Below are positions 1-47,188 of a stretch of DNA of 47,188 bases, one piece after another. Both the position numbers and the translations under genes were made by a program. This DNA is from an uncultured bacterium (GTDB lineage: Bacteria; Latescibacterota; UBA2968; UBA8231): NCBI GenBank assembly GCA_937942165.1, contig CALDFW010000020.1, forward strand, positions 1 to 47,188, in the 5' to 3' direction. The notes below the pieces were generated by a model, which was given only the letters and a program-made list of their open reading frames with translations, did not search any database and was not told where the DNA came from. Every line of letters starts with the position of its first letter. Within the stretch, counting starts at the first letter, position 1.

Positions 1-94
1 ACCTACGGCAATGGGATAGCCCGGCATAGAACGCCTCTTTCATTTCTCATTTATATGAGCAGACCTTACCTTTAATCCATCGCAATGCACCCAT

Positions 95-100
95 TATACT
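95..100 (+). promoter_or_regulatory. possible -10 box upstream of the rRNA methyltransferase-like gene
   Basis: The hexamer TATACT matches the sigma-70 -10 consensus at five of six positions and lies 18 nt before the GTG start at 119. No good -35 box is present: the best at the right distance is a TTTAAT-like hexamer around 71-76. If used, the transcript would have a very short leader. The rest of 1-118 holds only a weak 5-bp dyad (46-59) and no gene I can support. Confidence 0.25.
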
Positions 101-118
101 CATTTCCCAAGGGACCGA

Positions 119-1036
119 GTGATACCCGAAAACTGGCTGCGTGCGCTTGAACGCCGCCGCGCCCATTTTCAATGGACCGATTCGACAACGCTTCGCCTCG
201 TCCATGACGAAGACGATCGGATCCGAGTAGACCGCTTTGGACCCGTCTGCTGGTTTTATTGTTACCGAGATCCATCGTCCGCCGAGTTGGACGCCATGCA
301 GCTCTTTGCCCAAGCCGCCGATTCACCGCACTGGTGCGCTCAACTCATGCAGCAAAGAGGTCGTGATCCCCATTCGCGCCAGCAGTTTCATTCGGATATG
401 CCCGACGAATGGACGGCCAAAGAAGAAGGCTTGCAATACTATTTCCGACTCAGGCAAGGCCTATCGCCGGGTCTGTTTTTAGATCAGCGCGCCAATCGGC
501 GATGGCTGCGAGATCAGTCGGCCAATCGCAGCGTCCTCAACCTCTTTTCGTACACGGGTGGCTTTAGCCTAAACGCTGCTTTGGGCGGCGCCCATCAGAC
601 AGTCAGCGTAGATCTGAGTCGATCCTTTTTAGACTGGTCTCGCGCCAATTTCACCCTTAACGGAATCGACGCAGAAAAGCACGAATTTTGGCCTGCCGAC
701 GCTCGCTATTTTCTCCGCGGCTGTGTCAAAAGAGGCCGGCGCTTCGACCTGATTATATGCGATCCCCCCTCGTTTGGCCGGAGTTCTAACGGCGTTTTCC
801 GCCTAGAGAAAGACCTCCCCCTTCTCCTGCGGGGAGTAGACGGCGCGTTGGAACAAAACGGGTTGGTTTTTTTGAGCAACAACTACGAAGGATGGGATCA
901 GAAGACCTTTGCCCAACGGGTACGAGAAACGCTGCCCCCTGAGCGCTATCGGCGCGTGGAGCTTCCGGATGCCGACTTCGACGTGCAGCCCACAGCGTCG
1001 CACAGCCTTAAGGTCATCGCCCTGCGCAAACAGTAG
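119..1036 (+). CDS. class I SAM-dependent methyltransferase, RlmI/RlmK-like (23S rRNA)
   Basis: This 305-aa protein resembles the catalytic half of the RlmI/RlmL-C family, which transfers a methyl group from S-adenosylmethionine to a base of 23S rRNA. Visible family features are the GLFLDQRANRRWL segment before the Rossmann fold (about residues 117-129), the SAM-binding NLFSYTGGFSLNAA (about 141-154), the acidic VDLS at the end of strand 2, and the ICDPPSFGR catalytic-loop motif (about 213-221). The N-terminal PUA domain of full-length RlmI (about 390 aa) appears degenerate or absent. The start is GTG at 119: the frame is open back to a stop at 56-58 and contains no ATG. The gene converges on obg with 38 nt between the stops. 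The exact target nucleotide cannot be read from the sequence. Confidence 0.8.
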   Translation: MIPENWLRALERRRAHFQWTDSTTLRLVHDEDDRIRVDRFGPVCWFYCYRDPSSAELDAMQLFAQAADSPHWCAQLMQQRGRDPHSRQQFHSDMPDEWTAKEEGLQYYFRLRQGLSPGLFLDQRANRRWLRDQSANRSVLNLFSYTGGFSLNAALGGAHQTVSVDLSRSFLDWSRANFTLNGIDAEKHEFWPADARYFLRGCVKRGRRFDLIICDPPSFGRSSNGVFRLEKDLPLLLRGVDGALEQNGLVFLSNNYEGWDQKTFAQRVRETLPPERYRRVELPDADFDVQPTASHSLKVIALRKQ

Positions 1037-1074
1037 TGACCGTTGGCATAACACACCGCTCCATCGGAGGGCTT

Positions 1075-2088
1075 CTAGGGTTCTTGGCTATCTGCGCGCG
1101 CGCGATCATCAGCGCGAAATGTGTTAACCGCCTGCCCCAGCGCCGTGACGAGCTCGTCGACTCCAAGCCCGCTGACGGCCGACAGGAGAAAGTGAGGAGC
1201 GGGATGCCCCGGCAGCGGATCAATAAAACCATCGGCGTCGATCAGATCAGCTTTTGTGTAGGCAATCCCCCAAGGCTTTTCCAACATACCCGGGTCAAAT
1301 TCGGCCAACTCGTGGCGCAGCGCTTGGAGGTCTTCACCCGGCGTCTCGCTCGTGCAATCAATGGCAAAAACCAGTAGACGCGTCCGTTCAATGTGACGCA
1401 AAAAGCGCATTCCCAATCCCTTGCCTTCGTGCGCTCCGGCAATGAGACCCGGTAGATCTGCCATGACAAAGCTTTCATAGTCCCCCCACTGGACAATACC
1501 TAGGTGCGGTTCCAACGTCGTAAAGGGATAGTCGGCTACTTTGGGCCGCGCTGCGGACAGACGCGATAGGAGCGTTGACTTACCTGCATTGGGAAAGCCT
1601 ACTAGGCCTATATCGGCCAACAGTTTCAGTTCGAGTCGAACCGAAATGGCCTCCCCGGGAAGCCCCGCGTCAGCCCTGCGCGGTGCCTGCGTGCGCGAAG
1701 AGGCAAACCGCGCATTGCCGCGCCCACCGCGACCACCCTTCAGAAAGAGAAACGGCTCTTCGGGCTCGACTAAATCTCGAATAACCTCGCCCTCATCGGA
1801 TTTGAGAATCGTGCCGGGCGGCACCCGTATAACGGCATCTTCTCCGCGCATACCCGTCATGTTTTTTCCCTGTCCGTGTTCTCCGCGGCCCGCCTTGAGG
1901 TGATGCCGGTAGCGCAGATCGCGCAGCGTGCCTAGCTGCGGATCGACCACGAAAACCACGTCGCCGCCGTCGCCGCCATCACCGCCGTCTGGACCGCCGC
2001 GCGGAACGTATTTCTCCCGACGGAAGGAACAGCAGCCGCTGCCACCAGTACCCGATTCGACGAGCATTGCCACTTCGTCAATTAGCAT
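1075..2088 (-). CDS. obg: Obg/CgtA family ribosome-assembly GTPase
   Basis: This 337-aa protein is Obg, an essential GTPase that associates with the 50S subunit and links ribosome maturation to stress responses. The glycine-rich Obg fold is clear at residues 1-157, including FRREKYVPRGGPDGGDGG near residues 22-39. The G domain follows with the P-loop GFPNAGKST (164-172), switch I YPFTT (187-191), G3 DLPG (211-214) and G5 SAVSG (303-307). G4 reads TKAD (278-281) instead of the usual NKxD, a substitution of the guanine-contacting Asn that I note but do not take as loss of function. The optional C-terminal OCT domain is missing, leaving only a short tail. It is the last gene of the minus-strand housekeeping run, 7 nt after the short-chain dehydrogenase stop. 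Confidence 0.97.
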   Translation of the reverse strand: MLIDEVAMLVESGTGGSGCCSFRREKYVPRGGPDGGDGGDGGDVVFVVDPQLGTLRDLRYRHHLKAGRGEHGQGKNMTGMRGEDAVIRVPPGTILKSDEGEVIRDLVEPEEPFLFLKGGRGGRGNARFASSRTQAPRRADAGLPGEAISVRLELKLLADIGLVGFPNAGKSTLLSRLSAARPKVADYPFTTLEPHLGIVQWGDYESFVMADLPGLIAGAHEGKGLGMRFLRHIERTRLLVFAIDCTSETPGEDLQALRHELAEFDPGMLEKPWGIAYTKADLIDADGFIDPLPGHPAPHFLLSAVSGLGVDELVTALGQAVNTFRADDRARADSQEP

Positions 2089-2095
2089 ATCTGTA

Positions 2096-2866
2096 TCAGT
2101 CCGCCATCATGCGACGCGCAATGGCTGTCACCAGGTTTCGCGGGGTCAGCCGCACCGTTTGAACGAGAAACTTATTGAGCAGACCGTGAACGGCGACGCG
2201 CTTTTTTCCCATCATAACCCGGTAGCCATAGCGCGCTACGTCAGCGCTGGTGGGCAAGGTGCGCATCGTAAAAATAAGCGAGCGGTCGGCCTGAGCCGTT
2301 TCGGCAAATTCCGATTCGGTAGAACCCGGGCACAGCGCTGTCACCCCTACGCCCGTCCCCTTTAACTCGTTATCAATAGCTTCGGAGAAGTGCAACACGT
2401 AGGCCTTGGTCGCAAAATATACGGCCATCATCGGCCCCGGCTGAAAAGCGGCCGTTGAGGCCACATTGAGCACGTGGCCCCGACGGCGCTCTCTCATATC
2501 GGCTGCAAAGAGGCGCGTCAGCTGAGTCAGAGCCGCAATATTAAGCGCAATCATTTCCTGCTGTCTGTCCGCATCGCCCTCGACAAAAGGTCCATAGAGA
2601 CCGAACCCCGCATTATTGACTAGATAGTCTACTTCGATTTCGCGCTCGGCTAGCCGGTCGTACAGAGCCTGACAGGCATTCAGTTCGGAAAGGTCTGAGA
2701 CGACGACTTCGACCTGCACGCGCTCGCGCAGTTCGGCCGCGACCTCTTCTAGCCGGTCCGCGCGCCGGGCCACGAGCACGAGATCATGAGCGTGGCGCGC
2801 ACACTCTCGCGCTAGCTCAAGGCCAATACCGCTTGAGGCACCCGTAATAAGGACGGTTCCGGGCAT
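2096..2866 (-). CDS. short-chain dehydrogenase/reductase (SDR)
   Basis: A 256-aa classical SDR, an NAD(P)(H)-dependent oxidoreductase with a Rossmann fold. The cofactor motif TGASSGIG lies at residues 8-15, NNAG at 84-87, the catalytic Ser at 137 (NVAST) and the catalytic pair Y150xxxK154 (YFATK). The ARR at residues 33-35, at the end of strand 2, suggests a preference for NADP(H). The frame extends 26 codons upstream into dnaB, but the ATG at 2866, 2 nt after the dnaB TAG stop, gives the normal MPGTVLITG start. Tight coupling to dnaB implies co-transcription, yet the substrate cannot be inferred. The C-terminus after residue 190 resembles the DltE/YqjQ-type SDRs, a low-confidence resemblance. 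Confidence 0.9.
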   Translation of the reverse strand: MPGTVLITGASSGIGLELARECARHAHDLVLVARRADRLEEVAAELRERVQVEVVVSDLSELNACQALYDRLAEREIEVDYLVNNAGFGLYGPFVEGDADRQQEMIALNIAALTQLTRLFAADMRERRRGHVLNVASTAAFQPGPMMAVYFATKAYVLHFSEAIDNELKGTGVGVTALCPGSTESEFAETAQADRSLIFTMRTLPTSADVARYGYRVMMGKKRVAVHGLLNKFLVQTVRLTPRNLVTAIARRMMAD

Positions 2867-2868
2867 TC

Positions 2869-4344
2869 CTAAAAATCCTCTTCTTCGGGTTCGAGACGCC
2901 ATTCGGGCGCCAGCGTTTCGTAGGTCGCGCTTTCGGCGTTCCACTGCAGGTGTACCGACCCAACGGGTCCGTTGCGCTGCTTGCCGATAATGATCTCCGC
3001 TATGCCTTCTAAGCTAGCTCCGTCCGGCGACTTCAGACCGTAGATATCGGGACGATAGATAAACATTACGACATCGGCATCCTGTTCAATCGATCCCGAC
3101 TCGCGCAAATCGGAAAGCTGAGGACGCTTGTCGGTCCGACTTTCAACCGCACGCGAGAGCTGAGAAAGGGCGAGGACCGGCACATCCAACTCTTTGGCTA
3201 AGGCCTTCAGACCGCGCGATATCATAGAGATTTCCTGCTCGCGACTCTGCACGCGCGTATGCGAACTCATGAGCTGTAGATAGTCAACAACGACCAGACC
3301 CAAACCGTATTCCCGTTTCAACCGTCGCGTCTTAGCGCGCGCCTCAAGGACGGAAATGCCCGGCGTATCGTCTATGTAGATCGGCGCTTGGGCAAGCCGT
3401 CCCACACTGTGCGTGATGCGCAGCCAGTCGTCTTCGCGCAGCCTACCCGTGCGCAGTTTATGTAGGTCGACGCGCGTCTCCGCGCTCAACAGGCGCTGTG
3501 CAAGCTGTGCCTTTGACATTTCTAAGCTAAAAATGGCCACGCCATTGCTGCGTCCCGTATCAACGCTAGAGAGCGCGGCATTGCGCGCAATTGAAAGAGC
3601 AAATGCCGTCTTACCCACACTTGGACGCGCGGCTAATATGATCAGGTCACCGGCCTGCAGCCCGGAGGTGCTCTCGTTGAGGTCGGCGAATCCCGTATCG
3701 ACACCCGAGACGGTGCTAACGCGGTTATGAGCGCGCTCAATTTGCTCGAGCGTCTCTCCCATGACCATTTCCAGCGGCTGAAAGCCGTCGCCAATCTGGT
3801 TTTCTGATAGGGAGAAAATGCGCTCTTCGGTTCGATCAATCAGGCTTTGGACTTCGTCTGTTCCGTCGTAGGCCTGCTCAATCACCTCGCTCGCCGTCTC
3901 GATCAGCTTACGGCTGAGCGCTTTGTCAAGCACAATGCGCGCGTGAAAGTCAATATTGGCAGAAGTCGCGACCTCCGTAGCGAGCTTGGCCAAATAGCTA
4001 ACGCCTCCAACCTCGGCGAGCTGCTCGCGCTTTTTGAGCTCTTCGCTCAGCGTGAGTTGGTCTACAGCCTCACTCCGCTCATAAAGACCGATCATCGCCT
4101 GAAAAATCAGCCCATTGGCCGCGTGATAAAAGCAGCTCTCATCGAGAATTTCAAAAGCGCGACCTATAGCTCGTGAATCGATCATCATCGCCCCGAGAAC
4201 GGCCTGCTCAACTTCTACGGCCTGCGGTGGCATCCGATCAATGCCGCCAGCGGCCGCGCGCGGCCGACTCTGACCGTTGCGCTCGCGCCCTTCTTCTCTT
4301 CTGGCGCCCCCGTGCGAACCGTTTCCGTTTCCGCCTTGATTCAT
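2869..4344 (-). CDS. dnaB: replicative DNA helicase DnaB
   Basis: This 491-aa protein is the hexameric 5'-3' helicase that unwinds DNA ahead of the replication fork. The N-terminal DnaB domain (about 36-140) starts after a 35-residue Gly/Arg-rich low-complexity tail. The RecA-like C-terminal domain has Walker A ARPSVGKTA (239-247), Walker B VVVDYLQLM (351-359), the sensor segment LSQLSRAVE (393-401) and the DLRESGSIEQDAD arginine-finger region (412-424). No intein interrupts the P-loop or the DLRESG motif, which are common intein sites. Length is slightly above the usual 450-470 aa because of the N-terminal tail. It lies 7 nt after the uracil-DNA glycosylase gene, within the yicC-to-obg run. 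Confidence 0.98.
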   Translation of the reverse strand: MNQGGNGNGSHGGARREEGRERNGQSRPRAAAGGIDRMPPQAVEVEQAVLGAMMIDSRAIGRAFEILDESCFYHAANGLIFQAMIGLYERSEAVDQLTLSEELKKREQLAEVGGVSYLAKLATEVATSANIDFHARIVLDKALSRKLIETASEVIEQAYDGTDEVQSLIDRTEERIFSLSENQIGDGFQPLEMVMGETLEQIERAHNRVSTVSGVDTGFADLNESTSGLQAGDLIILAARPSVGKTAFALSIARNAALSSVDTGRSNGVAIFSLEMSKAQLAQRLLSAETRVDLHKLRTGRLREDDWLRITHSVGRLAQAPIYIDDTPGISVLEARAKTRRLKREYGLGLVVVDYLQLMSSHTRVQSREQEISMISRGLKALAKELDVPVLALSQLSRAVESRTDKRPQLSDLRESGSIEQDADVVMFIYRPDIYGLKSPDGASLEGIAEIIIGKQRNGPVGSVHLQWNAESATYETLAPEWRLEPEEEDF

Positions 4345-4351
4345 AGTACCC

Positions 4352-5113
4352 TCATAGCGCTACACCATCGTATAGGCGACGCACTTTTTTTATGTCTTCC
4401 CACGTTGGCCTTTTCCATTGGGGGTTGCGCAGCAGCGCTGCCGGGTGGTAGGTCGCCACTAGAGGAATTCCCTCGTAGCGATGTTCGCTCTGCCGCAGAC
4501 GCCCCATCGTCAGATCACTGCGCAGCAGCGTCTGCGCCGCAAAACGACCCAAGGTGCACAGGACGCGCGGCTGGACCAGATCTATTTGCCGCTTTAAATA
4601 GGGCTCGCACTGAGCGATCTCTTCGGGCTGAGGATCGCGATTGCCCGGGGGGCGACATTTGAGAATATTGCAAATGTACACTTCTTCTCGAGACAGGCCC
4701 ATCGCCTCTATTATCTTGGTCAGCAGCTGCCCTGCGGCGCCGACAAAGGGCAGCCCCGACTGATCCTCATCGGCCCCAGGTGCTTCCCCGACAAACATAA
4801 TGCCTGCATTCGGATCACCGCTGCCAAAGACAAATTGGTTGCGGGTCGCTCCCAAAGGACAGCGCGTACACGTGCAAATTTCTTCTCGAAAAGCATCTAG
4901 TGTGAGACCCTCATCAGACGCGACAACCGACTCCCTCCCAGCGGGCTCGGCCGCGCTTATCTCCTCCGATGTAAATCCCTCTTTTTCACCTAGGCCCGAC
5001 GCCTGCAGTACGACCTCTTCGGGCACGATAAAGTGACGCCCCTCAAAGAGCATCAAATCCTCCGCGTAACGCCGCGCCTGAGCTAAGATTTCCTGGGGAT
5101 CAGTTTCAGCCAT
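4352..5113 (-). CDS. family 4 (Fe-S) uracil-DNA glycosylase
   Basis: A 253-aa family-4 uracil-DNA glycosylase, which excises uracil from DNA as the first step of base-excision repair. From the ATG start, the motif GEAPGADED lies at 109-117, the NILKCRPPGNR motif around residue 153, and the HPAALL motif near 223. Four cysteines suited to the 4Fe-4S cluster are C82, C85, C153 and C169. The first 70 residues are an N-terminal extension of the kind often seen in this family, of unknown role. The frame can be extended three codons to a TTG at 5122, but ATG at 5113 is preferred; neither has a clear Shine-Dalgarno sequence. The gene lies between coaBC (32-nt gap) and dnaB, as part of one run. Confidence 0.95.
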   Translation of the reverse strand: MAETDPQEILAQARRYAEDLMLFEGRHFIVPEEVVLQASGLGEKEGFTSEEISAAEPAGRESVVASDEGLTLDAFREEICTCTRCPLGATRNQFVFGSGDPNAGIMFVGEAPGADEDQSGLPFVGAAGQLLTKIIEAMGLSREEVYICNILKCRPPGNRDPQPEEIAQCEPYLKRQIDLVQPRVLCTLGRFAAQTLLRSDLTMGRLRQSEHRYEGIPLVATYHPAALLRNPQWKRPTWEDIKKVRRLYDGVAL

Positions 5114-5145
5114 AGCAACCAATGTCCGCGCTCAAAGGGACTCCG

Positions 5146-6345
5146 TCAAGCACCAATCGCCCGTTCCGTATGAACCCAGTCGAGGATCTGATCTGCCGCA
5201 TCGGACTTGCTCATTTTGGGCAGATGGACCTCTTTCCCCGACCGATCGATCAGGGTGAGCACGTTGGTGTCTACGGCAAATCCCGCTCCCTCTTCCCGCA
5301 GGTTATTCAGGGCAATGAGATCTCCTCCCTTACGCGTCAGCTTTTCTCGAGCACTTTCGATGCCCCCGTCGGTCTCCATTGCGAATAGTACGAGGGTTTG
5401 GCCCTCCTTACGTGCGCCCAGTGCTGCCGCAATATCTGGATTCTCCACAAGCTGAATCGTTCGACCTCCGTCACCGCGCTTTATTTTCTCGTCTGAAAAG
5501 TGCGCGACGCGATAGTCGGCCACCGCAGCCGCCAATATGGCCACGTCGACCTCGGCAAAACGCTGCTCTACGGCCCGCTGCATCTCCGCGGCCGATCGCA
5601 CGTCTATCCGCTCAACCCCGGAAGGGGTCGGCAAATGGGTAGGCCCGGCAACCAGCGCGACTTCCGCACCGCGAGCGCGGGCGCGCTGAGCGAGGGCAAA
5701 CCCCATTTTTCCAGTGGAGCGGTTGCCAATAAAGCGTACGGGATCAATGTCTTCGAGCGTCGGTCCTGCGGTCACCAAGACGCGGAGACCCGCTAAGTCA
5801 CCCAAGTTCAGTAGCGCATCTAAGCGGACTGCGATGTCTTCCGGTTCGACCATTCTGCCGGCTCCACTGGCGCCAGAAGCCAGCTCTCCGACCTCTGGCT
5901 CCATCCAATGCCATCCACGCGCCTGCAGCGTCTCGGCGTTGGATTGAACGGCCTCGTGAAGGAGCATATGCTCTTCCATTGCTGGTGCAGCGACGATGGG
6001 CACGCGCGCGCACAGCAGCAGCGTAGTTGCCAAGTCATCGGCTAATCCCTGAGCTGCACGCCCCAGTATGTTCGCCGTGGCGGGCGCAACGAGAATGAGA
6101 TCGGCCCACTCTGCCAGCCCCACGTGAAGAACTGGGAATTCAGCATCGCGGTGAAATAGGTCTTCGTATACGGGATGACGTGAGAGCACTTCCAGCGCTG
6201 AGGGTGCGACAAATCGTTCGGCCTTAGACGTTATAACAACGCGCACTTCGGCCCCGCGTTTAATCAGTTCACGCACTAATACAGGTGCCTTATAAGCGGC
6301 TATTCCTCCGCTTACGATAAGGAGAATTCGGCGCTGCGATAGCAT
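5146..6345 (-). CDS. coaBC: bifunctional phosphopantothenoylcysteine decarboxylase / phosphopantothenate-cysteine ligase
   Basis: This 399-aa enzyme carries out two steps of coenzyme A synthesis: ligation of cysteine to 4'-phosphopantothenate (CoaB) and FMN-dependent decarboxylation (CoaC). The CoaC half (1-180) has the GGIAAYK flavin loop, the catalytic His (H74, HVGLAEWAD) and APAT. The CoaB half starts near residue 184, with VTAGPTLEDIDPVRFIGNRSTGKMG and AAVADYR. Two CoaC signatures differ from E. coli. PAMEEHM (121-127) replaces PxMNxxMW, and ELASGASGAGRM has Ser157 where E. coli uses the redox Cys158. From memory, Bacteroidota enzymes share this PAMD/ELASGL style, so it is probably an active lineage variant. 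The ATG directly abuts the TAA of the upstream kinase, leaving no room for rpoZ. Confidence 0.96.
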   Translation of the reverse strand: MLSQRRILLIVSGGIAAYKAPVLVRELIKRGAEVRVVITSKAERFVAPSALEVLSRHPVYEDLFHRDAEFPVLHVGLAEWADLILVAPATANILGRAAQGLADDLATTLLLCARVPIVAAPAMEEHMLLHEAVQSNAETLQARGWHWMEPEVGELASGASGAGRMVEPEDIAVRLDALLNLGDLAGLRVLVTAGPTLEDIDPVRFIGNRSTGKMGFALAQRARARGAEVALVAGPTHLPTPSGVERIDVRSAAEMQRAVEQRFAEVDVAILAAAVADYRVAHFSDEKIKRGDGGRTIQLVENPDIAAALGARKEGQTLVLFAMETDGGIESAREKLTRKGGDLIALNNLREEGAGFAVDTNVLTLIDRSGKEVHLPKMSKSDAADQILDWVHTERAIGA

Positions 6346-6882
6346 TTACGTTGCGACTCCTGGTGCCTTGAGGATCATTGCAACTACTGCGGAAGGTTCG
6401 TTGGTTTCCGTGTTGATGACGCTATCGTAGACGGACAGATCGCCGATATCGATGCCGTGGTGCTCTAAATACCGCTGGGATTCTGAAGCCTGTCTGGCCA
6501 GCATCTGTTCAAGCGCAGCAACGTCTCCATCGCGCAGCCCGATGCGCTCCGCGCGTATCTCAGCAGAGGCCTGCAACCACACTTTGTGCGCCGGAAGCTT
6601 GCCGCGCACGGCCATCCACCCGGTCATGCGTCCCTCGAGAACGACCGGAGGCCGGTCCCGCGCGACCTGTATCATGCGCTCGTCTAACTGTAAATCGACC
6701 TGTGGATTTTGCTCTGCATAGGCACCCATTTCCGCTAGGGTCATGCCGGCTTCACTCGCCATGTCGCGAAAGATCTGTCCCGCGTTGACGTAGTCCCAAC
6801 CCAGCGATTCACGCAGCATATGACAGGCCGTGCTCGTGCCGCTGCCCGGCAGTCCACTCACGGTCAGTACGCTAGCAGGCAT
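6346..6882 (-). CDS. archaeal-type (type 2) cytidylate kinase-like P-loop kinase
   Basis: A 178-aa P-loop nucleoside monophosphate kinase. The Walker A motif GLPGSGTS is at residues 10-17, followed by NAGQIFRDMA, MTLAEMGAYAEQNPQVD and LEGRMTGWM. This order matches the archaeal-type CMP kinase family rather than E. coli Cmk or guanylate kinase. The likely reaction is ATP + CMP (or dCMP) to ADP + CDP. Its ATG overlaps the yicC stop by one base (TGATG), and its TAA abuts the coaBC ATG, so translation is coupled on both sides. In many bacteria the equivalent place between yicC and coaBC holds gmk and rpoZ; neither is here. Guanylate kinase activity cannot be excluded from the sequence. Confidence 0.85.
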   Translation of the reverse strand: MPASVLTVSGLPGSGTSTACHMLRESLGWDYVNAGQIFRDMASEAGMTLAEMGAYAEQNPQVDLQLDERMIQVARDRPPVVLEGRMTGWMAVRGKLPAHKVWLQASAEIRAERIGLRDGDVAALEQMLARQASESQRYLEHHGIDIGDLSVYDSVINTETNEPSAVVAMILKAPGVAT

Positions 6883-7760
6883 CAGGCTAAGTTTTGCACC
6901 TGTTCGCGCAGGCGCTCCACTTCTTCTTTGATCTCTAGAGCCGCGTGCACAATAGGCGTATTGGCCGCTTTGGAGGTGATAGTATTGGCCTCGCGGTTCA
7001 TTTCTTGCAGGAGAAAGTTAAAGCGTCTCCCCACTTCCCCGCCCTGCTCTAGCGCTTCGACAAACTGGGCGTTATGACTGCGAAAACGCACGATCTCTTC
7101 GGTGATATCGCCCCGTTCGGCAATCAGCGCAACTTCCATAGCGAGGCGCGCCTCGTCGAACTCACCCGGTTTAACCAGCTCCGCAATGCGCTCGCGCAGG
7201 CGCTGAACGATCTGCTCGCGCGCTTCGGGAACGCATGCATCAATCTGCAGTAGGAGGGATTCGATCCCATCGAGCCGCTGTCGAAGGTCTACCGCCAAGG
7301 ATGTTCCTTCGCGCTCGCGCATCGCAGAAAATTCGTCGAGAGCAGCTGCCAACGCCTCGTGTAGAAGCGCTTCACACTCTTGGGCATCGTCCTGAATAGA
7401 ACCGCTTTTAAACACGCCGGGCAGGCGCATAATAGCGCTTAATTCAACCTCGCCGCATACCCCCTCCATAGCCGCTATCCGCTGCGCTTCTTCTACGTAG
7501 CGGGTCGCCACTGCCTCGTCTAACTGAGGCATAGAAGCGCCTTGAGCGCCTTCTTCCCAAGATATATGCACGCTGACTTTTCCACGTGCCACCGCTTTTT
7601 GCACCCGCTCTCGCACGGCTTGTTCATATGCTTGCAGCAGCTGAGGACTGCGCACTTGGATGTCGAGGAATCGGCTGTTAACGGAGCGCACTTCTACGCC
7701 AATGGTCCCACCCTGTCCTTCGGCACTGCCGCGGCCGAATCCGGTCATACTCGTAATCAT
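6882..7760 (-). CDS. yicC: YicC family endoribonuclease/RNase adaptor
   Basis: This 292-aa protein belongs to the YicC family, described as endoribonucleases or adaptors affecting small-RNA decay. The canonical N-terminus MITSMTGFGRG, the VRSVNSRFLDIQVRSP motif (about 25-40) and the C-terminal block RRFNFLLQEMNREANTITSKA (DUF1732) are intact. The frame extends six codons to a TTG at 7778, but ATG at 7760 gives the family start and has GGGGAG about 11 nt upstream. It is probably the first gene of the yicC-kinase-coaBC-UDG-dnaB-SDR-obg run. A 71-nt gap separates it from the preceding lipoprotein gene, so an internal promoter could lie there, though I see no strong one. Confidence 0.95.
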   Translation of the reverse strand: MITSMTGFGRGSAEGQGGTIGVEVRSVNSRFLDIQVRSPQLLQAYEQAVRERVQKAVARGKVSVHISWEEGAQGASMPQLDEAVATRYVEEAQRIAAMEGVCGEVELSAIMRLPGVFKSGSIQDDAQECEALLHEALAAALDEFSAMREREGTSLAVDLRQRLDGIESLLLQIDACVPEAREQIVQRLRERIAELVKPGEFDEARLAMEVALIAERGDITEEIVRFRSHNAQFVEALEQGGEVGRRFNFLLQEMNREANTITSKAANTPIVHAALEIKEEVERLREQVQNLA

Positions 7761-7831
7761 ATAGAACGATCTCCCCAAAAAATGATCATGGCTCTAACAT
7801 AACGGGCAGGGGATTTCATGTCGAGATACGC

Positions 7832-9076
7832 CTAACGCTGACCACGATCTATCGAAAGGCGCGTCATAGCCGAAAACCCCTCTAATCGAGCCATTGTCTC
7901 ACCCGCCTCATTAAACTTCCATAGCGTGGATACAGTGGCAACCCACGTGCGTCCACGATCCCAGTCTACGGCGATGGCCCGCCCGACGGGGACGTCTTCC
8001 CACTGCGCAATCCGTTCGCCGGACCGTCCAAAATGCACAATAGCTCCCTCACCTATTACCCACACGCTCCCGTCTCGCCTATTGACGGCTAAGGACTGAG
8101 CGTCTGAGAAAGGTAAATCCACTTCGAGCGCCTCGCCGTCTAGCCCCAGGCGCACCAAACCAGCACCATCGCGCACCAAGACCCAAGCAGTGCCATCCGC
8201 ATCGGCTTCGACCGAAGTCGGCCGCGGCAAAGAGCGGAATTCTACGATGCGCTGCCCGGCTGACGAATAGAGAAATGCCCGCTCTTGTAGCCGGTCTACA
8301 ACCCAACAGGATCCTGCTACAGCAGCTAGTGAAACGGGTTCGGCCAGACTTGCGTCAACGACAAAAAACTCAAGGGAATCCCTATTCGTGGTAGAGAACC
8401 AGAACACCTCGTTCCGCCGTCTATCAGCTACCCAGCCAAGGCCGGCAGCCGAATCGATCGCTAGATCGCCCGGCTGTTCTAGCGCCGCCTTTACTTCGCT
8501 AACGACCCCCTCCGTATCGATATAATAAAGCCCATTAAACCCCCCGTCGCTGATCCAACAAGCACCACTTGCATTGTCGACCGCAATATCCCACAGGTCA
8601 AAAAAGCGGCCTCGCGCAAAGCGAGCCGTTCTCGCGTCTGGGTTGACCTTCCAGACCAAACCGCTTCCGCGATCGGCCACCCACATCGCTTCAGCTCCCG
8701 GCGTAGCGCGTTCAATGCTACCAACGCTGCGTTCTCCCTCCCCAGCTACGAGCAATCCCAGGCGATACTCATAGGTCGTTCCGTTGGTCAAGCTGCGGTC
8801 TGAATATGCTTTCTGCTTCGCAGGCAAGGGCTCCTCTGCAAGCAGAGCAAATGCACCGCCTACCTCCCTGCGATACAGGAGATAGCCTTCGATATCAGAA
8901 AACGAGCTGTAGTCCCAGCTCAGATCAACTCGCCTATCACCGGCCATTGCCACTAGATGGCCCAGCGATTCCCCCAGTTGAGGCGCCTCGGGATCAAGCG
9001 GGTTGAGCCGCTGCCTGTCGCTGCAGGAAAGCCCCCCCCAAAGGGAGCATAGAACAATGAGCAGGCGAGTGATCAT
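7832..9076 (-). CDS. putative lipoprotein with fibronectin-III-like domain and NHL-like propeller
   Basis: A 414-aa exported protein. The N-terminus is a signal peptide ending GGLSC, an imperfect lipobox with Cys18 as the probable lipidation site. Residues about 38-125 form a fibronectin type III-like domain (VDLSWDYSS, YLLYRR, YEYRLGL). The remaining 285 residues repeat a blade pattern with WVADR, WISDGG, WVADRR, WVVDR, WVLVRDG, WVIGEG and WVATV cores, an NHL/SMP-30-type beta-propeller of about seven blades. No enzymatic residues are recognisable, and a binding or scaffold role at the envelope is inferred. Its ATG overlaps the stop of the upstream membrane-protein gene (ATGA), so the two are coupled. 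The family name is not known to me. Confidence 0.75.
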   Translation of the reverse strand: MITRLLIVLCSLWGGLSCSDRQRLNPLDPEAPQLGESLGHLVAMAGDRRVDLSWDYSSFSDIEGYLLYRREVGGAFALLAEEPLPAKQKAYSDRSLTNGTTYEYRLGLLVAGEGERSVGSIERATPGAEAMWVADRGSGLVWKVNPDARTARFARGRFFDLWDIAVDNASGACWISDGGFNGLYYIDTEGVVSEVKAALEQPGDLAIDSAAGLGWVADRRRNEVFWFSTTNRDSLEFFVVDASLAEPVSLAAVAGSCWVVDRLQERAFLYSSAGQRIVEFRSLPRPTSVEADADGTAWVLVRDGAGLVRLGLDGEALEVDLPFSDAQSLAVNRRDGSVWVIGEGAIVHFGRSGERIAQWEDVPVGRAIAVDWDRGRTWVATVSTLWKFNEAGETMARLEGFSAMTRLSIDRGQR

Positions 9077-9525
9077 CGGCGAAAAAAAGCTAGGTAGGAC
9101 GTGAGCACGATACCAAATTCCATACCGATAAGGGATGCCCCCGCCAGGCGATCAAAGCGCTGTGCTCGATCGTAATAGCGGACCTGGCTCTGCGTATTGG
9201 CCGAGGACATATAGGAACGGTACGCCCGGTCAGCGCGATCCTTGCTCCAATAGGCAAGCGCACCCATGCCCACCGTCCAAGCTGCGCTCAACAGCAGCGG
9301 CTTAGATAGGAGTGAATCGTCGGTCCGCTCCGATGGGAGGACCTTCTTCCTACCATCGTCCATATCAAAGAGTGCGCGTACAGGGGGCGCCTTTTTAGGG
9401 GCGACATCAACACAACAGGGCGAAAATACAGGCGCAATCTCCGCGCCCCACAGCGGAGTGGACAACCATGTCTGACCGCCGACACACAGGACCATCACGA
9501 ATGATAAAAAGGGCCTAGTATTCAT
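9073..9525 (-). CDS. small DUF5683-like membrane protein
   Basis: A 150-aa protein with an N-terminal signal or anchor segment (about 5-27), a hydrophilic, proline-containing stretch (30-72), and two hydrophobic segments (about 75-93 and 129-147). The motif DRAYRSYMSSAN...YYDRAQRFDRLAGAS between the segments resembles DUF5683-type proteins of Bacteroidota, where a Tyr-Asp-rich loop links two membrane helices. I cannot assign a function. It starts 3 nt after the PQQ-propeller lipoprotein stop and overlaps the next gene by 4 nt, so it belongs to the envelope operon and may interact with its propeller lipoproteins. Confidence 0.65.
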   Translation of the reverse strand: MNTRPFLSFVMVLCVGGQTWLSTPLWGAEIAPVFSPCCVDVAPKKAPPVRALFDMDDGRKKVLPSERTDDSLLSKPLLLSAAWTVGMGALAYWSKDRADRAYRSYMSSANTQSQVRYYDRAQRFDRLAGASLIGMEFGIVLTSYLAFFRR

Positions 9526-9528
9526 CTA

Positions 9529-10605
9529 TTACCTTCGACCAAACGCATAGAGTATTTTCTTTTCAGTCGCTACGACCAGCGTCTCTCCAACCCATGATAT
9601 ACCCTCTAACACAGGCCCGTCCAAACGGAATTTCCACAGCAGATCGCCGCTCGATGCATCGAGAGCATAGAGATGTCCATCGCTAGATCCGATGTAAAAA
9701 ACGCCTGCGCCAGCGGCGGGGCCTCCCCGCACTACGCCTTCGGTTTTAAACACCCAGCGCACGGTCCCCGTAGACGCTTCTATGCCGTACACGCTGCGGT
9801 CGGCTGTCCCCACGCCGAGCACGCCCTCGGTCGAAGCCATTTCTCCAGTGGGCAACCCGCCAATATCAACCTGCCACTGCAGGACACCCGTCGCGCCATC
9901 GAGAGCTATAATCTGGCCGGCAGCCGTACCCAGCCATATATGCTCTGAACCGACCAGGGGTCGAGCACGCACTCCGCTGTCCACGCTGTCCCGCCACGTT
10001 TCTTGGCCATCGGCAAGACGGAGGCCCCTTATGCCACCTCTTCCATCGCCTACAATCAAGCTACTGCCGCGCAGGACGGGCGCAACGCGTATCAGCACCT
10101 CCAAATCTCGCTCCCAAAAGAGGGATCCCGTTGCGAAGTTGACCGCGCGCACCAGACCGCGCTCACTGGTGACTATGAGCGTATCTCCGCGCACTACGGG
10201 AGGGAGGCAGAACGCGCCCTCCTGCTGCCATATCGGCTTTTTTGAACGGCGATCCCACGCAAGAAGAGACGCTTCTTTCCCCTCAGATCCCACTAGGACG
10301 ATGTCTCCCACCAACGCGGGAGATCCACAAATGCCGCGGTCAAAGGTCTTTTTCCCAAGCCGCTTTCCGCTGTATGCGTCAAATGCATATAGCGAAGCGC
10401 CCGTACTCATTTGCATCACGAGCGGAGCGGCATTGAGCGCCTTTCCCATGGGGGCCGCATCGAGCTTGCGCTCCCACAGCAGAGATAGAGGCGGCTCTGG
10501 CACGATCTTCGGGGGGGCTTCAGTCGCATAGAACAGCCCTCTTCCACACCCGCTAAAGATCCAGCAAAACGCGCAGAGAGCGCATACGATTTGGCGCGTT
10601 TTCAT
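9529..10605 (-). CDS. BamB-like PQQ-repeat beta-propeller lipoprotein
   Basis: A 358-aa lipoprotein. Starting from ATG at 10605, the signal peptide ends in the lipobox FSGC with Cys20 as lipidation site. The mature part is built of PQQ-type propeller repeats with the recurring pattern of A-x-D-x-x-(S/T)-G-x-x-x-W: LYAFDAYSGKRL, AVNFATGSLFWERD, GLRLADGQETW, IALDGATGVLQWQ, GIEASTGTVRWVF and ALDASSGDLLWKF. BamB, a Bam-complex subunit for outer-membrane protein assembly, has this fold and length (about 390 aa). It lies directly downstream of a gene with an Omp85-type barrel (stop at 10607, 1 nt before this ATG), which supports a role at that protein. A longer reading to 10710 would put 35 non-signal residues before the signal peptide and is rejected. 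Confidence 0.85.
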   Translation of the reverse strand: MKTRQIVCALCAFCWIFSGCGRGLFYATEAPPKIVPEPPLSLLWERKLDAAPMGKALNAAPLVMQMSTGASLYAFDAYSGKRLGKKTFDRGICGSPALVGDIVLVGSEGKEASLLAWDRRSKKPIWQQEGAFCLPPVVRGDTLIVTSERGLVRAVNFATGSLFWERDLEVLIRVAPVLRGSSLIVGDGRGGIRGLRLADGQETWRDSVDSGVRARPLVGSEHIWLGTAAGQIIALDGATGVLQWQVDIGGLPTGEMASTEGVLGVGTADRSVYGIEASTGTVRWVFKTEGVVRGGPAAGAGVFYIGSSDGHLYALDASSGDLLWKFRLDGPVLEGISWVGETLVVATEKKILYAFGRR

Positions 10606-10606
10606 C

Positions 10607-13396
10607 TCAGAAATCCCACCCAAAAAAGAAATCCCAGTGGGTTTCGTCGCCAATCTGCTTAAAGTCGGTGCGGCGCGCTGCATCGAGTCGGAATACAAAT
10701 ACGCCGCCAAGCGCTAGGCGCATACCCGCTCCTAGTGCACCCCGCCATTGGTCAAATGAGCGGTTCCACGCGTTTCCCGCATCGGCAAAGAGCGCACCTC
10801 TAAAAGCGCTAAAATCTATGGCTCCGAAGGGAAACCCTATCACCAAGCGATCGACCAGTGGAAAGCGGAGTTCTCCGTTTATCAACACCATCTTACTTCC
10901 CCACAGAGAGCGCCACGGATAGCCGCGTAGCGTCCACGAGCCGCCGAGAGAGAAGTATTCCGGCACGTCTCCCATACTGTATCTTCCCATGTAGCGCATA
11001 GCCCAACTCGTGCGCTGAGAGAGCCGAGTATAGTGCCTGTAATCGCCGAAGAGCGTCGTATTGAAGCGACGTGAGCTTTTAAAGTCTACGGTTTGGCCCA
11101 AACCAACGCTAAAACGGTGGCCTTCAATGGGCCCCGTCGGCAACCACAGCGAGCTATCGTGCGTGTAATTGATAAAGTTGTTGGCCAACCACCCCGACAG
11201 CCGACGGCCTTCAAATTGACGATCTATCTCAGCGTGGCGCAGCGATAGGCGCGTTTCTAAGCGATCGTGCCGCGAAAAGGGATAGCTGACTCCTACGAAC
11301 CCTCCGGTGCGCTTCTCGCGCACAAAGCGGCCAAAGGTGCTAGAGAAGCGATCGTTTAGGCGAAAAAAGCCCCAGGACCAGTTGAGCTGTTGGCCTAGAT
11401 GATAGCGCGAGAGCGCGATATTCAGGCCGTCAAAAAACCCCGTTTGGCTGCCTGCAATATGCGAAAGGACAAAGGTGTACTGCTCGTTGCCCAACACGTC
11501 GCTCAGCGCCAGTTGAATCCCACCCGAGGTGCCAAATTGGGGATCTTGGGAAATCTGGCTCTGTGCGATGTCGAGCGACATATCACCGCGATAGGGCCGA
11601 AGGGCAAAGAGGCTCTCCTTGCGATCTCCTGCCAGCTGCCACGGCTCGCTTTCGGCCTCGACGAGCGGATACCAACTTACGGCCGTGCTATCGGTCGGCA
11701 ATCCGTCCAGTTCAAGCACCTGAAATCCGCCCGCTTCAAAGCCAGAAAAGAGCACGCCGTTGCCATCTGCACGCCACACGGGATCAAAGGCCCCGGTGAG
11801 AACGCGCGTTAGCCTACGCGTGCCAACGCGCTCTTCTCCTAGCTCCGCGACATACAGATTGAACGTGGAATCTCGATCGGAACTAAACACAATGGAGCGT
11901 CCATCAGGTGAAAAAGAGGGCGACTGATCGTTGTGATCACCCTGATCCAGATGGCGTATTCGGCCCCCGTCTAGCTCGTAGAGAAACAGACTGTAGCGCC
12001 CCTGCCGACCGCCGGCAAAGCGGTCTGAGCTAAAGGCAATCATCTGGCCATCGGGCGACCAGCACGGCTGGCGGTCGTGATAGACATCTCGAGTCAACCG
12101 TTCGAGCTGACCACTCTCCAAGTCGGCGATATATAGGTCGACGAACCCGCTCTGACCAGCCCCAGAAAAAGCGATACGCCGACCATCGGGCGAAAACGAA
12201 GGAGAGGAGATAGCCACGATTTCGTCATAGTTCAGAACGCTTAGCTCCCGCTTCTCTTCTACGTCCCATATATACAGGCGATCCCGCCCTCTGCTTTTTG
12301 CCGAGAAAGCGAGCATCTTCCCATCGGACGCAACGGCAATGGTCGTGGAGAGTGGGTGCAGAGATTCAAACGCGGGCAGACGCTCTCCCGCTACGATAAT
12401 CTCTGGGGCCTTGTCTTCTCTCTGAAGCGCAATCTGCGTATAACCCTGTGAGTTGGTGAAATAGACAAACATCAGGCTATCGTTTTTTCCGGGAACGATC
12501 GTGGGCTTTATATTGAACCCCTCGCCCGTGCGCACGTGGGCCATCTGAGAGGGCAGATCGCTCCCAGCGATATCAGGCAGATAGCGCTTGCGCAGGCTAT
12601 AGAGCCACGCCTCGTCAAACTCGGCCAGTGTCTCCCCCGTCGTCAGCAAAAAAACGTCTCTAAATGCCTCAGCCCGCCACCAATTCTGAAAGAGCTGCTC
12701 AAAGACATCTTCTCCGTAGCGAGCAGCCATAAAGTGACAAATCGACTCACCCTCTTTGTACATTTGAAACGTGCCGTAGATAAAATGCATCTGGGCGATC
12801 GAAGCAAGCCGACGCGAAAAGAGAGCATCCCGCAGGATCATGTCGCCAAAGGTCGACCATTCGCTAGACCAATACTCGGCTAGACCCTCTGTAAACCACA
12901 GCGGGGCCGGGCGAAAGTCGTGTATGCCGTGTCGCTCCAAAACGCGGGCAATCCGGTCAAAGGTAAATACGTGCACCAATTCGTGGTGCAGGACGCGCTC
13001 AAAGTCTGGCAGCGAACCGCTCAGCGGCAGGGCGACGCGACCCTTGAGATATTCGGTAAACCCCGCTACCCCCTCCGGCAGCAGGTTCGGTATGATATTG
13101 GTCTGTTCAAAATAGATATGCGACGAATACACGATGAGCGGAATGCGCCGCTGAACCGTATGAGCAAATTTTTGTTCGAGGTCGAGATACTGACCTTCGG
13201 CCATATGAGCTGCATAGGAAGCCAACTCCCGCTCTTCTTCAAAAAAGAACACGTCAAAGTGCGGCGTCTCCATCTTCTGCCATGAAAATTCGGCAAAGTT
13301 CACTTTGTTTTTGCCAAAGCCGCCAAACTGCGCGTGCAGCGGAGCCGCAAGCAGCAGTAGGAATAAAAACACTTTAGGCGCGTTCAAGATACCCAC
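10607..13396 (-). CDS. composite gluzincin peptidase / TolB-like propeller / Omp85-type barrel protein
   Basis: A 929-aa outer-membrane protein combining three parts. After a signal peptide (cut near HAQ, residue 23), residues 40-270 are a gluzincin (peptidase MA-like) domain with HELVH at 138-142 and WFTEGLAEY at 167-175, where E170 is the expected third zinc ligand. Residues about 290-590 hold TolB/WD40-like repeats (SPSFSPDGRRIAFSG, QPCWSPDGQMIAFSS, SPSFSPDGRSIVFSS). Residues 600-929 are a beta-barrel with the Omp85 L6 motif variant LRGYP (823-827), GELRFPL, FADAGNAWN and a terminal Phe. POTRA domains are absent. The start is GTG at 13396 (overlapping the upstream gene by 23 nt); a TTG at 13387, better spaced from AGAGGTGA, is an equal candidate. 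Confidence 0.85.
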   Translation of the reverse strand: MGILNAPKVFLFLLLLAAPLHAQFGGFGKNKVNFAEFSWQKMETPHFDVFFFEEERELASYAAHMAEGQYLDLEQKFAHTVQRRIPLIVYSSHIYFEQTNIIPNLLPEGVAGFTEYLKGRVALPLSGSLPDFERVLHHELVHVFTFDRIARVLERHGIHDFRPAPLWFTEGLAEYWSSEWSTFGDMILRDALFSRRLASIAQMHFIYGTFQMYKEGESICHFMAARYGEDVFEQLFQNWWRAEAFRDVFLLTTGETLAEFDEAWLYSLRKRYLPDIAGSDLPSQMAHVRTGEGFNIKPTIVPGKNDSLMFVYFTNSQGYTQIALQREDKAPEIIVAGERLPAFESLHPLSTTIAVASDGKMLAFSAKSRGRDRLYIWDVEEKRELSVLNYDEIVAISSPSFSPDGRRIAFSGAGQSGFVDLYIADLESGQLERLTRDVYHDRQPCWSPDGQMIAFSSDRFAGGRQGRYSLFLYELDGGRIRHLDQGDHNDQSPSFSPDGRSIVFSSDRDSTFNLYVAELGEERVGTRRLTRVLTGAFDPVWRADGNGVLFSGFEAGGFQVLELDGLPTDSTAVSWYPLVEAESEPWQLAGDRKESLFALRPYRGDMSLDIAQSQISQDPQFGTSGGIQLALSDVLGNEQYTFVLSHIAGSQTGFFDGLNIALSRYHLGQQLNWSWGFFRLNDRFSSTFGRFVREKRTGGFVGVSYPFSRHDRLETRLSLRHAEIDRQFEGRRLSGWLANNFINYTHDSSLWLPTGPIEGHRFSVGLGQTVDFKSSRRFNTTLFGDYRHYTRLSQRTSWAMRYMGRYSMGDVPEYFSLGGSWTLRGYPWRSLWGSKMVLINGELRFPLVDRLVIGFPFGAIDFSAFRGALFADAGNAWNRSFDQWRGALGAGMRLALGGVFVFRLDAARRTDFKQIGDETHWDFFFGWDF

Positions 13397-14456
13397 TCAC
13401 CTCTTCTTCAGCCCGTTCAAGGGGACGGCGAATTTCCACCTGACGCCCCTCTTCCAAGCCTGCTTGATACGCCTCACTAGGGCGCACTCCCCGCCCGTAG
13501 CGCACGCGCACGTGGGGGTTTATATGACGGTAGTACGTACGCAGTTTCTCATCGCCTTTCCATTGGACCAAGGCTCCGTTTTCCGTTCGCTCCGTCAAGT
13601 CGCGTTCGCGTAGCTTTCGGTAAAATCCTTCCATAACACCCGACCAATAGCGCTGCCTCTCGCGGTTCGACGCAATCCCTAAAGCGCGGCGATAGCTCTC
13701 CCACAGCGGCTCCATCAAACCAGTGAGATAGTCGTACACGTAGGCCGCCATTTCTATATTAGCGTCCGTGCCATATACCTCTAAAATTGTGGCCGACTGG
13801 TCGCGTGCTGGGATATACGTCTCTGCCCAAATAGTCTCTACAAAAAAGAAGTCCTGCAGAATAAGAGACAGCCAAAGCTCAAACGAAGCCCGACGGCCTT
13901 TTGCCGGCCCCAGAGACCGCCTCCCAAAATGGCGCTCCGCATCGAGAGAGACCACATCGAGGTTGTAGTCCAGCAATATCTGGCGTGCCTTGCCTACTGC
14001 GACCTCTGCTTCATGTTCATTGGGGCTCTGTGCCAGGGATAGAACCTTGCGCAGTCGCTGCAGCAGTCGATCCTCTGCGGTGGGTTTCCCCGTCGCTGAC
14101 ACCCCTCGTGCTCGGGGACTACAGCGCAGCTTTTCACAGGCTCTGCGAAAGGCTGGACCATGTGGGGGCTCCCCGCTTATAGCGAGCACCTCGTCGACAT
14201 ACTGATGGGCCATTTCGTGACGCAGCGTGTCGAGCACGTCAAGCCAAGGATCCTCTTCGATATGAGCTACAGCAATAACTAGCCGGCGCTCTCCCCCGTG
14301 CCAACGGCCTAGAAAAGAGCGTGCATCGACAATTTCAACAAGGGGTATACGAAGCGCTGACTGCAGATATTCAGCGTTGTAGTGCTGCCACCACAGCACT
14401 AGCTTTCGCGTCCAGGCTACGCGTAAATCCGCGGCCAGACGTGCCGCATCTTTCAT
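13374..14456 (-). CDS. SprT-like zinc protease-fold protein with DUF2786
   Basis: A 360-aa cytoplasmic protein with two recognisable parts. The N-terminal 110 residues resemble the SprT-like family: HEMAHQY at 80-86 gives an HExxH zinc site, with PHGPAFRRACEKL (about 98-110) supplying the downstream His typical of SprT/Spartan. Residues about 127-167 (EDRLLQRLRKVLSLAQSPNEHEAEVAVGKARQIL) match the DUF2786 pattern. The remaining region is helical and charged, with no motif I know. SprT-fold proteins can cleave DNA-protein crosslinks, but activity here is not shown. The gene starts 1 nt after the dapF-homologue stop and overlaps the start of the peptidase/barrel gene, so it is in the same transcript although it has no signal peptide. 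Confidence 0.8.
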   Translation of the reverse strand: MKDAARLAADLRVAWTRKLVLWWQHYNAEYLQSALRIPLVEIVDARSFLGRWHGGERRLVIAVAHIEEDPWLDVLDTLRHEMAHQYVDEVLAISGEPPHGPAFRRACEKLRCSPRARGVSATGKPTAEDRLLQRLRKVLSLAQSPNEHEAEVAVGKARQILLDYNLDVVSLDAERHFGRRSLGPAKGRRASFELWLSLILQDFFFVETIWAETYIPARDQSATILEVYGTDANIEMAAYVYDYLTGLMEPLWESYRRALGIASNRERQRYWSGVMEGFYRKLRERDLTERTENGALVQWKGDEKLRTYYRHINPHVRVRYGRGVRPSEAYQAGLEEGRQVEIRRPLERAEEEVSGYLERA

Positions 14457-14457
14457 A

Positions 14458-15327
14458 TTATCGAAGCGTGCGCAAAAACGATGGACTCAGGGTGCCGCGC
14501 GCGACCTCCTGCACGGGACCTTTCATCGTCAGCTCAAAGTTCTCGTCGACGTCTATATGCAGCGTGCCGCCCGGTGACTTAACGGTTACCGGCGTCTTAA
14601 CCAACCCCAATCGCACGGCCGCGCTCGCAGCTGCGCAGGAGGAGGATCCCGAAGCCTGCGTTTCTCCGGCTCCTCGTTCCCATATGAGAATGTAGATTGA
14701 GTTTGGTCCGAGTGGGACCGCCAGTTGGACGTTAATCCTGCGGGGAAAGAGCCTGTGGTTCTCCAACGCAGGCCCTAGACTGAGCAACTCTTCTCGCGTC
14801 CATTTCTCACCCCGTTCGCGAAAGAGGACGCAGTGAGGATTACCCACGCTAACGCCGGTAAACTGCATGCTCTCACCACCTACCTTAATGGGTTTCTCGA
14901 TCAGCTCTTTGCTCTTTAAGGTGCAGGGAAGGGCCTTGGGCTCAAACGTAGCTCGGCCCATTTCTACCGTAGCTGCGCTCGCTTCACCCAGCTCGTCGAC
15001 GTGCAGCTCTATCCGAACCAGCCCCCCTTTGGTTTCTACGGTAAACGATCTTTTGCGGACGCGACGCGTCGCGTGTAAATAGCGAGCAAAAATGCGCAAC
15101 CCGTTGCCAGACTTCTCGGCTTCGCTGCCGTCAGGGTTGTAAATACGCAGACCAAAATCGGCTTTTTTACTGTCGCTTAGCGCGAGAATTCCGTCTGATC
15201 CCACGCCCCAATTGCGGTCGCAAATCTTTCGAATATTTCCAGGAGTCAACTTAAAATCGAGTTCGGCAGGATCTACGGCGATGTAGTCATTCCCCAGACC
15301 GTGCCCTTTAAAAAAAGCGTTTTTCAT
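14458..15327 (-). CDS. dapF: diaminopimelate epimerase homologue with both catalytic cysteines replaced by serine
   Basis: A 289-aa member of the DapF fold. Canonical DapF interconverts LL- and meso-diaminopimelate for lysine and peptidoglycan synthesis with a thiol pair, Cys73 and Cys217 in E. coli. Family segments are clear: FFKGHGLGNDYI at the N-terminus, NPDGSEAE (65-72), SVGNPHCVL (about 168-176), RINVQLA and ERGAGETQ. The first active-site motif reads KSGNGLRIF instead of QCGNGxRCF, and the second reads ETQASGSSSCA instead of ETxACGSGACA, so both catalytic Cys positions are Ser. This paired change suggests an altered or different activity, for example another racemase/isomerase substrate. 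The ATG is well supported by GGAGG 5 nt upstream. It appears to be the first gene of the envelope operon. Confidence 0.85.
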   Translation of the reverse strand: MKNAFFKGHGLGNDYIAVDPAELDFKLTPGNIRKICDRNWGVGSDGILALSDSKKADFGLRIYNPDGSEAEKSGNGLRIFARYLHATRRVRKRSFTVETKGGLVRIELHVDELGEASAATVEMGRATFEPKALPCTLKSKELIEKPIKVGGESMQFTGVSVGNPHCVLFRERGEKWTREELLSLGPALENHRLFPRRINVQLAVPLGPNSIYILIWERGAGETQASGSSSCAAASAAVRLGLVKTPVTVKSPGGTLHIDVDENFELTMKGPVQEVARGTLSPSFLRTLR

Positions 15328-15360
15328 ATGTGCCTCCAGCGCTGCCCAAAAAAGCGAAAT

Positions 15361-15384
15361 GCGGGCGTGCCTCTTGCCGCCCGC
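15361..15384 (-). promoter_or_regulatory. GC-rich leader hairpin upstream of the dapF homologue
   Basis: The arms GCGGGCG (15361-15367) and CGCCCGC (15378-15384) form a perfect 7-bp inverted repeat with a 10-nt loop. Read on the minus strand, the hairpin is followed after 8 nt by six T residues and lies 34 nt before the ATG at 15327. This has the look of an attenuator or weak terminator in the 5' leader; the offset T-run makes it uncertain. Confidence 0.35.
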
Positions 15385-15416
15385 TAGTGATTTTCATCGT
15401 AACTTGAAAGTAGAAA

Positions 15417-15435
15417 TTGACCTCTAGGTGGTCAA
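15417..15435 (-). promoter_or_regulatory. TTGACC/GGTCAA dyad in the divergent promoter region
   Basis: TTGACC (15417-15422) and GGTCAA (15430-15435) form a perfect 6-bp inverted repeat with a 7-nt centre. Each arm also reads as a -35-like TTGACC on one strand. On the minus strand a poor -10 (TACTTT) follows 17 nt after the hexamer. The site lies between the divergent dapF-homologue and phosphorylase genes, so it could be an operator, a -35 element or both. Confidence 0.35.
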
Positions 15436-15479
15436 CTGCACTGGAGAGGCCGCTTTTCTCCTCATATATTAAAAAGATC

Positions 15480-16289
15480 ATGTTCTATATACACACGGCC
15501 CTACCAGCCGAAGCGCGTCCTATCATAGACCACTATGCGCTGCGCGCGCACGACGCCTCAGCCCCGTTTTCCCTCTATACGGGTCCCCAAACACGGCTCG
15601 TTGTTTCGGGCGTTGGGAAGACGGCTACGGCTGCATCCGTAGCCTACACCTGTGCCCGGTTTAGCGACCAGCCAGGTCCTTGGCTCAACGTGGGCATTGC
15701 CGGCCATAAAACGGCTGCGTTGGGGACCGCTCTCTGGGTGCAAAAGGCCGTAGATACAGCGACAAATACCCCCTTCTTCCCGGCGCTGGCGCTGTCTCCC
15801 CCCTGTGCTGGATCCGTTCTACAAACCGTTGATCAACCTCGCGCTGACTATTTGACCGATGCTCTGTATGACATGGAGGGCAGTGCCTTTTTTCAAACTG
15901 CACAGCGCTTTGTAGCGGCCGAACTCGCGCACAGTGTAAAGATTGTATCTGACAACAGCGAAGCTCCTTGGCAATCCCTTAACCGAGAGCGCGTCCAGGG
16001 CTGGATCAACGACCTCCTTCCGGTGATTGAACGCATGCGCACTGAGCTAGAATCACTGGCAGCAGTCTGGCTTATACAGCAGGCAAACCCGCCGCACTTT
16101 GAAGGTACGCTCAGCCAGTGCCGATTCAGCCAAACGCAGAAAAATAGGCTACGCCGGCTACTCCAGCAGTGGCATTCCGTAGCGCCGAACACGCCCCCTT
16201 GGCCACCGGATCACTCGGAGAAAAGTGCGGCCGGTCTACTCGATGCTCTCGAAGCCCGCCTTGGCGATCCGTCTCACCTCCCCTACTAG
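15480..16289 (+). CDS. nucleoside phosphorylase superfamily (MTAN/PNP-like) protein
   Basis: A 269-aa protein related to the purine/uridine phosphorylase and methylthioadenosine nucleosidase superfamily, which cleaves the N-glycosidic bond of nucleosides. Supporting segments are the N-terminal YIHTALPAEARPII, VVSGVGKTATAASVAY (about 43-58), WLNVGIAGH (about 69-77), and DMEGSAFFQTAQRF (about 131-144); the Met-Glu-Gly and the preceding Asp correspond to the ribose- and base-contacting region of the family. The last 80 residues have no clear match and may bind a partner. I place the start at ATG 15480; the open frame to 15417 would add 21 residues with no homology. The 3' neighbour starts 2 nt after the stop. 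Substrate unknown. Confidence 0.75.
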   Translation: MFYIHTALPAEARPIIDHYALRAHDASAPFSLYTGPQTRLVVSGVGKTATAASVAYTCARFSDQPGPWLNVGIAGHKTAALGTALWVQKAVDTATNTPFFPALALSPPCAGSVLQTVDQPRADYLTDALYDMEGSAFFQTAQRFVAAELAHSVKIVSDNSEAPWQSLNRERVQGWINDLLPVIERMRTELESLAAVWLIQQANPPHFEGTLSQCRFSQTQKNRLRRLLQQWHSVAPNTPPWPPDHSEKSAAGLLDALEARLGDPSHLPY

Positions 16290-16291
16290 CC

Positions 16292-17311
16292 ATGTTCAAG
16301 ACGATCTACGTTGAGGAGGCCGTAGCACACCATCCACGCACGCTGGCCACGCTGGCCCGTTTTAGCGACGCGCAGCGCATCCCCTGTAAGCACTATGGTG
16401 AGGTCTTTAATCGCGCGGCGCAAAACTTCCGCCTACAAAAGCGCCAGCCGTCTCTGATCCTGGCCGAAAAACGAGGACAGCAAGTGCTACCTACGCCGGC
16501 AGGATACGGCATAGGAAGTCAGACGAACTTCTATTTTTCCCATATGCTGAATTGCTTGTACGACTGCCGATACTGTTTTCTACAGGGCATGTACCGAAGC
16601 GCCCACATGGTAGTATTTATTAATTACGAGGATTTTTACGAAGCAATTGATGAACAGATTGAGCAGACCTCTACAGAGCGCCCCTACTTTTTTTCCGGAT
16701 ACGACTGCGACAGCTTAGCCTTAGAGGGTATAACGGACTTTACACGAGATTTTCTCACCTTCTTCGCCCAGCGCCCCCATGCAACGCTAGAGCTGCGCAC
16801 CAAGAGCGTGCGCACCCATTCACTGCTAGAACGAGATCCCTTGGACAACTGCGTGGTCGCCTTTAGCCTGACGCCCTCCGCGATTGCAGACGTGCTAGAG
16901 ATAGGTGCACCACCTGTCGCGCGGCGCATAGAAGCCCTCGGGACACTAGCCGACCGCGGATGGCCCATTGGCCTCCGCTTCGACCCTCTGCTCTATCATA
17001 GCAAATGGCGCGAACACTACCGCAAACTATTTGAAGCCGTCTTCGCACGACTGCGCACCGACCGCCTACATTCTGTCAGTCTAGGCCAATTTCGCCTTCC
17101 GCAAACCATGTATAAACGCATGCAGCAGCTCTATCCCGATGAGCCACTCTTTGCCTGGGGGTTGGCGGAAAAAGATGGACAGATTTCCTATCGCAGCGAA
17201 CTGGCGGAGAGCCTGCACGCTTTTTGCCGCGACGAACTTTTGCAGCATATAGATCCAAACATCTTTTTTCCCTGTCCATCCACCACACTAAATGACGGTG
17301 TAGCACCGTGA
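16292..17311 (+). CDS. spore photoproduct lyase-like radical SAM protein
   Basis: A 339-aa radical SAM enzyme of the SPL family. The cluster motif CLYDCRYC (about residues 86-93, CxxxCxxC) fits the SPL spacing, preceded by the typical IGSQTNFYFSHMLN and followed by FLQGMY. A Cys in SGYDCDSLALEG aligns by eye with the hydrogen-donating Cys141 of Bacillus subtilis SPL (region ACTSDIVGIDH). SPL reverts the 5-thyminyl-5,6-dihydrothymine photoproduct in DNA. Since the organism shows Gram-negative traits, the role is probably UV or other base-damage repair outside spores, or another radical reaction. The longer frame to 16169 lies inside the upstream gene; ATG 16292, 2 nt after that stop, is preferred. 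The end overlaps the next gene (GTGA). Confidence 0.85.
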   Translation: MFKTIYVEEAVAHHPRTLATLARFSDAQRIPCKHYGEVFNRAAQNFRLQKRQPSLILAEKRGQQVLPTPAGYGIGSQTNFYFSHMLNCLYDCRYCFLQGMYRSAHMVVFINYEDFYEAIDEQIEQTSTERPYFFSGYDCDSLALEGITDFTRDFLTFFAQRPHATLELRTKSVRTHSLLERDPLDNCVVAFSLTPSAIADVLEIGAPPVARRIEALGTLADRGWPIGLRFDPLLYHSKWREHYRKLFEAVFARLRTDRLHSVSLGQFRLPQTMYKRMQQLYPDEPLFAWGLAEKDGQISYRSELAESLHAFCRDELLQHIDPNIFFPCPSTTLNDGVAP

Positions 17312-18006
17312 ACGTACTCATTACAGGCTCTTCCTCTGGCATCGGACGGGCGCTGCGCGACGGCCTTCTTGCCGCCAATCACACGGTTGTCGGTATCGCA
17401 CGTCGGCGGCAGGAAGCGACCGATCGCTTTTTTCCCATCGAGTTAGACCTGAGCGACCTCGACTCTCTTCCCCGGGCAATGGACAGACTACAGGGCACCC
17501 ATTCTCCAATAGACGCCGCTGTCTGCTGCGCAGGACGCGGCCATTTCGGAACGTTAGAACAGTTTTCTCCCTCGCAGATACGCGACTTGATTGACCTCGA
17601 CTTTACCAGCCATGCGCTTGTTGTGCGATCTCTACTGCCGGCCATGAAGAAACGACGTGCCGGTAGAATTGTGTTATTGGGATCGGAAGCTGCGCTGCGC
17701 GGCACTCAAAAGGGCACCATATACTGCGCTGCCAAATTTGCGCTGCGCGGCTTTGCGCAAGCACTCCGCGAAGAGACCGCTCGGCACGGCATTGCGGTAA
17801 CGCTCGTCAACCCGGGTATGGTGCGCACGCCTTTCTTTGATGAACTCAGCTTCAGCCCCAATAGGGACGATTCGTGCGCGATAGAACCGACCGACGTTGC
17901 CCAGGCCATTCACGATGTCCTACAAGCTCGCAGCGGAACGGTATTTGATGAGATCAACCTCTCTCCCCAAAAGCGCGTTATAGATTTTAAAAAGAAAGGT
18001 GACTAG
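17308..18006 (+). CDS. short-chain dehydrogenase/reductase (SDR)
   Basis: A 232-aa classical SDR unrelated in detail to the one at 2096-2866. The cofactor-binding TGSSSGIG lies at residues 6-13, with ARR at 31-33 hinting at NADP(H). CCAG (73-76) stands in place of NNAG, Ser126 and Y139xxxK143 (YCAAK) complete the catalytic set, and PGMVRTPF follows. The start is GTG at 17308, overlapping the TGA of the SPL-like gene by 4 nt, which implies translational coupling. Its product may act on the same substrate class as its neighbours, but nothing in the sequence fixes it. Confidence 0.9.
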   Translation: MNVLITGSSSGIGRALRDGLLAANHTVVGIARRRQEATDRFFPIELDLSDLDSLPRAMDRLQGTHSPIDAAVCCAGRGHFGTLEQFSPSQIRDLIDLDFTSHALVVRSLLPAMKKRRAGRIVLLGSEAALRGTQKGTIYCAAKFALRGFAQALREETARHGIAVTLVNPGMVRTPFFDELSFSPNRDDSCAIEPTDVAQAIHDVLQARSGTVFDEINLSPQKRVIDFKKKGD

Positions 18007-18011
18007 ACCGC

Positions 18012-18815
18012 ATGTGGATAATCACGCAGGCTCTAATGGTGCTGGCGATGGGAATGCAGTTGACCGGGTGCACCACCGTGCGCCATCAGCTGGGCCGAGT
18101 GCTCATTAGCGACGAGACGGAATACGCCTTGGGGGCACAGCTAGCGGCGCACATAGATACGACGCAGACGAGCTTGGACAACCCAAACATACAGCGCTAT
18201 GTGGAGCGCATAGCAACCCCCTTGGTCGAACTGGCACAGGTCGATCGCCCCGGCGCCACCTACCGATTTACCGTATTGGACGATCCTACACAGGTCAATG
18301 CGTTCGCCGTTCCCGGCGGCTTTCTCTACGTGTATTCAGGGCTGATCATCGCTGCCGAAGACGAGGCCGAACTAGCCGGCGTGCTCGCCCACGAAATTGG
18401 ACACATCGTCGGGCGCCACTCGGCCAATCAGCTCGCCTCTCAGTTTGGGATACAGCTACTCAGCGCTATCGCCCTAGGCGAGGAAGCGTCGAAATACGCG
18501 GTCGACATAGCCCAAATGACCGCCCAGCTTAGCAGCGCCCGCTTTAGTCGAGACGACGAACGCCAAGCGGACCGCTACGGACTGCGCTATGTTGTCGAGA
18601 GCGGGTACGATCCAACGGGATTAGTGCGCTTCTTCGAAAAGCTGGGTGCGCTAGAAGGAGGCAAGCGAACAAGCGTCGAAACGCTCTTTTCCTCGCATCC
18701 GGCCACCGAAGAGCGCATACGAGATATAGAGGCGAGGATTGAGCGCTCAGGCATTGCGACGGGACAGCGCAACGCACAGCGCTACATGCGGGAAACGGCC
18801 GTCCTTAGACGGTAA
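18012..18815 (+). CDS. M48 family zinc metalloprotease lipoprotein
   Basis: A 267-aa periplasmic M48 peptidase of the LoiP/BepA type. The signal peptide ends in lipobox LTGC (Cys20). The catalytic zinc site is HEIGH at 127-131, with the third ligand Glu183 in DDERQADRYG. NAFAVPGGFLYVYSG (about 96-110) and SSHPATEERI (near 237) are family hallmarks. Such proteases degrade or process misfolded outer-membrane proteins. It lacks the TPR domain of BepA. An AGGTGA ribosome-binding site lies about 9 nt before the ATG, within the 3' end of the SDR gene. The gene converges on the deacetylase gene with 23 nt between stops and no terminator hairpin in between. Confidence 0.95.
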   Translation: MWIITQALMVLAMGMQLTGCTTVRHQLGRVLISDETEYALGAQLAAHIDTTQTSLDNPNIQRYVERIATPLVELAQVDRPGATYRFTVLDDPTQVNAFAVPGGFLYVYSGLIIAAEDEAELAGVLAHEIGHIVGRHSANQLASQFGIQLLSAIALGEEASKYAVDIAQMTAQLSSARFSRDDERQADRYGLRYVVESGYDPTGLVRFFEKLGALEGGKRTSVETLFSSHPATEERIRDIEARIERSGIATGQRNAQRYMRETAVLRR

Positions 18816-18838
18816 ACAAACGGCGGAGAGGTCGGGGC

Positions 18839-19903
18839 TTAATCGCGCCCACCAAGCTCTTCAAATGGAAGAAAGTAGGGACGGGAAAACATAGAAAAAT
18901 GCCCGCTCTCCTTTTCGCGTGCCGTAACGATAAGTCTGTTCATCGGACGCGTCAGCGCGGTACTACAGCGGTATGAAAATACGCCCGTACCTCGATCGAA
19001 CTGCGCATCAACGCGACCCCATTCAGATACGAACATATTGATTACGCCCGGGCGATAGCGCTTTGGATCCAGCAGGCGCATAGAAAATTCCTCTGGCGGA
19101 TTTTGCGCTAATTCTATCGCATCGGGTTCCACGTCGACCACGTGGAGAGGTCCGGTATTGAGCTTGAAAACAAATCGATCCATATCCAAGTTTTTGCCCA
19201 CAATGGCAAAGCGGGGTATGCGCCGTGGATCGGTCCGTTCATCTACGGCTCCCTCGTCTTGGGCAAACATGATTTCAAAGCCCAGATCGCGCGCGATTTC
19301 CACCACCACTTCGTTATACTCGCCGTAGGGATACGCCAGCACGTCACTCGCCATGCCGTTGTCGGCCAGCGCCTGCTGAGCCTTGCTCAGGTCCTGCCGC
19401 ACCCAAGCTGCGTAGGCCTCGCGCGTATGCCCCTTTTGGGGTCTGCCAATCCGCGGATGATCATAGCTGTGATTGGCAATAGTCGCACCCCATGCGCGCA
19501 TCTCCTCCAGCATAGCCCACGTCAGCGCACCCGGCGCATTAGAGTACAGCCGTTTGGCATCGGCAAACACGGTGAAGGGATAGTCGAATTCTTTTAGGAC
19601 CGGGAATGCGCGTTCGTAAATGGAGCGGTAGGCATCGTCAATGGTGATCAACACCGTTTTCTGCGGGAAGGGCTTACCGCTCGAGAGAAGCTGCCGAAAC
19701 GCCTCCATAGAAAGGACGCGATATTCATTATCCCGCAAATACTGCATCTGCTGACGGAATTTATCGACCGATATATTGGTCGATGGATAGGCACTTTCGT
19801 CAAAGCGATGATAGAGTAGGACGGTGGTATATCCGGGCCTGTCCGCCCAACCGCCTGCTGCCTGAGACAGGAGCAAAAACGCCGCGTAAAGGAGCGATCT
19901 CAC
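18839..19903 (-). CDS. exported polysaccharide deacetylase (carbohydrate esterase 4)
   Basis: A 354-aa protein with a signal peptide (cut near residue 20) and a NodB-type deacetylase domain, which removes N-acetyl groups from cell-surface polysaccharide or peptidoglycan. VLLYHRF (28-34) is typical for PgaB/IcaB relatives. Motif 1 is TIDDAY (87-92; Asp pair retained) and motif 2 is NHSYDHP with metal-binding His145 and His149. AYPYGEYN is motif 3. The C-terminal 110 residues hold no recognised domain. The GTG start at 19903 lies 6 nt after the glucosaminidase stop. As the last gene of the giant-protein transcription unit it may modify wall or capsule so the large surface proteins can be placed. 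Confidence 0.9.
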   Translation of the reverse strand: MRSLLYAAFLLLSQAAGGWADRPGYTTVLLYHRFDESAYPSTNISVDKFRQQMQYLRDNEYRVLSMEAFRQLLSSGKPFPQKTVLITIDDAYRSIYERAFPVLKEFDYPFTVFADAKRLYSNAPGALTWAMLEEMRAWGATIANHSYDHPRIGRPQKGHTREAYAAWVRQDLSKAQQALADNGMASDVLAYPYGEYNEVVVEIARDLGFEIMFAQDEGAVDERTDPRRIPRFAIVGKNLDMDRFVFKLNTGPLHVVDVEPDAIELAQNPPEEFSMRLLDPKRYRPGVINMFVSEWGRVDAQFDRGTGVFSYRCSTALTRPMNRLIVTAREKESGHFSMFSRPYFLPFEELGGRD

Positions 19904-19909
19904 AGGATG

Positions 19910-20869
19910 CTATCTCTCTTCCCCATCAAGCTCTTCCAGTGCGTTCCCGCGGATCATACGCTGCACGTCGGCGACGTATTCCTCGCCGCGTGTCGAATAG
20001 CTGCGCAGCCCATCGGCCAGCACATGCCCTCTAATCGGACCGTTCTCTGCACGGGCCTGTGCGCGCAGTGAACGCAGATTTTCATAGGATGGGTGGGTAT
20101 TGAGGTTGCGCATATAGCTGCGCACGCTGCCGGCAATATTGTCGTACATCGCGAGGCGAAAACGCGAAGATTGCGCACCGCTCGCCGTCATCCCCTTGAG
20201 ATCGCTGCGCCAAACGCGCTGACCGTAGAGGTTATTTCCCTGACGGGCAAAGCGAGAAGTTCCCCAACCCGATTCAATCGCCCCCTGAGCCAGAACCAAC
20301 GAAGGCGGTATCACGTCTACCCGCCGAAGCAGTTCGCGCAGGGAGTCGGCTCGCGTGCTGAGCGCGCTGTTGGACCGAGCGAGCGCGTAGTGTTCGGCCA
20401 TGTCCTGTAGAAACAGCCCGTCTGATGCGCTATTTTGCAAGCTCAAGAGACGCTGACGGCGACTCAAAATCGTCTCGTTGTGAAACCGTGCAATTGATTC
20501 GAGGATTGAGAAAAAAAGGGCCTTTTTCCGCCGTACGGGCAGCGTGCCAATGTCGACGGGCACAGCCGCCAGAGAGGCAATTCCACCAGCCTCGCGCAAA
20601 AGCGGTTCGGCCTCTGCGACGGAATCGGCGCGCATGTGGAAAAAAAGTCGGTCGGCCGGCGCCCATGTCTTCGCTTCAAGTGAGTCCGCGACCAACACCC
20701 GGTACCGCAGCGTGCCGCTGTCCACGACCGAAACGGCTACGAGCCGCTCGTGCTCGAGTAGTTGGTCCCCCTTAGACGCAGCATGTGATTCACCCGCTGG
20801 ACCCGCGGCAAAGCACGGCTGGTCGTAGCTGATAGCCCATACGGCAAGTATTAAAAAAGGGATTCGCAT
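19910..20869 (-). CDS. Bax-like N-acetylglucosaminidase
   Basis: A 319-aa exported peptidoglycan hydrolase. The signal peptide is about residues 1-22. The C-terminal half carries the FlgJ/Bax-type glucosaminidase domain: LVLAQGAIESGWGTSRFARQ with its catalytic-type Glu, NNLYGQRVW, RFRLAMYDNIAGSVRSYMRNLN and LRSYSTRGEEYVADVQRMI. The N-terminal 150 residues are unassigned. It probably cleaves the glycan strand in the periplasm. Two starts are possible: ATG at 20869, used here, and a TTG at 20878 that has GGAG at a better spacing of about 4 nt. It lies 18 nt after the stop of a giant dockerin protein, so it is likely co-transcribed with it. Confidence 0.88.
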   Translation of the reverse strand: MRIPFLILAVWAISYDQPCFAAGPAGESHAASKGDQLLEHERLVAVSVVDSGTLRYRVLVADSLEAKTWAPADRLFFHMRADSVAEAEPLLREAGGIASLAAVPVDIGTLPVRRKKALFFSILESIARFHNETILSRRQRLLSLQNSASDGLFLQDMAEHYALARSNSALSTRADSLRELLRRVDVIPPSLVLAQGAIESGWGTSRFARQGNNLYGQRVWRSDLKGMTASGAQSSRFRLAMYDNIAGSVRSYMRNLNTHPSYENLRSLRAQARAENGPIRGHVLADGLRSYSTRGEEYVADVQRMIRGNALEELDGEER

Positions 20870-20887
20870 AGGGCCCAATATGCTCCA

Positions 20888-23800
20888 TTAACGGAGCAGC
20901 AGCAAGCGACGCACGTGCGTTTTTCCCGCGATATTGAGGCGGTAGAAATAGGTCCCCGACGCCACGCTATGACCGCTATCATCGCGCCCGTCCCACTGCA
21001 GGACGTGCATACCAGGCTGGAGCGTTCCGGAGAAGAGCGTGCGCATCTTCTGTCCCAAGCCGTTGTAAATGGCCACGTCTACACGAGCACCGTCCCCAAC
21101 CCCTACGGCAAAGGGTATCGAGGTTTCTGGGTTGAATGGATTGGGATAGTTCGGAAGCAGAGCGCTGACAGACGGCGGCGATGGACTCCGATCTAATTGC
21201 AAGCGGACCAACGTGCCGTCTGCTCGCAGGATGTGGCCTTCTACCACCTGCGCTCCAACCGGCAGCGTCCACAGCTGGCGCACGGCTTCCAACGCCTGCT
21301 GCGATGAAGGCTGCGCAACCAACAGACGCGTGGCGTCTCCTTCATTCCAGGCCTGCATCTGACCTCCCCCTCTTCTCCACGGTGACTGAGCGAGCGATAG
21401 AGAGGCCACATCACAGTCCGAAAGTAGTAGGGAAAGGCCCGTAATATCCTCGGACTGCCCCAGCCTCAGCGCTCCCTCTTCATCAAGGGAGACCAGGGCG
21501 TGCACGGCGGCCCGCTTAGCCGCATCCAGTGGAGTTCGTTCCATCCCAACGCGCCCAAAGTTTTCCGCCAATAGCATAAAGTCGTCTAAACCAACCATAT
21601 TATCGCCGTTAAAATCAGCCTGAACGGCTGCTCGATTGGCGTATACAGTGGTATTAAAGTGATCCACTAGGATTGCAAAGTCGGCCAAATTGATGCGATT
21701 GTCGTCGTTGGCATCTCCCACCGGAAGCTGTTGGCTCGTATCGCTGACCACCCATTCAAACGCGAGCAGCGTATCGCCGAGTTCAGCCCCGACCTCTATT
21801 TGATCGCCAACGACGTGGCCCTGAAGGTGGATGTCTGATTTGACGAGCAGGCGATACGCCCCGGGTGGAATTTGCCCCAAGTTAAACTGACCGTCTGCAT
21901 CGAGCGTGTGCTGTATACCCGCCCTGAAACGGTCTTCGTCATTAATGGGCGAAGCGAGCAGCACATCCTCGTCGTCGTAGAAAAGCAGAGACACCTGCAT
22001 ATCGTCACTTTTACCCTGTAGGCCAACGCGTCCCTGCACCGAATAATCGCGTACGGCAATTTCGGTTGGTCGGTCTGGAATAAAGGGCGGAATCCAATCA
22101 CCTGCGCTGTTGACCACGGCACTGCTGCGGTTGAGATCGGGTTCATCATCGATACTGATCAGCGCAATCGTATCGACCCGAGTCACAAATCGTAGTTCAC
22201 CCAGTAGCACGGGGCTCACCCCCGAATTGATAAGCGGATTGGCCATGCTCTGCGCGAGGGACAGATTCACCTTACCCAATCCGTTTCCATGCAGCTCGTT
22301 TTGTACAGATCGCCCTTCAAAAGCACTCGCTAATCTGAAGGGTTGAACGCCGGTAAAATCTTCGCTCTCGGCGCTTATTACAGAGTCCGTCAGCACGTCA
22401 ATCAGGTCTAAGCTCTCCGCATCATAGCTCATGTAGAGCGAGACGCCGGTAAGGTCGTGCGCCGTGGGCACGATATAGGCTCGCACCAGCAGCGTATCCC
22501 CGATACTAAAGTGCTTCTCATTGGCCACTTCGAGCTCAAAAAAGGGCGAGGGTTGGGATACGGCCCACACGGTATCGGACGGTGCCGATTTCACGCCTGC
22601 ATTCCCAGAAATCACGTAGTAGAAAAATGTGTCGGCCAGCGTGGCAGCCGGATCGATAAACCTGCGCGTTCCGGCGGCAAGCGTATCGATTGACTCATAC
22701 GCCCCCTCTCTGGTCTTGGAGCGAAAGATGCTGTATCCAGTCGTCCTGCCCAACTGCTCGTCGAGTTCAGGTGCCTGCCATACCACTTCGATCTGACGAC
22801 CTAAATCGCGCCCGAGATCTCGAGCTTCTACTGCGGTCGGCGGATGCGGTGGATCTCCCAATCGCGCGTCTTCGTTTATAAAGATCTGCATCTGGCCATC
22901 GGCAGAGGATAGAGCTGCAATGTCGTTTGCTCCATCGCCGTTGACGTCCAGTATCGCCGTGCGCCGCAGGGGCACCTGAGAGGCGATAATATCGCGCACT
23001 ACAAAGCCCTCTCCAGCCTCGTTTTCTAAAAAGGCAATGTATTCTCCTGCGGAGCTAGCTACGACCAGATCACTGTAGATGTCTCGGGTTAGATCTGCAA
23101 AATACATATCCGCAATAGGCAGGTTGACGTTGATGCGCTGCGTCAGCACCAACTGGCCTTCACCGTCGTTGGTCAACACGCTGACGTCGCGCGAGGCGCG
23201 ATTGCCCACCAAGACATCGTTATCACCATCGGCGTCAAAGTCGAGCACCTGCACGCTGACCGGCTCGAGACCTACCGCATAATCGCTGCGCGCAAGAAAT
23301 CCCCCCTCCCTATCGGCCAGCAGCACGGACACCGTGCCGTCTATACTATTGGCTACAACTAAATCGCGCCGATCATCGGCGTTTAAGTCGCTCGCAGCCA
23401 GCGCCATCGGCCCCTCGGGAACGCGCAGCGTCGCACGGGAACTAAACGTGCCCCGCCCACCGTTGTACAGCACGGTTATTGAGGCATCGTCCCAGTTGGC
23501 CGTGGCCAGATCGGCATCCCCATCAGCGTCAAAATCGGCGGCTACCACATCGGCGAGTGCATGACCTATGTATATATCGCTGCGATCGCCATTAAAGGCT
23601 CCCAAACCGTCATTGGACAGGAGGGAAATAGACTGCGCTATTGGATCGGCGACAATCAGATCCAGCGATCCATTAAAAAGGGGCGCTACGGCTAGGGCAA
23701 CGGGCCGATCCCAGCGTTCATAAGGCGTATTCTCTTCCGGAAAGGCCTTCGCATCGTCAAAAGCCCCCAGCCCATCATTCAGGTGAATACGCACCTGTCC

Positions 23801-25840
23801 CCCCGCACTGTCGGCCAGCGCTAAGTCGGGCTTTCCATCGTCGTTAAAATCAGCGACGAGTAAATCGGCCGCTCCGCTCCCAGCCAAGATCGGCTCCTGC
23901 GCACTGAGGGAAAGCGCTCCACCCGCGCCCAGAAGTTGGATCGTAGTGCTAGACGAACTGCCCAGCGCATCGCTTTCAATTGTAAGGACGGCGCTGTGCA
24001 CGCCCGCTTCTATGGGAGAAAATTGAAGACCCATTTCCCGCACTCCGCCCGGTGCAATGCGCAGCGGTGCTTGCACGTCAGCAGAAAACGACCCGCCCTC
24101 TATAGACAGCGAAGAAATATTGAGATCGGCATTGCCGCTATTGGAAAGCTCGATGGTTTCGACGCGCATACCCATCAAGTCCACTGTACCAAAATCGACT
24201 GCATAACTCGACAACGTGATATCGGCCGCCGTTCCCACACCGTCAACCGGCACCTCACGTATGATCCCCTGGCTGGCCGACACGATTAAATCTGAAGAAA
24301 TACCACGGGCTACTAGCGGCACAAATCGCAGCCGCACAAGCGCCTTTTGCCCGGGAGAAAGCGAGGTCGGAAGCTGGTTGAGCACGCGAAAGGCCGAATT
24401 CTCAAACAGAGCGTTACGCAAATCTAGGGTAGCATTGCCCTCATTGCTTAGCAGGATCGTCGTATCCACGTAGGAACCAATCCGGACAGAGCCGAAGTTT
24501 AAAGCACTTGGCTGGACGGTCAGGCGGGCCTGCACACCGGTACCCACCAGCGCGATCCGTGCACTTGCCTGTTCTGAGTCGTTGCTGCGCAAGACCATCT
24601 CCGTGGATTCGATGCCCGATGCGTTGGGCTCAAATCGCACCTGAACGCTGCCCGTCTCACCCGGGTCAACCGTGAGCGACACGGGCGTTACGCTGAAGGC
24701 ACTCTCTCGATCTATGCTAATATTTGAGACCAAAAGGGGCGCGTCCCCCTCGTTGTAAATAGTGAGTGGAAGTGACTGGGCCTGCCCAACTCCAACGGCT
24801 CCTAGATCGAGTCGTTCTACATCGGCGCGGAAACGCGCTTCAGGCTCAAATTGAATAGTCGAGATCCCCTCTCCGCGCGTGAGTCCAAAAATGCGTTTCT
24901 CATCGCCCGGCAGCACGCCAATCCAGCGCGCACTCAGATCCTCCAAACCCGTGTTGATCGGCGTCCAGCCCCGTCCAGCGTCTTTTGACCTGAAGAAACC
25001 GCCCGTGGCCGTTGCCACATAGAGCAGGTCGGCGCGATTGAGATCCAGCGCAACGGAGCGCACATTCAGATCCGATAAGCCCTCGTTGGCCGTGTGCCAA
25101 TTGGCACCGCCGTCCTCGCTTATAAAGACGCCAGCGCCGTAGGTACCCACCGCTGCAAACGCACTCGTTTCTAACTGATCAGACAGCGCGATACTGTGGA
25201 TGCTCTGACCTGCCAAATCGGCTACAGACTCCCAGCTCGTTCCCCCGTCATAGCTGACAAAGAGCCCTACGCTTGTCCCCGCATAGACCGTCTCATTCTG
25301 AAAGGGATGAACGGCCAGAGTAAATACGATTTCGAAATTTGTATCCCCTCCCACCAACTGCCAAGTTTCCCCTGCATCTTCGCTCAGATAAACACCCTGC
25401 CCAAACGTTCCGACGTATACCCGCCCCTCAGAGCCGACACCCACCGAAAGCACACCGCTCGAAATGCCTGCAACCGAACGCCATTGACGACCTCCGTTGT
25501 CGCTTATCAACAGGCCGTTATTGACTCCTGCATATAGTCGCGTAGCTCGAGACGGATCAACGGCCATGCTAAGGACACTCCGGTCGACCAACTGCACTCC
25601 GCTGGGCTGCCACGTATTTCCGGCGTCTTCACTGCGATAAAATCCGTTGGCCGCTCCGGCAAAGAGCGTGTCGGGACGACCCGGATGGAAAGCCAATCGA
25701 CTCACTGAGGCACCTATTCCGTCCTCTACGCGAGTCCACACATTCAGACCTGCAAGTACCGGCGAAACTAGGCCGAGGCCGAGCCAGACCCAAACACTCC
25801 ACAGCAACCCGAATCTCTTTGCATATAGCATCATAGTCAT
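20888..25840 (-). CDS. giant surface protein: Asp-box propeller, ASH domains, FG-GAP propeller, cohesin-like, dockerin, sorting domain
   Basis: A 1650-aa exported modular protein. In order: signal peptide (1-31); a BNR/sortilin-like propeller with six Asp boxes such as SEDAGNTW, SDNGGRQW and SYDGGTSW (about 32-335); three choice-of-anchor-D/ASH immunoglobulin-like domains of about 100 aa (335-645); an integrin-like FG-GAP/VCBS propeller with DFNDDGKPDL, DFDADGDADL and DVNGDGANDI calcium loops (650-990); a fibronectin III domain; a cohesin-like domain (LTGVSLYMSYDAESLDLI); a carboxypeptidase-regulatory-like domain; a dockerin (GDANDDNRINLADF and DFNGDNMVGLDDF); and a FlgD-like C-terminal domain starting PNPFNPETSIPF and ending RRLLLLR. 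The frame extends to a TTG at 25867, but ATG 25840 gives a cleaner signal peptide. No catalytic domain is seen; adhesion or assembly is inferred. Confidence 0.88.
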   Translation of the reverse strand: MTMMLYAKRFGLLWSVWVWLGLGLVSPVLAGLNVWTRVEDGIGASVSRLAFHPGRPDTLFAGAANGFYRSEDAGNTWQPSGVQLVDRSVLSMAVDPSRATRLYAGVNNGLLISDNGGRQWRSVAGISSGVLSVGVGSEGRVYVGTFGQGVYLSEDAGETWQLVGGDTNFEIVFTLAVHPFQNETVYAGTSVGLFVSYDGGTSWESVADLAGQSIHSIALSDQLETSAFAAVGTYGAGVFISEDGGANWHTANEGLSDLNVRSVALDLNRADLLYVATATGGFFRSKDAGRGWTPINTGLEDLSARWIGVLPGDEKRIFGLTRGEGISTIQFEPEARFRADVERLDLGAVGVGQAQSLPLTIYNEGDAPLLVSNISIDRESAFSVTPVSLTVDPGETGSVQVRFEPNASGIESTEMVLRSNDSEQASARIALVGTGVQARLTVQPSALNFGSVRIGSYVDTTILLSNEGNATLDLRNALFENSAFRVLNQLPTSLSPGQKALVRLRFVPLVARGISSDLIVSASQGIIREVPVDGVGTAADITLSSYAVDFGTVDLMGMRVETIELSNSGNADLNISSLSIEGGSFSADVQAPLRIAPGGVREMGLQFSPIEAGVHSAVLTIESDALGSSSSTTIQLLGAGGALSLSAQEPILAGSGAADLLVADFNDDGKPDLALADSAGGQVRIHLNDGLGAFDDAKAFPEENTPYERWDRPVALAVAPLFNGSLDLIVADPIAQSISLLSNDGLGAFNGDRSDIYIGHALADVVAADFDADGDADLATANWDDASITVLYNGGRGTFSSRATLRVPEGPMALAASDLNADDRRDLVVANSIDGTVSVLLADREGGFLARSDYAVGLEPVSVQVLDFDADGDNDVLVGNRASRDVSVLTNDGEGQLVLTQRINVNLPIADMYFADLTRDIYSDLVVASSAGEYIAFLENEAGEGFVVRDIIASQVPLRRTAILDVNGDGANDIAALSSADGQMQIFINEDARLGDPPHPPTAVEARDLGRDLGRQIEVVWQAPELDEQLGRTTGYSIFRSKTREGAYESIDTLAAGTRRFIDPAATLADTFFYYVISGNAGVKSAPSDTVWAVSQPSPFFELEVANEKHFSIGDTLLVRAYIVPTAHDLTGVSLYMSYDAESLDLIDVLTDSVISAESEDFTGVQPFRLASAFEGRSVQNELHGNGLGKVNLSLAQSMANPLINSGVSPVLLGELRFVTRVDTIALISIDDEPDLNRSSAVVNSAGDWIPPFIPDRPTEIAVRDYSVQGRVGLQGKSDDMQVSLLFYDDEDVLLASPINDEDRFRAGIQHTLDADGQFNLGQIPPGAYRLLVKSDIHLQGHVVGDQIEVGAELGDTLLAFEWVVSDTSQQLPVGDANDDNRINLADFAILVDHFNTTVYANRAAVQADFNGDNMVGLDDFMLLAENFGRVGMERTPLDAAKRAAVHALVSLDEEGALRLGQSEDITGLSLLLSDCDVASLSLAQSPWRRGGGQMQAWNEGDATRLLVAQPSSQQALEAVRQLWTLPVGAQVVEGHILRADGTLVRLQLDRSPSPPSVSALLPNYPNPFNPETSIPFAVGVGDGARVDVAIYNGLGQKMRTLFSGTLQPGMHVLQWDGRDDSGHSVASGTYFYRLNIAGKTHVRRLLLLR

Positions 25841-25853
25841 ACCGCGTATCAAC

Positions 25854-28800
25854 CTATCGAAGCACAATCACCGGACGGTGATAGCGCTGTCCACCTGCAA
25901 TCAGTTCGACATAATACACGCCGGCCGCAACCCGACGTCCCCCGTGATCCTGTCCGTCCCATCCCACGCTCCACACGCCAACTTCTTGAAACCCGTCTAC
26001 AACCGTGCGCACAGACTGACCCAGTACGTTGTAGATCTGTATGCGCACGGGACCCGGCAGCGATAGACCGTATTCGACTCGCACGATCTCGACATCCGTC
26101 AACACCGCGGGATTGGGATAGACCAGCAGGTCTGGAACTGCCTGTATCTGGTCTGCTGAAACGCGTCCGACTCGATAGAGTCCAGGCCTAGTGATCGGTG
26201 CGGCAAGCCAGCCCGTCGCACCCTCTCTCCGCGTGGGCAGAGCATCCCAGCGTTGGTCGCCTTCATTCCACTCCAAGACGCCGAGCGTATCATCAGCATT
26301 TGCACCAGATATAAAGTTGACCGTAACGGGCGCGCTCCAAGCACGTCCGCCGAGCAGGTCAATCGAATAGACGGGCTGCCCTTCACTTCCCAACGGTACC
26401 TCATTGGGATGGACGCGGTAAATAATGGCCATTTGGCCAGGCTGAGCCGCAGTACTTGGAATATTGAGCATGAGCTGTAGGTCGGGACTCTGCACGTTGG
26501 CACCCACTTCGTCTACCCAAGCCAGTCCAATTTCCTGACGGCGCACCCCTTCATTACCCCCGCGATCTCGACCCCGTACAACCGCTTCTACATACTGCGT
26601 ATCTTCCCCGGGATCGTGCACGTAGGATGCTACATAGGTGCTATCGCTGCGACGTACGACCTCTAGATCTTGGCCGTGAACGCTTATTGAAGGGGGGGCG
26701 ACCAGCGACTCATCAGGTATGACGACAAGCTCTATTAACTCGCTGAATACGGGATGCCTTTGCACCGTGAGAGCGAACTCAGGCGCGCGCAGATCCTGTT
26801 CGATCAATACGCTTATTTCGGCCTCAGCTACATTGCCTTGAGGATCGCGCACCGCAACGGGCAGTAAGCGGGTACCGCTCTGCCCGGCGGGAACGAAAAC
26901 GAACAGGCGCGCGCCCTCTAGACGAGCCGTTATTCCCGCCTGCGCTTCCACGCTCCATACGAGTTCTCCAACAGGTGTATCCGCATCGTTTACAAAGACC
27001 CCGAGATCAATCTGCTGTTCGGGATTACCCGCAGTTAACAGAATCTGGGGCAGCTCGGAGATTTCGGGCGCTACGCCTCCCCGCAGCACGACGACTTCGA
27101 CCGTCGTCAGCTCCGTATTGCCCACGGGATCCCGCACGACAAACTGTATCTTCTCTATCGAAGGACCGGCCGCACTGGCATCGATGGTCACGACGTGCGT
27201 TGCAGGATCAATTGAGACAATAAGTGCTTTCTGTCCGCTAGCAGACCAGACCAATGCATCGTCTGGATCATCATCTACTACGTATTCGTCCAAATCTATA
27301 GACGTATCGATCTGTCCCTCTTCCACTTCAATACGCGGCAGGGGACGCACCTGAGGCGACAATCCCATGCCGTTAACCACAACTTTCAGCTCCACCGCAT
27401 TCTTGCGTCCCGTCACATCCGTCGCCTCAACGATAAGCGTCTCCGAGCCGGTAAATTCTCGGTCGCTTAGCGACAAATAGAGGCGCGATGATTCACTATT
27501 CACCTCAGCGCGTATGCGCCCTTCTGCCAGAACGCTCCACGCCAATTCCGGCGTCGGACCGCCGGCCCCTCCCACCGCGTAGTCTCTCAGCACGATACTC
27601 GAATCCACTCTTCCAGCAATCAGTTCAATCTCGGGCAGCGTTTGCAGTGAAAAAAGCGGAGGGAGCCCAACAGTCAGCAACCCCGTGCGCACGAGTCCGT
27701 CCGTATCGGTAACGCGCACCACGACCTGCGTCGCAGAGAGCGCATTTTGCTCCGTTCCGTCGCGCCGCAACAATAAATCATGCGTTATGCGGTTAAACTG
27801 GACAGTCACTCCTGGCTCGGGCTCTATTTGCCATACGAGCTCACTCTCGTGATCTACGTCGTCATACACGTAGTCGTCTAAATCGACGCGGGCGGTTTCT
27901 TCCATGCGCTCCAAGCTAAAAGCGGGAAATTCTGCCAGCTGCGGAGGCTCACCGCTACGCGCTAGGAGAACCGGCACAATAGCCTCGTCGCCGTTCCCCT
28001 GAGGATCGGTCACGCTCACGCGCAGCTCAGCCGGATTTATGAACCCATCGGTAGCGCTTACGTTCAGCGTCCGCGTCGCCACGTCAAACACCCCTTCAAC
28101 ACCCTGCGTCGGAAAGAAAGACCAGCTCAGGGTCTCGTCGCTGTGATCGGGATCAGCGGCCCAGGAATCCAGTTGGATTTGGACATTTTCACCTTCCCTC
28201 AAACCGACCTTAGCCGCCGTGCTTAAACGCGGTCCGAGATCGTCCTCGCTGCGCAAGATACTGACTCGCACCGTGCGCTGATCGCTATTGCCATCGGGAT
28301 CAATGGCCGCGATGGCAAGGTTACCTGAACCTGCAAAACCGCTTTGACCGCGAATCTGGAGCACCCCTGCTGAGATAGATGCAACCAATCCACTGTCCGC
28401 CTGAACGGACCAACCCAATTCTTCAACCGGGCTGTCATCGCTCACGTACCCATTTAGATCGACGGTGGCCGTTTGCCCACCGCGAAATCGAACTTCGGCC
28501 AGTTCGGCTAATTCGGGCCCCACGGATTGCCCCTCTTCCAACACAATCGCCACCTGACGGGTGGAGGTGCGCGCGCCAGAAGTATCCTGTGCTGTGATGT
28601 GCACAATTCCACGAGCGGCCTGAAATCCGCTGACGAGAACCTGTCTATCGACTACCTGTGCCCCTATCGGACCTTCCACTTCGAGAAAGACCTGCATTGA
28701 TTCGATCGGATCGTCCCGATCAAACACGATATCTTCAAAGGGAATAGAAACTGCCCCCCCACCGATTGCGGGGTAAACAGTCTTGAGCTGTTGTCCTTCT

Positions 28801-29942
28801 GGGTGATCATTCACAGGGGTGACCTCAACAACGGTCTGTACAGTGTCGGCCAGCTCCGTGGGATCTCGCACTATGAAAGAAACGGAACGATACCCAAAAA
28901 AATCGGGGTCGGGACGAAACGTCGCGATATGACTCTGGCGATCAACGTCTACATACAGCTCTGAAGCACCGGACGTCTCCCACACTAAGTCTGCTACGGC
29001 ATGGTCGAGATCTTCGGCGTATGCGTCAAAATCCAAATCCTGATACAGCTGGTCTTCCGCGAAGCGAATGGTATCGGGAAAATCGACAATCCGCGGCTTG
29101 GAAAGCACTTCAATCCGCACCGTATCTGATGCCGTGAGCCCTTCAGCCACCTCTAAAGCCGTAAAGATCATCGCCCGCTGCCCCACAAATCCAGCGGCCG
29201 GTTGCATCGTAACCTCTCGCGTATTTGGATCGATCGTCGTGGGTATTTCGCTCAGACGCGAATGGGTCCACAGCACGTCGGTGGTCGCGCTATCTACATA
29301 CGCATCCAGATCGAATACCAACGCCGTTTCCCCTTCAATAATCGTCAGGTCGGGCAGCGGATCGATGCGGAAACCCGTCACGCGAATCACGGCTTCGCCC
29401 AGCGGCTTAGCAAAGGGCTTTTCCACGCCGGGATCTTCAATCGTAACGTAGTGGGATCTAAAATCATGACCGCGCTCTTCCAGGGCCACGGCAACCGTCG
29501 GTGCTGCTGTGCGTCGCATCACTCTGAGCTGGAATCGAACTGCTACACCGCGCTCTGCTGCTCCTCCGCGCGCCGCTCCTCCCGCCGCTTCGACGTAGCG
29601 CATATAAACGCGACCATCCACTCTTTCGACGCTATTTTCCAGAGGAATGCCCCCCAGCATCTGACCGCTGTGAAAGGGAATCTCCGTTCCGCTAGCATCA
29701 ATTTCTGCCGGTACCAGTGAAAACACCTGCTCGTCGTACGAGATAAAGAGACTATAGCCCGTCAGCTCTTGGCCATCGCCGTCGATAAATACTTCCATAT
29801 CGACGACAGAGCCCAGCTCTGCGCTAAATGCGGTCTCTCCGTCTGCTCGACGCACTTCTGCGCGAGCAGCGGCTTCGACGGTAGAAGCGCCCAAAAAGCA
29901 TCCAAACAGGATGAGTCCACATATGATCTTTATCGCACTCAT
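25854..29942 (-). CDS. giant surface protein: N-terminal cohesin-like domain, tandem Ig/cadherin-like repeats, sorting domain
   Basis: A 1362-aa exported protein. The signal peptide (1-25) is followed by a cohesin-like domain (about 26-205) with VVDMEVFIDGDGQELTGYSLFISYDE and later strands. Then come about nine immunoglobulin/cadherin-like repeats of 90-97 aa, each with the pattern acidic-YV-DD, LxWS or LVW, and V-DP-GN (for example VDLDDYVYDD, LVWSASG, RDPVGN). A further domain (about 1065-1275) resembles ZU5-like beta modules only vaguely. The C-terminus is a FlgD-like sorting domain starting VYPNPAVLTD and ending RPVIVLR. There is no dockerin. The ATG overlaps the upstream stop by 4 nt (ATGA), and the stop lies 13 nt before the next giant's start, so the three are one unit. 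It could act as a cohesin-bearing rod. Confidence 0.87.
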   Translation of the reverse strand: MSAIKIICGLILFGCFLGASTVEAAARAEVRRADGETAFSAELGSVVDMEVFIDGDGQELTGYSLFISYDEQVFSLVPAEIDASGTEIPFHSGQMLGGIPLENSVERVDGRVYMRYVEAAGGAARGGAAERGVAVRFQLRVMRRTAAPTVAVALEERGHDFRSHYVTIEDPGVEKPFAKPLGEAVIRVTGFRIDPLPDLTIIEGETALVFDLDAYVDSATTDVLWTHSRLSEIPTTIDPNTREVTMQPAAGFVGQRAMIFTALEVAEGLTASDTVRIEVLSKPRIVDFPDTIRFAEDQLYQDLDFDAYAEDLDHAVADLVWETSGASELYVDVDRQSHIATFRPDPDFFGYRSVSFIVRDPTELADTVQTVVEVTPVNDHPEGQQLKTVYPAIGGGAVSIPFEDIVFDRDDPIESMQVFLEVEGPIGAQVVDRQVLVSGFQAARGIVHITAQDTSGARTSTRQVAIVLEEGQSVGPELAELAEVRFRGGQTATVDLNGYVSDDSPVEELGWSVQADSGLVASISAGVLQIRGQSGFAGSGNLAIAAIDPDGNSDQRTVRVSILRSEDDLGPRLSTAAKVGLREGENVQIQLDSWAADPDHSDETLSWSFFPTQGVEGVFDVATRTLNVSATDGFINPAELRVSVTDPQGNGDEAIVPVLLARSGEPPQLAEFPAFSLERMEETARVDLDDYVYDDVDHESELVWQIEPEPGVTVQFNRITHDLLLRRDGTEQNALSATQVVVRVTDTDGLVRTGLLTVGLPPLFSLQTLPEIELIAGRVDSSIVLRDYAVGGAGGPTPELAWSVLAEGRIRAEVNSESSRLYLSLSDREFTGSETLIVEATDVTGRKNAVELKVVVNGMGLSPQVRPLPRIEVEEGQIDTSIDLDEYVVDDDPDDALVWSASGQKALIVSIDPATHVVTIDASAAGPSIEKIQFVVRDPVGNTELTTVEVVVLRGGVAPEISELPQILLTAGNPEQQIDLGVFVNDADTPVGELVWSVEAQAGITARLEGARLFVFVPAGQSGTRLLPVAVRDPQGNVAEAEISVLIEQDLRAPEFALTVQRHPVFSELIELVVIPDESLVAPPSISVHGQDLEVVRRSDSTYVASYVHDPGEDTQYVEAVVRGRDRGGNEGVRRQEIGLAWVDEVGANVQSPDLQLMLNIPSTAAQPGQMAIIYRVHPNEVPLGSEGQPVYSIDLLGGRAWSAPVTVNFISGANADDTLGVLEWNEGDQRWDALPTRREGATGWLAAPITRPGLYRVGRVSADQIQAVPDLLVYPNPAVLTDVEIVRVEYGLSLPGPVRIQIYNVLGQSVRTVVDGFQEVGVWSVGWDGQDHGGRRVAAGVYYVELIAGGQRYHRPVIVLR

Positions 29943-32900
29943 CGCACTAGCACCATGCGCTTAGCCATAATCTGACCTGCAGTCTCTAAGCGATATATGT
30001 ATACCCCACTAGCAGCGGGGCGTCCCTTATCGTCCCGTCCATTCCACCGCATGGTGTAATACCCGGTTTGCAATACGCCCTCCCATATGCTGCGCACGCG
30101 CTGCCCCAGCACGTCGTATACTTCCAACGAAACAGGCCCTCCTTCCGGCAGGGCGAAGGAGATCTGCGTTTCTGGATTAAAGGGATTTGGTGCATTTTGC
30201 TCTAGGCGAAGCGCCTGCGGCAGCCCTTTCCTAGTCTCTATCCCCTGAATCGCAGCCGGCAGTGGCCGATCCGCGTAGTCTATCAGTCCATCGACTCGGA
30301 TCAGCGGCGGCGTTGGATCGTCTACGAGCGCGCGCATGTTCCAGTACGCAAGCCTTCCTCCCGCGTCCACGAGGCTTCCATCACGGCCAATCAGAACGCG
30401 ACCCCAGAGGACTCCATAAGGCCGATCGCTGAGGGCATATAAAGAAGGCGTAGTAGAATCTGAAGGATCTACCCCAACCCATTCCCACTCGCTCTTGTCG
30501 TAGTGAAATTGCAGCGCATAAGCCCGCACAGATTCGGCTCCGCTCGAATGGATAACCCACCGAACATCCCGTCCGGCACGTACGCGTTCTTCGGGATTAT
30601 CATACGCAATCAGTGCACTCCGGCCGTCGGTACCTACTTTATACACGGGCTGCATACCGCTCTGTAGAAAGTTGGCCCCAACCAGCGATAGATCTGCAAT
30701 GTCAACGCGCCCGTCGCCGGTAATGTCAGCCTGCTCGCTGCCGGTACCTTCAACGACTTCCGCGCCGAAAAAGGCCGCCACATAGTCCCAATCCGCCAGC
30801 GTAACCTCATTATCTGCTACATTTGCTCCCGTCTCGTCCACATAGCCCACGACATCTCCTCCCCAGAGCCGAGCACGCTGGCCTTCGGGCGAACTCGAAG
30901 GCGTTATATCCTCCAGCGTCTGCCCGGCGTAGACCGAGAGATCGGCCGCGACCGCCTCGACATATCCATCGACGCCGACGTGCAGGTCCCACCGCCCCAC
31001 GGGGACGTTGGACAGTTCAAAGCTTCCATCGGCAGCTACGGCCACCTGTATACCAGACCTATTCGGATCGAGATCGTTCGCCTCTGCAAATAGGGCATTC
31101 TCATCGGGACGATAGTCTCCGCGCGCCCTCAGCGTAAACGTCGCCTGAACCGTCATATCACTGCGACCTTCAAGCACCAGATTTCCGCGCACAGTGCCTC
31201 GTCCTGCAACTAGTTCCCCCTGCGCTAGAGAACCTCCCACCAATTCCACGACCGGCACACCATCTCGCTCGAGCCGTGACAGACTGCCGAATCCGTCCTC
31301 GACGATCAGTTCAATGGCGGCAGGCGCTTCTACAAACAGACTGCGCACCTCAAACGTCGCGAGGATCGCTTCTCTCCCAAGCCCGTCAATTGTCTCTAAC
31401 CGCGGTTCAAAGTATTCAAACGTCAGGATCCGAGGCGTTCCATCGCCCCCCGAGAGCCGGTTGTTTACCATCTTCGCTTTGGAAAAGCCGCTGCCAATGG
31501 CAAACGGCTGTATGCCCTCTGCGACGCTGTCTTGATCTATTACTTCAAACAGAGCGGTATCCAGACCGAAACTGACCTGCACGAGGTCTACCCCAGACTC
31601 GGCATCGATCCGCACCTCAAAGACCTGGGACTGACCGCCGTTGGCCATGCTAAACTGCTCGGGTAGTAAGACGATAGGACGCGACACCGGCTCGCCCTCG
31701 ACGGGGGCTTCCACCCGCACGGCACTCGGCACTTTCCAGCACTGGGCTCCCGTGAAGGTATCTCCGTCCGTGATAGACAAGTAGAGCGCGTACTGACCTT
31801 CGGCAACGGCCCCATCTGTTGACAGACCGCGCACCAGGTGATCAATGCCTATATCCAAATGATCAACCGTCGAGTCTTCGCTCAGGTCGAAAGCGCTATC
31901 CACCTCAGGGCTGGCTCGCCCGTCGGCTGAGTTTATTACGTAACTCGCCCCTGCGCTAAGTTCCTCATACAGCGGATACTCTCCCAAATCGAGCTCGCTG
32001 AGCACTACGCGAATCCGCGCATCGTCATCCAAGTCGACGTCTTGCCAAGAGACGCGTCCCGTCTGCCCGGGCGCGATGGAGATATCCATGGCCGGCTGTT
32101 GGGGAAAAATGGAAGGGGGATGGGCAAAGACCAGCTGCGATCCCGCGTCGTTGACATACCCGCCGTTCATCTGGGCAAGTCGGCGATTTTCACCGTCGCT
32201 TATCAGGCCGTATACGTAGTGAATCAGCCCCTCTGGGGGCACTCCATCACCCCGTTGGGCAAGAGTCCACAGATCCCAAACGTATTGGTTGTCTACGCGA
32301 CGATCGGCATCTTCCGACAGGTTGCCCTGAATCAGAAGCGCACGCCCCTCATCGAGAGCCGTGCGCATAGCATCGGCTCCACCCGGTATGGCCAATCCAC
32401 CATCGTCGGCCCTTTCAAGACTGTAGTAGAGTTCGATGGTCGCATCGCTGTCTAGGTCGCGATCTCCATCTACGCCGCTGCGTCCCCATGTAAAGGTGAC
32501 GTAGCGCTGGGGGTATAGACCGCCCGTGCGGATCGTATCCACGCCCACGTGAGCGCGATCGTTTAGAGGGTCCAATCGCAGAAACGGTGAATGACGCACG
32601 TGCACCCGCCCGGCACTGCGAGCTAGGGCAATACTTTTGCCGTCGTTTACAACGGCCCAGATATAGTATGAGCCAGAAGGCACCAAGTTCCCCGACAGCA
32701 CCTCCCATGTGAAGGTGCCCGCCTGATCGGTGAGCGCGGTCGGCGTCAGCGCGGTAGCGCCGGCCAGTCTGAACGCATCCGACGCATCCATGGCAACGTC
32801 TCCAACGCTCAGTTCGACGGCTTGGCTGTAAAAAAGACCGACAGCCGGCATATCGTCTACATCTGACACGGCGTAGTCGATGGTGACTTGGCTCGACCCA

Positions 32901-34060
32901 TTACCATTCGGGATTCCAGCAGCATCGTACAGGGAACCAGAATCTACGGTCCGATCCACTTCGGGTCCCAGACGGGTAATTTCTGGCGCGTGGCGCACGA
33001 TAATCCCCCGGCTCTGGGCCAAGGGAATCGACCCCGTGGGAGAAGCAATCACGTATAGGTAGTACAGCCCTGCTGGGAGTTGGCTGATATCTAAACGCAC
33101 AGATCTGGGGACTCCTTCGCGCTCGACGTATATATCACCAGTCGAGATCTGCGCTTCTATCCCATTGTTCTCATCGACTCGCTGGAGTCCGCTGAACGCC
33201 GAAAAGAAAAAGCGATATTCCACATCATTGCTATCGTCGCCATCGCCTCCACCCAGCATATTGCTAGTAGACGCACTGCCTCCATCAAAAATGAGATCGG
33301 GCAATTCCTCGAGCAAAATCTCATCTTCAACGGGAAAAAACTGGCCCATCGCCTCTACGAGAGTATCGGTATTAGCTGCTAGAAAGGGTGCAAAACGCAC
33401 CACCTGCATTGAGCCGAGCGTTGAAAAGTCTGCGGTAGATATATAGCCGATCTCTGGGCCCACTAGAAGGTCTGCCTCTGTCCCATCGGCAAAATCAATC
33501 CTGCCGTACGAAGAGACGTCTCCAAGTGCGATCCCGCTAACGCTGCAGGGAAACTGGACGTAGATCTTACCTCCCGCGGCCGCGGCTTGCTGGCTCCCTA
33601 TGACAATGCGATCAATACGCGTAGAGGGCGTGGCATAAAAGCCCGGTGCTTCTCCTCCCGACGGCTCATAAACGACTCGCACCTCGTCTGCATGGGTGCT
33701 ATCGCCATCCGTGTCGGCAATGGCGAGGCCCGTTGGCAGCTCAATCGATACGGCCTCATCGCTAGCCGCATCGTCCGCTTCCAGCGTTACGACCAGCTGC
33801 TGCCAGTAGCGGTCGTCTCCCAGTCCCGTCAGAGGCACCAAGTTGAGCTGGCTAGGAGTAATTTCAACCGTCTGAGCTCCTGCTGATACCAGTGCCGTCA
33901 GGCTGATGAGTAACGCGCGTCCCATTCGGCCCACAGGCTCAGACGCCATAGCCCAACGGCACATCCTGCGCTCTGCACAGAGAATAATTTTCCTCCAGCG
34001 TGCCCGTTTTATGGCGCTTGCGCTTCTCAAGCTATCCAATATGTTGCGTTTTTCGGTCAA
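29939..34060 (-). CDS. giant surface protein with cohesin-like and dockerin modules and sorting domain (paralogue of the gene at 38161-42183)
   Basis: A protein of up to 1373 aa. The N-terminal half (about 63-800) has beta-rich repeats with IADTDGDS and DVDDMPAVGLFYSQ segments that recur in the paralogue. Then come a cohesin-like domain (VFEVRIDAESGVDLVQVSFGLD, near 835-990), a carboxypeptidase-regulatory-like domain (VRGNLVLEGRSD to GYVEAVAADL), a dockerin (DNEVTLADWDYVAAFFG and DITGDGRVDIADLSLV), a second cohesin-like segment, and a FlgD-like domain starting NPFNPETQISFALP and ending KRMVLVR. The start is uncertain. TTG at 34060 has AGGATCAGGG just upstream and would add a 45-residue basic extension before the hydrophobic core ALLISLTALVSAGA. 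ATGs at 33964, 33949 and 33925 would give shorter signal peptides like the paralogue's. Confidence 0.87.
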   Translation of the reverse strand: MTEKRNILDSLRSASAIKRARWRKIILCAERRMCRWAMASEPVGRMGRALLISLTALVSAGAQTVEITPSQLNLVPLTGLGDDRYWQQLVVTLEADDAASDEAVSIELPTGLAIADTDGDSTHADEVRVVYEPSGGEAPGFYATPSTRIDRIVIGSQQAAAAGGKIYVQFPCSVSGIALGDVSSYGRIDFADGTEADLLVGPEIGYISTADFSTLGSMQVVRFAPFLAANTDTLVEAMGQFFPVEDEILLEELPDLIFDGGSASTSNMLGGGDGDDSNDVEYRFFFSAFSGLQRVDENNGIEAQISTGDIYVEREGVPRSVRLDISQLPAGLYYLYVIASPTGSIPLAQSRGIIVRHAPEITRLGPEVDRTVDSGSLYDAAGIPNGNGSSQVTIDYAVSDVDDMPAVGLFYSQAVELSVGDVAMDASDAFRLAGATALTPTALTDQAGTFTWEVLSGNLVPSGSYYIWAVVNDGKSIALARSAGRVHVRHSPFLRLDPLNDRAHVGVDTIRTGGLYPQRYVTFTWGRSGVDGDRDLDSDATIELYYSLERADDGGLAIPGGADAMRTALDEGRALLIQGNLSEDADRRVDNQYVWDLWTLAQRGDGVPPEGLIHYVYGLISDGENRRLAQMNGGYVNDAGSQLVFAHPPSIFPQQPAMDISIAPGQTGRVSWQDVDLDDDARIRVVLSELDLGEYPLYEELSAGASYVINSADGRASPEVDSAFDLSEDSTVDHLDIGIDHLVRGLSTDGAVAEGQYALYLSITDGDTFTGAQCWKVPSAVRVEAPVEGEPVSRPIVLLPEQFSMANGGQSQVFEVRIDAESGVDLVQVSFGLDTALFEVIDQDSVAEGIQPFAIGSGFSKAKMVNNRLSGGDGTPRILTFEYFEPRLETIDGLGREAILATFEVRSLFVEAPAAIELIVEDGFGSLSRLERDGVPVVELVGGSLAQGELVAGRGTVRGNLVLEGRSDMTVQATFTLRARGDYRPDENALFAEANDLDPNRSGIQVAVAADGSFELSNVPVGRWDLHVGVDGYVEAVAADLSVYAGQTLEDITPSSSPEGQRARLWGGDVVGYVDETGANVADNEVTLADWDYVAAFFGAEVVEGTGSEQADITGDGRVDIADLSLVGANFLQSGMQPVYKVGTDGRSALIAYDNPEERVRAGRDVRWVIHSSGAESVRAYALQFHYDKSEWEWVGVDPSDSTTPSLYALSDRPYGVLWGRVLIGRDGSLVDAGGRLAYWNMRALVDDPTPPLIRVDGLIDYADRPLPAAIQGIETRKGLPQALRLEQNAPNPFNPETQISFALPEGGPVSLEVYDVLGQRVRSIWEGVLQTGYYTMRWNGRDDKGRPAASGVYIYRLETAGQIMAKRMVLVR

Positions 34061-34161
34061 AATAGACCCTGATCCTCCATTTGGTACGGCTTTGTTTTCG
34101 CCTTACACCCCAGAGAATAGCAAACGCCGTTCCATCCGTGCTCCACAAAAAACATTGGACG

Positions 34162-34206
34162 AAAAAAGGGACCTGCCACGCGCCATTGGCACGCGCTAAA
34201 GGTCCC
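34162..34206 (-). terminator. intrinsic terminator after the 34234-38151 gene
   Basis: Read on the minus strand, GGGACCT (34206-34200) pairs perfectly with AGGTCCC (34174-34168), with an inner GTGCC-AAT-GGCGC hairpin, followed at once by six T residues (34167-34162). It begins 27 nt past the TAG/TGA of the upstream gene and precedes the next gene's start by about 100 nt. It is not T-rich on the plus strand, so it acts in one direction. Confidence 0.8.
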
Positions 34207-34233
34207 CCCACTCCCTTCCTCATCACAATTATC

Positions 34234-37200
34234 TTAGCGCAGCAGCGTTACTCGTGCGCTGTAGCGCTGTTCTGCAGCCCGTATGGCGATAAAGTACGAT
34301 CCGCTTGCAGCGGCACGCCCCCGTTCGTCTCTTCCATCCCAAACTGCGTGCCACGGTCCGGCCGAGCGCTGCTCTGCTAAGAGTTGGCGCACGGGACGTC
34401 CCAGCACGTCATACACGTCGACCTGCAGCCAGCCTGCATCAGGCATATCTAGCCCGACTGTGACCGAGGCGTTAAACGGATTGGGGAAGCAGCGGGGCTC
34501 TAACGGCTCTCCGGCCTGGGCAACCCCCTTGGCCGTCGACAGCCATCCAGCCCCCCGTATGCGACCGCGCAGTCGCCCCTCTGCCCATGTCGTGGACAGT
34601 GTCCATCGAATATTATCCTGCTCAAACGCCAAAACGCGATTCGCTTGGGGAGCCACGAGCGCAATTTCTACTTCGTGTTCGCCGGCGTATTCAATGCGGT
34701 ATGCCCCCCCTGCTCGATACATCAGAAGCGGTACTCCAGATCCGCTTTTGAGTATCCTCAGCGCTCCATCTGCGCTTTCGAGCACCCGACCCGCTCCCAC
34801 TGTGCCAGCCCTGAACGCCTGTTCCACTTTCGTCAGATTACCCGCTTCGTCGACAATGAGCGCGCGCAGATGGCCCAGATGACCCTCGCCTACTTGATGC
34901 TCCCACGTCACGGTGCGGGCGCTGCGCTCTACCGGAACGAGCGGCCCATCGTCCAATAGCATCGTTGCGGATCCAATCCTTTCATCGGCCAGCGCCGTCC
35001 AGCGCACGATTCCATCCCCGACTGCCACGCCTTCTAGGTGGACGATAGGCGGCCTGTGGTCTATGGGTATCACAGAAATTTCCACTCGATCTTCCCGACC
35101 GTGCACGTCTGCGACCAAGAGCGACACCACCATCGGCGTACGCACATCTACCACCACTAAATCGGTGCCCTCAATCAAAGCCTTCCCCGTTTCCGACTGC
35201 ACGACATAGGAGAGAGCTCCGGCGAGGCGATCTCCTTCTCGGACCTGTAGTGGCCAGCGGCCCGACCCGCCCATCTCGACTTCTAAACGATCCGGCATCG
35301 CCCAGCGTAGGGGCGGTAATTCGTTCTCATAGGGCTCTTCTATTCCCCCCCCTTCGGCGTCGCGTTCTACCGACTCTTCTGGCGCGTCTCCGAGAGGGAT
35401 TTCAGCAACGGGCACGCGCACTCCGAGCGCAACTTCAAGCGGAGGATCCGAACCCCTCTGCGCAGTCAGCAGAATTGTATACTCACCTGGCGGCGCGTTT
35501 GCATAGAGCCGATTCTCTTCTATCCACATCCCCTCGCCCTCGAGAATTTGCCATAGAACGCCGATCGATTCTCCATCCACAAAATCGTTCAAATGGACGC
35601 CATCAGACGGTACAGACACTATTTCCGTCGGAACGCGTAGCGCTAAGGGACGCGATCGGACCTGAATCCCAACCGATCGCTCGCTCCGTTGGCCGCTTCG
35701 GATAGCCGTTAGCCAGAACACCTCGCGTCCCACCTGAGCCCTGCGACCGTCCAGCCGGATCCGGCGGTCGGCGGTGATCTCTGCATCGACAAAGACGCCG
35801 CCGCGCAGGGACCAATCAACGAGAGAGGGATCGCCCTCTACGACGAGTCCGTCCAGCGACTCCGTCGTATGTGTATCTCCAACATAAAGCGTGATATCGT
35901 CCCAGGTTCGCAGCGTCAATTCGTCGGGAGATTCCTCTGGTATAGGCGCTGGGACGGCAGCCCCATCGTCCCTCTCTTCGACTTCTTCTCCAGCCCCAAC
36001 TACGTCGATCCGCACAATATCTGCCGCCTGAGAACCGTCTGGCGCTACGGCCGTAAATATCATTACGCTGCGCCCGGTAAATCCAGACACTGAGCTAATT
36101 AGAACGCCCCCATCGACCCAGCGTACGGACAGCCCTTCACCCCCTGCTATCGACCAATGCACTGGGACGTTCACATGGAGCGATAAATCCATAAATAGCG
36201 TGTCGCCTTCCGCAAGCGTCTCATCGGGTATATCGCCCAGCGTCCACGACGCCCTCTGCGGGGAGACGTCGAAATCCACGGAGACGCGCTCCTGCTGCCC
36301 CCAAATATCAGTGGCGATAAATTCGACGCTCGTCTGGCCGGAGAACGTCGAATCTACGCCCACCACGGCTCCCCCGTCCGAAATATGCACCGATACGCTC
36401 TGATCTGACTGCGCTTTCCAGACCAACTGGCTTGGGTCGATGCCTTGTACAGCCGATCCAAGGTCGATATGTCTCTCCGTTCCAGCCACCATAGATATCG
36501 GAGAAATCGCCGTCAGCGACCACGCTAGGGCCGGACTAGATCCTTGGGTATCTCCCCCCGTTTCAACCGGTTCGTCCACCGCCTCTTCGGACCGATCCAC
36601 AGCGTCCGAATCGGGATTGCTAGGCGGTTGCTCTCCTACCGGCTGATCCTCTTGTGCCGACGGATCATCCTCGCCATCGGCAACCTCTTCATCGGATTTG
36701 ACTTCAGTCGCCTCGCTCTGCTCCTCCTCGACCGGCGCAGCATCAACCACCGTAATAGACCACGCCGTTACGGCTTCGTTGCCCTCGGGATCTCGCACCT
36801 GTAAATAGAGTACGGTCTGGCCGGGCTGAAGGCTCGACAGATAGACGGATCCGCTGCCACCTTCTCCCCAAAGGACGTCTACGCCTTCTCCGCTCAGCGA
36901 CCAGATCAGTTCGGATTCTGGCGTATCGTCATCTCTAACGTAGGACGTCAAATCCACGTGCAGCGTCTCCCCCCTCGAAATCTCTAGTTGGGGAACGGCG
37001 ATCCACTCGGGTCCCACGCTGGGCGCACGTACGTGGATCGGCCACATCCCCTCGGCGACGGCGCCGTGTGGATCAACCACGCGTAGCAAGAGCTCTTCCC
37101 TTCCCCCAGCGAGCCCTTGGACCACCACCTCGCCCTTGCTTTCATAAACGAGCACGGAGGCCGTCTGGCGCTCTTCCACGCGCAGCTGGGAAAGAGGATC

Positions 37201-38151
37201 ATCCACGTCGTGCACAATCGTTGACAGGGGAACGGCAACGCGCGCCCCCACTTCAATAGAGAGCAGAGAGAGCGGGGCCAACCTCGGAGCATCGTTCAGC
37301 GGGTGGACTACTACCTGCCAATCGACCGTCTCACAGCGATCTTGAACCGAACAGAAACGCATTGATAGAAGACCTTGTCCGGCTGCGTCGGCAAACGGTT
37401 CAACCTCGAGCACATCGTCCACAATTTGTGCCCGCACGGGCCCGCTGACGTCAACGGAGAAATCGCCTTCTTCTGTAGAGTTGTGGAGGAAACTTCCGAG
37501 CGGAAAACGATAAACCCCTCCATCTTCTAGCAGCGAAAGGGTCGAGCCTGCAGCGAGTAAGGGGTCCTCAGTCTCAGCGAGGCTCCCCTCCAACTCGTCT
37601 TGGTCTACGCGGATCCACAGCACCGACTCGGCCAAGCCAAATCGGTATTGAACGCCCGGCTCTTCGGCTCGGGTGTAAACGGGCTGTCGCTGCCCGGCAG
37701 CGTCCATCCGCAGCGCGGCCATTCCCCCTTCGGGACGATCGACAATACGCAGGGAAAGCGTCGCCAAGAGGAATTCTCCACGCCCAACCGGACGCGTCCC
37801 CCCGATCCCGAGACCGCTCACTGCGACGTAGCTAAGCTCTCCCGTTCCCCTATCAAATCGGTTTTCGTAGACGGTCGTTACCCAAGCAGGTCCCGCAGAA
37901 AAGGGCGCATCGACTTCCGACTTATTTTCACTAGAATTGACGACATCCCAATGGGAGGTATCGATGTGTAGATAAACGCTGGCAGAGGTTATTGGAAGCG
38001 ATCCAGCATCGACGTAGATACCCACATCGACCGTATCACCAGACGCATAAGGCCCCTCGGCTAGGTCCTCGAGGTAGAGCCGGGCATCCTGCGCGTAAAG
38101 CGGCGTGACGACCAGCGCGACGCAGGCCAACCAGATCCCCAGCACGTGCAT
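34234..38151 (-). CDS. giant surface protein: cohesin-like domain, Ig-like repeats, acidic linkers, sorting domain
   Basis: A 1305-aa exported protein. After a signal peptide (1-20), residues about 22-185 form a cohesin-like domain (VDVGIYVDAGSLPITSASVYLHID). Ig/cadherin-like repeats follow, with VDLTSYVRDDDTPESELIWSLSG and VRDPEGNEAVTAW as clear copies of the repeat in the gene at 25854-29942. Three Glu/Asp/Pro/Ser-rich linkers break the rod, at about 467-540, 717-745 and 912-947. The protein ends in a FlgD-like sorting domain starting CFPNPFNASVTV and ending ARVTLLR. There is no dockerin. Its ATG lies 9 nt after the stop of the 38161-42183 gene, so these two form one transcription unit closed by the terminator at 34162-34206. 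A scaffold or stalk role is inferred. Confidence 0.86.
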   Translation of the reverse strand: MHVLGIWLACVALVVTPLYAQDARLYLEDLAEGPYASGDTVDVGIYVDAGSLPITSASVYLHIDTSHWDVVNSSENKSEVDAPFSAGPAWVTTVYENRFDRGTGELSYVAVSGLGIGGTRPVGRGEFLLATLSLRIVDRPEGGMAALRMDAAGQRQPVYTRAEEPGVQYRFGLAESVLWIRVDQDELEGSLAETEDPLLAAGSTLSLLEDGGVYRFPLGSFLHNSTEEGDFSVDVSGPVRAQIVDDVLEVEPFADAAGQGLLSMRFCSVQDRCETVDWQVVVHPLNDAPRLAPLSLLSIEVGARVAVPLSTIVHDVDDPLSQLRVEERQTASVLVYESKGEVVVQGLAGGREELLLRVVDPHGAVAEGMWPIHVRAPSVGPEWIAVPQLEISRGETLHVDLTSYVRDDDTPESELIWSLSGEGVDVLWGEGGSGSVYLSSLQPGQTVLYLQVRDPEGNEAVTAWSITVVDAAPVEEEQSEATEVKSDEEVADGEDDPSAQEDQPVGEQPPSNPDSDAVDRSEEAVDEPVETGGDTQGSSPALAWSLTAISPISMVAGTERHIDLGSAVQGIDPSQLVWKAQSDQSVSVHISDGGAVVGVDSTFSGQTSVEFIATDIWGQQERVSVDFDVSPQRASWTLGDIPDETLAEGDTLFMDLSLHVNVPVHWSIAGGEGLSVRWVDGGVLISSVSGFTGRSVMIFTAVAPDGSQAADIVRIDVVGAGEEVEERDDGAAVPAPIPEESPDELTLRTWDDITLYVGDTHTTESLDGLVVEGDPSLVDWSLRGGVFVDAEITADRRIRLDGRRAQVGREVFWLTAIRSGQRSERSVGIQVRSRPLALRVPTEIVSVPSDGVHLNDFVDGESIGVLWQILEGEGMWIEENRLYANAPPGEYTILLTAQRGSDPPLEVALGVRVPVAEIPLGDAPEESVERDAEGGGIEEPYENELPPLRWAMPDRLEVEMGGSGRWPLQVREGDRLAGALSYVVQSETGKALIEGTDLVVVDVRTPMVVSLLVADVHGREDRVEISVIPIDHRPPIVHLEGVAVGDGIVRWTALADERIGSATMLLDDGPLVPVERSARTVTWEHQVGEGHLGHLRALIVDEAGNLTKVEQAFRAGTVGAGRVLESADGALRILKSGSGVPLLMYRAGGAYRIEYAGEHEVEIALVAPQANRVLAFEQDNIRWTLSTTWAEGRLRGRIRGAGWLSTAKGVAQAGEPLEPRCFPNPFNASVTVGLDMPDAGWLQVDVYDVLGRPVRQLLAEQRSAGPWHAVWDGRDERGRAAASGSYFIAIRAAEQRYSARVTLLR

Positions 38152-38160
38152 GCGAGAATC

Positions 38161-41100
38161 CTAGCGCAGCAACAGCATTTTGCGCACCGCGCTTCGGCCG
38201 GCGCTGGACAGATGGGCAAAATACGGTCCTGAAGCCACGGCCCGTCCAGCATCATCGCGCCCGTCCCACACCGCCACGTAGGTGCCCGCCCGGTGTGGCC
38301 CACCCAGTAGAGACCGTATGCGTTGACCGAGCCCATCGTAAATTTCAAGGCGCACAAATGCCGCCTGGGGAAGCGTGAAGCGAATCTGCGTTTCGGGATT
38401 AAACGGATTGGGGTAGGCCGGCAGTAGAGCAAAGTCGAGCGGACGGATCTGCTCTGAGGACGATCGATGGCGCCTGAGGTTGGCATCGACCCATTCTGCA
38501 TCGAGCAGCTGTATATTGGCCTGCCCTTGCCCCACGCGGCGTAGACGAACCTGAGCCATCACGCGCTCACCGCTAAGGCCTCGGTGCTCACCGCTAAGAG
38601 CCGCACCTAAAACAACCTGTCCGTGCGAATGTCCGTTGGCGACAACGGCAGGCAGTCCGGCAAAGGCCTGCGTCTCCGCTCCGTCAAACACCCAAACCTG
38701 GGGATCGTACTGCAGCCTAAACGCGAAGGCGCGCGCATCCACTAGGCCCGCGGCACCAATCTCAACCTGCAAAAAGTCGTTCCGCTCTTCAGCATTGGTA
38801 AACCAATGGGCGGACTGCGCGGACAGTGCGCCCATTTTATACACCGGCTGAGCGCCTTGGCGGTTGAAATTAGCGGCGACTATATTGAGGTCGGAAATCC
38901 ACACCAAGCTGTCCCGATCGATATCGGCCAAACGCCCACGATCTCCCGCCCCTACCGTCTGTCCGAAATAGGACACGACGTAGTCGACGTCTAGCTGATC
39001 CACTTCGTTGTCGGGCTCTGCATTTCCATCCGCGTCGACGTAGCCCGTCACATCGCCGCCCAGCAGGTAGCCCATATCCTGCCCTTCGGCCACCGCATAG
39101 GTCGGATTTACGTCGGATAGAACGGTTCCAGGATGCACTTCCAGCAGCGGATAATATCCGTCGAGATAGCTGTCTACATGCACGGTTAGCTGGTAGCTTC
39201 CAGCCGGAATTGACCGCAGATGAAAGCGACCGTCCGCGGCCACCGAGTCCTGTATACCCGTCTGCGTGCTATCCAAATCGTTGGCGGCGAAAAAGAGCGA
39301 GTCGGCGATGGACACATAGCTGTTGTGATCGCGAAGCAGAAACGTAACTAGGCCAGCCGCCTCGCTGCGTCCCTGCAGGGAAATGCGTCCGCGCACCTCT
39401 CCTCTCGGCAGCGTCTGAACCTCCACGCCCGTCTGCGGGGGAATCAGGGTAACGGCTTCCCCATCGCGAAAGAAAGCCGATTGGCGATTGCCGGCGTGAT
39501 CGATCGTCACCCGAGAGGAACCCACCGTGTCCCGACTGACGATTTGAAATTCTGCAAGCGTCAAATCACCGTTCAGTAAATCGGTATTTCCCTGGTCAAA
39601 ATAGACGAGATCGAGCAGATACTTACCCGCGTTCAGACTGTCGACGCCCACCAAGAGCGTGTCGCGCAGCACGAGACCGTTCAGGAGCGAATTCATTCTA
39701 AAGGGCTGAATCCCGGGTTGGCTCAGATCCTGGTCGACCACGCTGAAGAAGGAAGAATCCACGCTGGCAAAAAAGCTCAGCAGGTCAATTTCTGTCCCCC
39801 CGCTGTGCGGACGCAGCGCCACGGTAGCCGTATCGCCCGGCACGCTCAGCGAGAGTTGTCCCGGCACCATCTCTACGACGGCCGTCTCGAGACCAACGGC
39901 GCCCGTCTCTTCCAATCCTTCAATTCGAATACGGCCTTCCACTCGGCGCGCAAGGGCCGTATCGGGCGGCACCGCGGCATCCGCGTCCGCAATGAGTACG
40001 TAGGCGTGGTAATCTCCGTTGGTCAGCGGCGTCGCTCCTCCGTCCAGCGAGCGCGTGAGTCGAGCCGGTCGAACGGCAAAGCTCGCCGCTGTATCTTCGC
40101 GTAATATCGAGGCCGCTGCGAGACTGCCATCAGACGAATTTGCAATCCAGTCCACCGCACCGTCCCCTATCAGCGACTGGTAGTCCGTCCCATCCCCCAG
40201 GCTCTGGGCGGCCTCTTGTGACGTGAGCAGAACCCACATCGCGGCGTCTTCGTCGACGTCGACGGCCTCCCATTCAATCGAGAAGCTGCGCCGGCCATCG
40301 ACTTCAATCGGATTTAGCGGCGACGTGACCCGCAGATAGGGAGAGTGTGAAAAGCGGAGATGGCGCGTCACACCCCGTTCGTCGTCCCAGCGCACCAGAC
40401 GACGAGTCGAATCCGTTTGTACGATGCCATACAGGGCGTATGGCACGTCTTCCAGAGGCACGCCCCCCCCGTCGTCGTTGTTAAAATGCCACAGATCCCA
40501 GATGTACTGGTTGTCCAATACACCATCGGGATCTTCCGCGATACCGTTGACGATCAAATGCGTATCGTGCGTCGAGTCAGCTGCAGCCGCCATGATATCG
40601 CCCGTTCCATTTGGCACGGCAAAAGAATCGCTCGAGCTGTAGTAGAGAGCAATCAGTGCACTGTCCTCTAGTGCAACGTCTCCATCGACTCCATAATCGC
40701 GGTTCCAAGAAATCGTATAATAGCGCTCCGCCGCCTCTCCCCCCGTCTCGACCAGTCGATCTTCTCTGCTGTCCAGCACGAGTAGAGGCGAGTGACGCAC
40801 GTTGTAGGTGTAGTCACTGCGACGCATATCGAGGTTTTTTCCGTCGGTGATCACGGCATAGACGTAGTAATTTCCGCTCTCGACATAAACCGAATCGTTG
40901 TTCACAATAGACCAGTGGATTCCTTCGTCGCGCCCCTCATATAGCACATTGGCGCTATCAATCTGGGTCGCGTTAGACAGGCTGTCTATTGATCGATCAG
41001 GCCACGTCCCACTAACGACGACAAAGCTCGTGTCCAGCGTATCTGACTGCGAATAGAATAATTTGACCGAGGCGCTGTCGTCGTTATCGACGACCTGAAA

Positions 41101-42183
41101 GGGAATCGTCAGCTGTGCTCGAGCGCTATCTGCCATTCCGACAGTGCCCTTGTCCAAGCTCAGCAGGAGCCCGCTATCGATATAGTCGGCATCCCCGCCG
41201 AGAAACGATCCAACGCCCAGAACAACGGGCATATGTCGCACCTGGACACCGCGACTCCGCATCAGGGGAAAATCACCCGTCAGAAGGGACGTCATGTAGA
41301 GGAAGTAGGTCGAGTCCTGTAGCGCAGAGACGTCGAATGAGAGCCGCAGCGAGTCCCCCTCCTGCGCGCTGACGGATTCGCCGTTCAGACTGTTGATCGC
41401 ACGCACAGCGACCGAGGTATCAACGCGCACAAGCGAATCGCGCAGCGAAAACCAGAACTGGTACGGCGTGTCGTTTGCATCATCGGCATCCCCGTAAGCG
41501 ATGCCAGCCCGCGCGAGTGCATTACTCGACACACTGCCCCGCACATCGCTCAGCAGGTCGGGCGCGGGACGGACCAGAACAACGCTAACAGAATCTGGAT
41601 AAACGCTTCCCTGTGCGTGGGTCAGCGTATCGTCCCGAGAGACGGCAAAGAGACCGCTAAATTGGCCCAACTGCATATCGTATGGTTCGATAAAACTCAG
41701 ACGTATAGTGCCAGCCGGTATTAACTGCTCACGATCGTTGGAGAATACGACCTGACCGTACGCCGCGTACGCCCGATCTGGATTCGGAGGCGTAGCAATC
41801 GGAAAATGGACGTACAAAGATCCTGCAATGCCCCCCGTCGCGCTCGTCAATACGATCTGACGAGCCGAACTGCCCAGCACCGAAGTATACCCAGTGCCCG
41901 GCGTCGAAGCATCATCCAAGGCGATCTCGTCTTCGTAGCTCCCATCTCCGTCGATATCTGCTATAGACACGCCTTCTGGCAGGCCGATCGCAATCGTGTT
42001 TCCGATCGATGGATCCTGACTCAGCTCAATGAGCAATCGCTGCCAGTAGGGACTCGAATCCGTTGCCCCCTTTGGCACATTGGCAAGGGTCGATGGCGAT
42101 AGGGACACAACTTGGGCTTCTGCCGGAAAGGCAGAAAGCGCGCCCAATAGCACCCATATAATAAAGTGTAAAGATCTATTCAT
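38161..42183 (-). CDS. giant surface protein with cohesin-like and dockerin modules and sorting domain (paralogue of the gene at 29939-34060)
   Basis: A 1340-aa exported protein with the same module order as its paralogue. Shared landmarks are the N-terminal YWQRLLIELSQD and IADIDGDGSYEDE, the mid-region DNQYIWDLW, RRLVRW and HSPYLRV segments, and the cohesin-like GGTEIDLLSFFASVDSSFFSVVDQD followed by PGIQPFRM. Next are a carboxypeptidase-regulatory-like domain (VRGRISLQGRSEAAGLV), a dockerin (DNEVDQLDVDYVVSYFGQ and DIDRDSLVWISDLNIV), a second cohesin-like stretch and a FlgD-like C-terminal domain starting NPFNPETQIRFTLP and ending RKMLLLR. The signal peptide ends near AEA (residue 23), which argues for a short signal peptide in the paralogue too. 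No Shine-Dalgarno sequence precedes the ATG; the leader is A-rich. It is first in its unit, reading from the divergent region at 42184-42298. Confidence 0.88.
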   Translation of the reverse strand: MNRSLHFIIWVLLGALSAFPAEAQVVSLSPSTLANVPKGATDSSPYWQRLLIELSQDPSIGNTIAIGLPEGVSIADIDGDGSYEDEIALDDASTPGTGYTSVLGSSARQIVLTSATGGIAGSLYVHFPIATPPNPDRAYAAYGQVVFSNDREQLIPAGTIRLSFIEPYDMQLGQFSGLFAVSRDDTLTHAQGSVYPDSVSVVLVRPAPDLLSDVRGSVSSNALARAGIAYGDADDANDTPYQFWFSLRDSLVRVDTSVAVRAINSLNGESVSAQEGDSLRLSFDVSALQDSTYFLYMTSLLTGDFPLMRSRGVQVRHMPVVLGVGSFLGGDADYIDSGLLLSLDKGTVGMADSARAQLTIPFQVVDNDDSASVKLFYSQSDTLDTSFVVVSGTWPDRSIDSLSNATQIDSANVLYEGRDEGIHWSIVNNDSVYVESGNYYVYAVITDGKNLDMRRSDYTYNVRHSPLLVLDSREDRLVETGGEAAERYYTISWNRDYGVDGDVALEDSALIALYYSSSDSFAVPNGTGDIMAAAADSTHDTHLIVNGIAEDPDGVLDNQYIWDLWHFNNDDGGGVPLEDVPYALYGIVQTDSTRRLVRWDDERGVTRHLRFSHSPYLRVTSPLNPIEVDGRRSFSIEWEAVDVDEDAAMWVLLTSQEAAQSLGDGTDYQSLIGDGAVDWIANSSDGSLAAASILREDTAASFAVRPARLTRSLDGGATPLTNGDYHAYVLIADADAAVPPDTALARRVEGRIRIEGLEETGAVGLETAVVEMVPGQLSLSVPGDTATVALRPHSGGTEIDLLSFFASVDSSFFSVVDQDLSQPGIQPFRMNSLLNGLVLRDTLLVGVDSLNAGKYLLDLVYFDQGNTDLLNGDLTLAEFQIVSRDTVGSSRVTIDHAGNRQSAFFRDGEAVTLIPPQTGVEVQTLPRGEVRGRISLQGRSEAAGLVTFLLRDHNSYVSIADSLFFAANDLDSTQTGIQDSVAADGRFHLRSIPAGSYQLTVHVDSYLDGYYPLLEVHPGTVLSDVNPTYAVAEGQDMGYLLGGDVTGYVDADGNAEPDNEVDQLDVDYVVSYFGQTVGAGDRGRLADIDRDSLVWISDLNIVAANFNRQGAQPVYKMGALSAQSAHWFTNAEERNDFLQVEIGAAGLVDARAFAFRLQYDPQVWVFDGAETQAFAGLPAVVANGHSHGQVVLGAALSGEHRGLSGERVMAQVRLRRVGQGQANIQLLDAEWVDANLRRHRSSSEQIRPLDFALLPAYPNPFNPETQIRFTLPQAAFVRLEIYDGLGQRIRSLLGGPHRAGTYVAVWDGRDDAGRAVASGPYFAHLSSAGRSAVRKMLLLR

Positions 42184-42206
42184 GTTTTTCTGTTTTTGGC
42201 CGACAT

Positions 42207-42226
42207 ATAAGACAAAATCGTCTTAT
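42207..42226. promoter_or_regulatory. inverted repeat 1 in the divergent intergenic region
   Basis: ATAAGAC (42207-42213) and GTCTTAT (42220-42226) form a perfect 7-bp dyad around a 6-nt AT-rich centre. It overlaps the expected promoter zone of the minus-strand gene (start 42183); a minus-strand TATACT (42234-42229) that could be its -10 lies beside it. Operator function is inferred. Confidence 0.5.
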
Positions 42227-42228
42227 GT

Positions 42229-42234
42229 AGTATA
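42229..42234 (-). promoter_or_regulatory. possible -10 box of the 38161-42183 gene
   Basis: TATACT on the minus strand matches the -10 consensus at five of six positions, about 46 nt before the ATG. No matching -35 box is visible 16-18 nt upstream, where an AAAGGA-like hexamer occurs, so this is weak. Confidence 0.25.
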
Positions 42235-42240
42235 TCGCGC

Positions 42241-42271
42241 CCTACGACATTTCCTTTAATTATGTCGTAGG
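42241..42271. promoter_or_regulatory. inverted repeat 2 in the divergent intergenic region
   Basis: CCTACGACAT (42241-42250) and ATGTCGTAGG (42262-42271) are a perfect 10-bp dyad with an 11-nt pyrimidine/AT centre. Its midpoint is about 40 bp from that of inverted repeat 1, near four helical turns, and both share CGACAT/TTATGT elements. No T-run follows on either strand, which fits an operator better than a terminator. Confidence 0.55.
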
Positions 42272-42298
42272 CCCTGCTGAGGAAAACGCGTTCCAACC

Positions 42299-45200
42299 AT
42301 GAATATCCGGTGGTTTAAATCCCTCATATTAGCTTCCATTCTCCTGTGTATATCCGCGGCGGAATCTCCAGCTCAAACGATCTCGACAGCTGCAGGTGCG
42401 GGCAGCCAAGGCAGTCAAGGCGACGGCGGGGTGCCAACGGCTGCGCTCTTAAACCTCCCTTCTGCGGTCTGGTCAGATACTTTAGGCACGCTCTTTATCG
42501 CCGATACCGGCAACAATCGCATACGACGTATCAATGCTGCACGGGACAGTATTACCACCTTCGCAGGAACGGGATCAGCGGCGTTTTCTGGGGACAATGC
42601 CGACGCCTCTAGCGCAGCGCTAAACGCACCCGGCGGCGTCTTTGTCGACAGCACTGGCATTGTATACGTAGCTGATACCGGCAATCACCGCATACGACGC
42701 ATAGACGCCAGCGGTATTATCACTACAATTGCGGGTAAGGATACAACCGCCGACCTCTTTATCGACGATACGCTCGCCACCCAGGCTACCCTCAGCGCGC
42801 CGACGGCCGTTTTTGCTCGGGGCGGATTTGTCTACATAGCAGATACGGGCAACAATCGCGTGCGGCGCATAGACAGCGGCGGCTTCATAACTACAATTGC
42901 CGGCAAGGACACAACCGCCGGCCTCTTTATCGACAATACGCTCGCCACCCAGGCCACGTTAAATCAACCTCGTGGCCTGTATGTGGACCGCAGCCTCAAC
43001 GTGTATATCGCCGATACAAACAACCACCGCATACGCAAATTTAGCGCTTTGGACAGCGTGTTAACAACGTTTGCGGGCAGTGAAAACGCGGGCTTTTCTG
43101 GAGACGGCGACCTGCCGAGCAACGCGCATCTGGCCTTCCCGACCGCCGTGGTTGTGGATACCTTTGGCACCGCCTATATCGCCGATCGCTTTAACCATCG
43201 CATACGGCGCGTTAATCCGTCGGGCATTATCACAACCGTATCCGGATTGGGATATGCCGGATATGAGGGAGACGCCGGGCCAGCCAACCGAGCAGCCCTC
43301 TCGGCCCCCCATGGTCTCTTCTTACGCGGCGACACGCTCTTTGTTACAGACCAGAGCAATCACCGGCTCCGGAGAATCGTGCCCGACAACAGCAAGGGCC
43401 TGAGCGGCAGCACCACGCTGGGACCAGGTCGAGAAGCACAGCTCATGCACATTGCACTGGCCGGCGATGGTCAGACGACCGTAAAGGGACTCACCTTTAC
43501 CCTTTCCGACCTATCGACGCCAACCGGACTCAGCAGCGATGACTTCAGCGAGTTCCGCCTTTACGAAAGTTATGATGCAGCGCTAGGCGACGACCTGCTC
43601 CTGGGCCAATTAGATGCACGAGAAGTCACCCTCGGCGATCAGACGACCGTTTATGCCACGACACTCGCTACGCCTAGATCCAATACAGACCGCTACTACA
43701 TACTCGCGGGCCTCTTGTCTAAGACCTCTACGCAGGGGCACGCCATGCGCATCGCCGCCGAAACCGGCGCGCTCGTCACAAGCGCAGGAGGACGCGGTGC
43801 ACGCATACGGGAAAGCGATAGCGATAGGCTGACCATTGACGCCGTGGCAACCCAGCTGGTGCTGCGGACGCAGCCTTCAGACGGGCAAAGCGGCAACCCG
43901 CTGCTCAGCCAACCTACCATCGAAGCGCTCGACGACAGCGGATTTGTCGATTATGACTTTCACGATACGCTTTTTGTCACCGCATCCGGATACGGCATCC
44001 TGCTGCACAATATGACCGTCGCCAGCGCCGGGACCGCCTCGTTAAGCAATCTGACCTATACTACACCCATCGATGACGAAGAGATTCAGCTAACCGTAAA
44101 GAACTCGACCGATAACGATGCACCCGGTCTGCTCAGCGTAGTTTCCGATGCAATTCGCATCAACGTCGAAAATGATCCTCCCGTGGTCGACCTGCCCGGT
44201 TTCGTATTTAACGAAGACGATCCCATCGGATTCCGCACGCTAGTCAACGACATTATAAGCGATATAGACGACAGCACGCTTACTATCACATTTCAGAGCC
44301 GTAACACGCTTGCAAGCGTAGTGGGAGACAGTCTCATCATACTACCAGCGGCAAACTTCTTTGGCGTTGACACGCTAACGATAACCGCCACGGATGCCTA
44401 CGGACTCACCCATAGCGATAGCGGTATTATCGAAGTTCGCCCATCAAACGATGCACCCCAAATCAACTCCAGCCAGTTGGAAGCGGTCGAAGACGAGACG
44501 CTGTACGTCGACATGCAAACGCTGGTCAACGATGTAGACAATGCGTTTGGTGAGCTAGCGCTATCTATTACCTCTCTCTCCGATCTCTCATTGGACTACG
44601 ACGAGCAGGCCGGCCAACTCACACTCTGGGCACCGGCCGACAGCAGCGGCATGTATTCCTTTCATATCAGGGCAGAAGATCCCTATAGCACCCCCGCATC
44701 AGACACCGTTTACGTGGCTGTGCTCCCGCAAAACGATCCACCCCAGCTCTCCTTGAGAGATACCACCGTACTTCAGGGAAGCTCTGTGGAAATCGATTTG
44801 GCCCAGAACACCGCAGACATAGACGATCTCTTAACGAATCTGCAGTGGAGCAGCGTAGACGATTCTCTGATGGCAATCGCCCTCAGTCCAGCGGGCGTGG
44901 CAACCGTGCAACCAGATAGCACCTTTTACGGCGAGCGCGACCTGATCTTCAGCGTGCAAGACGCCAGTCAAGCCAGCGCGCACGACACGCTGCGACTCAC
45001 CGTTATACGCGTCAACAGACCGCCCGTAATAAACAACCTACCGGACAGAGAAATCACTGCGGGCGAATCGCTTACGGTCGACTTGGCAGCGTATGGAAGC
45101 GATCCGGATGATCCGCAAGAGAACCTGATCTGGTCGACCGCAGCAGAGCACCTCGTACAGGCTGACTTAGACGGCTCTCTGCTGCGTCTAGTGGCCCCTG

Positions 45201-46417
45201 CGGGCCCGACTACTTATAGCGACGATATCCTCGTATACCTCACGGACGGTCAATATACTTCGCAAATCACGCTGCGCGTTCACGTGGTTGCCCCAGAGTC
45301 GCCCCTAGTCGCCCCCATTCCGGACATACTGCTCCAGTTGGATCAGACCTTGACCGTCGACCTATCGCCCTACCTCGCCACCGAAGTCTCTCAGCTAACC
45401 GCCGAGCATGACTCGCTGCAGATCGCCATCGACCTGCAAGAGCGCACAATTGACCTGCGAGCTCCGGCCGGCTTTAAGCGCGAATCGATCCTCATCCTAC
45501 GCGCGGAAACGGCGCGAGGCGCTGTGGGGACCGACACCATACTGGTCAGCGTGAATAATCCCGCCCCACAGCTGCTCGGGTTTCCCGACTTCTATTCAGA
45601 TCCGGGAACTACGTTCCAAATTTCCTTGGCCGACTATGCCCAGGACGATGAACCAGTCGGCAATCTACGATGGAGCGCCCTGCCCGACGCGGGACTACAA
45701 ATTAGCATACACGGCACGCTGCATATAGCGACCATACGCGCCGACAACAGCGCAGAGGGCCTACGCCGCATTGCCTTCACAGCCACTGATGCGCAAGGGG
45801 CAAGCGCTACAGACACGCTTCGCCTGTATGTGCATGAAGGTGCCGGCACGGATACGCTTCCCGTGCCCGCCGAAGAGACCAATACTCCTCCTTCCACGGA
45901 TACGCTTCCCGTGCCCGTCGAAGAGACCAATACCCCTCCTTCCCTAGACGCGCTTCCTCCGATGGAACTGATAGCGGACGGCCAAATCACTATCGCCTTA
46001 GAATCGTATGTCACGGATGATGCCCCCGTATCTCAGCTCATATGGAGCGCCTCAGTGGTGAATACGGATCTGTTAACCGTCGTCATCGATTCAAATCAAA
46101 CGGCGACGGTTTCAGCACGCGGTAATCCGGGACAGGCGCAGGTGATCCTAACGGCCACCGATCGCGAGGGGCTACAGGTCAGCACCGCCTTCCAAGTCGT
46201 CATACAGGCCCCGCCCGTGGCGCCCCTACCCGCAGATTTTGACGGCAATGGAAAAATCGACTTTGAGGATTTCTTTCTCTTTGTAGAGTCTATTGGGTCC
46301 ACTCCACTACACACAAACTGGAACCCCGGGTTCGATTTGAACTACGATGGTCAAATCAATATCGAGGACTTTTTTATGTTTGCCGATGCATTTGACGCCT
46401 TTAATCGCCCCGGTTGA
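42299..46417 (+). CDS. giant exported protein: NHL propeller, Ig/cadherin-like repeats, C-terminal dockerin, no sorting domain
   Basis: A 1372-aa exported protein. After a signal peptide (about 1-25), residues 26-360 form a six-bladed NHL propeller whose blades repeat YIADTGNNRIRRID and ITTIAG-type motifs. Two beta-rich domains follow (about 360-600). Then come about six Ig/cadherin-like repeats, the first ones of the NDAPQ or NDPPV type and later ones of the LIWS type shared with the minus-strand giants. A Thr/Pro linker duplicated as two 16-residue copies is at about 1184-1215. The protein ends with a dockerin of two EF-hand-like loops, DFDGNGKIDFEDF and DLNYDGQINIEDF. It lacks the FlgD-like sorting domain of the others. 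The ATG has no close Shine-Dalgarno; GAGG lies 16 nt away. It is divergent from the 38161-42183 gene. Confidence 0.87.
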   Translation: MNIRWFKSLILASILLCISAAESPAQTISTAAGAGSQGSQGDGGVPTAALLNLPSAVWSDTLGTLFIADTGNNRIRRINAARDSITTFAGTGSAAFSGDNADASSAALNAPGGVFVDSTGIVYVADTGNHRIRRIDASGIITTIAGKDTTADLFIDDTLATQATLSAPTAVFARGGFVYIADTGNNRVRRIDSGGFITTIAGKDTTAGLFIDNTLATQATLNQPRGLYVDRSLNVYIADTNNHRIRKFSALDSVLTTFAGSENAGFSGDGDLPSNAHLAFPTAVVVDTFGTAYIADRFNHRIRRVNPSGIITTVSGLGYAGYEGDAGPANRAALSAPHGLFLRGDTLFVTDQSNHRLRRIVPDNSKGLSGSTTLGPGREAQLMHIALAGDGQTTVKGLTFTLSDLSTPTGLSSDDFSEFRLYESYDAALGDDLLLGQLDAREVTLGDQTTVYATTLATPRSNTDRYYILAGLLSKTSTQGHAMRIAAETGALVTSAGGRGARIRESDSDRLTIDAVATQLVLRTQPSDGQSGNPLLSQPTIEALDDSGFVDYDFHDTLFVTASGYGILLHNMTVASAGTASLSNLTYTTPIDDEEIQLTVKNSTDNDAPGLLSVVSDAIRINVENDPPVVDLPGFVFNEDDPIGFRTLVNDIISDIDDSTLTITFQSRNTLASVVGDSLIILPAANFFGVDTLTITATDAYGLTHSDSGIIEVRPSNDAPQINSSQLEAVEDETLYVDMQTLVNDVDNAFGELALSITSLSDLSLDYDEQAGQLTLWAPADSSGMYSFHIRAEDPYSTPASDTVYVAVLPQNDPPQLSLRDTTVLQGSSVEIDLAQNTADIDDLLTNLQWSSVDDSLMAIALSPAGVATVQPDSTFYGERDLIFSVQDASQASAHDTLRLTVIRVNRPPVINNLPDREITAGESLTVDLAAYGSDPDDPQENLIWSTAAEHLVQADLDGSLLRLVAPAGPTTYSDDILVYLTDGQYTSQITLRVHVVAPESPLVAPIPDILLQLDQTLTVDLSPYLATEVSQLTAEHDSLQIAIDLQERTIDLRAPAGFKRESILILRAETARGAVGTDTILVSVNNPAPQLLGFPDFYSDPGTTFQISLADYAQDDEPVGNLRWSALPDAGLQISIHGTLHIATIRADNSAEGLRRIAFTATDAQGASATDTLRLYVHEGAGTDTLPVPAEETNTPPSTDTLPVPVEETNTPPSLDALPPMELIADGQITIALESYVTDDAPVSQLIWSASVVNTDLLTVVIDSNQTATVSARGNPGQAQVILTATDREGLQVSTAFQVVIQAPPVAPLPADFDGNGKIDFEDFFLFVESIGSTPLHTNWNPGFDLNYDGQINIEDFFMFADAFDAFNRPG
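42722..42957 (+). repeat. near-identical tandem blade repeat (168-nt period)
   Basis: The 68-nt stretch 42722-42789 recurs at 42890-42957 with six differences, most of them synonymous-type third-position changes. The period is 168 nt (56 codons), one NHL blade. After these stretches the two copies diverge quickly. This indicates blade duplication or partial gene conversion within the propeller. Confidence 0.8.
45847..45942 (+). repeat. 48-nt tandem repeat, two copies, coding for a linker
   Basis: Copies 45847-45894 and 45895-45942 are almost identical (two differences) and encode TDTLPVP(A/V)EETNTPPS-like linker units of 16 residues. The linker separates the Ig-like rod from the last Ig-like domain and dockerin. 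Such in-frame repeats can change number by slippage. Confidence 0.85.
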
Positions 46418-46431
46418 TCACTGAGATCAAC
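46413..46431 (+). other. dyad overlapping the stop codon of the dockerin protein gene
   Basis: GTTGATC (46413-46419) and GATCAAC (46425-46431) form a perfect 7-bp hairpin with a 5-nt loop that includes the TGA stop (46415-46417). No T-run follows, so it is not a standard intrinsic terminator; it may stabilise the 3' end of the transcript or be incidental. The rest of 46432-46570 holds no gene I can support. Confidence 0.35.
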
Positions 46432-46570
46432 GGCATAGGCTCCATGTAAAACAGTGTCCGCACTGGGAAGATATCCGCCCTGACATGGCCCACTTCGGTT
46501 TGTGATTTACGAAGTCCACACTTACCATTTGTTAGAGATCACCCTAACATTCGATACTAATTGAGATACC

Positions 46571-47188
46571 ATGATAGGATCTTTTAACAAACTGATGGGG
46601 GGCGTCACCCTAACGCTTCTATGCACTCTCCTGACGCTGGAAGCTCAGCAGGGACAGGGGACGACTGAACCACCCGCACAGAGCACGTTTGACCCGCCTC
46701 GCATCTTGGCAATTCTCCGCCCCAATGAAGCACCTGCAACGGCCGGAACGGACGTCAACGACTACTTTATCAACCGAGGCCAAGAGGTCAATATCAAACG
46801 GGGGGATAAACTCAACGTGTACCGAGAGCGAAAGGTGCATCCATCCCTACCGAACAGCATGCGCATATTCATAGGCACCCTGGAAATCCGCGAGTCGCAA
46901 AACGGATCCTCTATGGGCCGTTTTGAAGCCAGCGGAAAAATCAATTTGCCCATTATCAAGTACAAGGTGCCGATGAAAGGCGATATCGTCGTCCCTCGCC
47001 TTATTATCGACTCAAGCGTGCTCTTTGGCGCAGGCGACGCCTCACTTAATCCAGGCGCCGTGGGTGAATTTGAAAAGGTCTCTCGATTCGTGAGGAACTT
47101 CTCTCCAAATAAATTGCTTATTGAAGGGCATACCGATGGCGATGGAGACGAAGATGCAAACATGATTTTATCCATCAACCGCGCCAAC
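46571..47188 (+). CDS. OmpA-like outer-membrane/periplasmic protein (cut off by the window end)
   Basis: An open frame of 206 codons runs from ATG 46571 to the last base with no stop. The N-terminus is a signal peptide (hydrophobic TLTLLCTLLTLEA). The middle (about 62-130), with DYFINRGQEVNIKRGDKLNVYR and IGTLEIRES, resembles the FlgT C-terminal-like fold. The C-terminal part (about 155-206) starts an OmpA/MotB peptidoglycan-binding domain: SSVLFGAGDASLNP, LLIEGHTDGDGDEDANMILSINRA. The conserved GHTD and the N-x-x-LS-x-x-RA are present. OmpA domains anchor outer-membrane complexes to peptidoglycan. The gene follows the dockerin giant by 153 nt, with only a weak TGAGAT-like ribosome-binding site. 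Its role could be to tie that surface system to the wall. Confidence 0.85.
   Translation, partial: MIGSFNKLMGGVTLTLLCTLLTLEAQQGQGTTEPPAQSTFDPPRILAILRPNEAPATAGTDVNDYFINRGQEVNIKRGDKLNVYRERKVHPSLPNSMRIFIGTLEIRESQNGSSMGRFEASGKINLPIIKYKVPMKGDIVVPRLIIDSSVLFGAGDASLNPGAVGEFEKVSRFVRNFSPNKLLIEGHTDGDGDEDANMILSINRAN

Follow-up and report, generated by a model that had tools for sequence, protein, structure and literature searches.

The DapF protein encoded in the window (the whole stretch of DNA analyzed here, 47,188 nucleotides) is probably a functional diaminopimelate (DAP) epimerase that converts LL-DAP to meso-DAP, with a pair of serines replacing the thiol/thiolate pair. DapF is the textbook two-cysteine thiol/thiolate racemase. 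We infer the catalytic activity of Ser/Ser DapF from homology, the predicted fold, the retained ligands, its occurrence as the sole copy, and a DAP pathway without Ddh. Across at least eight phyla, the evidence leans modestly toward an ancient DapF lineage that makes meso-DAP for the cell wall and lysine by inverting the unactivated alpha carbon of an amino acid through a pair of serine hydroxyls, without any catalytic thiol; in that case, cofactor-independent amino-acid epimerization would not require the thiolate pair. Ser/Ser DapF is a mechanistic variant of DapF, neither a new family nor evidence of a new reaction. It is apparently undescribed in the searchable open literature: no report of a natural Ser/Ser DapF was found in open-access papers (subscription papers were outside the search).

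The dapF-type open reading frame (ORF) of 289 amino acids lies on the minus strand at positions 14458 to 15327; it begins with ATG and is preceded by a GGAGG ribosome-binding site (15333 to 15337, minus strand). Profile searches matched the protein to the NCBIfam DapF model TIGR00652 with 233.8 bits (cut-off, 114.65) over residues 4 to 280 and to PF01678 with 180.5 bits, and a sequence search of the PDB returned DapF structures; against the CntK histidine racemase model (NF033599), it scored 14.5 bits, below the cut-off of 300. In the alignment, Ser73 and Ser226 coincide exactly with Cys73 and Cys217 of E. coli DapF. Ser73 (codon TCT, positions 15109 to 15111, minus strand) lies in motif 1, NPDGSEAEKSGNGLRIFAR (Asn64 to Arg82; 15082 to 15138, minus strand), where it is preceded by Lys72, and Ser226 (codon TCG, positions 14650 to 14652, minus strand) lies in motif 2, ERGAGETQASGSSSCAAAS (Glu217 to Ser235; 14623 to 14679, minus strand). 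A preliminary description had reported a DapF homologue with both catalytic cysteines replaced by serine, and the profile match and the two codons confirm it: re-reading at the DNA level gave TCT and TCG, which excludes cysteine codons, and the protein lacks both of the cysteines that define a thiolate-pair DapF. Sequencing error and pseudogene formation were ruled out by more than 200 Ser/Ser sequences with intact ORFs. Site 1 serine codons among relatives are of both the TCN and AGY types, so that neither chance nor sequencing error accounts for the serine. All 64 members of one sequence set (A2) matched TIGR00652. The TIGR00652 equivalog annotation admits proteins without either catalytic residue.

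The preliminary description also held that the rest of the fold and the substrate motifs are retained, which the predicted fold and the alignments bear out. The AlphaFold2 model of the window protein has a mean pLDDT of 96.9, and its best fold matches in the PDB are DapF structures, with TM scores of 0.89/0.92 against the closed Anabaena DapF (9mro). The two catalytic positions are at the N termini of two central helices, as in the DapF fold: Ser73 caps helix 74-86 and Ser226 caps helix 227-239. In closed Anabaena DapF, six residues bind the ligand at its two amino-acid ends (PMC12039745), and the window protein carries all of them: Asn11, Asn64, Asn157, Asn190, Glu208, and Arg209 (E. coli numbering). 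Among dereplicated Ser/Ser rows, the last three are invariant (118 of 118) and the three Asn residues at 11, 64, and 157 are each present in 117 of 118, compared with a median column majority of 49%. Judged from these alignments, retention of the distal-end ligands would not be expected of a dead enzyme or of an enzyme for small amino acids.

This constraint bears on the reading that the protein is a catalytically dead DapF kept as a structural element or a regulator, much as E. coli DapF also binds and stimulates RppH. Such a role would fit the loss of both catalytic cysteines, and E. coli RppH-DapF complexes are present in the PDB. We regard it as highly improbable: conservation of the active-site ligands is near-absolute, no alternative source of meso-DAP was found above cut-off, and the serine at site 1 survives switches between AGY and TCN codons, indicating that it is selected as serine.

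Apart from the ligands, other active-site positions differ between the two forms. Residue 72 is Lys in 127 of about 221 Ser/Ser rows and Met in 58 of 59 Cys/Cys rows, and residue 229 (E. coli 220) has changed from Gly to Ser in 136 of 224 Ser/Ser rows and in none of 60 Cys/Cys rows. The window's subclade carries both changes (Met72→Lys and Gly229→Ser), and residue 72 belongs to a loop bent around the substrate (position from PMC12039745). In Ser/Ser proteins of Solirubrobacterales and Acidobacteriota, both changes are mostly absent. His159 of E. coli DapF, kept in the window protein as His165 (14833 to 14835, minus strand), is invariant in Cys/Cys proteins and relaxed in Ser/Ser proteins, with Gln, Asn, or Val in many of those from Solirubrobacterales and Acidobacteriota; the substitutions suggest that this residue is no longer required in part of the Ser/Ser proteins. 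A single universal compensating residue was ruled out, with Lys72, Ser229, and Cys166 each missing from some Ser/Ser subclades.

The cysteines that do occur raise the alternative that the active-site cysteine was relocated and that the enzyme is still thiol based. Nearly all Ser/Ser rows have Cys36 (212 of 219), and most have Cys166 (181 of 224), which occurs in 6 of 60 Cys/Cys rows. However, Cys36 is common in Cys/Cys DapF as well (51 of 60), Cys166 is lacking in about one-fifth of the Ser/Ser rows and Cys231 in one-third, and the reaction requires two bases on opposite faces. A universal cysteine specific to Ser/Ser DapF was looked for among the Ser/Ser rows and none was found, and a relocated thiol is scarcely plausible.

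In the window's own family and class, all 38 DapF sequences inspected were Ser/Ser, including that of the window's genome, and a DapF match was found in 54 of 60 relatives; in other classes of the phylum, the DapFs that could be read at full length were Cys/Cys. Ser/Ser DapF also occurs in Nitrospirota, Gemmatimonadota, Acidobacteriota, Thermoleophilia, Myxococcota, Chloroflexota, and Armatimonadota, giving a total of at least eight phyla. GTDB genomes were scanned for the Ser version of motif 2, which was found in at least 117 places. The matches listed included 87 Ser/Ser, 21 Cys/Ser, and 1 Gly/Ser, with 7 incomplete at site 1; they came from Nitrospirota, Acidobacteriota, Gemmatimonadota, Actinomycetota, Myxococcota, Chloroflexota, Armatimonadota, Aminicenantes, and other groups, and the cultured members among them were Nitrospira moscoviensis NSP M-1 (closed genome) and Pyrinomonas methylaliphatogenes K22. 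A family-based sample of Nitrospirota, drawn independently of the motif, gave 48 Cys/Cys, 30 Ser/Ser, and 1 Ser/Cys; mixed Ser-Cys pairs are accordingly uncommon, with 1 among the 79 sequences of this sample. Solirubrobacterales had a single DapF in 61 of 61 genomes; all 60 complete sequences had the Ser/Ser pair, and one fragment had Ser at site 1.

DapFs in which only the second cysteine is replaced (Cys/Ser) were observed at loci L110, L070, L086, L098, L107, L128, and others, in hosts that include Rubrobacter, Nitriliruptoria, Acidimicrobiia, a Zixibacterium, and a Poribacterium. The reverse mixed pair, in which only the first cysteine is replaced by Ser, was seen only once (L255, 2452-3831, genome G129).

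A maximum-likelihood tree of 73 DapFs was built after deletion of the catalytic columns. One group held 40 of the 42 Ser/Ser rows, with a support of 85/86, below the program's star level; the other two belong to a lineage of carbamoyl-phosphate synthase-DapF fusions. Actinobacterial Cys/Ser sequences fell near the base of the main Ser/Ser group, in a weak placement, and the tree offered only two to three independent pairs for judging correlated change at the two sites. The N. moscoviensis DapF is 76% identical to the window protein, an identity that suggests transfer between phyla. In the fusion proteins, the large chain of a carbamoyl-phosphate synthase is followed by a DapF domain at the C terminus (L076, 1150-5169; L158, 3670-7743; L081; L137); their ORFs, of about 1340 to 1360 amino acids, are from metagenome-assembled genomes of Clostridia and Synergistaceae and have Ser at catalytic site 2.

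Whether a Ser/Ser DapF must supply meso-DAP depends on the rest of the pathway. Ddh bypasses DapF, whereas DapL yields LL-DAP, for which an epimerase is still required; LysA consumes meso-DAP. DapL was ruled out on this principle as a replacement for DapF, and the earlier suggestion to look for it as a check was misdirected; only Ddh would serve. No Ddh (TIGR01921) above the curated cut-off of 180.6 bits was found in any of 27 Ser/Ser genomes, the best match being 122 bits in genome G067, and a Ddh bypass was ruled out at this cut-off for these genomes. A second, Cys/Cys DapF, also proposed as a check, was not found in the window's genome (3.46 Mb in 221 contigs, 74% complete), where the Ser/Ser protein is the only DapF detected. 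One DapF each was likewise found in four complete relatives (G018, G024, G027, and G030), in N. moscoviensis, in P. methylaliphatogenes, and in eight more genomes reached through loci, one of the eight being Cys/Ser. Ser/Ser DapF is thus usually the sole DapF of its genome, and a second Cys/Cys copy was ruled out for the window's class and most others.

The exception is three Nitrospirota genomes (G075, G085, and G094) with two DapFs each (L244, L246, and L248 versus L245, L247, and L249). The Cys/Cys copy is in a lysA-dapF-dapB operon, and the Ser/Ser copy is beside rpe-like and PASTA-domain genes. In these genomes, Ser/Ser DapF is either redundant or otherwise employed.

These two-copy genomes favor the view that the Ser/Ser protein binds DAP but catalyzes another reaction, or acts on a DAP-like substrate such as lanthionine or modified DAP, with meso-DAP coming from an unrelated enzyme. 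It is also consistent with the proline racemase superfamily, in which replacement of one Cys by Thr accompanies dehydratase activity (PMC4113996). We consider this view unlikely; the protein is the only DapF in most genomes, which have no Ddh, both proximal and distal DAP ligands are retained, and an undescribed epimerase would be demanded in many phyla.

Organisms with Ser/Ser DapF appear still to need the epimerase reaction. In N. moscoviensis, DapL (623 bits), LysA (545 bits), and DapB all scored above their cut-offs, DapA adjoins LysA, MurE has the DNPR motif (DAP type), and the sole DapF is Ser/Ser. The window's genome encodes DapB and a MurE with the DNPR motif. LysA was not found in this 74% complete genome, no DapL-grade match was found in the window's own family, and the LysA-like proteins of complete relatives in that family are below the LysA cut-off, so that the case for the window's lineage rests mainly on MurE and DapB. 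Two LysA-like proteins below cut-off, from complete genomes of the window's class (L285, 5979-7292; L287, 5801-7210), have an unusual HIGSGSDPEV motif. The peptidoglycan of Conexibacter woesei is of the A1-gamma meso-DAP type, and meso-DAP is given as a diagnostic trait of the entire order Solirubrobacterales (PMC3035278); Ser/Ser is known from the sampled genomes of that order. Of the two readings offered in the preliminary description, a divergent epimerase is supported and a different reaction in the DapF fold is disfavored by the kept DAP ligands, the sole DapF without Ddh, and the meso-DAP order.

Against a serine pair stands its acidity: cysteine is by far the stronger acid, and the alpha proton to be exchanged has a pKa near 29. 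For epimerization by the serine pair, the enzyme would close on DAP in the manner of Cys/Cys DapF, with the alpha-carboxylate held by backbone amides at the N termini of helices 2 and 4 and by the hydroxyl of Ser/Thr228. The helix dipole would acidify one serine, possibly aided in the window's subclade by the adjacent Lys72 and Ser229. That serine would abstract the alpha proton, and the other would donate a proton from the opposite side; the least certain step is the role of serine alkoxide/alcohol as both bases. Also against this mechanism, engineered C67S and C209S mutants of HisR, a DapF-fold racemase, lost most activity (PMC11602996). In its favor, a natural 4-hydroxyproline 2-epimerase with Ser93/Cys255 is active (PMC4113996).

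By analogy, this Ser-Cys 4-hydroxyproline 2-epimerase (UniProt B9K4G4) is the nearest precedent for Ser/Ser DapF: it is natural and cofactor independent and has a DapF-like fold with one Cys replaced by Ser, although only a single Cys is replaced and both substrate and subfamily differ (proline racemase superfamily). The window protein resembles the DapFs of E. coli, H. influenzae, and Anabaena in its fold, its length, the GNG/GSS helix N termini, and the proximal and distal DAP ligands. Unlike classical DapF, it has Ser for both catalytic Cys residues, and its subclade has Lys72 and Ser229 instead of Met and Gly. Equal substitutions were made singly in H. influenzae DapF (C73S and C217S; PDB 2q9h and 2q9j), and both structures are among the structural matches; those mutants were engineered to slow catalysis for crystallization, whereas the window protein has a natural double replacement with companion changes. 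O-ureidoserine racemase and the histidine racemases CntK/HisR share the DapF fold and cofactor independence with the window protein but, according to the literature, use a cysteine pair, and they act on other substrates.

If Nitrospira, Conexibacter, and many Acidobacteriota and Gemmatimonadota obtain their meso-DAP through Ser/Ser DapF, the thiolate pair is not essential, and the accepted chemistry of DapF may be incomplete. Exchange of the alpha proton by a weak acid would then become testable in a well-studied fold. DapF is a proposed antibacterial target with thiol-reactive inhibitors; cysteine-alkylating DapF inhibitors of the aziridine type would be expected to be inactive on Ser/Ser bacteria.

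The gene neighborhood was rejected as a clue to a new function. It consists mostly of unrelated housekeeping genes (uvrC, tyrS, pyrF, miaA, sorA-like, and degP), and only the miaA-dapF adjacency, found in Thermoleophilia and Chloroflexota, is informative and speaks for the epimerase reading; next to miaA is the known place of ordinary actinobacterial dapF. In the window, a SprT-like/DUF2786/DUF7168 gene (13374 to 14456, minus strand) starts one base after the dapF stop and is syntenic in the family; it is considered separate from the epimerase function. It is followed by a gene for a protein with a PD40 beta-propeller and an Omp85 barrel (10607 to 13396). The order of dapF, SprT-like, and PD40/Omp85 genes is limited to much of the window's family and some members of the class. 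The proposal that dapF is the first gene of an envelope operon thus holds approximately at the local scale; the broader neighborhood varies.

Divergent from dapF, on the plus strand at 15417 to 18006, are PNP-like, spore-photoproduct-lyase-like radical SAM, and short-chain dehydrogenase genes, which are syntenic in several relatives (L042 and L132). Farther on, six very large ORFs of 1305 to 1659 amino acids form a run at 20888 to 46417. The ORF at 20888 to 25867 contains repeats and a C-terminal stretch, NYPNPFNPETSIPF, typical of secreted sorting domains.
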